Program-made: the position numbers and the translations under genes | Notes under the pieces: generated by a model | The model's database searches: none | What the model was told of the DNA's origin: nothing | Seen by the model: the letters and a program-made list of their open reading frames with translations, nothing else | From: Streptomyces griseus | GTDB taxonomy: Bacteria > Bdellovibrionota > Bdellovibrionia > Bdellovibrionales > Bdellovibrionaceae | Length of the DNA: 64,000 nt | Direction of reading: 5' to 3' | Assembly (NCBI GenBank): GCA_943330705.2 | Contig: CALQIT020000001.1 | Coordinates: 62,001 to 126,000 of the forward strand | In this document: positions 1 through 64,000 of the stretch, in pieces | How positions within the stretch are numbered: position 1 is the first letter of the stretch | Layout of the letters: the number at the start of each line of letters is the position of its first letter

Positions 1-1
1 T

Positions 2-439
2 GGTAAAATCGGTGTTTTAGTTGAACTCTCGACGGCTCAGTCGTCCGATCAAATCAAAACTTTTGCCAATGACGTTTGCCTTCATGCTGCAGCAATGAGT
101 CCGATTAGCTTATCAATGGAAGATGTTCCTGCAGAAATCGTTGCCAAAGAAAGAGAAATCTTAATTGGAAAAAATATTGAGCAAGGAAAAAAGCCTGAGA
201 TGATTGAAAAAATTGTTGAAGGTCAAATTAAGAAATTCTTGGCAGAAAGTTGTTTGTTAGAACAGGCTTTCGTAAAAAATCCTGATATCAAAGTTAAAGA
301 TTATATGAAAGAGACCGGAAAAAAGATCGGCGAAGAGTTAACTATCAAACGTTTTGTGCGGTTTGAGTTGGGCGAAGGTCTACAAAAACGTTCAACTGAT
401 TTTGCTGCAGAAGTCGCAGCTCAAACTAAGGCTCACTAG
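2..439 (+). CDS. tsf: Elongation factor Ts, C-terminal part (5' end outside window)
   Basis: EF-Ts is the guanine-nucleotide exchange factor that recycles EF-Tu in translation. The frame is open from base 2 and begins in the core domain (GKIGVLVEL). It continues through the AAMSP segment and a coiled region to a TAG stop. Only about 145 codons are visible, so the N-terminal EF-Tu-binding region lies upstream of the window. The pyrH and frr genes that follow give the usual bacterial order tsf-pyrH-frr, which supports the call. An internal ATG at 95 is not the real start, because the family sequence clearly extends before it. Confidence 0.93.
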   Translation, partial: GKIGVLVELSTAQSSDQIKTFANDVCLHAAAMSPISLSMEDVPAEIVAKEREILIGKNIEQGKKPEMIEKIVEGQIKKFLAESCLLEQAFVKNPDIKVKDYMKETGKKIGEELTIKRFVRFELGEGLQKRSTDFAAEVAAQTKAH

Positions 440-456
440 AAAATTTCAAATCTTAA

Positions 457-1185
<729 letters not shown>

Positions 1186-1201
1186 TTTTTTGGAGGAATC
1201 C

Positions 1202-1759
1202 ATGAGTGCAGACATCAAAAAAAGAGCCTTAGAAAAAATGGAAAAATCACTTCAATCGTTAGTCAGTGAGTTGAAGAAGATTCGCACCGGCCGGGCGCAG
1301 GTCTCAATGCTCGATAATGTAAAAGTAAACTATTATGGATCAATGTCACCTTTGAGTCAGGTGGCAGCAATTTCTTGCCCGGATGCGAAGTCATTTTTGA
1401 TTGCTCCGTGGGAAGCTTCAATTTTAAAGGAAATTGAGCAGGCACTTGTAAAAAGTGATTTAGGCATGGCGCCAATGAACGATGGTAAAGTTATTCGTCT
1501 GCGAGTTCCGGATTTGACTGAAGATCGACGAAAGGATCTAGCCAAACAGACTAAAAAAATTGTTGAAGACGCCAGAGTCTCGATCAGGATGGGACGACGG
1601 GACGCCAATGAAGAGGTAAAAAAACTTCTGAAGGACAAGGCGACCAGCGAAGACGAAGCAAAAAAATCAGAAACTGAAATTCAAAAAATGACTGATGACT
1701 ACATTAAAAAAGTAGATGCTATCTCTGAAGAGAAAGAGAAAAGCATCTTGACCATATAG
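1202..1759 (+). CDS. frr: Ribosome recycling factor
   Basis: RRF splits post-termination ribosomes together with EF-G. I chose the ATG at 1202, which is preceded by TGGAGGA (1191-1197) and gives the family-typical 185 residues. A TTG at 1190 would overlap that Shine-Dalgarno. Visible family features are the conserved KIRTGRAQ near residue 30, the LRVPDLTEDRRKDL stretch near residue 100 and a C-terminal helical bundle rich in Lys and Glu. It is part of the tsf-pyrH-frr-uppS-cdsA run. Confidence 0.95.
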   Translation: MSADIKKRALEKMEKSLQSLVSELKKIRTGRAQVSMLDNVKVNYYGSMSPLSQVAAISCPDAKSFLIAPWEASILKEIEQALVKSDLGMAPMNDGKVIRLRVPDLTEDRRKDLAKQTKKIVEDARVSIRMGRRDANEEVKKLLKDKATSEDEAKKSETEIQKMTDDYIKKVDAISEEKEKSILTI

Positions 1760-1777
1760 ACGGCTGGGATTGAAGGG

Positions 1778-2500
1778 ATGAGTTTACCCAAACATTTAGC
1801 AATTATTATGGATGGAAATGGCCGCTGGGCAAAACAGCGAAGCCGCCCGCGAACCTTTGGTCATATTAAAGGCGCCAGAGTTGCTAAACAAATAATTACG
1901 GCGTGTGCTGAAAAGGGAATCTGCTACTTGACCCTTTATGCCTTTAGCAGCGAAAACTGGCTAAGACCCCATGCAGAAGTTTCTTTTTTGATGAACTTGC
2001 TACGCCGTTATTTAAAACGCGAAACAGCCACCTTAGTAAAACAGAACATTCGCTTTAAAGTCATAGGCGAACCTAGCCGCGTTCCGACAGACCTTCAAGA
2101 GGCCCTTACCTACACCACTAAAGCCACAGAAAACTGTACGGGCATGACCCTGCTTTTTGCAGTCAGTTACGGCTCTCGGCAAGAAATTGCCGACGCTGTC
2201 CGAAAAATTGCCATGGAAGTTCGTGATGAAACACTTTCCATTGATGAAGTCGATGAAGCTGCAATTCATACCCGCTTGAGTACTTTCCCTGCTCCTGATC
2301 CAGATTTGATTATTCGAACCAGTGGCGAGTCTCGACTTTCAAATTTCTTACTTTGGCAGGCAGCCTATAGCGAATTTTACTTTAGCAAAACCCTTTGGCC
2401 AGATTTTACAATTGATGATTTGAATGCTGCTTTTGCTGATTTTGCAGATCGAGAACGGCGCTTCGGCGGGGTAAGTAATCATGCCATCCGTGCTCATTAG
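1778..2500 (+). CDS. uppS: Undecaprenyl diphosphate synthase (cis-prenyltransferase)
   Basis: Condenses isopentenyl diphosphate units onto farnesyl diphosphate to make the C55 carrier lipid for peptidoglycan and surface glycans. The 240-residue protein shows MDGNGRWA at 11-18 (catalytic Asp12), SSENW at 57-61 and the C-terminal RTSGESRLSNFLLWQ block at 180-194, all diagnostic of UppS. ATG 1778 has a GAAGGG stretch just upstream. The 3' end overlaps the cdsA start by 20 bases, which suggests translational coupling. Confidence 0.95.
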   Translation: MSLPKHLAIIMDGNGRWAKQRSRPRTFGHIKGARVAKQIITACAEKGICYLTLYAFSSENWLRPHAEVSFLMNLLRRYLKRETATLVKQNIRFKVIGEPSRVPTDLQEALTYTTKATENCTGMTLLFAVSYGSRQEIADAVRKIAMEVRDETLSIDEVDEAAIHTRLSTFPAPDPDLIIRTSGESRLSNFLLWQAAYSEFYFSKTLWPDFTIDDLNAAFADFADRERRFGGVSNHAIRAH

Positions 2501-3305
2501 GATCTTTTCAGCACTTATTGCTTTGACTGTTTTATTTACTATTTATTTTCAATTCCACCGTGAAGGCTTAAAGTACATTTGTTTTGTTGCCCCGCTTATT
2601 GGAGCTTACGAGATCAGCCGTATTTTATTTAAGCACCATGACTCTAAGTTCTTAAGAGTCTTCTTTGCTATCGGCGTACTTTCAATATTTTCTGTTGGCG
2701 TTTATCATTTTCAACACGTGGCCTTGGGTTTTGCTTTGATTTCAATTCTGTTCTGTTCCATTTCAATCATCTTTGAAAAAAAGTTTTCAGATTTGAATAC
2801 ACTTTCACTATTTCAAGCAAAAAGCATTCTTGGTTTTTTCTACGTCGGGCTGTTGCCGGCATTGGCTGTTCAGGTCTTGAATCTGCCTCAGGGCAATTAT
2901 TGGTTCTTTGCGTTGCTAACAACGGTGTTTATGGGCGACACCTTTGCCTTTGTCTTTGGCCTGCTATGGGGAAAGAAAAAGATTTTACCCAGTATTTCTC
3001 CGAAAAAGACCGTGGTCGGTTCCCTTGGTGGACTATTGGGATCTGTTCTTGGAATGTTGATTGTTGCCCAGTATCTGGCAGGAATTCCAAAATGGAGTTT
3101 GATGATATTAGCAATTGCAGTTGGTGCTCTGGCGCAGCTTGGGGATATGTTTGAATCAATGCTGAAGCGAGTTGCCAACATAAAAGATTCAGGAAGCATT
3201 ATGCCTGGACATGGTGGCATTTTAGATCGCCTTGATGGCATTCTATTTGGAGCTCCAATTCTATTGGCTGGAGCCAATTTTATTATCTACTTTTTTGCTG
3301 TTTGA
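2481..3305 (+). CDS. cdsA: Phosphatidate cytidylyltransferase
   Basis: Makes CDP-diacylglycerol from phosphatidic acid and CTP, the precursor of membrane phospholipids. The protein is strongly hydrophobic with about eight membrane segments. It carries the CdsA signature near the C-terminus (GDMFESMLKR, then MPGHGGILDRLDG, roughly residues 214-253). The 274-residue length is typical. It overlaps uppS. In many Gram-negative bacteria dxr lies between cdsA and rseP, but here no such gene is present and a 156-base spacer follows. Confidence 0.92.
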   Translation: MPSVLIRIFSALIALTVLFTIYFQFHREGLKYICFVAPLIGAYEISRILFKHHDSKFLRVFFAIGVLSIFSVGVYHFQHVALGFALISILFCSISIIFEKKFSDLNTLSLFQAKSILGFFYVGLLPALAVQVLNLPQGNYWFFALLTTVFMGDTFAFVFGLLWGKKKILPSISPKKTVVGSLGGLLGSVLGMLIVAQYLAGIPKWSLMILAIAVGALAQLGDMFESMLKRVANIKDSGSIMPGHGGILDRLDGILFGAPILLAGANFIIYFFAV

Positions 3306-3324
3306 CTAGGGCGTGTCCTCATTT

Positions 3325-3355
3325 GACTGGACGCTGTTTATGCTGTGTGTAATTT
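3325..3355 (+). promoter_or_regulatory. Weak candidate promoter upstream of rseP
   Basis: TTGACT (3325-3330) and TGTAAT (3350-3355) are separated by 19 bases in the cdsA-rseP spacer. The spacing is long, so the match is only suggestive. It would give rseP a roughly 100-base leader. Confidence 0.25.
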
Positions 3356-3363
3356 AGTTTTTT

Positions 3364-3434
3364 GAGGGGCGCCCACCTAAAGGTCTAGACAGAAAATGAA
3401 TTTCAACAATACTTCGACAAAAAAGTAGCCCCTC
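3364..3434 (+). repeat. Long-range inverted repeat in the rseP leader
   Basis: GAGGGGC at 3364-3370 is exactly complementary to GCCCCTC at 3428-3434. The arms are 7 bases and the separation is 57 bases. A leader RNA could close a large stem here, ending 27 bases before the rseP start. No function is known. Confidence 0.4.
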
Positions 3435-3461
3435 TGCTGACTGCGAATTAAGATTTACCCT

Positions 3462-5147
3462 ATGGAAATTACATTAAGTTATCTTCAATCCGCTGTTTCT
3501 TACCTACAAACCGGCTTTTCAGCTGTGGCCCCGTTCGTTGTACTTTTGGGCCTTTTGATCTTTGTCCATGAATTGGGTCATTTTTTAGTCGCGCGAATGT
3601 GCGGTGTGCGAGTGGAAATTTTTAGTCTGGGCTTTGGTAAAAAAATTCTTTCTTATAAAAAGGGAGACACAACCTATTGCCTTTCATTGATTCCGCTTGG
3701 TGGCTACGTAAAAATGTTTGGTGATGAAATGGGTGCCGAAATCCCAGAGAGTGAAAAAAAGTTTTCATTCACTCATAAGTCTGTCAGTCGCAGAATCGCG
3801 GTTGTATTAGCGGGCCCGGTGATGAATTTTCTATTTGCACTTTTGGTTTTTGCCGTCGTTTCTTTGCTGGGCGAAGAAGTTCGAGCCCCTTTGGCCGGCG
3901 ACATCAATGCAGATTCTACCGCCTATCAAGCAGGTTTCCGTTCTGGAGATCAGATTTTAGGCGTTGAGGGCGAATCTGTTAAAACTTGGGATGACTTTCA
4001 GCATCTTTTAAATCAAGCCAACGACCGATCCGTGAGAATCGAAGTTAAACGAGAATCTTCTGAGCAAACCTTAAATATCGAAGCCAAACCCAAGCTTTCA
4101 CCAAATCCAAATGTGCTCAGTCTTGAAAGTATGGTTGGCGAGATTGATGGCTTAAGCGCATCTTCAAGAGCGCCAGCTATCGCTGTGCGTCCAGGACTTC
4201 CCGCATACAAAGCCGGCTTCCGTGTTGGCGACTTTATTAAGTCCATAAATGGAAAACCAATAAAGTATTTTCGCGATATTGAAAATGCTCTTTTGGCTTA
4301 TCAGGGTCACCAGTTCAATGTTGAAATTGAACGCTTTACAAATTTAGATTTTAAAAATGCGCAAAATTTAACTATTGCTGTGCCAGCAATTTCTTTTTCC
4401 TCTTTGGCTGTTTTTGGTTTTGAGGCACCCGACCTTTACCTTGCAAAAGTAATGGAAAAAACCCCCGCTATAAAAGCCGGCCTTAAAGACGGTGACCGAA
4501 TTGTAGAGGTCAACGGCAAGGTGCCAACAAAATGGGAAGACGTTCTGAGCAGCGTTAAAGGTTATTCTGGTGTGGGTGCAATTTCGATTAAGGTCGAACG
4601 CGAGGGTACAGTCCAAGCATTCGAAGTTACCCCACAAATGAGTGCTCACATGAATACACAAGGTGGCGAAGAGAAACGATATACTATTGGAATTATCCCC
4701 TACGTTTCAATGGCGCCGCCAGCTATTGTAACTTTGCGTTCAACTGGATTAATTTCGGGTTTCAGTCGCGGCCTTGAAAAATCATGTCAAGTGACCGTGA
4801 TGACAGTGGTCAGCTTCTTGCGTCTGATTCAAGGTATTATTTCGCCAAAGAATATCGGTGGTGTGATTTCAATTGGTCAGGCTGCCAGCGAAACATTTAA
4901 AATTGGAATTTCTCATTTCCTTTCAATGATGGGAATTATTTCGATCAATTTGTTTATTTTGAACTTACTGCCAATTCCAGTCTTAGATGGTGGTCATCTT
5001 TTGTTTTATACTATCGAAGCACTTCGCGGAGCGCCGATGAGTATTCGAAAAATGGAAATCGCTCAGCAAGTCGGTTTGGCTGTTCTGATGAGTCTAATGG
5101 TGTTTGCACTATTTAATGACTTCAGCCGTTTATTTAGCTCGTTGTAA
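3462..5147 (+). CDS. rseP: Site-2 intramembrane metalloprotease RseP, with three apparent PDZ domains
   Basis: RseP-family proteases cut transmembrane segments such as those of anti-sigma factors and remnant signal peptides. HELGH at residues 36-40 supplies the zinc ligands and catalytic Glu. The second metal motif, LLPIPVLDGGHL, is near the C-terminus, followed by terminal membrane helices. Three PDZ-like repeats are visible between the membrane parts, around 140-205, 237-300 and 322-390, each with an AGF/AGL-x-xGD-x-I core. The usual proteobacterial RseP has two PDZ domains and about 450 residues, so this 561-residue protein is long. The stop codon overlaps the tsaB start (TAATG). Confidence 0.92.
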   Translation: MEITLSYLQSAVSYLQTGFSAVAPFVVLLGLLIFVHELGHFLVARMCGVRVEIFSLGFGKKILSYKKGDTTYCLSLIPLGGYVKMFGDEMGAEIPESEKKFSFTHKSVSRRIAVVLAGPVMNFLFALLVFAVVSLLGEEVRAPLAGDINADSTAYQAGFRSGDQILGVEGESVKTWDDFQHLLNQANDRSVRIEVKRESSEQTLNIEAKPKLSPNPNVLSLESMVGEIDGLSASSRAPAIAVRPGLPAYKAGFRVGDFIKSINGKPIKYFRDIENALLAYQGHQFNVEIERFTNLDFKNAQNLTIAVPAISFSSLAVFGFEAPDLYLAKVMEKTPAIKAGLKDGDRIVEVNGKVPTKWEDVLSSVKGYSGVGAISIKVEREGTVQAFEVTPQMSAHMNTQGGEEKRYTIGIIPYVSMAPPAIVTLRSTGLISGFSRGLEKSCQVTVMTVVSFLRLIQGIISPKNIGGVISIGQAASETFKIGISHFLSMMGIISINLFILNLLPIPVLDGGHLLFYTIEALRGAPMSIRKMEIAQQVGLAVLMSLMVFALFNDFSRLFSSL

Positions 5148-5836
5148 TGATTATTCTGGCTGCTGATTCATGTAGCTCCCTAGGAAGTGTTGCTGTTTTT
5201 AATAACAACACTTTGTTAAGTTTTTCGTCCTCAACAAATCAAAGGGGACATAGTGAGTTTCTTAATCCAGCCATCGATGAAACCCTCAGAAAATCAAATT
5301 TGCGTCTTAGTGAGGTAGACATTTTTTCTTGCGGAAAAGGTCCGGGAAGTTTTACTGGAATTCGCGTGGCCGCCAATATTATTAAGTCCTTTTCCTATAT
5401 TTATAAAAAACCAATGGTGGTTTGTGATTCGTTCGAAATGCTACACCAACAAAATCAGTCCTCTGGACCGCAAGTTTTTATTCTCAATGCCTTTAAGAAT
5501 ATGGTTTACGCCTGCTTCTATATTGATGATCAGCGGGTTTTAGAGTCCTGTGCTTTAACTATCCCAGCCTTGGAAAATGCAATTAACCAATGTTTTCCTT
5601 TGAATTCGGAAGTTAAATTTTTCGGTGATGGTTACAAGGTCTATGAAGCTGATTTTTCAGCCCACCTCAAATCCAGAATGACTCGTGGTCTAGTCTGCTT
5701 TGATTACCCGTCGGCCGAATCCCTTGGCCTACTGGCCCTTAAAAAAGCAAATTTGGGCCAGACTATGGAATGGAATATGTTTTTACCCCTTTATATCCGC
5801 GCCTCAGAAGCCGAAGAAAACCTGAGGGTTAAGTAG
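5147..5836 (+). CDS. tsaB: tRNA threonylcarbamoyladenosine biosynthesis protein TsaB
   Basis: TsaB is the scaffold partner of TsaD in forming t6A37 on ANN-decoding tRNAs (ASKHA fold, cytoplasm). The N-terminal LAADSCSSLGSVA phosphate-binding strand-turn and GKGPGSFTGIR at residues 63-73 are characteristic. The length of 229 residues is typical. The ATG overlaps the rseP stop by one base. The second half is less conserved, as is usual for the family. Confidence 0.88.
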   Translation: MIILAADSCSSLGSVAVFNNNTLLSFSSSTNQRGHSEFLNPAIDETLRKSNLRLSEVDIFSCGKGPGSFTGIRVAANIIKSFSYIYKKPMVVCDSFEMLHQQNQSSGPQVFILNAFKNMVYACFYIDDQRVLESCALTIPALENAINQCFPLNSEVKFFGDGYKVYEADFSAHLKSRMTRGLVCFDYPSAESLGLLALKKANLGQTMEWNMFLPLYIRASEAEENLRVK

Positions 5837-5864
5837 TTTCATTGAGTGCACGGGGGCATCAAAA

Positions 5865-6782
5865 ATGGCAGCGCAAGTTTGGGCTATCGCAGCTGGCAAA
5901 GGCGGGGTTGGAAAGACATTCGTTTGCTCAAGTCTTGGCATTACATTATCGAAGCTAAATCAGTCAGTTCTTTTAATTGATTTTGATCTCACCGGCGCCA
6001 ACTTACACACAACCTTGGGACTACCCTTAAGTGAAAGAAATCTGCGACAGGTATTTGCAAATGAAGCAAAATTGGTCGATGTCGTCCACGGAACAAATAT
6101 TCCACGACTATCTTACATTCAAGGCTTCTGGGACTCGTGGTCACCAAATGATGTCTCGACAAATCAGATCATTGAACTGATCAAGGAATGCAAAAGTCTA
6201 GCTTACGACTTCGTTGTCTTTGACCTGGGTGCCGGACCCACCACGGCCCATATTGAAATATTTAAACGAGCTGACGAAAAAATTCTGGTTACAAATTCAG
6301 AGCCAACCTCAGTTGAAAAAAATTATCGTTTTCTGGAGTCCTACCTTTCTTCAAAACTGAAGGATTGTTCAACCCCGCAAATCTTCAGCGATTTGCAGAA
6401 AAAACTGCGGGAATATCGAGCATCTGACGAAAAGTCACACTTTTCATTTCGCTCCTACCTTATGGAGTCCGGTGGAATCACATTGGATTATTTTGAGTCC
6501 TTCGGAGAGAAACCAGTTCGTCTGATTGTTAACTCGGCTCGCAGTCGTCTCGACCAAGATCTGGGCTATTCGATTAAAAGTGTCTGTAAAAAATATTACG
6601 ATTTAGGAATCGATTATCTTGGCGCCATTGATTATGACAATGCAGTGTGGCAGTCAATCAAGACCAAAGAACCGGTATTGATAGAAAAGCCATTCACTCC
6701 AATTGCTGGTCAGTTTTTAACAATCACGAAACTTCTGGTGGCGCCAAATTTAAATGCGCCTTTGCACAAGGCCGTGGTATGA
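5865..6782 (+). CDS. MinD/ParA-family (FleN-like) P-loop ATPase
   Basis: A deviant Walker A ATPase: KGGVGKT at residues 12-18, then LLIDFDLTGANLHTTLG (Walker A' region) and VVFDLGAG (Walker B). The C-terminal half (VRLIVNSARS, DYLGAIDYD) matches MinD/FleN proteins. Between about residues 160 and 215 there is an insertion relative to MinD. Family members place cell structures such as division sites, flagella or pili by cycling between ATP-dimer and monomer. There are no flagellar or min genes nearby. It is followed 12 bases later by a J-like/HTH gene, which may encode its partner. The exact role is unknown. Confidence 0.8.
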   Translation: MAAQVWAIAAGKGGVGKTFVCSSLGITLSKLNQSVLLIDFDLTGANLHTTLGLPLSERNLRQVFANEAKLVDVVHGTNIPRLSYIQGFWDSWSPNDVSTNQIIELIKECKSLAYDFVVFDLGAGPTTAHIEIFKRADEKILVTNSEPTSVEKNYRFLESYLSSKLKDCSTPQIFSDLQKKLREYRASDEKSHFSFRSYLMESGGITLDYFESFGEKPVRLIVNSARSRLDQDLGYSIKSVCKKYYDLGIDYLGAIDYDNAVWQSIKTKEPVLIEKPFTPIAGQFLTITKLLVAPNLNAPLHKAVV

Positions 6783-6794
6783 TTTTTTTAAGTC

Positions 6795-7427
6795 ATGGAG
6801 ACAGCAAGTTATAATTACTACGATATTCTAGAGATCAGTGCTCATTGTGCCCAGCACGAGATCACCACTGCTTATGAGCGAGCAAAACAAACTTATTCTG
6901 GCGAAAATCCTGCTATCTATACAATATTCTCTGAAGCCGAAGCCCGGGATCTTTTGCGACTAGTTGAAGAATCATACTTGGTGCTCGGAAATAAAACATT
7001 AAGGGCTCTTTACGACGAAAAAATTTCCAAAGGCTTTGTAATGATAGAGGACGTTAGCTTTGAGGTGCTAAAAGCCCAGAGTAAAATTCTAGTTTCTGCT
7101 TCTCCGAAAAGAAGTCCGAATCAGCGACCTGACTATTCCCGCAATGAACCCTTCGAAAAACAAATGCATGAGCAAACTGAGTGGAGTGGTGATTTTCTTA
7201 AGCAAGTCAGAGAATATAAAAAAATTGGTCTTGATCGCATCAGCGAAATTACAAAAATTAGTGGCTTTTATATTAATGCTATCGAAAAAATGGAATCACA
7301 GAACTTGCCCGCCCTTGTTTACGTTCGTGGTTATGTCGGCCAACTTTGCAGAGTCCTTGGCCTAGAAGAGAAAAAAGTTTGCGATTCCTACATGAAGCTA
7401 TACAAAGACAAACTTGCTAAAAAGTAG
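6795..7427 (+). CDS. J-like plus RodZ-type helix-turn-helix protein, function unknown
   Basis: Residues 1-78 resemble a J domain (YYDILEIS at the start, LGNKTLRALYDEKIS at the end), but the HPD tripeptide that stimulates Hsp70 is absent, so it is probably not a true co-chaperone. After a polar linker, residues 132-205 form an Xre/RodZ-type helix-turn-helix (GDFLKQVREYKKIGLDRIS; LPALVYVRGYVGQLCRVLGL). No membrane segment is seen, unlike RodZ. It directly follows the ParA-like ATPase gene, and a shared role in cell organisation is an inference. The 3' end overlaps the next start by 14 bases. Confidence 0.65.
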   Translation: METASYNYYDILEISAHCAQHEITTAYERAKQTYSGENPAIYTIFSEAEARDLLRLVEESYLVLGNKTLRALYDEKISKGFVMIEDVSFEVLKAQSKILVSASPKRSPNQRPDYSRNEPFEKQMHEQTEWSGDFLKQVREYKKIGLDRISEITKISGFYINAIEKMESQNLPALVYVRGYVGQLCRVLGLEEKKVCDSYMKLYKDKLAKK

Positions 7428-8433
7428 TGGTTTCATCACTGTTGAAATAACTTCAGAAATGGTCGGACAGCGCCTTGATAAAGGCTTATCCCTATTGCCC
7501 GACATTGGCTCGCGATCTAGGGCAGAACATTTGATTCGCGGCCAATTTGTACGCGTCAATAAAGAAATAGCCAAAACTTCCCTTCGCATTCGACCAACTG
7601 ATTTGATCGAGATTTCATTTCCTGAGGCCGTACCTTCAAGCTTACAAACTTTAGATATTGCCCTGGATATCCTATTTGAAGATAGTGACCTCTTGGTTGT
7701 TAATAAACCCGCAGGGCTTGTTGTGCATCCTGGGGCAGGCCATTTGCATGATACTTTGGTAAATGCTCTTTTGGCTCATACTAAAGATCTATCCATGAAA
7801 TTTGGTGAAGATCGACCTGGAATTGTTCATCGGTTAGACCGTGATACCAGTGGTCTTTTGGTGGTCGCAAAAAATGATTTTGCCCATGAAAAATTGGTAC
7901 TGCAGTTTAAAAACAGAAACGTCCACCGCATCTATTTTGCTGGCTGTCTTGGTATCCCAGCCAAACCGCAAGGTCGAATTCAAAGTTTTTTAGCAAGACA
8001 CCCGGTTGATCGAATGCGCTTCGCCAGTTTACTTGGCGCAGATAAAAAGCAAATTCGTGACCCAGAATTCCCAAGCCAAACTGGACGGTGGTCAATTACC
8101 AACTATTGGACACTTAAAAAAACAGGCCCTGGTCTAAGTTATTTGAAACTAAAACTTGAAACTGGCCGCACCCATCAAATTCGTGTTCATTTATCAGAAA
8201 TGGGTTGTCCGATTCTTGGTGACACCCTTTACGGAGCAGCAAGAAAATTAAACAGCATAAAGAGCGTGTCTGCTCGCGAGGTCATTAGCGCAATTCCACG
8301 GATGGCACTGCATGCCGCTGAGTTGGGCTTCATTCATCCGACAACTGGCAAAGATCTTTTTTTCTCAGTCCATTGGCCAGCAGATATTTCGCAGGCTTTA
8401 AGGACCTTGGAATTAATCAATGAAAGTGAGTAA
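7414..8433 (+). CDS. rluD: RluA/RluD-family ribosomal large-subunit pseudouridine synthase
   Basis: Converts uridines of 23S rRNA to pseudouridine. An S4-type RNA-binding domain occupies about residues 12-70 (GQRLDKGLSLL). The catalytic block HRLDRDTSGLLVVAK begins at residue 139, with Asp142 as the expected nucleophile. The C-terminal TGRTHQIRVHL motif is also present. The start is taken as TTG 7414, which overlaps the previous gene. An ATG at 7459 would remove part of the S4 domain. The length of about 339 residues fits RluD, but the exact target uridines cannot be read from sequence. Confidence 0.85.
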   Translation: MLKSSGFITVEITSEMVGQRLDKGLSLLPDIGSRSRAEHLIRGQFVRVNKEIAKTSLRIRPTDLIEISFPEAVPSSLQTLDIALDILFEDSDLLVVNKPAGLVVHPGAGHLHDTLVNALLAHTKDLSMKFGEDRPGIVHRLDRDTSGLLVVAKNDFAHEKLVLQFKNRNVHRIYFAGCLGIPAKPQGRIQSFLARHPVDRMRFASLLGADKKQIRDPEFPSQTGRWSITNYWTLKKTGPGLSYLKLKLETGRTHQIRVHLSEMGCPILGDTLYGAARKLNSIKSVSAREVISAIPRMALHAAELGFIHPTTGKDLFFSVHWPADISQALRTLELINESE

Positions 8434-9103
8434 AACGCTGCTGGGTACTGTCATTGAAACTGGCAAATACCTTGTTTTTTTTGGCAACCGCAAGGCTCAA
8501 CTCATACCATTGCAAAATAGATATCCAGAGTTTAATTTTTTAAAAATAAAGCAGACCCACAGCGATTGTATCGTCGAGGCCTCGACGGCGCTTGTTGAAG
8601 CTGATTCTCATTGGCGACAAGAAAAAAAACAAGCCCTTGTTATTGCAACCGCAGACTGTGGCCCTGTTATGTTGGTCGATGCCGAACATGGAGTGCTTTG
8701 CGCGGTCCACGCTGGTTGGCGAGGAGTGCAAAATGAAATTTTGAAAAAATCAGTTTTGTTTCTTTTGGCTCGTTTTCCGGCGTTGAAGCTTCAGGCCTTT
8801 GTCGGACCTCATATTCAATTCAGTAGCTTTGAAGTTGAAGATTCAATCCGCGATTCTTTGCTCAAGACTGTCCAATCGAATACCCCAGAAATGAAAGTCT
8901 CGGGCTACTCGCGACCGTCGAAATCTGGTTTTTCTTTGGTAGATCTAAATTTGATTATACGCGACCAACTTATATCTGTCGGAATTCAGCGCGAAAATAT
9001 TTTTTGCCTTTTTGAAGATACAAAGACCAATGCGAACTATCATTCCTACCGCCGCGACCAAAAATCATCGGGCCGACAACTCAGTTTTATCGCATTGAAA
9101 TAG
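8420..9103 (+). CDS. pgeF: Laccase-domain protein PgeF/YfiH
   Basis: This family (DUF152) includes E. coli PgeF, which removes wrongly incorporated residues from peptidoglycan precursors, and FAMIN-like purine nucleoside enzymes. The metal/active-site residues are all visible: KQTHS (His47), ATADCGPV (Cys80) and CAVHAGWRG (His97). The length of 227 residues is slightly short but complete. It overlaps the rluD 3' end by 14 bases, the common bacterial rluD-pgeF arrangement. A GTG six bases downstream is an alternative start. Confidence 0.88.
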   Translation: MKVSKTLLGTVIETGKYLVFFGNRKAQLIPLQNRYPEFNFLKIKQTHSDCIVEASTALVEADSHWRQEKKQALVIATADCGPVMLVDAEHGVLCAVHAGWRGVQNEILKKSVLFLLARFPALKLQAFVGPHIQFSSFEVEDSIRDSLLKTVQSNTPEMKVSGYSRPSKSGFSLVDLNLIIRDQLISVGIQRENIFCLFEDTKTNANYHSYRRDQKSSGRQLSFIALK

Positions 9104-9114
9104 AAACCGAAAAC

Positions 9115-9190
9115 TGGTGGCTCGGGACGGAATTGAACCGCCGACACACGGATTTTCAGTCCGCTGCTCTACCAACTGAGCTACCGAGCC
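9115..9190 (-). tRNA. tRNA-Phe (GAA), CCA encoded
   Basis: The reverse complement folds as a 76-base cloverleaf. The acceptor stem is GGCTCGG/CCGAGCC, the D arm GCTC/GAGC, the anticodon arm CGGA-CTGAAAA-TCCG with anticodon GAA, the T arm GGCGG/CCGTC-like with a TTCAATT loop, discriminator A, and CCA encoded at 9117-9115. It lies between pgeF and the transsulfuration operon. Confidence 0.95.
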
Positions 9191-9226
9191 AGCTTCGATC
9201 TGATTTAGACCAAAAAAGGAAGGATT

Positions 9227-9256
9227 TAGTTACCTGCCAAAGGCCACTGCTGTCAA
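9227..9256 (-). promoter_or_regulatory. Candidate promoter for tRNA-Phe
   Basis: A perfect -35 TTGACA (complement of 9251-9256) is followed after 18 bases by TAACTA (9232-9227), about 36 bases before the tRNA 5' end. The -10 match is poor, so only the -35 is convincing. Confidence 0.35.
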
Positions 9257-9276
9257 CCAAAGGCAGCAAACACGAT

Positions 9277-10449
9277 CTATATTTTTACCTTATCCAAAGA
9301 CTGTTTAAGATCATTCAAAAGATCTTGCAGGTCCTCAACTCCAACACTCAAGCGAATCAATGAATCATCAATTCCCAGCAATTTTCGGTTGGCAGCGGGT
9401 ACGGATGCATGCGTCATAATGGCAGGATGTTCAACCAAAGATTCAACTCCACCTAAACTCTCGGCCAAACTAAAAACCCGAACACTTTCTAGGAACATCC
9501 TAGCTTCTGCCAGCCCCCCTTTAAGATAAAACGTAATCATGCCTCCCATACCTAGCATCTGTTCTTTTGCTAAACTATGTTGTGGATGGGATTTTAGACC
9601 AGGATAAATTACCTTTTTAACCTTTGGATGAGTTTCTAAAAACTCTGCAATCAGATGTGCGCTAAGATCGTGGGCCTTCATTCTCAGTGGTAAGGTTTTC
9701 AAACTTCGCATGCACATGTAAGCATCAAAAGCGCCCATGATTCCACCCATCGAGTTGCTTAAAAATGCCAATTGCTCGGCTAGATCTGAACGATTCGTAA
9801 CGATGGCTCCGCCGACGATATCACTGTGACCGCCAATATACTTGGTCACCGAATGGACGACTAAGTCTGCCCCAAGCTTTAGTGGCTGCTGAAAATATGG
9901 ACTCATAAAGGTGTTATCAACAACCACAATAATTCCATGCTTTTTAGCTTCTTTGGAGATGCTTTTAATATCTGCCAATTTCAATGTTGGATTAGTTGGG
10001 GTTTCAATCCAAACCATTTTTGTATTGGCCTTGATCGCGGCGGAAAAATTTTCAGGCTTGGTTAAATCCAAATATGAAAAATCGATGCCATTGTTCCTGA
10101 TCACTCTGTCAAAAAGACGAAATGTGCCGCCATACATATCATCCATTGCAATGACATGATCGCCTTGCTTCAGTAAATGCAGAATTGTTGTTGTGGCAGC
10201 ACAACCCGAAGCAAAGGCAAAACCCTGAGTACCAGATTCTAAACTAGCAAGGCAGTTCTCAAAAGCCCTACGGGTTGGATTATGTGTCCGGCTGTACTCC
10301 CAGCCACGATGTTGCCCAGGGGACTCTTGAACATAGGTTGATGTTAAATAGACTGGCGTCATTATCGCGCCAGTGGTTGGGTCAGGTTCCTGACCAGCAT
10401 GAATCGCGCGAGTAGCAAAGCCCATCCGTTCAACGAATTCCTTTTTCAT
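9277..10449 (-). CDS. Cystathionine gamma-lyase/gamma-synthase family PLP enzyme
   Basis: A Cys/Met-metabolism PLP enzyme of 390 residues. EYSRTHNPTR at 51-60, the pocket VDNTF near 176-181 and the Schiff-base lysine Lys203 in SVTKYIGGHSD are all present. Family members either make cystathionine (MetB), cleave it to homocysteine (MetC) or cleave it to cysteine, 2-oxobutyrate and ammonia (cystathionine gamma-lyase). The immediate neighbour upstream, 8 bases away, is a cystathionine beta-synthase. The lyase of reverse transsulfuration is therefore the most likely role, but sequence alone does not exclude MetB. Confidence 0.88.
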   Translation of the reverse strand: MKKEFVERMGFATRAIHAGQEPDPTTGAIMTPVYLTSTYVQESPGQHRGWEYSRTHNPTRRAFENCLASLESGTQGFAFASGCAATTTILHLLKQGDHVIAMDDMYGGTFRLFDRVIRNNGIDFSYLDLTKPENFSAAIKANTKMVWIETPTNPTLKLADIKSISKEAKKHGIIVVVDNTFMSPYFQQPLKLGADLVVHSVTKYIGGHSDIVGGAIVTNRSDLAEQLAFLSNSMGGIMGAFDAYMCMRSLKTLPLRMKAHDLSAHLIAEFLETHPKVKKVIYPGLKSHPQHSLAKEQMLGMGGMITFYLKGGLAEARMFLESVRVFSLAESLGGVESLVEHPAIMTHASVPAANRKLLGIDDSLIRLSVGVEDLQDLLNDLKQSLDKVKI

Positions 10450-10457
10450 ATCAGCCC

Positions 10458-11840
10458 CTAGTTAGTCAGCTCAGGCATAGCGCCCAAAAATTGAAGTAAG
10501 TCGATTTTGGTAACGATATGCAGACGTTTCCCCTCTTGCACTAGAGCCACGTAGCCCTTAAGTAAATGTTCGTTCAGTGAGGCAAGATCATCGGTCAGCT
10601 GCACATAAACTAAAGTGCCTTTGACCAAATGGATAATTGGTTCGGTTGATTTTAGCGAACCTTTCACTAAAGGTTCAAGAATATCTGTTTCATCTAAAAT
10701 TCCGACAATTTGTCCGTTCGAATAAACCGGAACTTGCGAAATACCTGCTGCTTTCATTTTTTGTACGACTTCTAAAACTTTTTCACCAACATCTGCACTG
10801 ATCAGTTCGCCCGGACTGCGATTTCCTACCAAGTCGGCTACGGTCTTTGACTTCAATGGGGACGGAAGAAATCCATTTTCCCGCATCCAAGCATCATTAA
10901 AAGCTTTGCTCAGATACGCCCGACCATTGTCGGGAAAAAGAATCAATATGTTAGATGGTTTTTCTAACTTCTTCGACCACTCGATTGCTCCGCATAAAGC
11001 CATTGCTGAACTCGGCCCAACGCAAATTCCCTCTTTTGCAACCAATTCCCGGGTCATTAAAAAACTGGATCGGTCATCGACCTGAATGGCTCCATCCATG
11101 ACGTTGAAGTGGACATTTTCTGGAAGCATATCTTCGCCGACTCCTTCAACCTTGTAGGGATGCGGAGGATTAACAACTTTTTTATGGTAGTAAAGGTCAT
11201 AAAGAATACTGCCTTCAGGATCCGCCAAAATATTTTGGATACTTGGCTTCTTTTCCTTTAAATATTTACCAACACCCGACATCGTCCCGCCGGTCCCTGC
11301 TCCCGCTACAAAGACGTCAATTAGATCGCCCATTTGATCCCAGATTTCCGGACCCGTTGTGCGGTAATGTTGTTTTGGGTTATCGGGATTATGATACTGG
11401 TTCGAGTAAAACGAATTTGGTGTAATTTCGACCAATTTTTTTGCCACAGAAAGGTAACTTCGGGCATCGTCAGGCTCTACGGCTGTTGGCGTGATAATTA
11501 CTTTTGCGCCATAAGCGCGAAGAATCGCTCTTTTTTCTTCAGATATTTTATCTGGCATCACAAAAATCGTTCGATAGCCACGAACCGCGGCGACCATCGC
11601 TAAACCTAGGCCTGTATTGCCCGAAGTTGCCTCAATAATCGTACCGCCAGGCTTCAGTTGGCCACGCTTTTCGGCCTCTTCAATGATACAAACAGCGATT
11701 CGATCCTTAACACTTCCACCCGGATTAAAAAATTCAAGTTTTGCCCAAAAAGTGTGTTTCGAATGTAAGGCAATTCGGTTTAAGCGAACAATTGGGGTGC
11801 GGCCGATTGAATCCATTATGTTGTTAAATACATTTTTCAT
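10458..11840 (-). CDS. Cystathionine beta-synthase with C-terminal CBS domains
   Basis: Joins serine and homocysteine to cystathionine, using PLP. The catalytic lysine is Lys45 in NPGGSVKDR. The substrate loop TSGNTG is at 72-77 and the phosphate-binding GAGTGGT is near 183-189. An N-terminal heme domain, as in animal CBS, is absent. Residues from about 345 to the end form two CBS modules (SQVPVYSNGQIVGILDETDI), which in the family bind adenosyl ligands and regulate activity. The ATG overlaps the stop of the preceding small gene (ATGA), and the lyase gene follows at 8 bases, so this is one operon. O-acetylserine sulfhydrylases normally lack the CBS pair. Confidence 0.92.
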   Translation of the reverse strand: MKNVFNNIMDSIGRTPIVRLNRIALHSKHTFWAKLEFFNPGGSVKDRIAVCIIEEAEKRGQLKPGGTIIEATSGNTGLGLAMVAAVRGYRTIFVMPDKISEEKRAILRAYGAKVIITPTAVEPDDARSYLSVAKKLVEITPNSFYSNQYHNPDNPKQHYRTTGPEIWDQMGDLIDVFVAGAGTGGTMSGVGKYLKEKKPSIQNILADPEGSILYDLYYHKKVVNPPHPYKVEGVGEDMLPENVHFNVMDGAIQVDDRSSFLMTRELVAKEGICVGPSSAMALCGAIEWSKKLEKPSNILILFPDNGRAYLSKAFNDAWMRENGFLPSPLKSKTVADLVGNRSPGELISADVGEKVLEVVQKMKAAGISQVPVYSNGQIVGILDETDILEPLVKGSLKSTEPIIHLVKGTLVYVQLTDDLASLNEHLLKGYVALVQEGKRLHIVTKIDLLQFLGAMPELTN

Positions 11841-12064
11841 GATAGAACCTCTGGTTCACTTTCTTTACTAAGTTTAATATTACCCATTGAATCTAAGACA
11901 GTGGACATCTGCACGATGGGATCCATCGAATAAGAAAGACCTTGGTCCTTCATCAGTTGTTTGACGATGTGCTGATCCGGTTGGCTCTTAAGTAGCTCTT
12001 CGACCAATTTTTTAAATATTTTTGACGAAACAAGATTATCTTTCGGTCTATTGGAACCCTTCAT
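11837..12064 (-). CDS. Small conserved-looking protein leading the transsulfuration operon, unknown
   Basis: A 75-residue hydrophilic protein without signal peptide or membrane segment. I chose the ATG at 12064 because AGGGGG lies seven bases upstream; a TTG at 12085 would sit before that site. It contains an amphipathic stretch (SSKIFKKLVEELLKSQ) followed by a helical region (VKQLMKDQGLSYSMDP). Its stop overlaps the cystathionine beta-synthase start by four bases, so its translation is coupled to that enzyme. A regulatory or accessory role is possible but not shown. I do not recognise a family. Confidence 0.6.
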   Translation of the reverse strand: MKGSNRPKDNLVSSKIFKKLVEELLKSQPDQHIVKQLMKDQGLSYSMDPIVQMSTVLDSMGNIKLSKESEPEVLS

Positions 12065-12085
12065 TATTTTCCCCCTAAAAATCAA

Positions 12086-12115
12086 ATTCTATCTCTTGAG
12101 GATTGACCACTTCAA
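12086..12115 (-). promoter_or_regulatory. Candidate promoter of the transsulfuration operon
   Basis: On the minus strand TTGAAG (12115-12110) and TAGAAT (12091-12086) are 18 bases apart, 4/6 and 5/6 matches to the sigma-70 consensus. The start codon of the first gene is 21 bases beyond the -10 box, leaving room for the AGGGGG ribosome site. Confidence 0.5.
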
Positions 12116-12154
12116 CTGATAATTATGGGTTGGGCCCAGCTTCAGCGTGAAGGC

Positions 12155-12586
12155 CTAGCCAGCGGAAAGAAACTTCGAAAGCAGCGGACCAATCAAGACG
12201 ATAAAGAATGCAGGGAACTGCAATAAAAGCAGTGGAAGTAGGGCTTTAAATGGTAAAGTTGCACAAAATGTTTCAAGTTCGGCCTTTACGACCTCTTTCA
12301 ATTCTGACTCAAGCAGACAAAGTTGGCCGTAAACGGGTTCACCACGAAAGGCTTGCTCCAGCAGCAAAAGAGTTGCGCGGCGATGATGGCTTGAAAGATT
12401 TTTAAGGGTTGAATAGGTCTCTTGATTGGTATTTAGCCGATGCAGCCATTGACTCAGGAACATTCTCCAGTCCTCATCACCAGCCTCTTGCAGGTATTTG
12501 TTGAGCGAGCTGCGTGCGGACTCACCCTGCTCCATGCCCATCTTAATGAAGCTTGCGATATCAAGTGCTGGCGCTAAACCTTCCAT
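12155..12586 (-). CDS. Short TadC-like (T2SS F-domain) membrane protein
   Basis: About 143 residues from ATG 12586, chosen for a GGAG six bases upstream; a start at 12616 would also be open. The body is helical (LDIASFIKMGMEQG; ESELKEVVKAELE) and ends in one long hydrophobic helix, PFKALLPLLLLQFPAFFIVL, much like the C-terminal end of TadC pilus platform proteins. It is about half the length of normal TadC. It overlaps the preceding TadB-like gene by 13 bases. No TadA ATPase is adjacent. The role in a Tad/Flp-type pilus is inferred. Confidence 0.5.
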   Translation of the reverse strand: MEGLAPALDIASFIKMGMEQGESARSSLNKYLQEAGDEDWRMFLSQWLHRLNTNQETYSTLKNLSSHHRRATLLLLEQAFRGEPVYGQLCLLESELKEVVKAELETFCATLPFKALLPLLLLQFPAFFIVLIGPLLSKFLSAG

Positions 12587-13305
12587 CGATATCTCCGACC
12601 AAGACTCATTAACCAATAGAAACCCAAAGAAAAAAGCACGAAAGCAAAAGCGAATAGTCTAAGATTTGAGACAAATCCACTTTGAAAAACCTGAAAACAG
12701 CAGACTCCAAAGAAGAAAAGACCAAGAACTGCACCCTGAATTCGAACTTGATACATCGCTTGTCTAGACTTCTGTCGAAATTGCAACTGCAAGCTATATC
12801 TTTCGCGCAGGGCCTTAAGTTTTTCCAGTTGTTTTTGCCTTTGAACTTCCACTTTGGCAATTTCAGCGAAGAATTTGGCCTCCAAACCGGTAGTTGTCTC
12901 ATTTTGAAATTCGGATTTCTCGAAATAGTTTTTCCATGGCGGCTGTAACCAACAAGGTAAGTAGTAATAGTGCTCATTTAGTGCAGTTTTTAAGGACGCG
13001 CCTGAGCGAATTCGCAAGATCAAAGCATCGAGTATCGAAACCCTAAGAATAAATAGCTGTGCGGATCTCAGGCTTTGCACGGCACCAATAATTAAAACTG
13101 GCGACAACAATAATAGAACAAGAAGAACGAAATGAAGAATTTGATACTTTTGTCCGACGAAGTTGATCAGCAAAACGGAAAATAAAGTCAGAACGTGGAT
13201 TTTTTTGCTGTGTTTTTCTTCGATCAATCTCATTTTGAAAATAATAAGTGCAATCCGATGCCCGATTAGTATTCCGATCATCGATAGTAGTAGCCACAAT
13301 ACCAT
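12574..13305 (-). CDS. TadB-like (T2SS F-domain) inner-membrane protein
   Basis: A 243-residue protein with hydrophobic helices at the N-terminus (residues 1-23, about 40-52 and 57-78). A central cytoplasmic region follows, with an RSGASLKTAL motif typical of the F-domain of TadB/TadC and GspF proteins. Two more membrane helices close the C-terminus. A long charged segment (EVQRQKQLEKLKALRERY) lies between. ATG 13305 has a GGAGG seven bases upstream. It forms a two-gene unit with the TadC-like gene. The family assignment rests on the motif and topology only. Confidence 0.5.
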   Translation of the reverse strand: MVLWLLLSMIGILIGHRIALIIFKMRLIEEKHSKKIHVLTLFSVLLINFVGQKYQILHFVLLVLLLLSPVLIIGAVQSLRSAQLFILRVSILDALILRIRSGASLKTALNEHYYYLPCWLQPPWKNYFEKSEFQNETTTGLEAKFFAEIAKVEVQRQKQLEKLKALRERYSLQLQFRQKSRQAMYQVRIQGAVLGLFFFGVCCFQVFQSGFVSNLRLFAFAFVLFSLGFYWLMSLGRRYRWKV

Positions 13306-13362
13306 TTTCAGCCTCCAAGAACATCTTCAACAGCAAAAATGATACTATCGAAATAATTTCTA

Positions 13363-13391
13363 TTGACGACAATGGTCACATTGTTAACACT
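13363..13391 (+). promoter_or_regulatory. Weak candidate promoter for the Lys/Ala peptide gene
   Basis: TTGACG (13363-13368) is followed after 17 bases by AACACT (13386-13391). The -35 is good and the -10 is poor. It would leave a leader of about 70 bases before the peptide's start codon. Confidence 0.3.
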
Positions 13392-13465
13392 TGATAAAAG
13401 CAGTCTTCACAATCTGGAGACGAAGAACAAACAACAACTGCCTTATCCACTCGGGAGGAGCAAAC

Positions 13466-13540
13466 ATGGCAAAAAAGAAAGCTACTAAAAAAGCTGCTAA
13501 GAAAGCTACTAAGAAAAAAGCTGCTAAAAAGAAACATTAG
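13466..13540 (+). CDS. 24-residue Lys/Ala-rich basic peptide, histone-H1-tail-like
   Basis: A very short frame, ATG to TAG, encodes MAKKKATKKAAKKATKKKAA followed by KKKH. It contains 13 lysines and 7 alanines and no acidic or aromatic residue. A strong GGGAGGAG lies seven bases before the ATG. A textbook rho-independent terminator starts 27 bases after the stop, so this is a complete, independently ended gene rather than a chance frame. The composition matches C-terminal tails of bacterial H1-like proteins, which bind DNA or RNA non-specifically. That function is inferred. It is divergent from the Tad-like pair. Confidence 0.75.
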   Translation: MAKKKATKKAAKKATKKKAAKKKH

Positions 13541-13567
13541 TTCGTTTCTAAGTACTGTATGGTACTT

Positions 13568-13600
13568 AAAAAACCCTCGAGAAATCGAGGGTTTTTTTTT
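13568..13600 (+). terminator. Rho-independent terminator of the Lys/Ala peptide gene
   Basis: Stem CCCTCGA/TCGAGGG with a GAAA tetraloop (13581-13584), extended by A/T pairs and followed by nine T residues (13592-13600). The matching A run upstream makes it potentially bidirectional. Confidence 0.92.
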
Positions 13601-13654
13601 GTTCAAAATTCGCTTTTTCAGATGGGACTTTAATTAAAGTGCCGGCTGGCAAAC

Positions 13655-14323
13655 TTAAAAGTAATAGATGTATCCAGTAGCCCCAGTGGGTACCGGAGAT
13701 GGGTTGTTAAGCTCCATCAAAAATACGACCTCAACATAAACTGACGATCCGATATACTCCCCAAAAAGCTGATAGTATTGGAATCCCAAAGATGGAATCA
13801 GAAAATCCTTAGAAAACTGACCTGACGATTTCTCTTCGTCAGTCAGATACTTGTTCACCAGAATACTTGGATTTGAGGACGATATCGGACCTTTCGAGGC
13901 ATTTGAGCTATGCCAGCGTGAATAGCCGACGGTTGCATAGGGGGCAAAAGCGATACCTCCAAAAACATGCTTCCACTCTAAGGCCAATGCATTATAACGA
14001 TTCCCTCCGCCAAATTGTCCTAAAAAGGAATCAGCTGGAGCAAAGTTCAACTCAATTACGGCTCCGGCCATCCCAACTTGTCCATAAGCAGTCAAGCCAA
14101 CCCCAGCACGGCGTCGGGTCCGCAGTTCCATGGCATCGTCAAAGTCCTGTTTTTTAAGTTCCTCTCGGATGGATTTGCGACTGCTGAGTGGCTGAATTAT
14201 ATCTCTGCCACTTTTCTTTTTGGCGGCAATATCAACTTCTTCAAATAGAACCGCAGGTCCGGCAAAAGTATGCAAACAAAGGAGAAACGAAAAAACCGCA
14301 AAAATCCTGCATTTTTTGATCAT
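13655..14323 (-). CDS. Putative outer-membrane beta-barrel protein ending the mla operon
   Basis: A 222-residue protein with an N-terminal signal peptide (hydrophobic FAVFSFLLCLHTFAG, cleavage near residue 22). After a charged region, the last 150 residues alternate hydrophobic and polar positions with many Gly and aromatic residues (VGLTAYGQVGMAGAVIELNF, FAPYATVGYSRW). The protein ends in YIYYF, the terminal-aromatic signal used by the BAM complex. The start codon directly follows the mlaD stop (TAAATG), so the two are cotranscribed. An outer-membrane partner for lipid transport is an inference. I do not recognise a named family. Confidence 0.6.
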   Translation of the reverse strand: MIKKCRIFAVFSFLLCLHTFAGPAVLFEEVDIAAKKKSGRDIIQPLSSRKSIREELKKQDFDDAMELRTRRRAGVGLTAYGQVGMAGAVIELNFAPADSFLGQFGGGNRYNALALEWKHVFGGIAFAPYATVGYSRWHSSNASKGPISSSNPSILVNKYLTDEEKSSGQFSKDFLIPSLGFQYYQLFGEYIGSSVYVEVVFLMELNNPSPVPTGATGYIYYF

Positions 14324-15100
14324 TTAAAAGATCCTCGCTTTCACGCCCTCAGTTTGTAAAAATTTTCGAATTGCTGGTCCATCTAGATCTTCCAACCGAA
14401 ACAAAAGCTTATGAACTAAGGTATAGGTCTCTTCTGCTTTTTTACCACGCATAGCGCCAGTCAGATATACAACGTCATCACTAATTTTAATCACGTTATC
14501 GATCAAGTGCGCTACCTCTTTGTTTTTCGAGGTTTTCTCTAGAAGAGCTAACGTCTTATTGAAATTAGTCACTAGCCTGTCGAGCTGATCAATGACGTTG
14601 GTAACGTTACCCTTGTTTTTTTCGACAAGCTCAAGAATCTTTCCGGCCAAACCATAACTTTGTGAAATCAGTTGATCAATGCGAGGCGGATCTTCGCCGC
14701 GGATCGTATCGCCGGACTTAAACTCAGTCTCTGTCGTATTTCCTGGGGAAATTTCCAAAAATTTTTCGCCAATAACTCCGGCCAGGTTAATAAAAAACCT
14801 AGAGTCTTTACGAATACTTGACCATGCTTTCTTTTCAACATTAATCAAGACACGAAGCTTGACCTCTTCACCCGTTCCAGATTTTTGCTGAGGATCAAAA
14901 ACGATCTTTTTAACTTTTCCTACTTTTATTCCCATGACCCGCACTGGTGAACCTTCTTCCAACCCGCCGGCATAATTATAGGTAACATTCAATTCATAGG
15001 CATTGGTAAACGGATTTAAGATACCCAGCACATAAGCAAAAACCACCAACAGAATAACGGATCCGACAAAAAGCAAACCGACCTTGGTCTCGACCTTCAT
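14324..15100 (-). CDS. mlaD: MCE-domain substrate-binding protein (MlaD-like)
   Basis: Periplasmic lipid-binding subunit of an Mla-type ABC transporter, anchored by one N-terminal helix (residues 7-28, VGLLFVGSVILLVVFAYVLG). The MCE domain follows at about 35-115 (GGLEEGSPVRVMGIKVGKV; FFINLAGVIGEKFLEISPG). A helical C-terminal part of about 130 residues is longer than in E. coli MlaD. I chose ATG 15100 for its AAAGGA upstream; a TTG at 15139 would also be open. It is the only MCE protein in the operon. The C-terminal helices could form a tube like those of other MCE proteins. Confidence 0.85.
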   Translation of the reverse strand: MKVETKVGLLFVGSVILLVVFAYVLGILNPFTNAYELNVTYNYAGGLEEGSPVRVMGIKVGKVKKIVFDPQQKSGTGEEVKLRVLINVEKKAWSSIRKDSRFFINLAGVIGEKFLEISPGNTTETEFKSGDTIRGEDPPRIDQLISQSYGLAGKILELVEKNKGNVTNVIDQLDRLVTNFNKTLALLEKTSKNKEVAHLIDNVIKISDDVVYLTGAMRGKKAEETYTLVHKLLFRLEDLDGPAIRKFLQTEGVKARIF

Positions 15101-15135
15101 AAACATCCTTTGTTCAATACACTTCAATCGTTTCT

Positions 15136-15909
15136 TCAATAGAAGTGAGAAAAAGTGTACGATAAAATAAAATCAATAACAATAATTGCGACGGAAGAAA
15201 CAACAACACTATTTGTGGTCGCAGTGCCAACACCCTCAGCGCCAGCCTGGCATCTAAATCCAAAGTGACAGCTTACCAGGGGGATCACCGCCCCGAAGGC
15301 TGCCCCTTTGATGGCGGCAAATATCAAGTCTTGAAAACTGACAAATCGCTGCATTGCCGTTATAAAGTCGCCTTCTGTAAACCCCAAATACGACTGTGAA
15401 ACCAACATTGCACAGTACAGGCAAATCATATTTGCAAAAATTGTCAAAGCCGTGCAACCCAAGACACAAGCAATAAATCGTGGAACAACCAAAAATCGAA
15501 CTGGGTCAATTCCCAGCATTTTAAGGGCATCTATTTGCTCAGTGATTTGCATGCTTCCGACTTCTGCCGCAATTCCTGCACCAACTCTTGAGGTTAACAG
15601 CAAGGCGGTGACCACGGCACCAAGCTCCCTGAGAATCAACATTGCTGCAAATCCAGGCACCATCGAGTCGCTTTGGATAACAATTTTCATGTGAAACGAG
15701 CTTTCAAGAATTGTAACCATCGCTGCAAAGCAGACACAGAATACAATAATCAACAGCGATCCATTTGCGACAAAGAAGATCTGCTGCACGGTCTCTTTAA
15801 GACGATAGGGCTTTTGAAAAATTCCAAGCATTGTTTTAGCAGTCATTTCAATAAGCTGCGAAAGGGAATGCCAAATATGAATAAGCGTAAATCCAAGTGC
15901 CGTGACCAT
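15136..15909 (-). CDS. MlaE-type permease, second copy
   Basis: A 257-residue integral membrane protein of the MlaE/YrbE family, which carries phospholipid between the inner membrane and the MCE protein. The hallmark block is GAVVTALLLTSRVGAGIAAEVG, followed by ITEQIDALKMLGIDPVRFLVVPR. About five membrane helices are predicted by hydrophobicity. It is clearly different from the permease encoded just upstream (start directly after that gene's stop, TAAATG). Two distinct permeases imply a heterodimeric channel, as with mycobacterial YrbEA/YrbEB. Confidence 0.88.
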   Translation of the reverse strand: MVTALGFTLIHIWHSLSQLIEMTAKTMLGIFQKPYRLKETVQQIFFVANGSLLIIVFCVCFAAMVTILESSFHMKIVIQSDSMVPGFAAMLILRELGAVVTALLLTSRVGAGIAAEVGSMQITEQIDALKMLGIDPVRFLVVPRFIACVLGCTALTIFANMICLYCAMLVSQSYLGFTEGDFITAMQRFVSFQDLIFAAIKGAAFGAVIPLVSCHFGFRCQAGAEGVGTATTNSVVVSSVAIIVIDFILSYTFSHFY

Positions 15910-16686
15910 TTATCCCTCAAGAAAAATTCGTAATACAACATCCGACAAAAAGGTCGTAAGCCAGTCCGCAATCACAATCCCAACCATCGTGGCAACGGCT
16001 GTTTTTACCACTGCCATGCCAACCCCTTTTGCCCCGCCCGTTGCTGTATACCCACGATAGGTACAAATTGTAGAAAGCACCACTGCAAAGACAAAACATT
16101 TAAAAAGTCCGCTGGCTATTGATGGCCAAGAAACTATGGTCGGAATATGGCGAACATATTCATCGGCATTGACACCGGCAAAGATCGAACCCATCAACAT
16201 TCCGCCCAAAATTGACATTAGCAAGCCGATCCCTAAAAGAAAGAAGCTCGAGACAATGATGCCAATAAAGCGAGGTACGATTATTTCTTGAATTGGATTT
16301 GCACCCAGGCAGCGAATTGCGTCTATTTGCTCGGTCACTCGCATCGTTCCTAATTCAGCCGAGGTAAACGCCCCAACCTTTCCGCTTAACATAAATGCAA
16401 TAAGCAAAGGACCAACCTCACGAATAGTTCCGCTGGTTGCAAGGCCACCTAAGTACCCTAAAGCGCCAAATTCCTTCATCTGCATGGTAAATTGCACCGT
16501 CATAATCGCCCCGACAAAAAATCCGGCAAGCCCGGTTGTGGCCACACTTTGCACGGTCACCCGCCAGATTTGGGTCAGAACCTCATGCATCGAAACTGGA
16601 CGCGCTACTGCAGTCCACATTACTTCTCTTAAAAAAAGCAGGGCTGCGCCTATATCAGCGATGATAAGACGCAAGTTATTTAGCAT
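15910..16686 (-). CDS. mlaE: MlaE-type permease, first copy
   Basis: A second MlaE-family permease of 258 residues. The family block is GPLLIAFMLSGKVGAFTSAELGTM, followed by RVTEQIDAIRCLGANPIQEIIVPR. ATG 16686 has GAGG seven bases upstream and overlaps the ATPase gene end by 11 bases; an upstream TTG at 16698 is less likely. An N-terminal amphipathic region (LFLREVMWTAVARPVSMHE) precedes the membrane helices. It probably pairs with the product of the next gene. Confidence 0.88.
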   Translation of the reverse strand: MLNNLRLIIADIGAALLFLREVMWTAVARPVSMHEVLTQIWRVTVQSVATTGLAGFFVGAIMTVQFTMQMKEFGALGYLGGLATSGTIREVGPLLIAFMLSGKVGAFTSAELGTMRVTEQIDAIRCLGANPIQEIIVPRFIGIIVSSFFLLGIGLLMSILGGMLMGSIFAGVNADEYVRHIPTIVSWPSIASGLFKCFVFAVVLSTICTYRGYTATGGAKGVGMAVVKTAVATMVGIVIADWLTTFLSDVVLRIFLEG

Positions 16687-17425
16687 TTTGAGCCTCAATT
16701 GCTAAAGATTCAGAAAGAAAATCGATAACTAAGGGTGCTTTTGATTTTCGCAGCTCTGCCGGAGTTCCTTGGTCAACAATCTGCCCCTGATCTAAGACAA
16801 CAATCCGATCGGCAATTTCAAGCGCACATTGCATATCATGACTAACAACAATAGACGTCGTTTTTAAGGTGCGGGAAAGGTTAAGAATCAGATGGTTCAC
16901 TGCATTTGTTGTTACCGGATCTAAACCCGTTGTGGGTTCATCAAAAAGTAGAATTTTCGGTTCCAAAGCGACGGTTCGGGCAAGACTGACTCGTTTTTGC
17001 ATTCCGTATGAAATCTGCGTTGGTAATTTATTTTCAATACCCTTCAGATTCACTAAAGAAAGGGCTTTGCCAACTTTTTCTTTGATCTGATCTTCACTCA
17101 GTCGATAGTGCTTTCTCAAGCCAAAGGCGACATTTTCAAAAACTGTAAGGGAATCAAACAAAGCGGGTTGCTGAAAAACCATTCCACATTTTTTGCGAAT
17201 TTCTAAGTACTCAAGCTCGGTCAAGCGTGAGGTTTCTTGGCCGTCAATCCATATTTCGCCAGCGTCCGGAATTAACAACCCGACTAGGTTTTTCAACAAA
17301 ACTGATTTACCGGTTCCGGAGGTTCCTAAAATGAATAGAATTTCGCCCTCGCCGACCTTAAAACTTAGACCCTTTAATACTTTACGACTGCCAAAGCTTT
17401 TTTCCAATTTTATGAATTCAATCAT
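16676..17425 (-). CDS. mlaF: MlaF-type ABC ATPase with altered signature motif (first ATPase)
   Basis: ABC ATPase of 249 residues. Walker A is GTSGTGKS. The Q-loop is MVFQQPALF. Walker B is ILLFDEPTTGLDP with the catalytic Glu, and the switch is VVSHDM with the His. The signature motif, however, reads ISYGMQKR instead of the usual LSGGMQ: the Tyr codon TAC lies at 17008-17006. The catalytic residues of this subunit are therefore intact while its signature is altered. It overlaps the second ATPase gene by four bases. Its defects complement those of that neighbour. Confidence 0.9.
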   Translation of the reverse strand: MIEFIKLEKSFGSRKVLKGLSFKVGEGEILFILGTSGTGKSVLLKNLVGLLIPDAGEIWIDGQETSRLTELEYLEIRKKCGMVFQQPALFDSLTVFENVAFGLRKHYRLSEDQIKEKVGKALSLVNLKGIENKLPTQISYGMQKRVSLARTVALEPKILLFDEPTTGLDPVTTNAVNHLILNLSRTLKTTSIVVSHDMQCALEIADRIVVLDQGQIVDQGTPAELRKSKAPLVIDFLSESLAIEAQNAK

Positions 17426-18195
17426 TCAATCACCGTTAGTGGTCCTTCAAGTTGCCCACGAATAAACTGCCGAACTCGCGCATCTTGTTCTTTTTTCGTT
17501 TGCTCAACGGTTCCGGTGACAATAACACCCTTGTCGACAACCATCGCTATTCGGTCGGCCATTTGGTAAGCTCGGTTCATATCATTAGTAATCGCGATGA
17601 CGGTCGCATTGTCTTTTTTCTGCAATTCTTTAATCAGGTCAATAATTTTACGACTTGTGATCGGGTCTAGGCCTGCAGTTGGGTCGTCATAAAAGATAAT
17701 TTCTGGTTTAAGTGCCAAGGCCCGCGCAATTCCCAAACGCTTTTGCATTCCACCGCTGATTTCATCGGGATATAGATCTTTGGCTTGCGGGAGTCCAACC
17801 GCTTCTAAAAAGCGAACCACCGTCTGATCAATTTCAACTTCGCTGGCAGAAGTCACTTCCCGCATCGGAAATGCAATGTTGTTACCAACAGTCATTGAGT
17901 CAAACAGGGCATTTTTTTGAAAAAGCATTCCAAGTTTATAAAGAAGTTCTTGTTTCTCTCGCGTAGATAAAATCTGCCAATTTTTTCCCCGGACCAAGAC
18001 CGACCCCGAAGTCGGAGTAATCAGTCCAGCCATTAATTTAAGCAAAACTGTTTTGCCTTGGCCAGACGGACCTACAATAACAAAGTTTTCACCTTCGTAA
18101 ATTTCAAGGGATACATTTTTTAGAATCGTTTCCTCGCCAAAGGTCACAGTGACATCAAGTAGCTCGATTGCTTTTGGACTACTATTCAACGCCAT
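17422..18195 (-). CDS. MlaF-type ABC ATPase lacking catalytic Glu and switch His (second ATPase)
   Basis: ABC ATPase of 257 residues, first gene of the mla operon. Walker A is GPSGQGKT and the signature EISGGMQKR is canonical. Walker B reads IIFYDDPTAGLDP: Asp replaces the catalytic Glu (codon within 17688-17683). The switch region reads IAITNDM, with Asn (17586-17584) in place of His. It should bind ATP but hydrolyse it poorly. Together with the other ATPase it could form one good and one degenerate site. Divergent from mdh across an 89-base spacer. Confidence 0.9.
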   Translation of the reverse strand: MALNSSPKAIELLDVTVTFGEETILKNVSLEIYEGENFVIVGPSGQGKTVLLKLMAGLITPTSGSVLVRGKNWQILSTREKQELLYKLGMLFQKNALFDSMTVGNNIAFPMREVTSASEVEIDQTVVRFLEAVGLPQAKDLYPDEISGGMQKRLGIARALALKPEIIFYDDPTAGLDPITSRKIIDLIKELQKKDNATVIAITNDMNRAYQMADRIAMVVDKGVIVTGTVEQTKKEQDARVRQFIRGQLEGPLTVIE

Positions 18196-18254
18196 GCTCT
18201 AAGTTTTTCCAATCCAGCTCTGTGATGACTTCTCTATCCTATTGATTTAAGTTT

Positions 18255-18270
18255 GTTTAATACGTTAAAC
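18255..18270. promoter_or_regulatory. Operator-like inverted repeat before mdh
   Basis: GTTTAA and TTAAAC flank the spacer TACG, ending five bases before the AAGGAG ribosome site of mdh. It sits in the divergent spacer between the mla operon and mdh. A regulator binding site is possible; none is known. Confidence 0.3.
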
Positions 18271-18284
18271 GCAAGGAGAAAAAC

Positions 18285-19229
18285 ATGGCTTTCAAAAGAA
18301 AGAAAATCACGGTCATTGGTGCTGGCTTCGTTGGTTCAACATGCGCACATTGGGCTGCCGCAAAAGAACTCGGCGACGTTGTCCTACTTGATATCAATGA
18401 GGGTGCTGCTAAGGGAAAGAGTCTTGACCTCTACGAAGCTGCTCCCGTCGAACAATTTGATGCTAAAGTCACGGGCACCGCAGATTACAAAGACATTGCG
18501 GACTCTGACGTTGTCATCATGACGGCTGGTATTCCGAGAAAACCGGGCATGAGCCGTGATGATCTTCTATCAACCAACGCGAAAATTATGAAAGAAGCTT
18601 GCGAAGGCATTAAAAAATATGCGCCAAACTGCGTTTTGATCGTGGTCAGCAATCCTTTGGATGCAATGGCCTACGTTGCAAAACAAGTCACGGGCTTCCC
18701 GCGCGAACGAGTCCTCGGTATGGCTGGGGTTTTGGATACAGCGCGATTTCGCGCTTTTATATCTGAAGAGCTTAACGTTTCAGTTAAAGACGTGCAGGCG
18801 ATTGTTCTTGGCGGCCACGGCGACACCATGGTGCCGATGCCAAGACATTGCTCCGTTGGCGGCGTGCCCTTGATGGAGATGATGGAGCCTGCAAAACTTG
18901 AGGCCCTGATTCAACGAACTCGCGCCGGTGGTGCAGAAATCGTGAATCTATTAAAAACGGGCTCTGCATATTACGCGCCCTCTGCATCTGCTGTGCAAAT
19001 GGCGGAAGCGATATTAAAGGATCAAAACAGAATTCTGCCATGTGCGGTGGAATTAAACGGCGAATATGGAGTAAAAGGGTTTTTTGTCGGTGTTCTTTGT
19101 AAACTCAACGGCAAAGGTCTAGATAAAGTGATCGAGCTAAAGCTAAATGACGCTGAAAAGGCAATGCTTAACAACTCAGTCAAAGCCGTAGAAGATCTTG
19201 TTGGGGCCCTTAAAAACATTCAATACTAG
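18285..19229 (+). CDS. mdh: Malate dehydrogenase (LDH-like type)
   Basis: NAD-dependent oxidation of malate to oxaloacetate in the TCA cycle. The NAD fold motif GAGFVG is at residues 12-17 and the adenosine-ribose Asp at 36. The substrate loop IPRKPGMSR carries the malate-type arginine (Arg85 rather than the Gln of lactate dehydrogenases), and the catalytic His178 is in [10 protein letters not shown]. The length of 314 residues is typical. A strong AAGGAG lies eight bases before ATG. It is followed at short spacing by sucC, sucD and ndk, a TCA operon. Confidence 0.94.
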
Positions 19230-19237
19230 GTTGGTCT

Positions 19238-20404
19238 ATGAATATTCATGAGTTTCAAGCAAAAGAAGTTCTTAGAAAATATGGAGTGGTCACTTTAAAA
19301 GGTAAGGTGGCCTCAAACAGCGACGAAGCAGTTGCTGCAGCCAAAGAAATCGGCGGCAATGTGTGGGTTGTTAAAGCTCAGATACACGCAGGTGGCCGCG
19401 GAAAAGGTGGCGGCGTAAAATTAGCTAAGTCCATTGAGGAAGTTCGCGAGCTCTCACAAAAAATAATTGGAATGACCTTAGTGACCCCGCAAACCGGTCC
19501 TCAAGGAAAAAAAGTGAATCGTGTTTATATTGAGGCTGGTTGCAATATCGCCAAAGAATTTTACGCAGCGATGTTGATCGATCGAGTTACCGGCCGACCT
19601 GCACTTATTGCCAGTTCGCAGGGTGGTATGGATATCGAAGAAGTAGCGCACTCCAGTCCAAACGCAATTATGAAAATCGATATTGATCCGGTTACAGGCT
19701 TAATGCCCTATCAAGGTCGGGAAGTGGCTTTTGCCTTAGGCGTGCCCGCTGAATCCATTAGCAAAGCTGTTGGATTTTTCCAGGGTCTTTATCGGGCCTT
19801 TATGGAAAAAGATTGCTCAATGGCAGAGATCAACCCTTTGGTTTTGACTAAAGAAGGTGACCTCATTGCCTTGGATGCAAAGATGAATTTTGACTCGAAT
19901 GCTTTGTATCGACAAAAAGACATCCTTGAGTACCGGGATTTAACTGAAGAAGAACCGACAGAAATAGAGGCCTCTAAGTACGACCTTGCCTTCATTAAGC
20001 TGGATGGAAAAATCGGCTGCTTAGTGAATGGAGCAGGTTTGGCAATGGCGACGCTGGATATCATTAAGTTACACGGTGAAACTCCTGCTAACTTTTTGGA
20101 TGTCGGCGGCGGCGCGAATAAGGAAAAAGTAACGGCAGCCTTCAAAATAATTCTGAAGGATCCCTCTGTTCGGGGGATTTTAGTGAATATTTTTGGTGGA
20201 ATTATGAAATGCGATATTATTGCTGATGGTGTTATTTCGGCGTCAAAAGAAGTTGGTATAAAAGTTCCCTTGGTCGTTCGCCTCGAAGGAACCAACGTCG
20301 AACTGGGTAAAAAAATGCTTCTTGATAGTGGTCTGAATATAATTCCAGCAAACGATTTGACGGACGCGGCTCAAAAAATCGTTGCTGCCGTGAAAGGGAA
20401 ATAA
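19238..20404 (+). CDS. sucC: Succinyl-CoA synthetase beta subunit
   Basis: ADP/GDP-forming succinate-CoA ligase, nucleotide-binding subunit (ATP-grasp fold). The N-terminal [16 protein letters not shown] and the [14 protein letters not shown] loop near residues 50-63 are diagnostic. The C-terminal half has [13 protein letters not shown] and FGGIMKCD. The length of 388 residues is standard. It starts eight bases after mdh and is two bases from sucD, so the operon is tightly packed. Confidence 0.96.
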
Positions 20405-20406
20405 TC

Positions 20407-21276
20407 ATGGCAATTCTTATAGATTCGAATACCAAGTTGATTACTCAAGGATTTACCGGTGCCCAAGGATCTTTTCACTCTGAGCAGTGTTTGGCCTATG
20501 GAACTAAACTGGTTGGCGGCGTTACACCTGGAAAAGGTGGTACGAAACATCTGAATCTTCCGGTTTTTAATACCGTGAAAGAAGCAAAAGCGGCAACTGG
20601 CTGCAATGCTTCAATGGTATTTGTGCCGCCGTCCTTTGCCGCAGACTCGATTATGGAGGCTGTCGAGGCAGATCTCGATTTAGTTGTCTGTATTACTGAA
20701 GGGATTCCGGTCATCGACATGGTACGAGTCAGACGCTTTATGGAAGGCCGAAGAACTCGCTTAATTGGGCCCAATTGCCCAGGAGTTATTACCCCAGGAC
20801 AATGTAAAATTGGCATTATGCCCGGGCATATTCATAAACCAGGACGCATAGGCGTGCTATCCCGATCTGGAACCTTGACCTACGAGGCTGTCCACCAACT
20901 CACGGCAGTTGGACTTGGACAAAGCACCTGCGTGGGAATCGGCGGGGACCCCGTCAATGGAACCAACTTTGTAGACGTTTTAAAGTTATACAACGCAGAT
21001 CCAGATACGGATGCAGTGATTTTGATTGGAGAAATCGGCGGTTCAGCTGAAGAAGATGCCGCAGCCTACATCAAAAGAGAGTTTAAAAAACCAGTGGCGG
21101 CATTTATTGCAGGCGCCAGTGCCCCAAAAGGCAAACGAATGGGCCACGCCGGTGCCATCGTCAGCGGTGGTCAGGGCACGGCAGAAGCAAAATTTGCAGC
21201 CCTTGAAGCTGCAGGTTGCAAAATTTCACGAAGTCCTGCAGATATGGGCAGGACACTAAAATCACTGCTAAAGTAA
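20407..21276 (+). CDS. sucD: Succinyl-CoA synthetase alpha subunit
   Basis: Holds the CoA site and the phosphohistidine of succinyl-CoA synthetase. [14 protein letters not shown] near the N-terminus is the CoA-binding loop, and [14 protein letters not shown] contains the active-site His247. The length of 289 residues is normal. The ATG is two bases after the sucC stop and ndk follows at 12 bases. Confidence 0.96.
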
Positions 21277-21288
21277 CAAGGAGCAAAT

Positions 21289-21714
21289 ATGGCCCTCGAA
21301 AAAACTTTCTCGATTATCAAACCAAATGCGATGAAAAAAAATTGCCTTGGTGACATTATTTCAATGTTTGAAGCCAATGGCCTAAAAATCGCAGGTGCAA
21401 AAATTGCGATTATGTCAAAATCAAAGGCTGAAGAATTCTATGCCGAGCATAAAGCTCGTCCTTTCTTCGCCGAATTGGTAAGTTTTATGACTTCAGGCCC
21501 AGTGCTTTTAATGTGTTTAGCTGGGGAAAATGCTGTCGCAAAAAATCGAGAAATTATGGGCGCTACAGACCCAAAAAAGGCAAATCCAGGTACGATTCGC
21601 TTTAAATTTGGCGACAACGTAGGAGAAAACGCGGCCCACGGATCGGATAGTGCAGCCAGTGCAGAGCGCGAACTTGCTTTGTTTTTCGAAAAAAACGAAA
21701 TCTGCAACGCTTAG
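21289..21714 (+). CDS. ndk: Nucleoside diphosphate kinase
   Basis: Transfers the gamma-phosphate between nucleoside triphosphates and diphosphates. The ping-pong histidine is His117 in NAAHGSDS. The N-terminal [11 protein letters not shown] and the [12 protein letters not shown] loop are standard. The length of 141 residues is typical. AAGGAG precedes the ATG. A terminator 28 bases after the stop ends the mdh-sucCD-ndk operon, a layout that fits GTP-linked succinyl-CoA synthetase output. Confidence 0.96.
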
Positions 21715-21741
21715 ATTTAGAAAATGTGAATTGCTGTTTTA

Positions 21742-21772
21742 GGGGTTGCTAGCAAGCAACCCCTTTATTTTT
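21742..21772 (+). terminator. Terminator of the mdh-sucCD-ndk operon
   Basis: A nine-base stem GGGGTTGCT/AGCAACCCC with an AGCA loop, followed by TTTATTTTT. Confidence 0.88.
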
Positions 21773-21795
21773 AATCAGCTTATAAAGCTACCAAT

Positions 21796-22953
21796 GTGGG
21801 TTGTATTTTGAATCGAATAGGCCAAGAAATTAACGCAACAATTGAGAAGCTGAGCAAAGGCGGAAACGGGCTAGCCAGGGTGGATGGTTTCGTGTTTTTT
21901 GTCCCCTTGAGTGCGCCCGGGGACGAGCTCGTCGTCCGCATAATCGAAGAAAAAAAGAATTATGGCTTTGCTGAAATCGTTTCTATCCTAAAACCCGGCC
22001 CATCTAGGATTCAACCGCCATGCCCGGTCTTTGGTAAGTGTGGCGGCTGCAACTGGCAGCATTTAGAATACGGCGAACAGCTTAGACAGAAAGAGTTAAT
22101 CGTGCATGAACAACTGTCCTCGGTTGTTGATGCAAATACGCAATGGCTGCCAATTCTACCAAGTCCGAGTCAATGGCGTTATCGAAATCGAATTCAACTC
22201 AAGTTCAATAGTCCACAGCTAGGATTTTTCCGCCGGGGTTCACACGATATTATTCCGATTGATGACTGCCCAATTGTTGAAAAGCAATTGGCTGAGCAAA
22301 TCGTAGCCCTAAAATCAATGCTTGAACAATCGCATTCCCGGGTCGACAAAGTTGAAGCTTTCATTGCAACCGATGAGACCATCGAAACACGCCTTGGCAA
22401 TGACCCATTGAAAAAATCTGCCTTTTCCCAGGTCAATCGATCGGTCAACACTCTGCTCATTGAAAAGGTGCTAGAATGGTCCAAATCTGCTAGTCCTGAG
22501 CTTATTTTTGATCTCTACGCTGGCAGTGGTAACTTCTCATTCCCATTAATGCGACAATTCACGAAATCTTCGGTCACGGCCGTTGAACTTTCACAAGAAG
22601 CAGTTCGTGCCGGTCAAGTAGAGGCTGCAAAAAAGAATTTAAGCCCAAAACGAATTCGTTTCTACCAATCCGATGTCTGTCTTTTCCTTAAACGAACTTG
22701 CCCTGAGGCCTCTTGCCTTGTGATTCTAGACCCGCCTCGAGTTGGCTGTGAATCAACCGTCATGGACTCTTTGGCCTTTTGGCGCCAAACCCGCATCATC
22801 TACATCAGTTGTGATCCCGCAAGTCTGGCTCGCGATATAAAACGCCTCAAGGCGGCGTGTCCAAAATGGAAAATTGCACGTATTCAACCCTTTGATATGT
22901 TTCCACAGACAGACCATGTTGAAACTCTTGTCGAGCTGTTCATTGACTCCTAA
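21796..22953 (+). CDS. rlmD: 23S rRNA (uracil-5-)-methyltransferase, RlmD/RumA type
   Basis: A TRAM domain at the N-terminus (ATIEKLSKGGNGLARVDG) is followed by an iron-sulfur cluster motif C-x5-C-x2-C (CPVFGKCGGC) plus the fourth cysteine in DDCPI. The SAM-binding FDLYAGSGNFS and the catalytic loop YISCDPASLARDI are present. All four cluster cysteines favour RlmD (m5U1939) over TrmA. The length is about 385 residues. Start choice is uncertain: GTG 21796 has no clear ribosome site and TTG 21808 is an alternative. Confidence 0.85.
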   Translation: MGCILNRIGQEINATIEKLSKGGNGLARVDGFVFFVPLSAPGDELVVRIIEEKKNYGFAEIVSILKPGPSRIQPPCPVFGKCGGCNWQHLEYGEQLRQKELIVHEQLSSVVDANTQWLPILPSPSQWRYRNRIQLKFNSPQLGFFRRGSHDIIPIDDCPIVEKQLAEQIVALKSMLEQSHSRVDKVEAFIATDETIETRLGNDPLKKSAFSQVNRSVNTLLIEKVLEWSKSASPELIFDLYAGSGNFSFPLMRQFTKSSVTAVELSQEAVRAGQVEAAKKNLSPKRIRFYQSDVCLFLKRTCPEASCLVILDPPRVGCESTVMDSLAFWRQTRIIYISCDPASLARDIKRLKAACPKWKIARIQPFDMFPQTDHVETLVELFIDS

Positions 22954-22970
22954 ATACAACTTGCTAATGT
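22943..22970 (+). promoter_or_regulatory. Candidate promoter giving a possibly leaderless TPR lipoprotein mRNA
   Basis: TTGACT (22943-22948), a 16-base spacer ending in TGC, and TAATGT (22965-22970) form an extended -10-type promoter. The ATG begins six bases after the -10 box, so transcription would start at or beside the start codon. It overlaps the rlmD 3' end. Confidence 0.4.
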
Positions 22971-22976
22971 TAAGAC

Positions 22977-23726
22977 ATGTCGCGTCCACTGATAGCTGTT
23001 CTACCATTTATTCTTATCGCCTGTGCTTCTCCGCAAAGGCTTAATCAAGATAAAGCTATCTATCATATGCAAATGGGAACCGCTGCACTGATGCAGGGAA
23101 ATAATCCAGTCGCTATTGCTGAACTTTCCATGGCGCAGGGTCTTGATCCTGAAAGTGCGATTGTGCAAAATAATTTAGGTTTGGCATATCTGATGCGCGA
23201 ACGATTAGAGCTTGCTGAAGTTCATATTCGAAAAGCAATTGATCTTCGGCCAGACTACACCGACGCAAAAAATAATTTGGGCCGGGTCTTGATTGAACGA
23301 GGACAATTTAAAGAAGCTATCACCGAGCTTTTAATTGTAACTCAAGATCTAAAATATCAATTTCCAGAAAAGCCTTTAGTAAATATCGGCATGGCATATT
23401 TTAAAATGGGTGATTTTAAAAATGCTGAATTAAATTTTATTGCTGCCATTGGTTATCAAAAAGAAAATTGCTTGGCTCAGTCCTATTTGGGTCGTTGTTT
23501 TTATGAGACTAAAAATTATACAAAGGCAAGCAACCAGCTAGATAAAGCTGGTTCCTTTTGCCAAAAAGGCCAGTTCGACGAACCCCTTTATTATGCAGCC
23601 CTATCCTTCTATCAACTTGGACAAAAGGATAAAAGCGAAGCTCGTCTTGAAGAAATTATTAAAATGTACCCTGACGGTACATATGTTGAAAAAGCACGCT
23701 CAACTCTTGAACTGATTAAAAGGTAA
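22977..23726 (+). CDS. PilF/PilW-like TPR lipoprotein
   Basis: A 249-residue lipoprotein: the signal peptide ends in the lipobox LIAC with the lipidated Cys at residue 16. Five to six TPR repeats follow (AIAELSMAQGLDP; NNLGLAYLMRERLELAEVHI; NNLGRVLIERGQFKEAI). Type IV pilus pilotins PilF/PilW have the same design and help secretin assembly; other TPR lipoproteins do too. It is four bases upstream of a RodZ-like gene, a common pairing in proteobacteria. The exact partner cannot be read from sequence. Confidence 0.75.
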   Translation: MSRPLIAVLPFILIACASPQRLNQDKAIYHMQMGTAALMQGNNPVAIAELSMAQGLDPESAIVQNNLGLAYLMRERLELAEVHIRKAIDLRPDYTDAKNNLGRVLIERGQFKEAITELLIVTQDLKYQFPEKPLVNIGMAYFKMGDFKNAELNFIAAIGYQKENCLAQSYLGRCFYETKNYTKASNQLDKAGSFCQKGQFDEPLYYAALSFYQLGQKDKSEARLEEIIKMYPDGTYVEKARSTLELIKR

Positions 23727-23730
23727 TTTC

Positions 23731-24753
23731 ATGAAGAAAACTGGCGAGATTCTAAAAAATGAACGTGAAAAAAGAAAAATGTCGCTTCATGAGATCGGCA
23801 TGTCCCTTAAAATCAATCCAAAAATTTTAAAGGCAATTGAGGAAGGCGACCTCCGAAATCTTCCGGCTAAAACATTTCTTAGGGGTTTCGTAAGAAGTTA
23901 CGCTCAGTATTTAAGAATTGATGTTGACGAAATTTTAAAAGTTTTCCAAGACGAAATGGGAACAACTCGCCCTGAAACACCAAAACCGAATGGCGAAAAT
24001 CAGGTGGCCTTGCCGGGGCAAGCAAAAAGTGTTTCACCAAACCTTGAAAGAACCGCTCCACAACAGGCAGGAACAATCGACAACATTACCGGTTCAAATC
24101 ACTTCTACATGGTCCTTGGCAGCGTCTTTCTGCTGGTGGTTATAATTTTTGTCGTAAAAATGCTAAATAAGTATCAGAAAGAAACAATTACGATTCCCGC
24201 TGCCGAAATTTCAGAAATTGAAGAAAATATTTTGACCACAACAACACTTGCAGAGCAAAAAAATGAACCTGTTGCCCATCAGATTGTCCCAACAATTTCG
24301 ACCACCTCGACAACCATAGGAATGTCGACGGTGACAACGTCTGTAGCACCAACCACGACGCGGCCAGCGCTGACTGCGACCACGACGCGGCCAGCCCTGA
24401 CTGCGACCACGACGACGCTGGCCAAAGCAGCTATTGCAACTTCGACCACCCTGCATAGTGGAACAACCACCACAACAATCTATGGCCCGACTACAACTTC
24501 CACTACTAAACCGCCGCTGCGCTCAACTGAAGTAATTGTTGAAGCACTAAATAAAGTAACAATTAGCTACCAATTATCATATGGAAAAATGGAGTCTATT
24601 GACCTCAATGCCGATCAAGTTCATACCTTCAAATCTAAAGGAATTATGACCATGGAAATTAGTGACGGAGGATCTGTTAGCATTATTGTAAATGGCCGTG
24701 ACAGAGGGGTTCCTGGTGCAATTGGAAAACCACTTAAGCTTAAACTTCCCTAA
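23731..24753 (+). CDS. rodZ: RodZ-like HTH/membrane protein with Thr-rich linker
   Basis: RodZ links the MreB cytoskeleton to the cell-wall machinery. Residues 5-72 form an Xre-type helix-turn-helix (GEILKNEREKRKMSLHEIG; LPAKTFLRGFVRSYAQYL). One transmembrane helix lies near 126-145 (VLGSVFLLVVIIFVV). A long Thr-rich periplasmic linker follows at about 170-260. The last 75 residues form the C-terminal beta domain of RodZ (DUF4115: STEVIVEALNKVTISYQL). The linker carries 27-base tandem repeats. It is coupled to the upstream TPR lipoprotein. Confidence 0.85.
   Translation: MKKTGEILKNEREKRKMSLHEIGMSLKINPKILKAIEEGDLRNLPAKTFLRGFVRSYAQYLRIDVDEILKVFQDEMGTTRPETPKPNGENQVALPGQAKSVSPNLERTAPQQAGTIDNITGSNHFYMVLGSVFLLVVIIFVVKMLNKYQKETITIPAAEISEIEENILTTTTLAEQKNEPVAHQIVPTISTTSTTIGMSTVTTSVAPTTTRPALTATTTRPALTATTTTLAKAAIATSTTLHSGTTTTTIYGPTTTSTTKPPLRSTEVIVEALNKVTISYQLSYGKMESIDLNADQVHTFKSKGIMTMEISDGGSVSIIVNGRDRGVPGAIGKPLKLKLP
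24352..24420 (+). repeat. 27-bp tandem repeat in the RodZ-like linker
   Basis: Two in-frame copies of a 27-base unit (24352-24378 and 24379-24405, one mismatch) begin ACCACGACGCGGCCAGC; a truncated third follows. They encode the peptide TTRPALTAT repeats. Unit length is a multiple of three, so copy changes would only lengthen or shorten the Thr-rich linker. Confidence 0.85.
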
Positions 24754-24784
24754 ATTAGGCCTATAACTACGGCCAGAGATTACA

Positions 24785-26101
24785 TTGAATAGCATACTTA
24801 GAATCTGGTGGATCTCACTGATATTCAAACTAGTTTTGGCAGCGATTATCCCGCTGTGTCCAGATGAGGCCTACTATTGGGTTTGGTCAAAGCATCTTCA
24901 ACTAAGTTACTATGACCACCCCGGAATGATTGCTTGGTTATTTAAAGTCGGTAGCCTTTTTGAATTTCTTGGTAATGGAGTTCGCTGGCCGATCGTCATT
25001 CTCGGTCACCTAACGGTATTGATCTGGATAAAAATTTTGAGTAGCCTTTTTAATCACGAAACCTCGAAGCAGTGGTTGTGGCTATCCTTAAGCTCGCCGT
25101 TACTTGGCTTCGGTTCAATCATTGCGACTCCGGATGTTCCCGTCGTATTTTTCTGGAGTGTTTCCGTATTTCTATTTCTAGAACTTGAAAGAAATCCTTC
25201 GTGGAAATCCTTTGCAATGCTGGGATCCGCACTGGGATTGGGTTTTTGTGCCAAGTACCACATTGTTCTATTTCCAGTCCTGGTTTTTTTCTATATTTTT
25301 CTTGAAAAGAAATTTCATTTATTACGCGTTAAAGATATTTTGATCGCAGTTCTTTTTGGGTTGTTTTTTTCTTTACCGGTAATTATTTGGAACGTTAGGC
25401 ATGATTTTATTTCCTTCAAGTTTCAGATTGAACACGGACTTGGCCAGAATATTTGGAAGCCATTTTGGACCTATTCTTATGTTTTGGGGCAAATTGCTGC
25501 CGTATTTCCGATAGTTTTTTGGGCAGCGTTTAGAAAGAGAACAAGTAATAAAGGGCGTTTTCTGTACTATGTAGCTTGGGGTCCTCTTCTGTTTTTTCTA
25601 TTTTCTTCTTTTAAAGGAAAGGTTGAATTGAATTGGCCAATTATTGCAGTACCTGCCATTCTTGGACTGGCTGCTGCGAATGAAAGATTTCGTCGGTATT
25701 TTAAATTAGCTCATATTTTTTGGTTTTGCCTATTGTCATTTTTTTCCATAAATCTATTTTTTCCGATGCTAGAAAATACGCCGGCTAAACTTCAGGAACC
25801 TGTCCAATATAGAAAGCTTGAAAATCTGCAGGCACAATATAGTCCATTGTTTGCCGGTACCTATCAAATGGCTTCGCGCTTGTGGTTCAAAAGTAAAAAA
25901 CCTGTCTATAAGCTTTATAAAATGTCCAGAGAAGATTTTTTCGACCACATCGAAGGTTCTATTCCAACCACCTCCCAGTTTTTCGTAGTTTCCGACTTTG
26001 AATGTGATTTACCGAATTGGATAACTACAGCTAGCTACGCGGTAAAACGAATCCAGGAATGGGATACTACGTTTGTTCTTTACGAGGTAACCAAGAAATG
26101 A
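24785..26101 (+). CDS. GT39/ArnT-like membrane glycosyltransferase
   Basis: A 438-residue polytopic membrane protein of the dolichyl-phosphate-mannose/ArnT superfamily, which transfers sugars from a lipid carrier to lipids or proteins on the outer face of the inner membrane. The diagnostic first loop is CPDEAYYWVWSKHLQLSYYD then HPGMIAW: the acidic Asp-Glu and the YYDHP motif are both there. Roughly ten hydrophobic segments follow and a short soluble C-terminal tail closes it. The start is TTG 24785, since no ATG occurs before the conserved block. The acceptor is unknown. It overlaps the following PHP-like gene (ATGA). Confidence 0.82.
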   Translation: MNSILRIWWISLIFKLVLAAIIPLCPDEAYYWVWSKHLQLSYYDHPGMIAWLFKVGSLFEFLGNGVRWPIVILGHLTVLIWIKILSSLFNHETSKQWLWLSLSSPLLGFGSIIATPDVPVVFFWSVSVFLFLELERNPSWKSFAMLGSALGLGFCAKYHIVLFPVLVFFYIFLEKKFHLLRVKDILIAVLFGLFFSLPVIIWNVRHDFISFKFQIEHGLGQNIWKPFWTYSYVLGQIAAVFPIVFWAAFRKRTSNKGRFLYYVAWGPLLFFLFSSFKGKVELNWPIIAVPAILGLAAANERFRRYFKLAHIFWFCLLSFFSINLFFPMLENTPAKLQEPVQYRKLENLQAQYSPLFAGTYQMASRLWFKSKKPVYKLYKMSREDFFDHIEGSIPTTSQFFVVSDFECDLPNWITTASYAVKRIQEWDTTFVLYEVTKK

Positions 26102-27309
26102 TGAGAGTATTTATTACACTTACTTTTTTCGTAATCAGTTACTTTATCTATGGATTTTACATTTCGCAAAATGAAATTCGTATCACGCCTAGCGGACACC
26201 GACTGGTCAACCCTCCGACATATTATGATTACCGGGGGGTGACAAATGTTCGAACCGACCTAAGTAATGGCTCGTCATCCCCTTTAGAAGTCATTAATGA
26301 TGCGAATACCGTTGGCTTGGACTATTTAATGCTGACAGATATCAATTCCATAAAAACTAACAATCAAATAGATGGCTACCACAACGGGCTGTTGGTTTTC
26401 AATGAAGGGGAATACAGCTTCCTTGATTCAAGGCTGATTTTTGTATCTAGCCAAAATTCGAAATTGCCAACCGATCCATCTTTGACCAACGTATTTTTTA
26501 CCGATCTTTTGTCACAAAATGGGGCCGATAATCATGATAGCTTGCTTGTCCTTGCCCATCCGTTTAATCCAAAAGCAGCTTGGATTGGTCCTTATCCCAC
26601 AGGACTAGATGGAATCGAAATTCTAAACCCCAGAGCTATTTCTCAAAGCGCATGGTTGTCTTCAAAGCTTTCAACTTTCTGGAGTTTATTAATTTACCCC
26701 TTTAATCCTCAGTATGCATTTCTACGGTTATTCCAAGAGCCTAGAAAGGAAACGGCACTTTGGGATCAACTCAATGTGGATCAAACTTTAGCTGGGTATT
26801 CTGGGATCGACGCTGCAGCAAGAGCAATTCCGTTTTCAAACTATCTTATAAAATTTCCAAGTTATCAAAAATCAATGGAGATCATGAGCAATCATGTGCT
26901 GTTAAAGTCCGAGCTCACAGGAAATTCGACAAAAGACCGACAAAAAATATTAGTTGCACTAAAGAATAGAAATTTTTATTTCAGCCTAGACATTCTTGGT
27001 GACCCAAAGGGATTTTTTGCGTCGGTCAAAGATCGAGATCAAATTCACCCCATGGGGAAAAAATTGAAATTCAATCGGGGAATGAAACTTGTAGTTCATC
27101 TTCCGTTTCGCCCAACATCTTACTTTGAAATCGTGGTTTTTAAAAATGGCGGGCGCTACGCAGCTTCAAACGATGAGCAGTTGACTACCGATATCAAAGG
27201 CCCTGGTGTGTATCGTGTCGTTGTCCGAGTCAGTGCCTCTTTCCCATTTCCTGAAGGAAAAAGATGGCTAAGTTGGATCTATTCAAATCCATTTTTTATT
27301 ACCCCTTAG
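26098..27309 (+). CDS. Membrane-anchored degenerate PHP-domain protein
   Basis: A 403-residue protein with an N-terminal anchor helix (VFITLTFFVISYFIYGFYI). A PHP-type phosphoesterase fold follows: YRGVTNVRTDLSNG, GLDYLMLTDINS and LVLAHPFNP align with the CehA/McbA-like sequence pattern HxHTxxSDG, TDHN and AHP. The metal-binding residues of the first two motifs are changed (His-x-His to Asn-x-Arg, Asp-His to Asp-Ile). The AHP histidine and an Asn-Glu-Gly-Glu segment remain. It is therefore likely non-catalytic or uses a different chemistry. It is coupled to the glycosyltransferase gene, so a shared surface-glycan role is plausible. Confidence 0.65.
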   Translation: MMRVFITLTFFVISYFIYGFYISQNEIRITPSGHRLVNPPTYYDYRGVTNVRTDLSNGSSSPLEVINDANTVGLDYLMLTDINSIKTNNQIDGYHNGLLVFNEGEYSFLDSRLIFVSSQNSKLPTDPSLTNVFFTDLLSQNGADNHDSLLVLAHPFNPKAAWIGPYPTGLDGIEILNPRAISQSAWLSSKLSTFWSLLIYPFNPQYAFLRLFQEPRKETALWDQLNVDQTLAGYSGIDAAARAIPFSNYLIKFPSYQKSMEIMSNHVLLKSELTGNSTKDRQKILVALKNRNFYFSLDILGDPKGFFASVKDRDQIHPMGKKLKFNRGMKLVVHLPFRPTSYFEIVVFKNGGRYAASNDEQLTTDIKGPGVYRVVVRVSASFPFPEGKRWLSWIYSNPFFITP

Positions 27310-27619
27310 CCAGCTTTTTTGGAATCCGGACTGCAATTTGGTCTTTTACTTGCGTTTGGCAGCTCAATCTTTCGTTATCCGAAAATCCCCGATCGTGCGC
27401 GATCTCAGCTTCGACTTCATTGCGAAAATCAAGTTTCTCCAACCCAGCTTCAACAAACACTCGGCAAGTCCCACAAGAGCCATTTCCACCGCAGCTGTGG
27501 TCAATTTCCACCTTCAGCTCAAGCAAGGCCTCTAGAATAGTGGCACTTTGACTCACGCAGCTAATTTCGTTCATTGGCAGTATTGTAATTGAAATGGGTG
27601 ATTTAGATATTCTTGTCAT
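27299..27619 (-). CDS. 2Fe-2S ferredoxin
   Basis: A 106-residue beta-grasp [2Fe-2S] ferredoxin. Cluster cysteines are in SCGGNGSCGTC and in ERLSCQTQV, giving the C-x5-C-x2-C...C pattern. It resembles the Isc-associated/adrenodoxin-like ferredoxins that carry electrons in iron-sulfur assembly or to small redox enzymes. Its 3' end overlaps the convergent PHP-like gene by 11 bases. No isc gene is near, so the partner is unknown. Confidence 0.82.
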   Translation of the reverse strand: MTRISKSPISITILPMNEISCVSQSATILEALLELKVEIDHSCGGNGSCGTCRVFVEAGLEKLDFRNEVEAEIAHDRGFSDNERLSCQTQVKDQIAVRIPKKLAKG

Positions 27620-27634
27620 TCGGAATTTCTTCTC

Positions 27635-27663
27635 TTGAAAGAGTCTAACCCATTCTGTATCAA
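27635..27663 (+). promoter_or_regulatory. Candidate promoter giving a possibly leaderless exonuclease mRNA
   Basis: TTGAAA (27635-27640), a 17-base spacer and TATCAA (27658-27663) match the sigma-70 pattern 5/6 and 4/6. The ATG at 27671 lies seven bases after the -10 box, so the transcript would begin near the start codon. The apparent TTG start at 27635 is the -35 box itself, which argues against that start. Confidence 0.45.
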
Positions 27664-27670
27664 GGTTTCT

Positions 27671-28282
27671 ATGAGATTTATAGCATTTGACTTAGAAACT
27701 ACTGGAACTGTACCTGGTGTTGATCAAATCGTGGAAATTGGCGCAGTCCTTTTTCTTGCCGACAAGACCGACGCAATCTTTACAACACTGATTGATCCCA
27801 AACGCGGAATCCCGCCTGGGGCATCTGCCGTCAACGGAATTAGCGATGAAATGGTAAAAGGGAAGCCTCTTATTGAATCTATTCTTCAGCCCTTTGCAGA
27901 ATTTTGTGCTGACGATATTTTAGTCGCCCATAATGCCCCATTTGATGCTGCCTTTTTATCAGCAGACATTAGAAAACATGAATACTCTGCACCTCGTGGA
28001 ATTATTATCGATACTCTTTCGATTGCGCGAAAAGTTTTCCCGGGCCTTGCAAACTACAAGTTAGGAACTCTGGTTCAACATCTTAAAATTCCAACGACTG
28101 GATTTCATCGTGCTGAAGAAGATGCTACATATTGTGGTAAGCTCTTTTGGGAACTTGTAAAAAGAATTTCAGTCAATGGACAGCCACCAAGTATTGACAA
28201 CCTGATTGCCTTGACTGGAAAACCAGAATTGCGTTTTCCACAAATTGAGCGCAAACCAAAACAAATGGACCTATTCGGTTAA
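27671..28282 (+). CDS. DnaQ-family 3'-5' exonuclease with C-terminal clamp-binding motif
   Basis: A 203-residue DEDDh exonuclease of the DNA polymerase III epsilon family. Exo I is FDLETTG near residue 5, exo II is LVAHNAPFDAAFL near 95 and exo III is HRAEEDATY near 150. It lacks any polymerase or UvrC part. The protein ends KQMDLFG, which matches the sliding-clamp-binding consensus Q-L-[SD]-L-F. It may therefore be the proofreading subunit or an accessory exonuclease tied to the clamp. ATG 27671 is chosen because it gives the family N-terminus and follows a promoter. Confidence 0.85.
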   Translation: MRFIAFDLETTGTVPGVDQIVEIGAVLFLADKTDAIFTTLIDPKRGIPPGASAVNGISDEMVKGKPLIESILQPFAEFCADDILVAHNAPFDAAFLSADIRKHEYSAPRGIIIDTLSIARKVFPGLANYKLGTLVQHLKIPTTGFHRAEEDATYCGKLFWELVKRISVNGQPPSIDNLIALTGKPELRFPQIERKPKQMDLFG

Positions 28283-28302
28283 CGGCATCGATAGAGCCCT
28301 AT

Positions 28303-28338
28303 TGTTACTCATGTTACTCATGTTACTCATGTTACTCA
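28303..28338 (+). repeat. 9-bp tandem repeat, four copies, spanning the nadE stop
   Basis: TGTTACTCA is repeated four times without mismatch (28303, 28312, 28321, 28330). On the coding strand of nadE each unit contains an in-frame TAA (GAGTAACAT), so copy changes never alter the protein beyond its own stop. It looks like replication-slippage DNA. Confidence 0.92.
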
Positions 28339-29951
28339 TGGCTTTTATGGGCAATGGGCCAACGTCTGCCGCGACCAAACGAATGCTTTGATACCTTTAA
28401 AATCGGTGGAGCTTGCCACCGTTTGAATTCATTTTTCATTAGTGTCTCGAGTAACCATGCATCTGTTTTCGATTTTTTTGGACCTGAATTTTCCACGATT
28501 TGGCGAACACTTTCATCCAAGACTGCGTATGCAGGAAGACTATCCTGATCCTTTTGATTTGGCCTAAGCTCGGCTGTTGGAGCTCGATCCAAAATAGCCC
28601 TAGGAATAACTTCCCGATCGATATTATAAAGTTGTGAAATTGCATAAACTTGATCCTTGGTTAAATCCCCGATCGGGGCAAGGCCGCCGCACATATCGCC
28701 ATATAAAGTCGAATAGCCGGTGGCATATTCAGATTTATTTGAGGTTGCCAAAAGTAACGAGTTTTTAGCATTAGCAAAGGCCATCAGAATTGTGCCCCGA
28801 AGTCTTGCCTGCAAATTTTCATGAACGACGCCAAATTCATTCAGGTAAAAATTTTTATCTACCAAAGATTTAATAGACGCATAGGTTTCATTGAAATCAA
28901 TTTTTTTAAAAGAAACTCCTAAATGAGCTGATAGTTTTTGTGCCTGTATGAAACTTTCGTCAGAGCTATAGGGGCCAGGCAAAGCAATTGCTGTGACACG
29001 ATTAGCGCCCATGGCATCGACAGCAAGGCAAGCAACCAATGCCGAATCAATACCGCCGCTTAAACCTAAATGAATATGCTGGATTCCTACCTTTAAACAA
29101 AAATCGCGAATTCCCAAAACCAGAGCTTGGCGAATTTCTTCAGCTCTGGACTCAGTGGCAACCCGACGTCCGCCTTCGAGCGATTCAAGATCAAGCACGT
29201 TCAAATCCTCTGCAAAGGAAATGCAGTTCATTAAATTCTTTCCATTTGGCGATACAGCAAATGAAGATCCGTCATAGATAACTTCATCTTGAGCCCCAAC
29301 AAGATTTACATAGATCATCGGTGCTTTAAAATGTTTTGCTGTTTTTTTAACCAACATTTCCCGGGTCTTAATTTTTTCAGGAAAGTAGGGTGAAGCGCTC
29401 ATATTCAAAACGCAATCGACCTTTTTTCCTCGAATCTTTTGAATTGGATTTTGTAAGTAGATACTTCGACCATCTTTGCTTGGCCAGGCCCAGATGTCCT
29501 CACAGATGGTAAGAAAGAATTTTTTTCCCGCAAAAGAAAAAAAATTTTTCTTCATATCGCCTGGCTCAATAAACCGGGCTTCGTCAAAAATATCCCCTGT
29601 TGGCAAAAGTTCTTTGTTAAAGAACTTTGTTTTTTTCCCTTTTTGCACCAAGGCTGCCGAATTAAAATAGGGACGTCCCTTTTTCTTCGGATTTAGGGTA
29701 ATCACCCCGATCAAAGCGCCGATGCCTGACGGAATCGATTTTTCAATATTTCGCAGTGATTTCAATTGCTTTTTTACCAACTCAGGACGCTCTAACAGAT
29801 CAAAGGGGTGATAACCAAAAAGTGTCGACTCGGGAAAGACAACAAGTTGGCAGTGGCGCTCCTTAGAGCGAGAAATGTAGTCTAATACTTTTTCTTGATT
29901 CGAATCGAAATCACCAAGGGTAGGATTTATTTGTGCAACAGCAATTCTCAT
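28332..29951 (-). CDS. nadE: Glutamine-dependent NAD(+) synthetase
   Basis: Two-domain NadE of 539 residues that amidates deamido-NAD using glutamine. The N-terminal nitrilase domain has VVFPESTLFGYHP (catalytic Glu), a lysine in NKELLPTGDIFDE, and the cysteine in LTICEDIWAW. The C-terminal synthetase has the pyrophosphatase P-loop LSGGIDSAL and the KSEYATGYSTLYGD loop. I chose the ATG at 29951, which gives the family N-terminus MRIAVAQINP; a start at 29984 is open but adds a non-conserved extension. The window also carries nadD, so two late NAD steps are here. Confidence 0.95.
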   Translation of the reverse strand: MRIAVAQINPTLGDFDSNQEKVLDYISRSKERHCQLVVFPESTLFGYHPFDLLERPELVKKQLKSLRNIEKSIPSGIGALIGVITLNPKKKGRPYFNSAALVQKGKKTKFFNKELLPTGDIFDEARFIEPGDMKKNFFSFAGKKFFLTICEDIWAWPSKDGRSIYLQNPIQKIRGKKVDCVLNMSASPYFPEKIKTREMLVKKTAKHFKAPMIYVNLVGAQDEVIYDGSSFAVSPNGKNLMNCISFAEDLNVLDLESLEGGRRVATESRAEEIRQALVLGIRDFCLKVGIQHIHLGLSGGIDSALVACLAVDAMGANRVTAIALPGPYSSDESFIQAQKLSAHLGVSFKKIDFNETYASIKSLVDKNFYLNEFGVVHENLQARLRGTILMAFANAKNSLLLATSNKSEYATGYSTLYGDMCGGLAPIGDLTKDQVYAISQLYNIDREVIPRAILDRAPTAELRPNQKDQDSLPAYAVLDESVRQIVENSGPKKSKTDAWLLETLMKNEFKRWQAPPILKVSKHSFGRGRRWPIAHKSHE

Positions 29952-29984
29952 TATACTACTTTTCAGCTTGGAAGACTTTAGCAA

Positions 29985-30353
29985 CTACATTGTCGTTAAA
30001 GAAACTCTTCCCGAAAACCCTTCATGGTACGCATGACGGTGTAATATATCATTTTCAGGAAATTTCCAGCAATAGTAGCCTTCCCCGTTGTCAAAGTCAG
30101 CAAGCCAAAGTCCTTTTGGCGTTGCTCCTAACCGCGCGACTTTTCCATTCCACTTTTCAACTAGTGAATTAATTTCACCCTCAAGTTGAACCGCAAGATC
30201 GGGTTTAACTTCACGGATGCCCTTAAGTCTATTTGCCAACATTTTGACTTCAGTATGGTACTGCTCTGTGATTCTATAAATGACGGGAAGAAGACGCCGA
30301 GCTTCCTCGATTGTAAACGTCCGTTGCTGGCTGATCGATATAAGATTCTCCAT
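29985..30353 (-). CDS. DUF2203 family protein
   Basis: About 122 residues. The N-terminus FTIEEARRLLPVI and the C-terminal block GLWLADFDNGEGYYCWKFPE with a final GFSGRVSL match the DUF2203 pattern (FT..EA..LLP; DFP....LCW..GE; GF.GR). The function is unknown. ATG 30353 has a G-rich stretch (GAGGGTGGGGG) upstream. It lies 33 bases before nadE on the same strand and may be cotranscribed with it. Confidence 0.75.
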   Translation of the reverse strand: MENLISISQQRTFTIEEARRLLPVIYRITEQYHTEVKMLANRLKGIREVKPDLAVQLEGEINSLVEKWNGKVARLGATPKGLWLADFDNGEGYYCWKFPENDILHRHAYHEGFSGRVSLTTM

Positions 30354-30503
30354 TGCCCCCACCCTCAATTACCGCTTTGATATTTTCTGAAGGGCCAATT
30401 TCTATTCGATTTAACAGAAGTATCAAGAAAGAAAAGATGAACCCATAATTTTGTAAAATTGGGTGAACAATTTTCTCGCGCAGCGTGCCGTGATATTTTC
30501 TAA

Positions 30504-31349
30504 TTATTTATCCATGCTTTTTGAGATTTGCAGCGCCTGACCACCAACAAATAGGATGATCGCAATCAGGAGCAGCAAAATCATCGCAAATCGAAAGACC
30601 TTACCCAGTCCCCACGGTTCTGTTTTTTCGTCTTCAGTGATAGATTTTTCCTGGGGTTTAACTATGAATTTTTTGCTTTTGCTGTTGACGACACCTTCGT
30701 CGGCCGAAGCTACCGCTCGAACACGATCTTCCTTTTTCTTTTCTCTATCCCGAGCATAGGCCAGCTGCCCTGTCGGCCCCTCAACTATGCGCCTTTTTGA
30801 ATTTCCTCCATTTAACCCAGAGGCACCACCTGATGAGCGATAATATTCACTACCGCCAGCACCCTCCGACGAGGTTTTTGCAACCGCTGCACCGCCGTCC
30901 GCTCCTTTCGAAGCCCCTATCTTAAAGCCTCGGTCCTCAGGGCGCTGACCCGCACCTCCGGAACCACCACCACCTGCACCGCTGGACGCCGAATCCTTAT
31001 TGCCATCAGATTTTTTTCTATTTGCAGCTTCTTCTGCGCTTGAACCAATTTTTGGGGACCGTCCACTGCCAATTGAAAATTGTTCAAACTTCCCGTTGCA
31101 AATGTTGTCTGCCCCCGAGCCGGTTGTTCCCAGCATTGGCAATTCGCCAGCGTCCAAAAGACATCCAATATAGGATCCCATATATGTTTTTGCCCATTTA
31201 TTAAACGGAGTGAAAACCTGTGCGGCGACCGCAATCAATAGACCAATAGTTACCACCAGGAGTAAAACATACTCCATAGTCGCCTGGCCCCTTACAGAGC
31301 GAATTCTGGACCAGAAATCTTTATTGGATGCTTGGAAGTAGGCACTCAT
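30504..31349 (-). CDS. TadE-like/pilin-like membrane protein with Gly/Ser-rich body
   Basis: About 281 residues. Near the N-terminus, RGQATMEYVLLLVVTIGLLI is a class III prepilin/TadE-type segment: a short basic leader followed by a hydrophobic helix with the Glu near its start. A Gly/Ser-rich low-complexity region fills the middle (SGAGGGGSGGAG). A second hydrophobic helix (FAMILLLLIAIILFVGG) lies near the C-terminus, which is unusual for TadE. Start choice is uncertain (31349, 31370 or 31424 are open; the ATG at 31370 shares bases with the divergent TPR gene start). A Tad role is inferred. Confidence 0.55.
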   Translation of the reverse strand: MSAYFQASNKDFWSRIRSVRGQATMEYVLLLVVTIGLLIAVAAQVFTPFNKWAKTYMGSYIGCLLDAGELPMLGTTGSGADNICNGKFEQFSIGSGRSPKIGSSAEEAANRKKSDGNKDSASSGAGGGGSGGAGQRPEDRGFKIGASKGADGGAAVAKTSSEGAGGSEYYRSSGGASGLNGGNSKRRIVEGPTGQLAYARDREKKKEDRVRAVASADEGVVNSKSKKFIVKPQEKSITEDEKTEPWGLGKVFRFAMILLLLIAIILFVGGQALQISKSMDK

Positions 31350-31360
31350 CCAGTTAATAA
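31332..31360 (+). promoter_or_regulatory. Weak candidate promoter for the TPR gene
   Basis: TTGGAA (31332-31337), a 17-base spacer and TAATAA (31355-31360) precede the ATG by eight bases. There is no ribosome site, so the transcript may be leaderless. It lies within the 5' part of the divergent TadE-like gene. Confidence 0.28.
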
Positions 31361-31368
31361 TATACCAC

Positions 31369-32346
31369 ATGAAGCTGAATTTCCTTGGGCTAGTAGTGGT
31401 TTTGATTGTCTCATTTTTGGACATTTATCCTGCTTTCGGTGGGACCACACCCACGACCCAGCCTCTTAGCCAGTCAGAATTGAAACGGTACAACGATATT
31501 GTCGACCAACTTTCTCCGAAAGTGGAAAAGCTAACCCGCCGGGAACTTGTTGATTTAGGAAAAGCCTATAGCGCCATTGGCAACTGGACCGGCGCAATTA
31601 AGATGTTTACTGCAGTACTTTCCAACTATCCCAAAGATGTCGAAGCAAAAACACTTATCGCAGCCGAACAAATTAGAACGGGTAAAGAGCGAGACGGTTT
31701 ACAAACACTTAAATCTGTCCTTGAAATCAATAAAAAATACATTCCAGCATATCGGTATCTTATCGGAATTTACGAGCGGCGAAAAAATCACTACGAATTG
31801 CGCATGATCTACATCGACCTGGTGGCTTCGTTCGGGAAAAAAATTGAATATATTACCAAACTTTGCGAACTGACCGCCAATGAAGGCCTATTCGATCAGG
31901 CCGTGGAATATTGCACAACGGGAACAGAGCTAGACAAGAAAGAAGCCAAAAATTTCATTCATCTAGGGGTTGTCCTTCGCGAGCGTGGCGAAACCGTGCG
32001 CGGAGAAAGACTGCTAAAATCAGCCGCAGACGTTTTTTCAAACAACTTGCTGGCACAATTAACATATGCAGAACATCAAGAACAAAAAAAAGACTACGTC
32101 AGCGCCTATTCTTTCTATAAAAAGGCGGTCAATCTCGATGCGTCGTCAGTTGAGGCGGTCCTTGGCTTAGCTAATTCAGCCTTTGAAATTCAAAAATACC
32201 AAGAAGCAATGGAATATTTTTTAAAATCTTGCCGGCTAGATCGCAAGACCTTACCCGCTTTTCGTAAGGCCACCAATGTACTTAGACTGATGAAAACCAC
32301 AGCTTGGCTCTATAAGTATGAAAAATCACAAGAGCATTGCTTTTAA
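31369..32346 (+). CDS. Exported TPR protein, unknown function
   Basis: A 325-residue protein with a signal peptide (residues 1-24, hydrophobic FLGLVVVLIVSFLDIYPAFG) and no lipobox. Seven or so TPR-like helical pairs follow (LGKAYSAIGNWTGAIKMF; AYRYLIGIYERRKNHYEL; AYSFYKKAVNLDASSVEA; LGLANSAFEIQKYQEAMEYF). It is divergent from the TadE-like gene, with overlapping start regions, so a TadD-like role is possible but unproven. No ribosome site precedes the ATG. Confidence 0.7.
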   Translation: MKLNFLGLVVVLIVSFLDIYPAFGGTTPTTQPLSQSELKRYNDIVDQLSPKVEKLTRRELVDLGKAYSAIGNWTGAIKMFTAVLSNYPKDVEAKTLIAAEQIRTGKERDGLQTLKSVLEINKKYIPAYRYLIGIYERRKNHYELRMIYIDLVASFGKKIEYITKLCELTANEGLFDQAVEYCTTGTELDKKEAKNFIHLGVVLRERGETVRGERLLKSAADVFSNNLLAQLTYAEHQEQKKDYVSAYSFYKKAVNLDASSVEAVLGLANSAFEIQKYQEAMEYFLKSCRLDRKTLPAFRKATNVLRLMKTTAWLYKYEKSQEHCF

Positions 32347-32356
32347 AAATTCCAAT

Positions 32357-32887
32357 TTAGACGGTCGGGGTAAAATTGAAAAAATAACGAAACTCGGGAT
32401 GGATATCCGCGACAAGGTGCGAGCGTAATTCCTCATTTGCTAGTGACAGCAAAAAATGACTGAGTATTTCACTGCTACTTGAGGATAAAATAAGGTGGCC
32501 GTGGGCTCCTGGCGCCTTTGGTAGTTTCAAGTCAATCAGACCGATTCCGGCGCAAATTGCATTGTTGGCAACTTGAAAAAGATGTCCTAAAAATGAAGAT
32601 TCGACTACTAAAATCGAATTTTCAATTTTATCGGCCGCCAATGAAAAGTAGGTGTCTAAAACTTTTTGCTCAACATCCTCTATTTTTTTGCTTTTTATGG
32701 GCTCAGAATCTTTTAGCAAGGTCGATAGTTCCGCAAAAGAAGATTCTGAGCATCGAACTATAATTTGGGCCTGCTGACCTAGGGGGGAAAACTCAATTAA
32801 CTCACTAGATGCCAGTTTAAAAATAGAATTTAAAGCTGAATAGGCAGCCCCAACTGATGAAAAAAGAAAAACCCCTAAACTATCCAA
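32357..32887 (-). CDS. Uncharacterised protein, possible tandem BMC-fold repeat
   Basis: A 176-residue protein of unknown family without signal peptide. It appears to contain two similar halves. SLGVFLFSSVGAAYSALNS, then QAQIIVRCSESSFAEL, is followed by ILVVESSFLGHLFQVANNA, then GHLILSSSSSEILSHFL. Both halves follow the bacterial-microcompartment shell pattern (xGxxExxxxxxxxxxADxxxKAA...xxxGDVxxV) and tandem BMC shell proteins have about this length. Key glycines and the GD of the pattern are missing, so this is a tentative reading. It lies 11 bases downstream of rimO, probably in that operon, and no microcompartment enzyme is near. Confidence 0.4.
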   Translation of the reverse strand: MDSLGVFLFSSVGAAYSALNSIFKLASSELIEFSPLGQQAQIIVRCSESSFAELSTLLKDSEPIKSKKIEDVEQKVLDTYFSLAADKIENSILVVESSFLGHLFQVANNAICAGIGLIDLKLPKAPGAHGHLILSSSSSEILSHFLLSLANEELRSHLVADIHPEFRYFFNFTPTV

Positions 32888-32898
32888 ATTAGAATACC

Positions 32899-34293
32899 TT
32901 ACCCAACAATTTCGCCGATCAAATCGTACTCCATACTTTCAGTCACTCGAACTTTAACAAGATCACCAATATTAGCTTGGCCATCATTGATCAGTACGAC
33001 ACCATCGATCTCAGGGGCCTGCTGAGAAGTTCTTCCTTGCAAAAGAAGTTCTGTCTCTTCACTAAAACCCTCAACGATAACCTCGACGATTTTTCCAACA
33101 AATTGAGCATGCTTTTCCTTAGAAATTTCTTGCTGCAAAGCCATAAGTTCGTCATGTCGTCTTTGTTTAGTTTCCTGATCAACCTGCTGTTCCATTTTTC
33201 CACCAGGGGTATTTTCCTCGGGCGAATACATAAAACAACCTACACGATCAAATCTCTGTTCCTTTACGAATTGCAAAAGTTCTTGAAATTGAATTTCTGT
33301 TTCTCCGGGAAAACCAACAATAAACTGGGTTCGAATCACGGCTTCTGGAATTTCGCGGCGTAGATTAATAAGGACTTCTTCGACTTCCTTACGGGTCATC
33401 TTACGATTCATATTTTTTAAAACCTGATTGCTAATGTGCTGCAATGGCATATCAAAATATTTTACCAATTTTTTACTATTTTTTATCAACTCAATCATTT
33501 CTGGCGTAATGCCATCCGGATATAAATAGAGCAAACGAATCCACTCGGCACCCTCTACCTGCGACAGGGCTCTTAAAAGCTCAACCGGACTTTCAATTGC
33601 AGCTTTGTCTTTACGTCGTAAATCCCAGCCGTAATCAGTAAAATCATGACTGATAACAATTAGTTCTTTAACACCGCCTGCGACCAGAAGTTTGGCTTCA
33701 TTGACAACATTCCGCAAAGTCCGAGATTGCAAATTTCCACGAATTAACGGAATTGCACAAAACGCGCATCGCTTGAGACAGCCCTCCGAAATTTTTAAAT
33801 AAGCGCGATGCTTCGGTTGTGAGTTAACCCTCGGAGTAGTTTCTTCCTGCAAATAGGTGGGTAAATTGAAAAATGTTCTGCCTTTTTCACCCTTATCGTG
33901 GCCCTTTAAAATCTTTCCAATATTTTGAAACTCACCAGAGCCAATGAAAAGATCTGCTTCAGGTAACCCGCTGGCAAGATCGTCTTTATATCTTTGAGTT
34001 AAACATCCAGCAACCACGACCCTCTTTACTTTTCCATCTTCCTTTAATGCAGAAACTTCTAATATTTTTTGAATAGATTCTTTTTTGCTGTCTTCAATAA
34101 AACCACAGGTATTCACGATGACGGTATCTGCGCCATCGGCCTCACCGACGACCTCATAACCATCATTCATCAGGGTACCGGCCATAATTTCGCTATCAAC
34201 CAGATTCTTTGGACAGCCCAGACTGATAAAATGAACCTTCTTTTTTTGACTAAGGTTGGAGCTGACATTTGAATTTGCGCCTATGTTTTTCAT
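32899..34293 (-). CDS. rimO: Ribosomal protein S12 methylthiotransferase RimO
   Basis: Radical-SAM methylthiotransferase that modifies Asp89 of ribosomal protein S12. The N-terminal UPF0004 domain has SLGCPKNLVDSE and VNTCGFIEDSK, with the first cluster cysteines. The radical-SAM motif is CLKRCAFC and a TRAM domain closes the C-terminus. The combination GCPKN plus SEGCLKRCAFCAIP favours RimO over MiaB. The length of 464 residues is typical. The ATG overlaps the lolA-like stop (ATGA). Confidence 0.93.
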   Translation of the reverse strand: MKNIGANSNVSSNLSQKKKVHFISLGCPKNLVDSEIMAGTLMNDGYEVVGEADGADTVIVNTCGFIEDSKKESIQKILEVSALKEDGKVKRVVVAGCLTQRYKDDLASGLPEADLFIGSGEFQNIGKILKGHDKGEKGRTFFNLPTYLQEETTPRVNSQPKHRAYLKISEGCLKRCAFCAIPLIRGNLQSRTLRNVVNEAKLLVAGGVKELIVISHDFTDYGWDLRRKDKAAIESPVELLRALSQVEGAEWIRLLYLYPDGITPEMIELIKNSKKLVKYFDMPLQHISNQVLKNMNRKMTRKEVEEVLINLRREIPEAVIRTQFIVGFPGETEIQFQELLQFVKEQRFDRVGCFMYSPEENTPGGKMEQQVDQETKQRRHDELMALQQEISKEKHAQFVGKIVEVIVEGFSEETELLLQGRTSQQAPEIDGVVLINDGQANIGDLVKVRVTESMEYDLIGEIVG

Positions 34294-34946
34294 ATCGAGG
34301 TTACCTGTGCATCCTTTGGAGGTGAATACTTAAACAGTGATTTATCTTTTTTTGTTTTAAACTGAATTTGAGAAAAATTTAATGTGGTCAGGTTTCCTAC
34401 ATCATCCAGATATGACAAGGTCTTAAGCGTTTTCTTTTCGCTATCAACAATCAAAGTCATGGCCGTAATACTAAGGTCTTGAGCCAAGGGTTTTGCCTCA
34501 AACAAAGTGTCATGACCAAGGGGCGACTGCTTGATAATCTTTATTTGCTTTGAAAGCGGCTCTTTGCCAAAAAGGCTGCCAACCAATAATTGCGATCGAT
34601 TCTTTTTACTAACTTTAGCTTTGGTAACCTGAAGGGGTCCTGGAAATTCAGCTGTTGGATATTGAACATTCCAAATCGTACTACCATCAAAAATCAAAAG
34701 AGATTCTTCTGGCATCTGATTTTTCCACCGAAATAGGCCCTCGGCCATGTGGATTTTTCCCAGATACTTTGTTTCTTTACCTAACAAATCTGATTTGACT
34801 ACCTTTTCTACCGCCATTTCGATCAAATTCGCTTTGCGATACTTAGACGATAGCTCTTGCAACAGAACAGGCGTTTCTTCTTTTGCTGTCGTCTTACAAA
34901 TTGCGTGATCGGTAATTAATAGTAGAAAAATCAATGGCCATTTCAT
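34290..34946 (-). CDS. lolA: Outer-membrane lipoprotein carrier LolA
   Basis: A 218-residue exported protein: the signal peptide is at residues 1-18 (LIFLLLITDHAIC). Its body is the beta-rich LolA fold (LGKIHMAEGLFRWKNQMPEE; LLIFDGSTIWNVQYP), followed by a C-terminal half with LIVDSEKKTLKTLSYLDDVG. LolA carries lipoproteins across the periplasm from LolCDE to LolB. The call rests on the pattern of the LFRWK and FDG segments and the length. It lies between comF-like and rimO, coupled to rimO. Confidence 0.78.
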   Translation of the reverse strand: MKWPLIFLLLITDHAICKTTAKEETPVLLQELSSKYRKANLIEMAVEKVVKSDLLGKETKYLGKIHMAEGLFRWKNQMPEESLLIFDGSTIWNVQYPTAEFPGPLQVTKAKVSKKNRSQLLVGSLFGKEPLSKQIKIIKQSPLGHDTLFEAKPLAQDLSITAMTLIVDSEKKTLKTLSYLDDVGNLTTLNFSQIQFKTKKDKSLFKYSPPKDAQVTSI

Positions 34947-34958
34947 AAATCATCTATA

Positions 34959-35663
34959 TCACTCTAAGGAAAGACTCGCAAGTGACCCTCTGTAGGCCAA
35001 ACACCAAACCTCGAAGTTTTTCGGACAACCAAGGCTTCTGTACGCAGCAATTGCCGTTGCCCCAGTGGTAACAACGTCATCAACGAATATTATGGGCTGG
35101 CTGGTAGTAAATTTTTCAGGGTTTCCAAGTCGAATTCTTCTTCTTTGGCTTAGATTTCGAGTTTTTTGTGTTCCGACATTATCCCTAACTAGTGGGTTGT
35201 GCAGCCTCCAACCAGTCATATCAGATAGCGCTTTTGTAAGTTTATAGGCGTGGTCCTGCTGCTCTTTATTACGTGCCGGACTAGGAATTAGTATTGTTTC
35301 CGGATCCTCTAGGAAAATGCTGTTCTGAATTCGCTCGAGAAGTATTTGCCTGGCCCAATACCGGTAGGGGGCTTCGCGCCGACATCCTTTTAACTTCAGT
35401 AACAAACTTGAAAGTCCGTCACTTTGCTGTGGATTCCATGGAAACACTGAGTTCACCGGAATTTCGGTATTTAAATTTTCGAAAGTAATCGACCTCTCCT
35501 TGGACTCATTTCTTAGTTTCAATAATTGGATTTCACAAATTGCACAAAAAAGGGAATCCCCTTTACTAAATGAGCCGCAGGCAGTGCAGGTGTCTAGCTC
35601 ATATTGAATCCGGTCAGCGAACCAACTCAGGGTCAGCAACAGAGAATTAGATTTAATTTTCAT
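34959..35663 (-). CDS. comF: ComF-family phosphoribosyltransferase-like protein
   Basis: A 234-residue protein with an N-terminal zinc-ribbon (CTACGS, CAIC). The C-terminal phosphoribosyltransferase fold has the PRPP loop IIFVDDVVTTGATA and the QKTRNLSQRRR motif. ComF proteins take part in DNA uptake during natural transformation; many are genomically isolated and of uncertain function. No DNA-uptake gene is adjacent except pilT at 41 kb. There is no clear ribosome site. Confidence 0.82.
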   Translation of the reverse strand: MKIKSNSLLLTLSWFADRIQYELDTCTACGSFSKGDSLFCAICEIQLLKLRNESKERSITFENLNTEIPVNSVFPWNPQQSDGLSSLLLKLKGCRREAPYRYWARQILLERIQNSIFLEDPETILIPSPARNKEQQDHAYKLTKALSDMTGWRLHNPLVRDNVGTQKTRNLSQRRRIRLGNPEKFTTSQPIIFVDDVVTTGATAIAAYRSLGCPKNFEVWCLAYRGSLASLSLE

Positions 35664-35721
35664 ACGAGATAAAGTGATGCAAATCTTTGCCCAGATTCAG
35701 ATTAAATAGAAATTAGAAATC

Positions 35722-36192
35722 CTATTTATTATGGTAGGGCAGATTCTTAAAAATCATGAATCCTCGATATATTTGCTCAAGTGCAACCACCTGAGCAACC
35801 AGGTGATTAAAAACCATCGGCGATAGACTTATTTTTTTATTGGCGCGATCCTTCACGTCAAGACCAACGCCAAAGGCCCCACCAATAACAAACAGAGCTC
35901 TTTTTTTTCCTGAGTTTAATATTTTTTCTATAGTTTTTGAAAATTCGAGACTATTTAGAGATTCGCCGTGCTCGTCGAATAAGACCACATAGTCATCTGA
36001 TCGAATGTACTTTAGTATTTTTTCACTTTCAGCAGCCACTTTATTGGATTGGCTATTTCGAGGTGACTTAACCGATCCAATGTCATGAATTTCAATTTTG
36101 GTAAAATAGCTAATTTTATCAAGGTAGTGTGCGGTTGCAAGATCTGTCCATTTTTCTTGGGCTGAAGATAGATGAACTAACTCAAATTTCAT
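35722..36192 (-). CDS. rlmH: 23S rRNA pseudouridine-1915 N3-methyltransferase
   Basis: A SPOUT methyltransferase acting on 70S ribosomes. The 156-residue protein has the knot glycines FVIGGAFGVG, the LFDEHGESLNSLEFS block and the C-terminal FMIFKNLPYHNK. The final PYHNK is a slight variant of the usual PYHHK/R. The ATG overlaps the nadD-rsfS stop by four bases, so the two are translationally coupled. The order obgE-nadD-rsfS-rlmH is widely conserved. Confidence 0.93.
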   Translation of the reverse strand: MKFELVHLSSAQEKWTDLATAHYLDKISYFTKIEIHDIGSVKSPRNSQSNKVAAESEKILKYIRSDDYVVLFDEHGESLNSLEFSKTIEKILNSGKKRALFVIGGAFGVGLDVKDRANKKISLSPMVFNHLVAQVVALEQIYRGFMIFKNLPYHNK

Positions 36193-37211
36193 TTTGTCGC
36201 TAAGGACGAGTCCTTTAGACCAATATCGACAGCATCAAGCCAAAGTTTTTCAATTGAGTATTCCTGGCGAACAAAGTCATAAAATAGATGCACAATCAGA
36301 CTTCCGTAATCAAGAACCACCCAGCGGCCCTCACTTAGGCCTTCAATACTTTGCGGTAAAACACCGTACTCTTCTTTAACCGCATCAATCAGATTTTCAG
36401 CTAATGACGACGTATGCCGAGTGCTTGTACCTGAACAAATGACTGCAAACTCGCTTGGTGCGGACATTTTTCTAAGGTCGAACCCGCGAACCTGAATTCC
36501 TTTTTTTGAAAAAAGAACGTCACCGGCAAAGCTAGAAAATTTTTTAAAATCGCCAATTTTATCACCCAAATTAACGTATAATTTGTGTTCGCGGATGTAG
36601 TTTTCAACAGTTAAAGGTAAAAATTTGGACAGATTTTTGCCCGTGCGAATCCATTTTCGAAGCTCAGACGACGACAAGGCTAAATCCTGTAGCTTTAAAA
36701 ATTGGATGTTTCGGCCGGTTTTAAGTTCGATAAAATTGAAGTCATATTCCTCAACCAATTTTCCGATCTTTGGCGGAAGCTCTTCGGCAGAGCTTGGGAA
36801 CTCATAGCCTGGACGTGAGGTTACAATTAGATTGGCCTCAGCTAAGATGTCTTTATAGTCTTTCCATGATTCAAGTTCCTCAAATTTGTCCATTCCAATA
36901 ATTAGGAATAAATCATCGGCTGCGACAGTCTTGCGATAATTTTTGATAGTCTCAATTGTATAACTTTTTCCGCCGCGCTTAATTTCTTGATCGTCCACTT
37001 CAAATTGTGGTCCGTAAGAATCCAGCGATAACTTTGTTAAAATCAGGCGCTCTTCCAGGGTTGGACCCTCAGTCTGTTTTTTTAGGGGATTCTGCGACGC
37101 AGGCACGACGTAGATTTTTTTCAAGCCAGCTTTTTTAAGAACTGTTTGTAAACTATTTAAATGGCCAAAATGGGGCGGGTTAAATGATCCTCCGAAAATT
37201 CCTACTCTCAT
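36189..37211 (-). CDS. nadD: NadD-RsfS fusion: nicotinate-nucleotide adenylyltransferase plus ribosomal silencing factor
   Basis: One continuous 340-residue frame joins two normally separate proteins. Residues 1-212 are NadD: FGGSFNPPHFGH at 7-18, VPASQNP, IIGMDKF and the LSSSELRKWI motif near 178. It makes deamido-NAD from nicotinate mononucleotide and ATP. Residues 225-330 are RsfS (VRGFDLRKMSAPSEFAVICS; WVVLDYGSLIVHLFYDFVR), which binds L14 to stop subunit joining during starvation. No stop or frameshift separates them. In many genomes nadD and rsfS are adjacent separate genes, so this is a gene fusion. It overlaps both neighbours by four bases. Confidence 0.9.
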   Translation of the reverse strand: MRVGIFGGSFNPPHFGHLNSLQTVLKKAGLKKIYVVPASQNPLKKQTEGPTLEERLILTKLSLDSYGPQFEVDDQEIKRGGKSYTIETIKNYRKTVAADDLFLIIGMDKFEELESWKDYKDILAEANLIVTSRPGYEFPSSAEELPPKIGKLVEEYDFNFIELKTGRNIQFLKLQDLALSSSELRKWIRTGKNLSKFLPLTVENYIREHKLYVNLGDKIGDFKKFSSFAGDVLFSKKGIQVRGFDLRKMSAPSEFAVICSGTSTRHTSSLAENLIDAVKEEYGVLPQSIEGLSEGRWVVLDYGSLIVHLFYDFVRQEYSIEKLWLDAVDIGLKDSSLATK

Positions 37212-38242
37212 AACTCTGTGTCCTCTGTAAAAACAAATTTACCAATTTCGAAAACAAGCAGCTCGATATTTTTCCCAGTCACTGCTGAAATTGAAAATGG
37301 TTTTAATCCTGTTTTCTTTTGAAAATCAGTTTCTAGTTTTTTTAGTTTTTCCGGCGTTACGGTGTCAATTTTGCTAAAAACCACCAGCTGTGGACGAGTC
37401 GTCAAAGGGAAGAAGCCCTCTTTATCGTGATTCGCTTTATCATACATATCCAGCTCATAATTGATGTCCTTGTAATCCTGAGCCGGGTCATCCGAAGAAA
37501 CCCCTGATACATCAATAAGATGGACAAATACTTTTGTGCGTTCGATGTGCCTTAAAAATTGGGTCCCAAGCCCTGCGCCTGTGTGCGCTCCTTTGATTAA
37601 TCCGGGAATATCAGCAACCACGAAGGATCTAAACTCGGCCGCTTTAACAACACCCAAATTTGGGGTTAATGTCGTAAATGGATAGTCGGCAATTTTGGGT
37701 TTGGCAGCAGAAATACGAGCAATTAGGGTTGATTTACCAGCATTTGGAAATCCAATAATTCCAACATCGGCAATCAACTTCAATTCTAGGGTCACCTTCA
37801 ATTCAATTCCAGGCTCACCGGGCTGAGCTTTTTCAGGAGCTTGATTGATTGATGACTTAAAAAAGGTATTTCCTTTGCCACCGCGTCCGCCTTGCAACAG
37901 CACATGTTCTTTGATGCCTGTCATGTCGACAAGAATCTCGCCGTCTTCCCCGCGAACGATGGTGCCTGGAGGAACTCGCAAAACTAGATTTTCTCCGGCT
38001 GGACCGGAACAATCTGAGGCCCCACCTGGGTGCCCGTCTTCTGCGGAATAGCGTTTATTAAATCTGAAATCCACAAGTGAATTGACGTTACCGGTAGCGC
38101 GCAAGACAAGATTGCCACCTCGGCCACCGTCGCCGCCATCTGGTCCGCCCCTAGGGGTCATGGATTCGCGACGGAAACTGACTCGTCCTGCCCCGCCTTT
38201 TCCTGAACCGATTCTAATTTTAATTTCGTCAATAAATTTCAT
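37208..38242 (-). CDS. obgE: Obg-family ribosome-associated GTPase
   Basis: A 344-residue essential GTPase of 50S assembly and stress control. The N-terminal glycine-rich Obg fold (GSGKGGAGRVSFRRE, GPDGGDGGRGGN) is followed by the G domain. G1 is GFPNAGKST, G3 is VADIPGLIKGAHTGAGLG and G4 is FSKID. ATG 38242 has an AGG four bases upstream. A terminator hairpin lies only about 11 bases before the start, so expression likely depends on read-through from rpmA. The order rplU-rpmA-obgE is standard. Confidence 0.95.
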   Translation of the reverse strand: MKFIDEIKIRIGSGKGGAGRVSFRRESMTPRGGPDGGDGGRGGNLVLRATGNVNSLVDFRFNKRYSAEDGHPGGASDCSGPAGENLVLRVPPGTIVRGEDGEILVDMTGIKEHVLLQGGRGGKGNTFFKSSINQAPEKAQPGEPGIELKVTLELKLIADVGIIGFPNAGKSTLIARISAAKPKIADYPFTTLTPNLGVVKAAEFRSFVVADIPGLIKGAHTGAGLGTQFLRHIERTKVFVHLIDVSGVSSDDPAQDYKDINYELDMYDKANHDKEGFFPLTTRPQLVVFSKIDTVTPEKLKKLETDFQKKTGLKPFSISAVTGKNIELLVFEIGKFVFTEDTEL

Positions 38243-38252
38243 ATGCCTAACA

Positions 38253-38286
38253 CAAAAAAAGGAGCCTGATTTCGAGGCTCCTTTTT
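38253..38286 (-). terminator. Intrinsic terminator between rpmA and obgE
   Basis: On the minus strand a seven-base stem GGAGCCT/AGGCTCC with a seven-base loop (38281-38261) is followed by a run of seven T (38260-38254). The plus strand also has a T run after the stem, so it may work in both directions. It lies about 11 bases before the obgE ATG. Confidence 0.85.
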
Positions 38287-38315
38287 CCTTGGAATGGAAT
38301 CAATGATTCAAACTA

Positions 38316-38579
38316 TTAAGCTGCTGACTTCGGGAACACACTAATTTTGAATCGATCTTTTGAGAATCGTTCAAACTTAACAAGCCCTTCGATCACTGAA
38401 TAGATAGTGTGATCACGGCCAATTTTTACATTGCTGCCAGTTTGGAATCTTGTTCCACGCTGACGAATGATAATTGTACCTGGTTTTACTAACTGACCAC
38501 CAAAACGCTTCACACCAAGTCGTTTACTTTGTGAGTCGCGTCCGTTCTTGGTTGAGCCGCCGGCCTTCTTACTTGCCAT
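38316..38579 (-). CDS. rpmA: Ribosomal protein L27
   Basis: An 87-residue protein with the L27 start [20 protein letters not shown] and the conserved [18 protein letters not shown] core. Its N-terminus reaches the peptidyl-transferase centre. It begins directly with Ala2, with no cleavable N-terminal extension of the kind seen in Firmicutes. It follows rplU at 25 bases. Confidence 0.97.
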
Positions 38580-38604
38580 TTTTTACTCCGTTGCAATTAA
38601 TTCT

Positions 38605-39183
38605 TTATGCTTTTTTACTAGTTTTTTTAACGGTCTTTTTAGCTGCGCCTTTTTTTGCTCCAGCTTTTTTCTTCGCTGATGCAGATTTTTTGGGAGCCGC
38701 TTTTTTGGCCGTGACTTTTTTTGCTGAAGGTTTTTTTGCTAATTTCTTCTCTTCAACAACTTCTTTGTTACCTTTAGATTCAATACGAGCCGTGGTGCGT
38801 GCTGTGATTTTCTCGGCACGAACTTGATCAACGTCGATCACATTGGCTGAAGTATCAGATTTAGTGGTTTTGCCATCCAGTGAAATTGCTTTCACAAACA
38901 ACTCTGTAAAGTGTTGGCGATGGGTTTTGAAACGACGATAACCCTGACGACGTTTCTTTTTGAAAATAATAACTTTGCGATCTTTAGTTTGCTTAGTAAC
39001 AATCACAGTTACTTTTGCATTTTTCACAGTCGGTTGCCCAGTTACAGTGGAATCTCCACCTACAACTAAAACTTCAGTGATATCAAACTCAGAACCCAAA
39101 GCATTTTCTAGCTTTTCAACACGGATAACATCACCAGGCTGAACCTTGTACTGCTTACCGCCGGTACGAACAATGGCGTACAT
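38605..39183 (-). CDS. rplU: Ribosomal protein L21 with histone-H1-like Lys/Ala tail
   Basis: Residues 1-101 are a normal L21 (YAIVRTGGKQYKVQPGD; KKKRRQGYRRFKTHRQ). Residues 102-145 form a linker and 146-192 a tail rich in Lys and Ala (KKVTAKKAAPKKSASAKKK and similar). Usual bacterial L21 is about 103 residues. The tail resembles H1-type proteins and the 24-aa peptide at 13466. ATG 39183 has a GGAGG eight bases upstream; a longer frame to 39285 lacks it. The tail may bind rRNA or DNA, unproven. Confidence 0.93.
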   Translation of the reverse strand: MYAIVRTGGKQYKVQPGDVIRVEKLENALGSEFDITEVLVVGGDSTVTGQPTVKNAKVTVIVTKQTKDRKVIIFKKKRRQGYRRFKTHRQHFTELFVKAISLDGKTTKSDTSANVIDVDQVRAEKITARTTARIESKGNKEVVEEKKLAKKPSAKKVTAKKAAPKKSASAKKKAGAKKGAAKKTVKKTSKKA

Positions 39184-39252
39184 TACGAACCTCCAAAATT
39201 GATGGATTTGTTCCCATCGAAGCCAACAGGATTTGCCACTCCGCAGTCGGTT

Positions 39253-39258
39253 TGTCAA
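39253..39258 (-). promoter_or_regulatory. -35-like box in the rplU leader
   Basis: A perfect TTGACA on the minus strand (complement of 39253-39258), about 70 bases before the rplU start. No good -10 occurs at 16-18 bases (best CAAATC), so only half a promoter is visible. The 215-base spacer between the RNase gene and rplU otherwise holds nothing I recognise. Confidence 0.25.
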
Positions 39259-39398
39259 CCCGTAGGCTGCAAGTTTAGCTAGCAAAGCAAAGAAAAGGCA
39301 AATACTAGCTTCGAAATTCTGATTTTAATCTTCTTTTTTATCGTCAATAATACTGATAAATATACGAATATATTGATGTTTATTCGTTTTTATGATCG

Positions 39399-40931
39399 CT
39401 AGATGTAAAAGATCTCGTACTGTTCAACGTGGTAGCCGGGCTCGATCTTAAAAGCGACGGAGCGGCCGATTTTTTTCTCAATAAAAGAAAGGGTTTCGCT
39501 TTCGACCTCATAAACCCAATCCACAACCTCGGCGTGGCAATGGATAACCACGGTGACCTTTTTTCTATCATTGGGGTTGAGATCTCGCTCTAGTTCACGG
39601 AAAATTTCGCCAGCGATTGTTGATTTCCTTTTAACAAACCCTTTGCCCTCGCAATAACTACAGGGTTCACACAAAGTCTTGATCATCGAAGGCCGGATGC
39701 GTTTGCGGGTCATTTCGACTAAACCCAAAGGTGACATTGAAATGATATTGGTTCGGGCCCGATCACTTTTAAGCTCTTCACCCAATAGGGCTAGTACTTT
39801 TTCCCGATTGGATTCCTTTTCCATATCAATAAAATCGATGATGATAATGCCGCCACAGTTTCGAATTCTTAGTTGATGTGCAATTTCTTTAACCGACTCA
39901 AGATTTGTTTTAAGGATGGTTTCCTCAAGGTCCCTTTTGCCAACAAATTTTCCGGTATTGACATCAACAACGACCAAAGCTTCGGCTTCATCAATTACAA
40001 TATAGCCACCTGATTTTAACCAAATCTTTCGATCCATTGAGCGTGAAATCTCAAGATCGATTTCATACATATCAAATAGCGGTTTTGATTCTTGATAGTG
40101 CACAATGTTTTGTTTGTACTTGGGCATCAATTGTCCGACAAACTTTTCGACACGCTTGTGGGATTCAAGGTCATCAACCCAAACAGTTATGACATCTTCA
40201 TTCATCAGATCGCGCAAAGCTCTAAGCTCAACATCGATTTCTTGATGAAGCAGCCCTGTGCTTTTTCGCTTTTCGTAGTTTTTAAATATTTCTTTACTGA
40301 GGCGGTCCAAATATTCGATATCTGTTTTTAAGCTTTCATCGCTGGCAGCTTCACCGGCTGTTCGAACAATGACGCCGCCAGAGGGGTTCGCTTTTTGTAC
40401 TATTGCTTTTAATCGATCTCGCTCTTGCTCGTTTTCAATCTTGCGCGAAATTCCCAAATGACGAATTGTCGGCAGATAAACAATGAATCGTCCGGGTAAA
40501 GAAACGTGAGTCGTTAATCGAGCCCCCTTTGTGCCCATGGGATCTTTAGCAACTTGCACTAAAATATGCTGACCTTCATTGATCAAATCCTGAATCGGCG
40601 TCTTGATGACAGAAGAGTTGCGCTTGAAAGGCTCTTGCTCATCAATAAGATCAAGATTTTCGTCTAGGTTTTCGTCTCGTTCTTCTTGAAAGCCTTCGTC
40701 GAAGTCTTCGCGAATATCGCCAACATACAGAAACGCCGCTTTTTCCAATCCGATATCAACAAACGCCGCCTGCATTCCAGGCAGAACTCGAATGACTTTC
40801 CCGCGATGGATCGAGCCGACCAAAGTCGGAGAAGTCTTTCGTTCGATCTTCAGATCGATTAGGGTTCCGGCCTCGACGTAAGCAACTCGCGTTTCACCCG
40901 GTCTGACGTTGATTAAAATTTCTGCTGACAT
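39399..40931 (-). CDS. rng: Ribonuclease E/G family endoribonuclease
   Basis: A 510-residue RNase G-type endonuclease that processes rRNA and mRNA 5' ends. The N-terminal S1 domain (HRGKVIRVLPGMQAAFVDIG) contains an acidic insertion near residues 80-115 (DENLDENLDLIDEQEPF). The catalytic DNase-I-like domain has VVVDVNTGKFVGKRDLEET and IIIDFIDM. The zinc-link cysteines are CEPCSYC. No long C-terminal degradosome scaffold is present, so it is RNase G-like rather than RNase E. ATG 40931 has GGGAG nine bases upstream. Confidence 0.9.
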   Translation of the reverse strand: MSAEILINVRPGETRVAYVEAGTLIDLKIERKTSPTLVGSIHRGKVIRVLPGMQAAFVDIGLEKAAFLYVGDIREDFDEGFQEERDENLDENLDLIDEQEPFKRNSSVIKTPIQDLINEGQHILVQVAKDPMGTKGARLTTHVSLPGRFIVYLPTIRHLGISRKIENEQERDRLKAIVQKANPSGGVIVRTAGEAASDESLKTDIEYLDRLSKEIFKNYEKRKSTGLLHQEIDVELRALRDLMNEDVITVWVDDLESHKRVEKFVGQLMPKYKQNIVHYQESKPLFDMYEIDLEISRSMDRKIWLKSGGYIVIDEAEALVVVDVNTGKFVGKRDLEETILKTNLESVKEIAHQLRIRNCGGIIIIDFIDMEKESNREKVLALLGEELKSDRARTNIISMSPLGLVEMTRKRIRPSMIKTLCEPCSYCEGKGFVKRKSTIAGEIFRELERDLNPNDRKKVTVVIHCHAEVVDWVYEVESETLSFIEKKIGRSVAFKIEPGYHVEQYEIFYI

Positions 40932-41088
40932 TTTCGTCTCCCGAGGTTCGTGTCCTGCCAAGCTAGCAGGACTTAGCGCCAGCAGCAAACTGCATGGCAT
41001 TAGTTGGAGCTCGACGAAAGCTCTAGTTCTTAGAAACACCCTTGAGTCTTAGCTCCTGGCTGCCGATAGGGACTTGTAAGGGGTCTAA

Positions 41089-42144
41089 ATGGCTACGATC
41101 GACGAACTGTTTAAAATTATGGTTGAGCAAGGTGCCTCGGATTTGCATCTAACGAGTGGAGCTCCCCCCTATTTACGGTTGCATGGTGGAATGGTTCCGC
41201 TGAATTATCGAGACCTATCGAACCAAGACATTCAGTCTTTAATTTTTGAGATTCTAAATGAAAAGCAGAAAAAGCAATTTATTGAAAAGTGGGAGCTTGA
41301 TCTTGCCTACACGGTACCAAATTTGGGTCGCTTTCGTTGCAATGTTTTTATGCAACGAAAGGGATTAGGTGCGGTATTTCGTATCATTCCAGAGAGAATT
41401 AAAAGTCCGCAAGATCTTGGACTTCCCGCTTCGCTTTTGGATCTGATCGACTGTGACAAAGGTTTGATTTTGGTAACCGGCCCGACGGGCTCTGGTAAGT
41501 CCACGACTTTGGCTGCTTTGATTCATCACATAAATATGACCAAAGATTGCCATATTCTTACGGTTGAAGATCCCATCGAGTTCGTGCATTCGAATTTGAA
41601 GTCGGTGGTAAATCAGCGTGAAGTTGGAACTCACACCAAATCATTTGGCAACGCTTTAAAATCTGCCTTGCGTGAAGATCCAGATATCATGCTGGTCGGC
41701 GAGTTGCGGGATTTAGAAACAATTTCATTGGCTTTAACAGCAGCAGAAACTGGGCATTTGGTCTTTGGCACTTTACATACAAATTCGGCAGCAAAAACCG
41801 TGGATCGAATCATTGACGTTTTTCCTGAAGGGCAGCAGGCACAAATCCGTACTATGTTGGCCGAATCCTTAAGGGGCGTCATAGCACAAACGCTGTTTCC
41901 AAAACGAGATGGCAAGGGTCGCGTCGCAGCCTATGAAATTCTGCGCTGTACAAAAGCAATTTCGAATCTGATTCGCGAGAACAAAATCCATCAAATTGCT
42001 TCACAAATTCAAACCGGACAGAAGTATGGAATGATTTTGTTTGAAAAATACATCGATGATTTGGTAAAAAGAGGTCTGATTCACAAATCCGACGCCAATT
42101 CGTTTCTCGGAAAAGACGTAGAAGATGTTGATAAAGCAAGCTAA
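41089..42144 (+). CDS. pilT: Type IV pilus retraction ATPase PilT
   Basis: A 351-residue hexameric motor that depolymerises type IV pili. The N-terminal ASDLHLTSGAPPYLRLHG is typical. Walker A is GPTGSGKST, the Asp box is LTVEDPIEF, Walker B is LREDPDIMLVGELRDLET and the His box is GHLVFGTLHTNSA. The first part of the retraction motif (AYEIL) follows. AAGGGG lies eight bases before ATG. No other pilus gene is adjacent; it is a stand-alone gene opposite the RNase gene. Confidence 0.93.
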   Translation: MATIDELFKIMVEQGASDLHLTSGAPPYLRLHGGMVPLNYRDLSNQDIQSLIFEILNEKQKKQFIEKWELDLAYTVPNLGRFRCNVFMQRKGLGAVFRIIPERIKSPQDLGLPASLLDLIDCDKGLILVTGPTGSGKSTTLAALIHHINMTKDCHILTVEDPIEFVHSNLKSVVNQREVGTHTKSFGNALKSALREDPDIMLVGELRDLETISLALTAAETGHLVFGTLHTNSAAKTVDRIIDVFPEGQQAQIRTMLAESLRGVIAQTLFPKRDGKGRVAAYEILRCTKAISNLIRENKIHQIASQIQTGQKYGMILFEKYIDDLVKRGLIHKSDANSFLGKDVEDVDKAS

Positions 42145-42164
42145 TACCGCGTCGGAATGACTAC

Positions 42165-42515
42165 TTAAAATTCGAACTCGTAGACAAAAAGAGCCGGTGC
42201 AGGCACCCTTTTTTTGTTTGGATTCGTGGGTGCTTCAACCTGCTGATCGAGGCGTCTATCCGTCGCCTTCTGCACAACATAGGCAGAGCCTCCAAGGACT
42301 CCTAGAGCCAATCCTGTCCAGATATTTCCAATATGCTCCTGAGGCTCACCATAAAAACTAAGGGTGCTTAAACCAAGGACTGCGCCACCCAAGCCAGCAA
42401 AAATGACCGTTGCAAAATTCTGACGAAAACTTCCCATCGAACTGGACTGGGCACGGACTGGCTGAACCGCAAAAAGAACTAACACTGAAAAAACCATTGA
42501 AATCACGGTTTTCAT
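42165..42515 (-). CDS. Small exported/membrane protein, unknown
   Basis: A 116-residue protein with a signal peptide ending near Ala22 (VFSVLVLFAVQPVRA). One or two glycine-rich hydrophobic segments follow (FATVIFAGLGGAVLGLSTL; IWTGLALGVLGGSAYVV), then a basic, Pro-containing tail ending in FVYEFEF. This is compatible with a small periplasm-facing membrane protein. I do not recognise a family. GGAG lies eight bases before the ATG. A seven-base inverted repeat sits just upstream. Confidence 0.65.
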   Translation of the reverse strand: MKTVISMVFSVLVLFAVQPVRAQSSSMGSFRQNFATVIFAGLGGAVLGLSTLSFYGEPQEHIGNIWTGLALGVLGGSAYVVQKATDRRLDQQVEAPTNPNKKRVPAPALFVYEFEF

Positions 42516-42531
42516 TTATTTGTCTCCATTA

Positions 42532-42553
42532 CTTGATCTCCATCAGGATCAAG
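42532..42553. promoter_or_regulatory. Operator-like inverted repeat upstream of the small exported protein
   Basis: CTTGATC (42532-42538) and GATCAAG (42547-42553) are perfect inverted arms with an eight-base spacer. They lie within 40 bases of the minus-strand start codon at 42515. It could be a DNA operator or a short RNA hairpin. No role is known. Confidence 0.35.
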
Positions 42554-42691
42554 CGCAACAGTCCAAACTTCGACTGTCATAAAAAGTTTTAATAAAATTA
42601 GCCTTAAGATGGTGTTTTGACTTTTCATATTTCGATTGTTAGCCTCTGCCGTCATAGTATCAGCATATAGGGGTGGCTCGTGCAAGGCGAA

Positions 42692-44011
42692 ATGGCATTT
42701 TTGCCAGCAGAAATTATTAAGAAAAAAAGAAATGGCGCCATCCTGAGTCCGCCAGAGATTGATCAGTTCATTTCCGGATTTACTATGGGGTCAATCCCTG
42801 ACTACCAAATGGCAGCATTACTCATGGCAATTTACTTTCAAGGCATGAATGAGACTGAAACTTTGGCGTTAACCAAATCCATGTTGCACTCTGGAACGGT
42901 TGTCGATCTGGCACATATTCCAGGTTTTAAGGTTGATAAACACAGCACCGGCGGGGTGGGCGATAAAACCAGTTTAATTTTAGGCCCTATTGTTGCGGCA
43001 GCGGGGGTCGCGGTACCAATGATATCTGGTCGTGGACTTGGACATACAGGCGGCACCCTTGATAAACTTGAAAGTATTCCTGGCTTCAATACACAATTAA
43101 CTTTGTCGCAATTTATTGAGGCTGTTGAAAAAATTAAAATTTGTTTTGCGGGACAAACAAAAGATATCTGTCCGGCAGATAAAAAGATTTATTCGCTACG
43201 AGATGTTACCGGCACCGTCGAAAACCTTTCATTGATTTGCGCAAGTATTATGTCCAAAAAGTTAGCCGAAGGGATCGATGGTTTAGTTCTAGACGTAAAA
43301 TTTGGCTCTGGCGCTTTTATGAAGAATCCCGAAAAATCTGAAGAGCTTGCACTGGGCTTAATTGCTATTGCCAAAGGTTACGGGAAAAAAGTTGTCGCCT
43401 TACTAACTAATATGGACCAACCTTTAGGCGCTTTCGCGGGAAATTCTTTAGAAGTTCAAGAGTGTCTTGATATTTTGCAAGGCACGGTTCCAGCCTCAGT
43501 GGCCCGTCGCAAATTTTACAATGAGACGCGAGAACTTTCTTTGCAGCTATCTGCCCATATGCTTTTCATTGCCGGATCGGCTAAGGATTTTAAATCTGCC
43601 TATGAATTGGCAGAAAATACTTTGCAATCGGGAAAGGCATACAAAAAATTTGTCGAACTTTGCGAAGTACATGGCGGGAAAATTTTAGAATTGCCTCGTC
43701 CCAACCATTCTCTTCCGGTTTTAGCCACTCAATCCGGCTATATTTCGAAAATGAATTCTGAGGCCATTGGTATTTGTGGAATTTTGATTCATGCTGGTCG
43801 CTCTAAGGTTACTGATGTGATTGAACCCACCGCAGGGATTGAATTCCATGCAAAAATCGGTGATCAGGTCAAAATTGGCGAACTTCTATTTACTTTTTAT
43901 GGCGCTGATTTATCCTTGCTCCAGGCAAACTCGGATCGATTGCGAGCCACTGTTACTATTTCGCAGGTCCAACCAACCGTGCTTCCGCTGATTCTGAAGG
44001 TCATTTCGTAA
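42692..44011 (+). CDS. deoA: Thymidine/pyrimidine-nucleoside phosphorylase
   Basis: Phosphorolysis of thymidine, and uridine in Pdp-type enzymes, to base and (deoxy)ribose-1-phosphate. The N-terminus FLPAEIIKKKRNGAILSPPE, the phosphate motif KHSTGGVGDKTSL and the glycine-rich SGRGLGHTGGTLDKLES are diagnostic. The C-terminal alpha/beta domain has HAGRSKVTDVIEP. I chose ATG 42692 for family fit; GTG 42680 is also open with AGGGG upstream. The length is about 439 residues. It is directly followed by the purine enzyme gene. Confidence 0.92.
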   Translation: MAFLPAEIIKKKRNGAILSPPEIDQFISGFTMGSIPDYQMAALLMAIYFQGMNETETLALTKSMLHSGTVVDLAHIPGFKVDKHSTGGVGDKTSLILGPIVAAAGVAVPMISGRGLGHTGGTLDKLESIPGFNTQLTLSQFIEAVEKIKICFAGQTKDICPADKKIYSLRDVTGTVENLSLICASIMSKKLAEGIDGLVLDVKFGSGAFMKNPEKSEELALGLIAIAKGYGKKVVALLTNMDQPLGAFAGNSLEVQECLDILQGTVPASVARRKFYNETRELSLQLSAHMLFIAGSAKDFKSAYELAENTLQSGKAYKKFVELCEVHGGKILELPRPNHSLPVLATQSGYISKMNSEAIGICGILIHAGRSKVTDVIEPTAGIEFHAKIGDQVKIGELLFTFYGADLSLLQANSDRLRATVTISQVQPTVLPLILKVIS

Positions 44012-44024
44012 GGAGATTTGGAAA

Positions 44025-44876
44025 ATGGAAAATATTGATGTTGTAAAGAAATCCATGGAGAAAACCATGGAGAAGCTAAATCAAACTGTTTCTTTTCTGC
44101 AAAAGAAAATCAAAATAACTCCTGAAATCGCAATTACCTTAGGTAGCGGGCTTGGGGCTTTTGCAAAAAAAATTCAAATTGAAGTATCCATCCCTTTTTC
44201 TGAAATTCCCAATTTTTTCGCGCCAACTGTCATTGGTCACTCGGGACTTTTGATTGTTGGGCTGATCGAGGGTCGCAGGGTTTTAGCTCTGCAAGGGCGA
44301 ACCCATTTTTACGAAGGACACTCGATGGATGAAGTGGTTTTCCCGACTCGGGTTTTGGGTCTTTTAGGAGTTAAGACCTTAATTTTGACCAACTCTGCCG
44401 GAGGTTGCGGCGACGGAATGCAGGCTGGTGATTTAATGATCATCGAAGATCACCTTAACTTGACGGGGACCAATCCCTTGATTGGACCAAATCTAAACGA
44501 GCTTGGCCCACGTTTTCCCGACATGACCGAGGCTTACGACAAAGAACTGCGTGCCAAGCTTGAGAGTATCTTTAAAACAAATGGAGTTCGTTACCAAAAG
44601 GGCATCTATGGTGGTCTTTCTGGGCCTACCTATGAAACCCCAGCAGAAGTTCGATACCTAAAGATGATTGGTTGTTCCGCAGTTGGCATGAGCACTGTCA
44701 GCGAATGCATTGTCGCCAATCACATGGGAATGAAGGTGTCTGGCATCAGCTGCATTACGAACCTTGCAGCAGGCATTGCAAGTCACAAACTGAGCCATAA
44801 CGACGTCACCGAAACTGCAACAAAGGTCGAGGCTGCCTTCACCAAAGCGCTTATGGATTTCGTCGCTGTTATCTAG
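44025..44876 (+). CDS. punA: Purine nucleoside phosphorylase (trimeric type)
   Basis: A 283-residue family-II PNP that splits purine (deoxy)nucleosides with phosphate. GSGLGAFA near residue 42 is the phosphate loop, GRTHFYEGHS holds catalytic His, and LTNSAGGCGDGMQAGDLMII and SGPTYETPAEVR are base-site motifs. It pairs with deoA, so purine and pyrimidine nucleosides are salvaged together. An AGGAG lies ahead of the ATG. Confidence 0.92.
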   Translation: MENIDVVKKSMEKTMEKLNQTVSFLQKKIKITPEIAITLGSGLGAFAKKIQIEVSIPFSEIPNFFAPTVIGHSGLLIVGLIEGRRVLALQGRTHFYEGHSMDEVVFPTRVLGLLGVKTLILTNSAGGCGDGMQAGDLMIIEDHLNLTGTNPLIGPNLNELGPRFPDMTEAYDKELRAKLESIFKTNGVRYQKGIYGGLSGPTYETPAEVRYLKMIGCSAVGMSTVSECIVANHMGMKVSGISCITNLAAGIASHKLSHNDVTETATKVEAAFTKALMDFVAVI

Positions 44877-44914
44877 ATAAGCTAGTTTTATTTCAGCCAA
44901 AGCTAAGAGCTAAA

Positions 44915-44941
44915 AAATAAGGTCTTATTTACAATTTTTTT
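44915..44941 (+). terminator. AT-rich terminator after the nucleoside phosphorylase pair
   Basis: Perfect seven-base stem AAATAAG/CTTATTT with a GT loop, followed by ACAATTTTTTT. The stem is AT-only, so strength is uncertain. Confidence 0.5.
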
Positions 44942-45048
44942 GTCGAACTTCTAGATGCTGGACCTTTGCCTAGGGTCCAGTAATTTGCGCCAAATCGTAT
45001 ATCTTTTTACCAGCCTTTATTCCCGGTAAACACCTGCCGATAAGCTAA

Positions 45049-45101
45049 CCAGCGCCCACTTTGCCCGCGTCTCACTGATAAGACGCTTCCGCGCGCTGGA
45101 G
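45049..45101 (+). promoter_or_regulatory. Leader hairpin that could hide the ribosome site of the protease gene
   Basis: Outer arms CCAGCGC (45049-45055) and GCGCTGG (45093-45099) enclose an inner stem GCGTCT (45067-45072)/AGACGC (45081-45086). The 3' arm includes the first two bases of the GGAG (45098-45101), five bases before the ATG. Pairing would partly mask the ribosome site. Confidence 0.45.
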
Positions 45102-45106
45102 AAAAC

Positions 45107-46366
45107 ATGGAAGTAATCAAGGCAGGATTTACGATAGGAACCTTGGTGTTGCTGGTGGCTTGCTCGCCAAAAAAAGATGTAAGCGGAGTATTTCCAGAAA
45201 AAGAAGACACTCAAGCATCAACCTGCACGGCAGACCGGATGAGCAGCCAATTCATCGTGCAATGGGAAGATGGTCACATTTCAATTGAAAATGAGTTCGA
45301 TGCCGATGCTTTTTCTAGAAATTTTATCGAACCCAGGTTACTTGCAATTAAGCATGTCGAATTTGATAAAGAAATATCTGTTAACGACACCACCACCTAT
45401 GAAAAAAGTGGAACAGCATTGGATACTCCAGACAATTGGGGCGAAATGCGTATTGGTGCTGATAAAGCCTTAGCAGAAGGTGTTGATGGTGAAGGGGTTT
45501 TGGTTGCGGTTGTTGATGCAGGTATTACTTACTCCCACCCGCAGATAAACTCACGCCTTGCCAAAAATGATGCTGAAGCAAAAGGTCTTCCCGGCGTTGA
45601 TGACGACAAAAACGGACTGATCGACGACATTTACGGTTGGGATTTTTTTGCTAATAAACCGGAACCCGAAGTGAACTCCACAGAAGACCATGGGACCCAT
45701 GTTGCCGGAATTATCCTGGCCGACCCGAACCAAGGTGCAATGAAGGGAATTGCGCCAAAGGCACGCTTAGTCCCGGTTAATTTCATGGCCGCGGATGGCC
45801 GAGGCAGCCTTGGGGCCGCCATACAAGGCATTCAATACGCGGTAAGCCGTGGTGTTAAGGTAATTAACGCAAGCTGGGGTGGTCCATCATGCTCAAAAGC
45901 ACTCAGTGACGCTGTTTCGGCACTGAGTACGGCAAATGTCCTATTTGTCGCAGCATCCGGAAATGAATCAACAGATTATGACAAAGAGCCCTGGTACTAC
46001 TCTTACCCTGCGGTTTACAACTTTCCTCACCAAATCACTGTGGCGGCAACCAGCACAAGCGACTACATGGCGGGTTTTTCCAACCGAAGCTTTAATCTAG
46101 TTCATATCGGCGCCCCCGGGGTCGATATTATTAGCACCGTAAACTCTGGATATATGAAAATGTCAGGAACTAGCATGGCAGCACCCTTTGTTTCTGGCGC
46201 AGCTGCTTTGTTATGGAGTGCCAAACCAAGCGCAACCGCTGTGCAAATTAAGGCGGCATTACTTTCTTCGGCCGACGTGATCACTGGCAAAGAACTTAAG
46301 GTCTCGTCCCGTGGCCGTCTGAACGTAGTTAAGGCATTGGCAGAAATTCGACGTCTCGTCCCGTAA
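45107..46366 (+). CDS. Subtilisin-family (S8) serine protease, lipoprotein
   Basis: A 419-residue secreted protease with a lipobox (LLVAC, Cys19), so it is lipid-anchored. A propeptide-like region of about 80 residues follows (EFDADAFSRNFIEPR). The catalytic triad motifs are VVDAGI (Asp), DHGTHVAGI (His) and GTSMAAPFVSG (Ser); the oxyanion Asn is in AASGNE. The protein is complete and looks active. Secreted proteases are common in predatory bacteria, though that use here is inference. A leader hairpin precedes it. Confidence 0.9.
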   Translation: MEVIKAGFTIGTLVLLVACSPKKDVSGVFPEKEDTQASTCTADRMSSQFIVQWEDGHISIENEFDADAFSRNFIEPRLLAIKHVEFDKEISVNDTTTYEKSGTALDTPDNWGEMRIGADKALAEGVDGEGVLVAVVDAGITYSHPQINSRLAKNDAEAKGLPGVDDDKNGLIDDIYGWDFFANKPEPEVNSTEDHGTHVAGIILADPNQGAMKGIAPKARLVPVNFMAADGRGSLGAAIQGIQYAVSRGVKVINASWGGPSCSKALSDAVSALSTANVLFVAASGNESTDYDKEPWYYSYPAVYNFPHQITVAATSTSDYMAGFSNRSFNLVHIGAPGVDIISTVNSGYMKMSGTSMAAPFVSGAAALLWSAKPSATAVQIKAALLSSADVITGKELKVSSRGRLNVVKALAEIRRLVP

Positions 46367-46449
46367 AATTTTGGATGCTTCTCAAAAATTCCTCGTGGTA
46401 AAAAGACAGCTTATCTTGCGTGTAATTTCGCAATTAGAGGGATTTTTAT

Positions 46450-47739
46450 ATGAGGCGTTATATTTCGGATCTGAAGGACCTTGTTGGCCAAACCATCGAA
46501 CTTAAAGGTTGGGCCTATCAGGTTCGCTCATCGGGCAAGGTTAAATTCCTAGAACTTCGCGATGGCACAGGGATTGTCTCGTGCATCTTCTTTCGTGGCG
46601 AATGCGAGGACTCGGCATTTGATAACTTCGAACAGATTACCCAGGAATGCTCTTTAAGTTTGGTTGGTGTCGTTCGCCAACATCCAAAGCAAGCGGGTGT
46701 TTTTGAAATCGGCGCAAAGTCGATGGAGATTATTGGAAAATCCTCGGACTATCCCATTTCACCGAAAGATCATGGTACTGATTTCTTAATGGAGAATCGT
46801 CACCTGTGGCTGCGCTCAAAGCGGCAGCACGCAATTCTTCGGGTCCGGCATGAAATCATAAGTGCAATTCGTGATTTTTTTGATGGCCGTGGTTTTACCT
46901 TAACGGACGCTCCAATCTTTACGCCCAGTGCTTGCGAAGGAACCTCAAATCTTTTTGAAACCAAATTTTTTGATGAAAAAATGTATCTTTCCCAGAGTGG
47001 CCAATTATATATGGAAGCCACTGCTGCAGCCCTTGGAAAAGTTTATTGTTTTGGCCCAACTTTTCGCGCTGAAAAATCCAAAACCCGAAGACATCTTATA
47101 GAATTTTGGATGGTCGAGCCCGAAGTGGCTTTCAATGATATGTATGACAATATGGAGCTTGCTGAACAATTTGTTGAATACGTAGTCCAACGAACCCTAA
47201 AAAATAAAAGTGAAGAGCTAAAGTCCTTAGAGCGCGATTTTTCGAAATTGGAATGTATTAAAGGACCATTTCCACGTTTGCATTATCGGGACGCAGCAGA
47301 AATGGTAAAAAAAGAGAATCCTGAATTTATTATTGGCGATGATTTTGGCGCAGCTGATGAAACTATTATTGGCGCAAAATATGAGCGACCAGTTTTTGTG
47401 CATCACTATCCCGCTGCCGTTAAAGCTTTTTACATGAAGGAAGATCCAAAGGATCCAGGTTATGCCATGGGTTGCGACTTACTTGCACCTGAAGGCTACG
47501 GTGAAATGATTGGCGGTGGCCAACGGGAAGACAATCTGGAAATTTTACATCGAAAGATAAAGGAACATGGCCTGCGCGAAGAAGACTTCCGCTGGTACAA
47601 TGACCTGCGAAAATATGGATCTTTTCCGCACTCTGGTTTTGGTTTAGGTTTAGAAAGAACTGTGGGTTGGATTTGTGGACTTCCTCATGTGCGGGAAACA
47701 ATTCCATTCCCACGCCTTTACGGGCGCAGTTATCCATAA
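46450..47739 (+). CDS. asnS: Asparaginyl-tRNA synthetase
   Basis: A class II synthetase of 429 residues charging tRNA-Asn. The OB-fold anticodon domain is at residues 1-110 (TIELKGWAYQVRSSGKVKF). Motif 2 is FGPTFRAEKSKTRRHLIEFW and motif 3 is HSGFGLGLERTV; the GGGQRE loop holds the ATP site. Its features are those of AsnRS rather than AspRS: short, no GAD insertion, and a TFRAEKSKTRRHL motif. It stands between the protease and the carboxylase genes. Confidence 0.93.
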   Translation: MRRYISDLKDLVGQTIELKGWAYQVRSSGKVKFLELRDGTGIVSCIFFRGECEDSAFDNFEQITQECSLSLVGVVRQHPKQAGVFEIGAKSMEIIGKSSDYPISPKDHGTDFLMENRHLWLRSKRQHAILRVRHEIISAIRDFFDGRGFTLTDAPIFTPSACEGTSNLFETKFFDEKMYLSQSGQLYMEATAAALGKVYCFGPTFRAEKSKTRRHLIEFWMVEPEVAFNDMYDNMELAEQFVEYVVQRTLKNKSEELKSLERDFSKLECIKGPFPRLHYRDAAEMVKKENPEFIIGDDFGAADETIIGAKYERPVFVHHYPAAVKAFYMKEDPKDPGYAMGCDLLAPEGYGEMIGGGQREDNLEILHRKIKEHGLREEDFRWYNDLRKYGSFPHSGFGLGLERTVGWICGLPHVRETIPFPRLYGRSYP

Positions 47740-47824
47740 GCTTCATTTTATTTTACAACCCCAATATATTGAATTCGCAATTTAAAGATCAAAGAGTTGA
47801 TCAGTGTTTTGAAAGGAAGTTTAA

Positions 47825-49387
47825 GTGGATCAAGAAATAACAACCCAATTTCGCATTCAGAATTTAGAAGCCCGCAATGAGAAAGCAATGGAGGGCGGCG
47901 GAGCAAAGCGAATTGCAAAACACAAGCAAGGTAATCGACTGACGGCCCGTGAGCGTTTGGATATTTTATTAGATCCGGGCTCTTTTGTTGAAACCGATCG
48001 TTTCGTCGTTCATCGCTGTTCAAATTTTGACATGGAAAATAATCGCTCACCTGGGGACGGTGTTGTCACAGGCTATGGCCGGGTGAATGGCAAGCTTGTT
48101 TATGTGTATTCGCAAGACTTTACGGTGATTGGCGGCTCGATGTCGCGAACACAGGCCAATAAAATCTGTAAAATTATGGATTTGGCGGTCAAAAATGGCG
48201 CCCCCGTCATTGGGCTAAATGACTCAGGCGGAGCGCGAATCCAAGAAGGGGTTGAGTCCCTTGCTGGATACGCTGATATTTTCCTGCGTAACACATTGGC
48301 ATCTGGTGTTGTCCCGCAAATCACCGGCATTATGGGCCCGTGCGCAGGCGGAGCTGTCTATAGCCCTTCAATTACTGATTTTATCTTTATGGTCAAAGAC
48401 ACAAGTTACATGTTCGTAACTGGACCAGATGTAATTAAAACGGTCACTCACGAAGATGTTACCAAAGAAGAGCTTGGTGGCGCACTTACCCACAGTACAA
48501 AATCTGGCGTCGCACATTTTGCCTGCGACGATGATAAGCAAACTTTGCTAATGATCCGCGAGCTCATGAGTTTTTTACCCTCCAACAATTTGGATGATAC
48601 GCCAACCTTACCGACTAGAGATCGCCCCGACCGCATTTGTGAAATTTTAAACAAACTCATTCCGGATAATCCGAAAAAGCCATATGATATGCTTCAACTT
48701 ATTTCCGAAGTTGTTGATGAACATTACTTCTTGGAAGTGCACAAACACTTTGCCGGAAATATCATTGTTGGTTTTGCCCGACTCAATGGCCGCAGCGTCG
48801 GAATTGTTGCCAATCAACCACAAGTTTTAGCAGGTTGCCTAAATATTGAGGCCAGTAGAAAAGCGGCTCGCTTTATTCGCTTCTGTGACGCTTTCAATAT
48901 TCCGATAGTTTCATTAGTTGATGTGCCTGGTTTTCTGCCCGGGACAGACCAAGAATGGAGTGGCCTGATAACCCACGGCGCAAAATTGTTGTATGCTTAT
49001 GCGGAGGCAACCGTCCCAAAGGTAACTCTGATTACGCGCAAAGCTTATGGCGGTGCTTACATTGTAATGGGCTCTAAACTTCTAAGATCCGATATCAACT
49101 TGGCCTACCCAACAGCAGAAATTGCCGTTATGGGGGCAGAGGGTGCCGTGAATATTATCTTTCGCGAAGCCATCGCAAAAGCTAAAGATCCAGTGGCTGA
49201 AAAAGCGCGATTGATTAAAGAATATGAAGAAAAGTTTAGCAACCCGTATATTTCGGCCGAGCTTGGTCTAACTGATGAAGTGATCGAACCTTCGTTGACC
49301 AGAAAGCGTTTGATTGATGCTGTAGAGATGTTAAAAAATAAACGTGATGTAAATCCGCCAAAAAAACACGGAAATATCCCTCTGTAA
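47825..49387 (+). CDS. pccB: Propionyl-CoA carboxylase-type carboxyltransferase (beta) subunit
   Basis: A 520-residue carboxyltransferase that moves CO2 from biotin to an acyl-CoA. The start is GTG 47825 with AAAGGAAG upstream. [19 protein letters not shown] is the family N-terminus. The acyl-CoA region [19 protein letters not shown] and the [19 protein letters not shown] stretch match propionyl-CoA carboxylases more than methylcrotonyl or acetyl-CoA types. It is followed at 12 bases by the biotin carboxylase gene and then the biotin carrier gene, so the enzyme is built from three separate subunits. Confidence 0.9.
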
Positions 49388-49399
49388 CCTGGAGTATTT

Positions 49400-50896
49400 A
49401 TGTTTAAAAAAGTTTTAGTGGCCAACAGAGGTGAAATCGCAATCCGAGTTACGCGCGCTTGCCGCGAGCTTGGAATTTTGACGGTTGCCGTATTTAGTGA
49501 CGCCGATCGTGATAGCCTTCATGTCTTTTTGGCTGACGAGGCCTATAATATTGGCCCGGCGCCAAGTACAGAATCCTATTTACGCGCTGACAAAATTCTT
49601 GAAGTTGCAATTAAAGCTGGGGTTGACGCCGTACATCCGGGATATGGATTTCTTTCAGAGAACACCCATTTTGCAAGATCTTGTAAGGCCGCGGGAATTG
49701 TTTTCATTGGACCAACACCTGAAAATATCGAAGCCATGGGTGATAAGCTTTCAGCCAAAGCATTGATGAGAAATGCAAAAGTTCCCACCGTCCCGGGCAG
49801 CCCTGGCCCAGTTGAGACTGTGGAAGAAGCTCGAGTTATCTGCAAAGAAATAGGATTGCCAATTATTATCAAGGCTTCGGCAGGAGGTGGCGGAAAAGGA
49901 ATGCGCGTTGTTCGCCACGATTCAGAATTAGAAAGTGCTTTTCGGGCCTGCCGCTCGGAAGGCTTAAATTATTTCAAGGACAGTACTGTCTATATTGAAA
50001 AATTTGTAAGCGACCCTAAGCACATCGAAATTCAAGTTTTTGGAGACACCCACGGCAACACTGTTCATCTTTTTGAGCGCGAATGTTCAGTGCAAAGGCG
50101 TCATCAAAAAATTATTGAAGAGTCCCCCTCCCCTTCGGTACCAAATGATGTTCGTTTAAAAATGGGGGAATGTTCAGTTCGTGCAGCCAAACAAATTGGC
50201 TATGTCGGCGCCGGAACTATCGAGTTCATTTTTGATAATTCGACCAAAGAATTCTACTTTATGGAAATGAATACTCGCTTACAGGTTGAACATCCAATAA
50301 CTGAAATTGTAACCGGCACAGATCTGGTTAAAGAGCAAATTTTTGTGGCACTTGGTAGAAAGCTCAGCTTCCGGCAAGAAGATCTTAAACAAAAAGGACA
50401 TGCTATCGAAGTCCGGATTTGCGCTGAAGACCCGGTCACCTACCAGCCAAGCCCTGGATTGATTCGTGCTTGTCGACATCCGCAAGGGCCCTTTGTTCGC
50501 GTGGATTCTTACGCCTACCCTGGCTACGAAGTTCCAATTTATTACGATCCGATGATCGCCAAAGTCATTACCTGGGGGGAAACAAGACAAGAAGCAATAG
50601 CTCGTATGGAGCGTTCCTTAAGCGAGTTCATTCTTTCTGGTATCCGCTCAAATATTGCCCTTCATAAAACAATTTTAAAACATCCAAAATTTTTGGATGG
50701 AAGCTATACGACTCAGTTCTTGGAAAAAAACTTTGAATTGATGGAACCAGAAATGTTTAAAGAAGTTCCAGAACACGTATTTCTAATTGCTGCAGCAATC
50801 ACCGCATTTAATGACAGAAAATCAAAAGACGTTCGTAGCCTAAATGTGGTATCGAATTGGAAGCGTGTTGGCCGCAAAATCCAACTGAGGATGTAG
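49400..50896 (+). CDS. accC: Biotin carboxylase subunit
   Basis: A 498-residue ATP-grasp biotin carboxylase: VLVANRGEIAIRVTRACREL at the start, the glycine-rich ATP lid KASAGGGGKGMR, and the catalytic block FYFMEMNTRLQVEHPITE. It carboxylates biotin on the carrier encoded next. It is the partner of the carboxyltransferase upstream. It could be named pccA, but the biotin carrier domain is on a separate gene, so the accC-like form is more precise. Confidence 0.9.
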   Translation: MFKKVLVANRGEIAIRVTRACRELGILTVAVFSDADRDSLHVFLADEAYNIGPAPSTESYLRADKILEVAIKAGVDAVHPGYGFLSENTHFARSCKAAGIVFIGPTPENIEAMGDKLSAKALMRNAKVPTVPGSPGPVETVEEARVICKEIGLPIIIKASAGGGGKGMRVVRHDSELESAFRACRSEGLNYFKDSTVYIEKFVSDPKHIEIQVFGDTHGNTVHLFERECSVQRRHQKIIEESPSPSVPNDVRLKMGECSVRAAKQIGYVGAGTIEFIFDNSTKEFYFMEMNTRLQVEHPITEIVTGTDLVKEQIFVALGRKLSFRQEDLKQKGHAIEVRICAEDPVTYQPSPGLIRACRHPQGPFVRVDSYAYPGYEVPIYYDPMIAKVITWGETRQEAIARMERSLSEFILSGIRSNIALHKTILKHPKFLDGSYTTQFLEKNFELMEPEMFKEVPEHVFLIAAAITAFNDRKSKDVRSLNVVSNWKRVGRKIQLRM

Positions 50897-50897
50897 T

Positions 50898-51425
50898 ATG
50901 TATTTTGAAGCTGAACTAAAAGGTAAAAAGTTTAAAGTCGATGTGATAGAAAATAAAAATCACTGGAAAATTTCTTTGCAAGAAGAAGGTAGCCAATGGG
51001 TTCACTACGACCTATCAAAAGACGACTACAAACGATCAGAAAGCTATTTTAGCTTTTTATTTCAGGGCGCATCTTACATGATCGACGTTGTTGGAAAAGA
51101 CACTTTGTATACAATCTATACAAGGAACTCATTCAAATCAGTGAAAATATTTAATGAAGAAATGCTTCTGCATGAATCACTGAAGCGGGGTGGTGGACTT
51201 GGTGCCGACAAAGAATTAAAATGCGGAATGCCTGGAAAAATTATCGAAATTTTTGTCAAAGAAGGTGATGTGGTAAAACCCAACAAGCCTCTGTTAATAA
51301 TGGAAGCGATGAAAATGGAAAACGAAATGCGCAGTTCGTCGGAAGTGAAAATTAAACAAATTTGTGTCAAACAAGGGGATTCGGTTGATTCGGGGACAGT
51401 TCTAATTAAATTTGAAACCCCGTAG
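50898..51425 (+). CDS. Biotin carrier protein of the acyl-CoA carboxylase
   Basis: A 175-residue protein ending in a biotinyl domain: CGMPGKIIEIFVKEGDVVKP followed by the biotinylation site MEAMKMENEM (Lys at the centre). The N-terminal 90 residues form a separate domain, probably the BT domain that links carrier and carboxyltransferase in propionyl-CoA carboxylases. It starts one base after the biotin carboxylase stop. This split gene order pccB-BC-BCCP is found in many Gram-negative lineages. Confidence 0.88.
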   Translation: MYFEAELKGKKFKVDVIENKNHWKISLQEEGSQWVHYDLSKDDYKRSESYFSFLFQGASYMIDVVGKDTLYTIYTRNSFKSVKIFNEEMLLHESLKRGGGLGADKELKCGMPGKIIEIFVKEGDVVKPNKPLLIMEAMKMENEMRSSSEVKIKQICVKQGDSVDSGTVLIKFETP

Positions 51426-51438
51426 CTGATAGTGAATT

Positions 51439-52206
51439 CTATTCATTTTCATTCTGATTTTCAGCTTCAGTTTTTTTCATCTCAAAGAAACCGACAATAA
51501 GTATTGAAATCTCGTAAAGCACTATCATCGGCCCAAGCATCATTAACATGCTCAAAAGATCAGGCGGAGTAATTAACGCCGAAATTGTTGATAACGCTAC
51601 GATCGCATAGCGACGCTTCTCGCGAAGTAGTTTTTGGTTCACAATACCTAGCATCCCAAGAAGCACAATAATCAGAGGCAACTCAAATGCCGCACCAAAC
51701 ATCATAGTCGACCAAACAAAAAACGACAAATACTGGTCGATGGTAATCATTGGTTTATCGACGTCACCACCAAAATTAAAAAGATATTTAAACGCTGCAG
51801 GCAAAGCTAAAAAGTAAGCGAAAGAAATTCCAGTTATAAAAAGAACCGTTCCGCTGATTATAAATCCAACTGTATATTTTTTTTCTTTACTATAAAGACC
51901 TGGTGCAACGAATTTCCATATTTGATAGATCCAGAAAGGACAAGAAAACACAATTCCCGCAAAAAAAGATAATTTAATATGGGCGATGAATTTATCTGCA
52001 GGTCCCGTAAAAACCAAACCGCCACCGGGAAGATAAGGGGCGGCAGGACTTCGCAAAAAATCAAAAATTTGCTGACTGAAATAGAAACAAGCTCCGGTAG
52101 AAAGAGCAATAATCCAAGCCGAATTAATCAGTCGCGTTCTGAGCTCACCGAGATGGTCGACTAAAGTAAAATTCTGCTTTTCAAGTTCTTCGTTTTTTTT
52201 GGTCAT
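51439..52206 (-). CDS. tatC: Sec-independent translocase TatC
   Basis: A 255-residue six-helix membrane protein that recognises twin-arginine signal peptides. The N-terminal FTLVDHLGELRTRLI and the conserved PFWIYQIWKFVAPGLYSKEKK periplasmic-loop block are diagnostic. Charged N- and C-terminal tails are present. It overlaps tatB by 26 bases, so the two are cotranscribed. No tatA is adjacent. Confidence 0.95.
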   Translation of the reverse strand: MTKKNEELEKQNFTLVDHLGELRTRLINSAWIIALSTGACFYFSQQIFDFLRSPAAPYLPGGGLVFTGPADKFIAHIKLSFFAGIVFSCPFWIYQIWKFVAPGLYSKEKKYTVGFIISGTVLFITGISFAYFLALPAAFKYLFNFGGDVDKPMITIDQYLSFFVWSTMMFGAAFELPLIIVLLGMLGIVNQKLLREKRRYAIVALSTISALITPPDLLSMLMMLGPMIVLYEISILIVGFFEMKKTEAENQNENE

Positions 52207-52594
52207 CTATTTCACTTTTTTTGTCAGAGCCGTCAGTGGTTTGAATTTCAACAAGCGAGAGTTGTTCATTTTCTAAGTGAGAAAAATCAGGGCGATGTGC
52301 GGGGTCTGAATATGTCGGGCCATTTTCCCCACTGTCGGAAGAAATCGGCACCTGATTGGTGTTTAGATTGTCAGTTTTAATATTTAAATCCATGTTTTCA
52401 GAGATATTTTTTTTAATTTCTAAAAGGTGAGGATCTAAATGCTTGGTTGTGAATTCATCTTTGATAGAATCAGTTGTTCGTTTCATTTCATTCAAAAAAC
52501 GACCCAAGGTTCTCGCTAGCTGTGGGAGCTCCTTGGGGCCAATAAAGATCAATGCAATAATAACTAAAAAGGCAATTTCGCTCATGCTAAACAT
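52181..52594 (-). CDS. tatB: Sec-independent translocase TatB
   Basis: A 137-residue single-helix protein: the N-terminal helix MSEIAFLVIIALIFIGPKEL has the Glu and the Pro hinge (GPKELPQLARTLGR). An amphipathic helix follows and then an acidic, disordered tail. The length and the longer tail favour TatB over TatA. It overlaps tatC. Start could be Met1 or Met4. Confidence 0.88.
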   Translation of the reverse strand: MFSMSEIAFLVIIALIFIGPKELPQLARTLGRFLNEMKRTTDSIKDEFTTKHLDPHLLEIKKNISENMDLNIKTDNLNTNQVPISSDSGENGPTYSDPAHRPDFSHLENEQLSLVEIQTTDGSDKKSEIDDQKKRRT

Positions 52595-52646
52595 ATAGTC
52601 TTTTTTATACTCTTAAGGCTTTACAGAGTCACTTTTCTTTTCGGAT

Positions 52647-53291
52647 TCAATCCTGCTTACTTGACCTGACTTGGTCGGGGCTGACGATCATCACACCCAT
52701 CTCGATCAGTTTCTGTCGAGCAACTTCAGAACCTGTTTTGATATAGCGTTCGTAAAGCCGAAGGATGCTTTCGTCATTCTGAACAAAGGACTGTTGACTG
52801 ATATAGGTTAGAACATCGACAAATTCAACAAATCGGGTTGAAAAGGTATTGTAGACGTAAGCTAAATCATCTTCGCGGACACAGTCCGCTAACGAGCCAT
52901 AGGCCGCCCCGCCCATCTCGACGTAGTAATCGATATCTACGACCTTACGGGACAACGAGTCTCCAAAAAATCCAGAAATATAGAGCGTGCGGTCACCTAA
53001 CTTTTTAAGCAGACCTATTTTTTCTAAATGGTCCGAGTTGCTGGCAGTAAGAAACATTTCTGCCAAGGTCGACGGATTCTTTTCACCATTTTCTTTAGTC
53101 GGCTCATCAAATAGATTTCTTGCATCTAAGTAGTGAGCAAGAAGATCAACTAAGTAGACTTCAACAGCTGGGTTTTTCTTAATGTTCCGCTTGCTAAATC
53201 CTGACTGCACCATTTCAGCAAAGTATTCCTTTGGGCTTAATAAAAGCTCGTTGGGATCAAAAGTTAAAATGTTCTTCGCAAGATTTGACAT
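52647..53291 (-). CDS. Conserved-looking hypothetical protein, unknown
   Basis: A 214-residue protein without signal peptide or membrane segment. I chose ATG 53291 because AAGGA lies seven bases upstream; a longer frame to 53348 has no such site. The sequence is mostly helical, with Asp/Glu-rich segments (EKNPSTLAEMFLTASNSDHL) and a Gly/Tyr part (ISGFFGDSLSRKVVDIDYYVEMGGAAYG). I do not recognise a family. It lies between the M16 protease and tatB on the same strand, separated by 122 and 52 bases. Confidence 0.6.
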   Translation of the reverse strand: MSNLAKNILTFDPNELLLSPKEYFAEMVQSGFSKRNIKKNPAVEVYLVDLLAHYLDARNLFDEPTKENGEKNPSTLAEMFLTASNSDHLEKIGLLKKLGDRTLYISGFFGDSLSRKVVDIDYYVEMGGAAYGSLADCVREDDLAYVYNTFSTRFVEFVDVLTYISQQSFVQNDESILRLYERYIKTGSEVARQKLIEMGVMIVSPDQVRSSKQD

Positions 53292-53413
53292 ATAGTCCTT
53301 ATCTATTATCGGCTGAAATCGACCCGGATGTGAATCCCGGTGGATCATATTGAAACGGTCCAGTTGCTTTTCTGGACAAGAGTCAGGCCTTGAATAAGAA
53401 CAGCGAATTGCAT

Positions 53414-56017
53414 CTATAACAGGGGGTTATTCGGACCCACCAAAGAGGTAATCGTTTTCTGTTTAAACAACTTCTGGGCAACAGCCATAACTTGCTCGCT
53501 GGTAACCGCAAAATAGTGTTCAGCAGCTTTAAAGGTTTCTAAGGGATCAATCCCATAAATGTCGTCATAGAGAATGCTGTTGGCTAATGCGCTGGTGCGT
53601 TGCAAATCGATATCGTGTCTTCCGGCCAAATAGCGTTTGGCTCTTGCTAATTCTAAGTCTGAAATCTTGTGATCACAAAGCTTCTTAAATTCTTGTTTCA
53701 TCATTTCTAAGGCCTTTGGAACTTTTTCGGGCGAACATCCAATATAGGCGCCAAAGTATCCCCGCTCAATACCCTCTTGGCTCAGTGGGGAAACGGAATA
53801 CGCTAAGGAATTTTTCTCTCGAAGTTCGATGAACAAACGGCCACCCATGCCAGCCAAAATAGACTGAAGAACATGTAGGGCGTATTTTTCTTGATCCATC
53901 ATAGTTAAACCATGAAACCCATAGACGAGGTGGCTTTGCTCTTTCTTCAATTCAGTAAAAATAAATTCATCTTTTTTAAGTTCTTGAACTGGCCAATGCT
54001 TGTTGAATTTTTCCCCTTTTGTAAAATGCGACAATCCCTTTTCAAGTTTTTTTAGCCAAAGATCCTCGTTGATATTTCCGGAAATCATAAGGGTTAAGTT
54101 TTTTTGCTGTGCTAGCGTCTTCCATAGTGACTGGACTTCACGGCTGCCGGTGTGTTTTAGGGTTTCTTCCGAGCCTAAAACGTCTTTTCCATTGGGATGA
54201 TTGTGAAAGAGCAGACGCATAAATTCGCGAATACAGAGCTGAGAGGGCTTGTCATTTCGGGCTTTAATTTGTTCAATTTGAACTAGCTTTTCCCGCTCCA
54301 CAACCTCGGTCGGGAATAGGGGTCGAGTGAGTACTTCAAGAAAGAGATCGGCCGCTTTTCCTTCAAAAGGCACTAAAGACTCAAGACTAAGGCCAATTGA
54401 ATTGCGACCACAAACTGGCGACAGCGACGATCCTAAAGATTCAATTGTTTTGTAAATATCAGATTCCGAAAGATTTTCAGTTCCCCCGGTCCAACTGCGA
54501 CCCAAGAGCTCGACAACGCCTTCAAGTTTAGGATCTTCCGCACGAACGCCGCCAAGAAATGCAGCTTTTGCACAAACCGTATGGGTATCTTCAGACTTAC
54601 GAATCAATACCCTGACCCCATTTGTAAGCTGCAAAATTTTAAGATCCGATTTTTTAGAACCTAGACGAGTTGGCCACGACTTACCCAGTTTTAGATTTGC
54701 TTTTGAAGTTGGTGCGCTTTTCCATTTTAAGAACTGGTTTGCATAATCCTTTGTCCATTTTTGCAAAGCGGATTTTACCGGGACTCTTTTATCATTAGTC
54801 ATGCAGGTAATTGTCATTGTTGCAGGAATGAGATACTTTTTCGCCACTCTTTTTAGCTCTTTTTCATTCACTTTTCGAATTTGAGAAATGTATTTTTTTA
54901 GATAGTCAGGCCGGTTCATTAAAAATTCAGAGTTACCAATTTGTCGAGCCAATCCATCAACGGTTTCCGAAGAATAGAATTGCTCGCATTCAAGGTTAGT
55001 AATAGATTTCTTTATTTCTTCATCGGTAATTTTTTCTTGAATTATGTTCTTAATACTTTCCATGATTCCAGTCATAGCTTCGTCCAGATTTTCTTTATTG
55101 TAGCCCATTGAAACTACAAACAGACCTTGGTCTTGGGCTGAAAAAACACTTGAGCCAATTGAATTCACAACTGCTTTTTCGATTCTTAGCTTTTTCACCA
55201 AGCGGCTGCTATCACCTTGCCCTAAAGTTAAAGCTAGAACATCTAAGGCCGGAATATCATCGTGTTTTACGGTTGGCGTTTTCCAAGATATATAAAGTAG
55301 AGATTGCTCAAAAGCGGCTTCTTCGACTTCTACTTTACTTTTCTTCTGAACGGGCTCTTTGATGCGCAGTGATTTTCTGATTTTGTGACTTTCAATTGGG
55401 CCAAAATGATTTTGGATTTTCTTCTTAATTTCTGACGAATCAAAATCACCAGCGATTACTAAAAACATATTTTTTGGAGAATAGCGCGATTGATAATATT
55501 GTTTTAGTTTTTTTGCCGACCAAGAGCGCACGTTTTTTTCATAACCAATGACTGGCAAGCGATAGGGGTGCTTTGCATAGGCGGTAGAAAACAGAAGCTT
55601 ACTTGCTTTTTGCCCTGGACTGTCGTTTCCGCGTTTAATTTCTTCCACTACGACTTCGCGTTCTGGATTTATTTCTTCCGCATCAAATTTTGGGTATCCC
55701 ATCATCTCTGAAATTGCTTCCAATCCCAGGTCAGAAAATTGCTTAGAAATTGTGATGTAAAAAACAGTTTGATCAAAAGACGTATAAGCGTTGAGTTCGC
55801 CACCAGAGCCCTCAATAAACGCAGCGATTTCCCCGACTTTGAACTTCCGGGTGCTTTTAAAAAGCAAATGCTCGATGAAGTGACTTATTCCCTCTTCCCC
55901 CTTCTTTTCGTCAGCACTACCTGTTCTAACCCACGATTGAATTGAGACAACTGGCGACTTGTGACTTTCAAAAAGAAGTACCTTTAGGCCATTTTTAAGT
56001 TGAAATTTCTTTAGCAT
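53414..56017 (-). CDS. M16 peptidase with fused inactive-like second half
   Basis: An 867-residue protein of the pitrilysin/insulinase family. The inverted zinc motif HFIEH is at residues 46-50, with a third metal Glu likely near 126-130 (EREVVVEEIKRGND). The second half, from about residue 440, has the same fold (TNGVRVLIRKSEDTHTVCAK) but its motif position reads VVELLGRS, without zinc residues. Two M16 domains fused in one chain are typical of the pitrilysin/presequence-protease type. No signal peptide is evident, so the product is probably cytoplasmic or exported by another route. It is divergent from hemW at 18 bases. Confidence 0.88.
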   Translation of the reverse strand: MLKKFQLKNGLKVLLFESHKSPVVSIQSWVRTGSADEKKGEEGISHFIEHLLFKSTRKFKVGEIAAFIEGSGGELNAYTSFDQTVFYITISKQFSDLGLEAISEMMGYPKFDAEEINPEREVVVEEIKRGNDSPGQKASKLLFSTAYAKHPYRLPVIGYEKNVRSWSAKKLKQYYQSRYSPKNMFLVIAGDFDSSEIKKKIQNHFGPIESHKIRKSLRIKEPVQKKSKVEVEEAAFEQSLLYISWKTPTVKHDDIPALDVLALTLGQGDSSRLVKKLRIEKAVVNSIGSSVFSAQDQGLFVVSMGYNKENLDEAMTGIMESIKNIIQEKITDEEIKKSITNLECEQFYSSETVDGLARQIGNSEFLMNRPDYLKKYISQIRKVNEKELKRVAKKYLIPATMTITCMTNDKRVPVKSALQKWTKDYANQFLKWKSAPTSKANLKLGKSWPTRLGSKKSDLKILQLTNGVRVLIRKSEDTHTVCAKAAFLGGVRAEDPKLEGVVELLGRSWTGGTENLSESDIYKTIESLGSSLSPVCGRNSIGLSLESLVPFEGKAADLFLEVLTRPLFPTEVVEREKLVQIEQIKARNDKPSQLCIREFMRLLFHNHPNGKDVLGSEETLKHTGSREVQSLWKTLAQQKNLTLMISGNINEDLWLKKLEKGLSHFTKGEKFNKHWPVQELKKDEFIFTELKKEQSHLVYGFHGLTMMDQEKYALHVLQSILAGMGGRLFIELREKNSLAYSVSPLSQEGIERGYFGAYIGCSPEKVPKALEMMKQEFKKLCDHKISDLELARAKRYLAGRHDIDLQRTSALANSILYDDIYGIDPLETFKAAEHYFAVTSEQVMAVAQKLFKQKTITSLVGPNNPLL

Positions 56018-56035
56018 ATTCTAGTTTGCTCCTCT

Positions 56036-57223
56036 GTGAGCTCAAAGTTTGGTATCTATATCCATATTCCATATTGTCTTCAGCGTTGCACTTATTGCGA
56101 TTTTTCAACCTATGAACAAAGTCAAATAATGCCCCCAGAGCAATACGTTCAGCTGCTAAGTGAGGAAATTCGTCAAACCGAAGGCTGCTACCAAAAAGGC
56201 GTTTTAACCTCTATTTACTTTGGCGGCGGTACTCCGAGTCTGCTCGACCCCAATCACATTGTATCGATTATCGGAACCCTTGCAAATTACGGTTTTATCG
56301 CAGGACCTCAAACTGAAATTACCATCGAGATCAATCCAGCAACAATTACAGGCAAAAAGATGGAAACCTATCTTTCTGGTGGGGTGAATCGCTTTAGCGT
56401 TGGTGCGCAAACTTTTGATGACCGATTGTTGAAAATGGTCAATCGAGAACACAATGCCGAACAAACCAGAGAGACCTTGCGTCTGATTCAGAGTTTTAAG
56501 GCCAACTATTCCTTTGACCTGCTATTTGCTTTGCCAACACAGACTTTGCCTGGCCTGCAGGCCGATCTGGAAGAAGTTCTTCAGTTTTTGCCAAATCATC
56601 TCAGTCCCTATTGCCTGACTGTTCCTGAGGGCCATGTTCTTTCCAAGAATCGCCCCTTAGAAGGAACCCAGATTGAAATGTTCGAAGAGATCAATAAAGT
56701 ATTGGGCCAGGCGGGTTATCTAAGATATGAAATTTCTAACTTTTGCCTTCCGACATTTGAATCAAAACACAATTCCCTTTATTGGGATGATTCACCCTAT
56801 TGGGGTCTAGGCCTCAGTGCACATTCGTATTCCATTAACAAAAATTGGGGCCTGCGTTACTGGAATGCTAGCTCAATTGGCGCCTATCATGAACAAATCG
56901 AAAACAATCGCGGCAGGTTGTTTACCGAGGCTTCGACAAATTTGCCAGCACAGCAGTGCGAGCACCTTGAGTTTCACCAGTCTGTGACGGACTTTTGCCA
57001 TATTTCCCTACGCCAAGAGTCTGGTATTGAACTTTCTCTTTTTCGTCAAAAATTTGGGGCTAAAGCTGTTGATTCCATCGAAAAACAGCTTTTTACCTTA
57101 GAGGACCGGGGTTGGATTGTGCGCTACGACAATGGCAGATGGCGACTTACTGAGGAAGGTATTTTACTAAGTAACCAAGTGTTTGCTGCTCTTACCTTTT
57201 TAGCAGGCGAAATTTCCCAATAG
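56036..57223 (+). CDS. hemW: HemW-like radical-SAM heme chaperone (coproporphyrinogen-oxidase-like)
   Basis: A 395-residue radical-SAM protein. The N-terminus IYIHIPYCLQRCTYCDF carries the cluster cysteines 14, 18 and 21. The SAM-binding GGGTPSLL and NPATITG blocks follow, and a HemN-type C-terminal domain is present. Many such proteins annotated as HemN actually insert heme (HemW); the lack of the HemN N-terminal extension supports HemW. The start is GTG 56036. It is a stand-alone gene divergent from the M16 protease. Confidence 0.85.
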   Translation: MSSKFGIYIHIPYCLQRCTYCDFSTYEQSQIMPPEQYVQLLSEEIRQTEGCYQKGVLTSIYFGGGTPSLLDPNHIVSIIGTLANYGFIAGPQTEITIEINPATITGKKMETYLSGGVNRFSVGAQTFDDRLLKMVNREHNAEQTRETLRLIQSFKANYSFDLLFALPTQTLPGLQADLEEVLQFLPNHLSPYCLTVPEGHVLSKNRPLEGTQIEMFEEINKVLGQAGYLRYEISNFCLPTFESKHNSLYWDDSPYWGLGLSAHSYSINKNWGLRYWNASSIGAYHEQIENNRGRLFTEASTNLPAQQCEHLEFHQSVTDFCHISLRQESGIELSLFRQKFGAKAVDSIEKQLFTLEDRGWIVRYDNGRWRLTEEGILLSNQVFAALTFLAGEISQ

Positions 57224-57311
57224 ATCCTTGACCAACGATTGAGAATTATCAAATTAGTGTATAGAGTCGTCTGGTTATTGATTTAAAATTTGCTTCTTTT
57301 GGAGGGTTTCC

Positions 57312-57821
57312 GTGTCTGACGAAAATGGCCAAGTTCCTGAGAGCTCACAAACCACCACTTCCTTTGAGGAAGATTTCAAAGCCCAAGCTGAAAAGTATAA
57401 GAACGATTTTCTATACCTAAAGGCTGAGTTTGAAAACTATCGCCGGCATGCCGTAAAAGAACGCTCGGAATTGATGAAATACGGTTCAGAAAGAGTTTTT
57501 ATTGAACTGCTTACTGTTTTAGACAATTTCGAACGAGCTCTTCAGTCCAAGGTCACTGCTGAAAGTCTTCAAAATTATGTTAAGGGCGTCGAAATGACCG
57601 CTGGCGAATTTAAATCCTTACTTCAGCGCTTTGGCGTAACAGAAGTACCAGCCCTGGGCCTGCCTTTTGATCCTTCGGTGCATGAGGCACTTGGCGCTGA
57701 AGAAACCTCAGATTTTTCAGAAGGGCATGTTTCAAAAGTTTTTAGGAAACCATATAAATTGCTAGATAAGTTTATTCGCCCAGGACAAGTTGTAGTCGCA
57801 AAGACTCCAACTGCTAAATAG
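57312..57821 (+). CDS. grpE: Nucleotide exchange factor GrpE
   Basis: A 169-residue co-chaperone that releases ADP from DnaK. The N-terminal acidic/coiled-coil part contains KNDFLYLKAEFENYRRHAVK. The C-terminal beta domain has VEMTAGEFKSLLQRFGVTEV and the family end FRKPYKLLDKFIRPGQVVVAK. The start is GTG 57312 with GGAGG upstream. It is followed by a DnaJ-like gene at three bases; no dnaK is present. Confidence 0.94.
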   Translation: MSDENGQVPESSQTTTSFEEDFKAQAEKYKNDFLYLKAEFENYRRHAVKERSELMKYGSERVFIELLTVLDNFERALQSKVTAESLQNYVKGVEMTAGEFKSLLQRFGVTEVPALGLPFDPSVHEALGAEETSDFSEGHVSKVFRKPYKLLDKFIRPGQVVVAKTPTAK

Positions 57822-57824
57822 TTT

Positions 57825-58802
57825 ATGGCGAAAAAAGATCTCTACGCTTTACTCGGAATTGCACGCAATGCCACCCCAGACGAAATTAAAAAGGCTTATC
57901 GAAAATTGGCGATGAAGTTTCATCCCGACAAAAATCCAGGTGATAAAAAAGCCGAAGATAAATTTAAAGAAGCTTCTGAAGCATATGAGATTCTGAGTGA
58001 TACTAAAAAACGCGAAATGTATGATCAATTCGGTTTTTCAGGCTCTCAACAGGGATTTTCCGGCGGCGGACCTGGAGGACCTCAAGGCGGATTTGGCGGT
58101 TTTAATGAAGGTAATACTGAAAATTTTCAGGATATTTTCGGAGACATTTTCGGAGATGTCTTTGGCGGTCGAGGCGGTCCTTCCGGTGGTTTTCGTCAAA
58201 CTCGAAAGCAACGTGGAGCCGACCTTCGCTATACACTGAGCGTTTCATTTGAAGAATCAGCAACCGGCTGTGAACGGACAGTCTCCTTTGTCCGTAATCG
58301 CAGCGGCAAAGATGAAACCGCTCGATTGTCCGTAAAAGTTCCAGTTGGCGTAAAACATGGCCAACGCTTACGACTGACAAATGAGGGTGACGCTGGTCCC
58401 AATGGCGGACCTAACGGCGATCTCTATGTAGTGATTAATGTGCAAGAGCATTCGCTTTTTAAACGTGATGAAGATGATGTGATCGTCGAAGTGCCTATTA
58501 GTTATGTCGATGCAATCCTTGGTGCGCAGATCGAAATTCCGACCCTCACAGGAAAAGTTTCAATTCGCGTACCGCCCGGAACTCATAGCGGCCAAATTCT
58601 TCGGGTCAAAGGTAAAGGTTTTCCTAAGGCCGGAGGGTTTGGGTCTGGGGACATGTTGGTCCGGGTCCTAGTTGATACACCGGCACATTTAAGCGGGCGC
58701 CATAAAGAGTTGCTTGAAGAGCTTGCTAAAACTTCCGACGAAACTCCTCAGGTTAAAGCTTTCAAAGAGCGAATGAATCAATTGATAAGGACTCGAAAGT
58801 GA
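57825..58802 (+). CDS. DnaJ/CbpA-type co-chaperone without zinc finger
   Basis: A 325-residue class-B J protein. The J domain is at residues 5-70 with HPD at 33-35. A Gly/Phe-rich region spans about 75-125. The position of the four CXXCXGXG zinc repeats contains only one cysteine ([15 protein letters not shown]), so the zinc finger is absent. The C-terminal client domains follow ([34 protein letters not shown]). In many genomes grpE is followed by dnaK and dnaJ; here a CbpA-like protein occupies the place. The next start overlaps by four bases. Confidence 0.9.
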
Positions 58803-60490
58803 AAATAGCTCAATTTTTTTTCCTGTTTGTGCTTGTTGGTTGCTCTTCAACGCGATCTATATATAGAGAACAAGAAACGGCGAAAAAACGTCCAGCTATT
58901 TTAATAGCACCCGTACCAACAGCAGCCACAAACTCAGATCCGAAGCCTTCTTTTTCAAGTGAACAGTTGCTGACAAATGAGGTCGGAAAAAATACTCAGG
59001 CGGCCCATTGGCTAGGCGTGCTTTTTAATTACGATTTTGGAATTCAAGATCCCGCACAGTCCGGTAATCACGATAAGTACAAAGAAAAGTCTTTTGAAAT
59101 TATCGATGCTCGGCTTTCAGGCGATGAACTTGAACAGTTTACGGATAAAGCTCGCTCGACTCCTTTGAAATCTGCGGCTTGGTTTCGCTTAGGTGAGCTC
59201 AGTTTAGAAAAGCGCGACTATAGTTTGGCCAGAAAATTTTTTGGGCGTTGTATGGCAATTACTGAAGAACCCACACGCTCAGAACGAGCTCGTCAATACC
59301 TGGAACAACTTGAAAGTTTAAAAAAAGTTGAACCAAAAACTGTGGGAGTCGTGTTGCCTTTAACCGGGAAACAGGCTGGCGTTTCACAAAAGATTTTGCG
59401 TGGAATTCAACTCGGTCTTGGCTTTGGATCTAAAATTCCCACTAGCTTTCGACTTGCAGTTGTTGATAGCGAGGCAAATCCAGATCTGGCCCGCAGGGGA
59501 ATTGATAAACTGATCAAAGAAGACAACGTCATTGCGATTGTTGGCGGTGTAATTAGCAAAACAGCTACTGCTGAAGCTGCAATGGCCAGCGAGCTGGGTG
59601 TCCCTTTGATAACTTTGACACAAAAGTCTGGAATCACTGAAATAGGTCCGAATATTTTCAGAAATTCCATGACATCAGAAATGCAAGTTCGCAACTTAGT
59701 GCGGACGGCTATGCACGACTTACATCTAACTAAGTTTGCGATTATTTTTCCAAATGATTCTTATGGTATTGAGTACGCAAATATTTTTTGGGATGAAGTT
59801 CTAGCCAGAGGCGGTGAGATCACTGCCGCTCAGTCTTACTCACCTAAAGAAACTGATTTTCGTTTTGCGGTCCAGAAGCTTGTTGGTACTTATTATATTG
59901 AAGCCCGGCATGATGAATACAAATTGCGCGCAAAAGAACAGCAGGACACTCAGCAGAAAAAAACTGATCGCGACAAAGTCGGAGGGGACATACTTCCCCC
60001 TGTGGTCAATTTCGACGCGATTTTTATCCCAGATGGAGCCAAAGCCATGGGACAGATTTCTGCTATGTTGGCTTACAACGGAATTAAAGGGGTAAAACTT
60101 CTTGGTACCAACCTGTGGAACATCTCTGGAATTGCCAAACGGGCCGGGCCATTTTCTGAATCACTGCTTTTCGTCGATAGTTTTTTAAGCACTGATGAGA
60201 AGGTGGCTCGCTCCAGCTTTGTCCGCGACTTTAAGGCTGTCTACTCAGATGAACCAGGGGTATTCGAGTTGCAGGGATATGATTCTGCCCTAGTCTTGCG
60301 CCAACTTGTCGCTCAGGGCGCCACAAACCGTGATTCCCTTAATGAATCCCTAAACCGGCTTAGCGATTTCAATGGGGCCCTGGGCGAGCTCTCAATGAGC
60401 GAAGATCGCGAAATCCTGCGACCACTGCTTTCTTTGACCCTAAGTAACGGAATCGTCGTACCTTTTCAGTCGAGCCTATCTAAGAAATAA
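58799..60490 (+). CDS. LpoA-like lipoprotein (penicillin-binding-protein activator family)
   Basis: A 563-residue outer-membrane-type lipoprotein: lipobox LVGC with Cys15. After a linker, residues 80-180 are helical and TPR-like ([22 protein letters not shown]). The remainder is a type I periplasmic-binding fold ([40 protein letters not shown]). LpoA in proteobacteria activates PBP1A in cell-wall synthesis and has this two-part architecture; amino-acid binding lipoproteins of ABC importers are an alternative. It is coupled by GTGA to the upstream co-chaperone gene. Confidence 0.7.
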
Positions 60491-60589
60491 GAATTTTTTA
60501 TGGTAGTTTTGCTAACCTAGTTAAGCTCTTCAAAGGTCTATCTTTGCACATGGCCGGTACAAAATCGGACTCATTGCTAGGGAGGCCCT

Positions 60590-60970
60590 ATGAATATCGA
60601 AGACACAGCTAATGACATCGTTCAGGACTGCAAAAGAAGACTGCTGTCGATGAAACAAGATCTTCTAAACAGAGCCAAGACGTCTAGGCAAGAATTTGCA
60701 AAAAACCAAACAAATGTCGGCGATGAAATCGACCAAAGTGCAGCGAATATCGAAGAGCACGCAATGCTTACCGTGCAGGAACGGATTCGCAATCAACTTT
60801 TTGAAATCGACATGGCCTTGGGTCGAATTGAACGCGGTGTCTTTGGTATCTGCGAAGAAACTTTTGAAAAAATTGAAACAGAGCGTTTGCTGGCAATTCC
60901 ATTTACTCGACTAAGCATCGAAGGAGCCGAAATCCGAGAGGCTGTTTCTCAGCGTTATCTTCGCGCTTAA
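60590..60970 (+). CDS. DksA-family protein lacking the zinc finger
   Basis: A 126-residue protein with the long coiled-coil and globular part of DksA. The coiled-coil-tip acidic pair is in GDEIDQSA (Asp45, Asp48). The zinc position reads GICEETF then RLSIEG: of the four cysteines only Cys88 remains, with Thr91, Ser109 and Gly112 in the other places. The same C-T-S-small pattern occurs in the zinc-free DksA2 of Pseudomonas aeruginosa, known to work under zinc limitation. DksA-like proteins bind RNA polymerase through the secondary channel and act with ppGpp. Confidence 0.8.
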   Translation: MNIEDTANDIVQDCKRRLLSMKQDLLNRAKTSRQEFAKNQTNVGDEIDQSAANIEEHAMLTVQERIRNQLFEIDMALGRIERGVFGICEETFEKIETERLLAIPFTRLSIEGAEIREAVSQRYLRA

Positions 60971-61105
60971 AAAATTGTAAAAATGGCTTAAAAACTGATG
61001 CCAATATTGTGGAAAACTACTTCGCCAGGCGTCGAAAATAGTGGTTAAGTTTTAAGCACTTACAAGTTTTTTATTGATACTCCAAAAGATACAAATCATA
61101 ACCAT

Positions 61106-61151
61106 CCCCCTGTAAGAGAATCTTACGGTCAAACATCTTGGCTAGAGGGGG
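61106..61151 (+). promoter_or_regulatory. Leader element that could mask the dksA ribosome site
   Basis: CCCCCT (61106-61111) is complementary to AGGGGG (61146-61151), which is the ribosome site five bases before the ATG. Between them lies a perfect stem GTAAGA/TCTTAC with a GAA loop (61112-61126). An RNA fold hiding the site is possible. Confidence 0.45.
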
Positions 61152-61156
61152 TAAAG

Positions 61157-61516
61157 ATGAGCGGGACCGATCTCCGTACGATAAAGGCTTTTTTGCTAGA
61201 GCAAAAAGGTTCAATATTGAATAAAAATAATGAGTTCAAATCCGAGCAATCATCAGAGAGATCACACTTCTCTGACGAGGCGGAAGCTGCTTCTGAGGAC
61301 TTTAGTCTAAGCATATCCATTCATCTTCATGAGCGAGATCGCAAAGCGTTGTTTGAAATCGAGCGCGCATTGGGAAAAATCGAAGCTGGTGGCTATGGCG
61401 AGTGCGAGTCCTGTGGTGACGACATTGGGTTGAAACGCCTACAGGCTAGACCTTTTGCTCACCTCTGCGTCCAATGCAAAGAAGAACAAGAAGATCCGCG
61501 TAATTACATGAACTAG
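61157..61516 (+). CDS. DksA/TraR-family zinc-finger transcription factor
   Basis: A 119-residue DksA-family protein with an intact C4 zinc finger (CESC at 83-86, CVQC at 104-107) and the C-terminal helix after it. A coiled-coil with an acidic tip (HFSDEAEAASED) is present. It is shorter than E. coli DksA (151) but of standard size for the wider family. It is the zinc-bearing partner of the zinc-less paralog 186 bases upstream. Expression may be controlled by the leader fold over its AGAGGGGG site. Confidence 0.85.
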   Translation: MSGTDLRTIKAFLLEQKGSILNKNNEFKSEQSSERSHFSDEAEAASEDFSLSISIHLHERDRKALFEIERALGKIEAGGYGECESCGDDIGLKRLQARPFAHLCVQCKEEQEDPRNYMN

Positions 61517-61547
61517 TCTGCACCTTAGCCTCATCCCACGAGGCTTG

Positions 61548-61563
61548 CTGACATGGATGTCAG
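61548..61563. promoter_or_regulatory. Operator-like dyad upstream of lon
   Basis: CTGACAT and ATGTCAG form perfect seven-base inverted arms around GG, about 118 bases before the lon start. A second inverted repeat AGCCTC/GAGGCT (61527-61545) lies beside it. No regulator is known. Confidence 0.4.
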
Positions 61564-61681
61564 TCCAATTTTTCACTTCAGAAGGCTTTTCCAGACCTTT
61601 TTTCTTAAAGCATTCACATCTCTAAACCGAATATTTTCATACTGAAAGTAACAGCCCGTACCGCTGCGGAGGAGAAGGTCT

Positions 61682-64000
61682 ATGAGTTTTGAAGAAAAGC
61701 TTACCGATTTACCAGCAACTTTACCAATGCTTCCTGTGAGAGACATCGTGGTTTTTCCATACATGATTCTCCCACTATTCGTTGGCAGAGAGGCTTCGAT
61801 TCGCTCAGTTGAAGATGCGCTCGGTAAAAATCGGCTGATTTTTTTGGCCTCACAAAAGGAAATCACCGAAGAAAACCCAACACCGGAAACAATATATACA
61901 ACTGGCACCATCGCTAAGATCATGCGAATGAGAAAGCTATCTGATGGAAGGGTTAAGATTCTAATTCAAGGTGAAGCTAAAGGACGAATTAAAAGCTTCG
62001 TTAAAACTTCTCCGTGTTTTGAGGTGGCCGTCGAGCGAATCGAGGAACCTGTCAATAACGCCCAATCGGTTGAGTTTGAGGCTTTGATCCGCACAGCAAA
62101 AGAACACATCGAAAAAATTATTGCATTGGGCCGGGTTTTATCTCCGGATATTCTTTTAGTTTTAGATGATGTCCAAGATCCAGGTAAGTTAGCTGACTTG
62201 ATTGCCAGCAACCTTGGAATCAAAGTTCCAGACGCACAAAAGGTTCTTGAAACAGTTGATCACAAAGAACGCTTGCGCTTGGTAAATGAAATTCTTGCAA
62301 ACGAACTTGAAGTTCTATCCATGCAAGCTAAAATTCGTACTCAAGCAAAAGATGAAATGTCTAAATCACAGCGTGAGTATTTCCTACGCGAACAAATGCG
62401 AGCTATAAAAAGTGAACTCGGAGAAAATGATTCCAAATCAGAAGAAATGGAAGAATTAAGAGAAAAAGTTCATGCGGCAGCAATGCCAGAAACAGTTGAA
62501 ACTGAAGCTTTTAAACAACTTACTCGACTGGAAAGAATGCATCCAGATGCGTCCGAGGCATCGATGGTTCGTACCTACTTAGACTGGTTGATTGATCTTC
62601 CTTGGAGTAAAAAAACAGAGGACGCAATTGATCTTGCGCGATCTAAAGAGATCTTAGATGAAGACCACTATGATCTACAAAAAGTGAAGGACCGCGTTCT
62701 TGAATTTCTTGCAGTACGCAAATTGAAGAACTCAATGAAAGGTCCAATTCTTTGCTTTTGTGGCCCTCCAGGTGTTGGCAAAACTTCGCTCGGAAAATCC
62801 ATCGCCAGAGCTATGGGACGAGAGTATTTCCGTGTTTCATTGGGTGGGGTTAAAGATGAGGCAGAGATTCGCGGACATCGACGTACCTACGTTGGTGCGA
62901 TGCCAGGTAAAGTCGTGCAAGCACTTCGCCAGGTAAAGACCAATAATCCTGTTCTTGTTTTGGATGAAATTGACAAGCTGGGATCAGATTTTCGCGGTGA
63001 CCCTTCTGCGGCGATGCTTGAAGTTTTAGACCCAGAACAAAACTCTACATTTCGCGATAACTATTTGAATGTCGATTTTGATTTATCAAATGTTCTGTTT
63101 ATTGCGACGGCCAATGTTGTAGAAAATATCCCTGCAGCGTTAAGAGACCGCATGGAGTTGATACAAATTCCTGGCTATACAGAAAATGATAAGTTGATTA
63201 TAACCAAAACACATTTGATTGATCGACAGATTGAAGCGAATGGAATCACCAAAGAAAATATTAAGTTTTCCGATGAGGGTATAAAATATCTGATTGGACA
63301 CTACACTCGCGAAGCTGGTCTCAGAAATCTTGAACGTGAAATCGGATCCGTGTGCCGTAAAGTTGCAAAGAAAGTCGTTCTCGGAGAAGCTTCATTTTTG
63401 GAAGTAACTGAAAATAATCTTCCTGATCTTTTAGGTCCGCCGCGCTTTCTTCGCGATGAAAAACTTGTAGATTCGCAAGTTGGTGTGGTTACAGGTCTTG
63501 CCTGGACCCAAGCTGGTGGGGAAGTGCTTTATGTCGAGGCCTTAAAGTATCGCGGAAAGGGCGGATTAACTTTAACTGGGCAATTGGGCGACGTCATGAA
63601 AGAGTCCGCCCATGCGGCGATGACCTACGCACGTTCCCATTGGGAAGAACTTGGCGTTCCTTCGGATTTCTTTGAAAAATTTGATGTCCATGTCCATCTG
63701 CCTGCGGGAGCTATTCCTAAAGATGGACCTTCGGCTGGAGTAACGATCTCGACCGCCTTAGTTAGCTTAATGACGGATATTCCTGTCAGACATGATGTGG
63801 CTATGACTGGCGAGGTCACCTTACAAGGTAGAGTTCTTCCGGTCGGCGGAATTCGCGAAAAGTGTCTTGCCGCTTTGTCACAGGGGATAAAGGATATAAT
63901 CATACCTTTAGCGAATCAAAAAGATTTGCAGGATATTCCAGCTGAGTTCAAAGATAAAATGAACTTTATCTGTGTCGAAAATTTAGACGAAGTTTTTGCT
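61682..64000 (+). CDS. lon: ATP-dependent protease Lon (3' end outside window)
   Basis: A Lon protease running off the window after 773 codons. The N-terminal substrate domain (PATLPMLPVRDIVVFPYM) is followed by the coiled SQREYFLREQMRAIKSELGE. Walker A is GPPGVGKTSLG, Walker B is VLVLDEIDK, sensor-type segments are present, and the serine-lysine peptidase motif is PKDGPSAGVT with the catalytic lysine in GGIREKCLAAL. A strong GGAGGAGAAGG precedes the ATG. Lon degrades damaged proteins and regulators. Confidence 0.97.
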   Translation, partial: MSFEEKLTDLPATLPMLPVRDIVVFPYMILPLFVGREASIRSVEDALGKNRLIFLASQKEITEENPTPETIYTTGTIAKIMRMRKLSDGRVKILIQGEAKGRIKSFVKTSPCFEVAVERIEEPVNNAQSVEFEALIRTAKEHIEKIIALGRVLSPDILLVLDDVQDPGKLADLIASNLGIKVPDAQKVLETVDHKERLRLVNEILANELEVLSMQAKIRTQAKDEMSKSQREYFLREQMRAIKSELGENDSKSEEMEELREKVHAAAMPETVETEAFKQLTRLERMHPDASEASMVRTYLDWLIDLPWSKKTEDAIDLARSKEILDEDHYDLQKVKDRVLEFLAVRKLKNSMKGPILCFCGPPGVGKTSLGKSIARAMGREYFRVSLGGVKDEAEIRGHRRTYVGAMPGKVVQALRQVKTNNPVLVLDEIDKLGSDFRGDPSAAMLEVLDPEQNSTFRDNYLNVDFDLSNVLFIATANVVENIPAALRDRMELIQIPGYTENDKLIITKTHLIDRQIEANGITKENIKFSDEGIKYLIGHYTREAGLRNLEREIGSVCRKVAKKVVLGEASFLEVTENNLPDLLGPPRFLRDEKLVDSQVGVVTGLAWTQAGGEVLYVEALKYRGKGGLTLTGQLGDVMKESAHAAMTYARSHWEELGVPSDFFEKFDVHVHLPAGAIPKDGPSAGVTISTALVSLMTDIPVRHDVAMTGEVTLQGRVLPVGGIREKCLAALSQGIKDIIIPLANQKDLQDIPAEFKDKMNFICVENLDEVFA

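Follow-up and report, generated by a model that had tools for sequence, protein, structure and literature searches.

An MCE operon found in relatives of the predator Bdellovibrio (Bdellovibrionota) encodes two MlaF-type ABC ATPases, A1 and A2, whose active-site motifs carry complementary defects, and our analysis shows that both sets of defects are conserved together across the phylum. From sequence and gene content, with no complex having been seen, we infer that A1 and A2 very likely form an obligate heterodimer with one working ATP site. The operon lies in a window of 64,000 nucleotides, by which we mean the whole stretch of DNA that was analyzed.

Two unlike ATPases in a six-gene operon

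A1 (positions 17422..18195 of the window, minus strand; 257 aa) and A2 (16676..17425, minus strand; 249 aa) were assigned as MlaF-type ATPases by their motifs and, for A1, also by the closest solved structures, the MlaF chains 6xbd, 7d06, and 7ch8. MlaF is the best NCBIfam match of A1 (208 bits) and the second best of A2 (197.6 bits), neither score reaching the cut-off of 441 for the E. coli equivalog. The ORF translation of A1 contains GPSGQGKT, EISGGMQKR, IIFYDDPTAGLD, and AITNDM, and that of A2 contains GTSGTGKS, QISYGMQKR, ILLFDEPTTGLD, and VVSHDM. Reduced to their cores, the motifs of A1 are GPSGQGKT (Walker A), SGGMQ (signature), YDDPT (Walker B), and TND (switch), and those of A2 are GTSGTGKS, SYGMQ, FDEPT, and SHD, respectively. 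The Walker A and signature of A1 are intact, while Asp replaces the catalytic Glu of Walker B and Asn replaces the switch His. In A2, the Glu, the His, and Walker A are intact, and the only defect noted is the Tyr in the signature. The signature Met, typical of Mla-type ATPases (PMC7367683), is shared with E. coli Mla. In an ABC dimer, one subunit contributes the Walker side and the other the signature to each ATP site (PMC7756269). The motifs are complementary across the dimer, and therefore a composite A1-A2 dimer would combine a consensus site with a degenerate one.

The six genes occur in the order A1-A2-E1-E2-D-X (ATPase, ATPase, MlaE, MlaE, MCE, outer-membrane barrel). E1 (15910..16698, minus strand) and E2 (15136..15909, minus strand) are MlaE-family permeases (PF02405); the two operon permeases clear the cut-off of 22.5 with 200.8 and 208.3 bits. 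D (14324..15139, minus strand) is the only MCE protein (PF02470) of the operon and passes its cut-off of 25.1 with 66.2 bits. The genes are tightly packed: A1 and A2 overlap by 4 bases (ATGA), as do E2 and D by 4 bases, and E1/E2 and D/X abut. Just past X lies a terminator-like hairpin of 13 pairs with a T-run on both strands (13568..13597, not assigned to a strand), which is probably the end of the operon.

X (13655..14323, minus strand) is the conserved last gene of the operon and is predicted to encode a signal peptide and an 8-stranded outer-membrane beta-barrel of OprF/OmpA-like fold. Its C-terminal residue is Phe, as in 44 of 46 X orthologs. The predicted structure has a pLDDT of 85.7 overall and of about 96 within the barrel, and the closest PDB structure is the OprF barrel 4rlc (E 7e-5; TM 0.75 by target length), whereas searches of Pfam and NCBIfam gave no match. 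MlaA (PF04333) was found in 0 of 20 genomes, including that of the window, with E. coli and Caulobacter as positive controls; MlaC (PF05494) was not found in the window's genome, and one sub-threshold match was obtained among the 20. Because MlaA and MlaC are absent, this is not the E. coli Mla pathway. In a genome lacking both, X is a likely candidate for the outer-membrane partner, a role that is inferred. The operon contains no MlaB (STAS) or MlaC gene, and one STAS_2 gene exists elsewhere in the genome.

The divergent neighbor of A1 encodes malate dehydrogenase and is followed by genes for SucC, SucD, and nucleoside diphosphate kinase (ORF translations; window positions 18285-21714). In many relatives (L107, L156, L161, L162, and L181), A1 likewise adjoins mdh/suc genes, and it does so even where the other transporter genes have relocated. 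Downstream of the operon (12155-13305, minus strand), two adjacent genes encode predicted proteins of 153 and 243 aa without a Pfam match, the larger of which looks membrane-bound.

The window's genome has 5 MlaE genes versus 4 MCE genes, and the surplus MlaE belongs to the one operon with two ATPases. Among the MCE operons of this genome, only that of the window has two ATPases plus two permeases; the C2 and C33 operons each pair one permease with one ATPase whose SGGM, DEP, and His match the consensus. A further operon, C82 (MlaE, ATPase, MCE), combines one permease with one heavily degenerate ATPase (G000:C82:3314-4108, that is, L207:1815-2609; minus strand), which has lost nearly every catalytic motif. 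Its Walker A reads ADSGSGRS, the Q-loop Gln is Asp, the signature is VPGGV, Walker B is DDP, the D-loop is GLG, and the switch His is Ser. Matches to this ATPase occur in 44 of the 60 genomes searched, and the 30 C82-type ATPases that were read (relatives L211-L239) share most of the losses, VPGRVRKL being typical. The C82 type thus looks to be a conserved pseudo-ATPase MCE system, one for which a simple homodimer model offers no explanation.

The original prediction, made from sequence alone, had given the coordinates of both ATPase ORFs and their motif residues; the coordinates held, both genes being on the minus strand, and all the residues were correct. It was silent on the second feature of the operon, the two different MlaE permeases, and its label "Mla" was loose, as the system combines an MCE/MlaFED core with two permeases and lacks MlaA and MlaC.

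Conservation of the complementary defects in Bdellovibrionota

Relatives were taken from genome contigs and a phylum search, and their motifs were read by script. The sample comprised 79 distinct linked A1/A2 pairs and was extended to 93 pairs, including four unlinked ones. Across Bdellovibrionota, the genes recur in the order A1-A2-E1-E2-D, in most cases together with X, and no exception to the complementary pattern exists among the 93 distinct pairs. The A1 signature is SGG in 93/93, and A1 has both Glu and His in 0/93; A2 has Glu in 93/93 and His in 93/93 and has Gly at signature position 2 in 0/93, the residues there being Tyr (83 pairs), Phe (9), and His (1). The Walker B/switch combinations of A1 are D/N (65 pairs), E/N (16), E/S (5), E/T (2), D/H (2), D/S (2), and S/H (1). 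Parsimony on the tree calls for at least 7 Walker B and at least 6 switch changes in A1 and for a minimum of 6 changes at the A2 signature position. Since A1 is impaired by differing residues in different lineages, it is the impairment that is conserved, not one inherited mutation. The Walker A Lys and Q-loop Gln of A1 are intact in 79/79 pairs, so that ATP binding should remain, as inferred from these residues, and every A1 retains Walker A, the Q-loop, the SGGMQ signature, and the D-loop. The canonical MlaFs of the phylum (L002, L004, L138-L141, and L143; two are from the window's genome) retain SGGM, Glu, and His.

These counts need to be read with caution. The defects are mostly inherited from a single ancestor, so that 93 operons are not 93 independent events, and the absence of A1 with both Glu and His (0/93) is not significant on its own; by chance, the column frequencies alone would yield about 0.7. 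The A1 switch residue covaries with the A2 signature residue (Fisher p of 0.003), which was considered as further proof of contact and was set aside, as its support was gone once phylogeny was counted. Chance or sequencing error as the source of the substitutions was ruled out by their phylum-wide recurrence in 93 distinct pairs.

Alternatively, the A1/A2 pair might be decaying, with no fixed division of labor. In favor of decay, the residues at the degenerate positions differ somewhat by lineage, and one genus (g3) has no clear A1/A2. However, many families preserve the reading frames, the gene order, and the specific non-canonical residues (A2 Tyr/Phe; Asn in most A1) at 40-80% overall identity, and decay is all but excluded.

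The original prediction of a heterodimer with one degenerate site is thus supported, by sequence and gene content and without a complex having been seen. Co-occurrence of both defect sets in orthologous operons, which had been proposed as its test, held across the phylum. The prediction would have been refuted by a relative with either gene canonical on its own, and none was found, with an incomplete genome (G206) unresolved. The description of A1 needs a refinement: its Walker B Asp is not universal, and the pattern is that A1 always lacks Glu, His, or both.

Ancestry and linkage of A1 and A2

A2 forms one clade (SH-aLRT 99), with the phylum's canonical MlaFs as its neighbors, and A1 is separate. 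The AU test does not reject a single clade of A1 and its solo paralogs (p 0.87). The two permeases mostly group apart; the few switches of E1/E2 label include permeases on contigs without a visible ATPase. Fifteen alignment columns are fixed differently in A1 versus A2, including the signature Gly/Tyr and the switch Asn/His. The columns in which A2 departs from canonical MlaFs and A1 include the signature Gly-to-Tyr change, and the column in which A1 departs from canonical MlaFs and A2 is the switch His-to-Asn change.

A clade of solo A1-like ATPases (L117, L118, L119, L120, L121, L123, L124, L126-L130, L132-L135, L137, and L164) is nested in A1 (SH-aLRT 99); these retain the Walker B Asp, and the switch His is often back. 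No permease or MCE gene was found beside them, and it is conceivable that they swap for A1 in the transporter. A lone, degenerate A1-like ATPase on an alphaproteobacterial contig (L110:418-1203) has an altered Walker A (GAAASGKS), a Walker B Ser, and a switch Ser and adjoins a methionine-sulfoxide-reductase-like gene, with no A2 or permease nearby. The all-species scan relied on peptide patterns from A1 of the window and could have missed distant cousins; the phylum search centered on genomes of Bdellovibrionota only.

A second alternative is that A2 alone is the motor and that A1 is a pseudo-ATPase regulator outside the dimer, in the place of E. coli MlaB. It is consistent with an operon without a STAS/MlaB gene, with an A1 without catalytic residues, and with the occurrence of A1-like solo ATPases without permeases. 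Nevertheless, an outside regulator would not need the invariant Walker A, Q-loop, SGGMQ, and D-loop of A1, and an A2-A2 dimer would carry two defective signatures; we regard this explanation as very unlikely.

Linkage of the two ATPase genes was followed for 139 A2 genes. A1 is on the same contig within 5 kb in 119 cases and on another contig in 5. Thirteen of the other 15 loci were retrieved, and A1 lies beside A2 in 12 of them, the remaining A2 starting at the contig end. The A2 locus of G262 is cut by a contig end, and in G206 (89% complete) A1 was sought and none was found. With the exception of G206, A1 is adjacent to A2 in the loci examined, is elsewhere in the genome, or is cut off by a contig end. 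In G017, G030, and G016, A1 stays by mdh/suc and A2-E1(-E2-D) is elsewhere, and both keep their defects; the separation of A1 and A2 in G020 may be an assembly break. One relative has a natural in-frame A2-E1 fusion of 580 codons (L081:5717-7456 and L188:3609-5348), a hint that A2 may sit on E1.

The third alternative is that the operon encodes two homodimeric transporters, with A1-A1 serving one permease and A2-A2 the other. Two permeases and two ATPases would permit this, a single MCE gene could serve both, and the A2-E1 fusion can be read as an A2-E1 half-transporter. However, all A1-A1 sites would be without Glu and/or His, and all A2-A2 sites would carry the altered signature, which leaves both homodimers without a consensus site. 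The defects are nonetheless maintained in 93/93 pairs, and the perfect A1 signature would be of use only to a partner. This alternative is likewise very unlikely, and an obligate A1-A2 heterodimer remains our preferred reading.

A putative one-site MCE engine

In the proposed model, the transporter engine would consist of A1-A2, E1-E2, and D in the inner membrane, with D probably a hexamer and X its likely outer-membrane partner. Site 1, composed of the Walker A/B and His of A2 with the SGGMQ of A1, would be complete and hydrolyze ATP. Site 2, composed of the Walker A, Asp, and Asn of A1 with the SYGMQ of A2, would still bind ATP but hardly hydrolyze it, if at all. Reasoning from TM287/288, TAP, and CFTR, we propose that ATP retained in site 2 clamps the ATPases together and that site 1 drives each cycle. 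The two different permeases would make the whole engine lopsided. This site chemistry is inferred, as is a lipid substrate, and that the change of the first signature Gly to Tyr impairs hydrolysis in an MCE-type ATPase is presumed.

E. coli MlaFEDB is MlaF2E2D6B2, with an ATPase homodimer and two identical sites (PDB 6xbd, PMC7790496). The window's operon resembles it in having MlaF-type ATPases, MlaE permeases, and one MCE protein and differs from it in having two ATPases, two permeases, and no MlaB or MlaC. Mycobacterial Mce1 has a YrbE1A/YrbE1B permease heterodimer and a MceG homodimer (PDB 8fed, PMC9882608); it is likewise an MCE transporter with two different permeases, but its ATPase is homodimeric, and it has six different MCE proteins versus one here. 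Veillonella MlaEFD is also an MCE core without MlaA, MlaB, or MlaC but has a single mlaE and a single mlaF, and its MCE protein is far longer than that of E. coli (PMC10665443). That a heterodimeric Mla would be unusual, as had been predicted, is consistent with the characterized MCE/Mla structures, in which the ATPase is a homodimer.

Degenerate sites are known from the heterodimeric ABC exporters TM287/288, TAP, TmrAB, and Rv1273c/72c and from CFTR (PMC7756269, PMC5216877, PMC12038006). As in those exporters, one ATPase is without Glu and/or His and keeps its signature, and its partner has an intact Glu and His; in many of them the partner's signature is altered, as in A2. Human degenerate sites all have a changed signature, with Glu-to-Asp the next most frequent change and the H-loop often changed too (PMC7756269); the Rv1273c site has Asp plus Gln (PMC12038006), and that of TM287/288 has an altered signature and is proposed to maintain contact between its ATPases (PMC5216877). 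Conversion to two consensus sites is described as lowering transport in MRP1 and Pdr5 (PMC7756269). The predicted match to the TM287/288 and TAP architecture is supported by the residue pattern. Unlike these exporters, which have fused transmembrane domains and no MCE ring, the system has MlaE permeases; a type I exporter domain fused to the ATPase, as in TM287/288, is lacking, A1 and A2 being separate proteins.

The open-access literature that we searched contains no heterodimeric ATPase in any MCE system, although a prior report elsewhere is not excluded, and nothing on the Mla genes of Bdellovibrio itself. The asymmetric-site principle is already known, and its use in the MCE/Mla class is probably new. 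It is not understood why certain ABC transporters retain a dead ATP site, a question studied mostly in exporters and CFTR, and here the same split of sites appears on an unrelated permease fold, in an MCE transporter. Canonical homodimer-type cousins in the same cells offer a natural comparison of one-site and two-site engines with a similar job. The direction of Mla-type lipid transport is disputed, and distinguishable halves can be labeled or mutated singly. On a bolder reading, which we consider likely as a whole, most of the Bdellovibrionota families sampled would use a fully asymmetric MCE engine with a single hydrolytic site, in which the ATP of the degenerate site is a standing clamp; selection would maintain its lopsidedness, which may set the direction of lipid flow or its gating.
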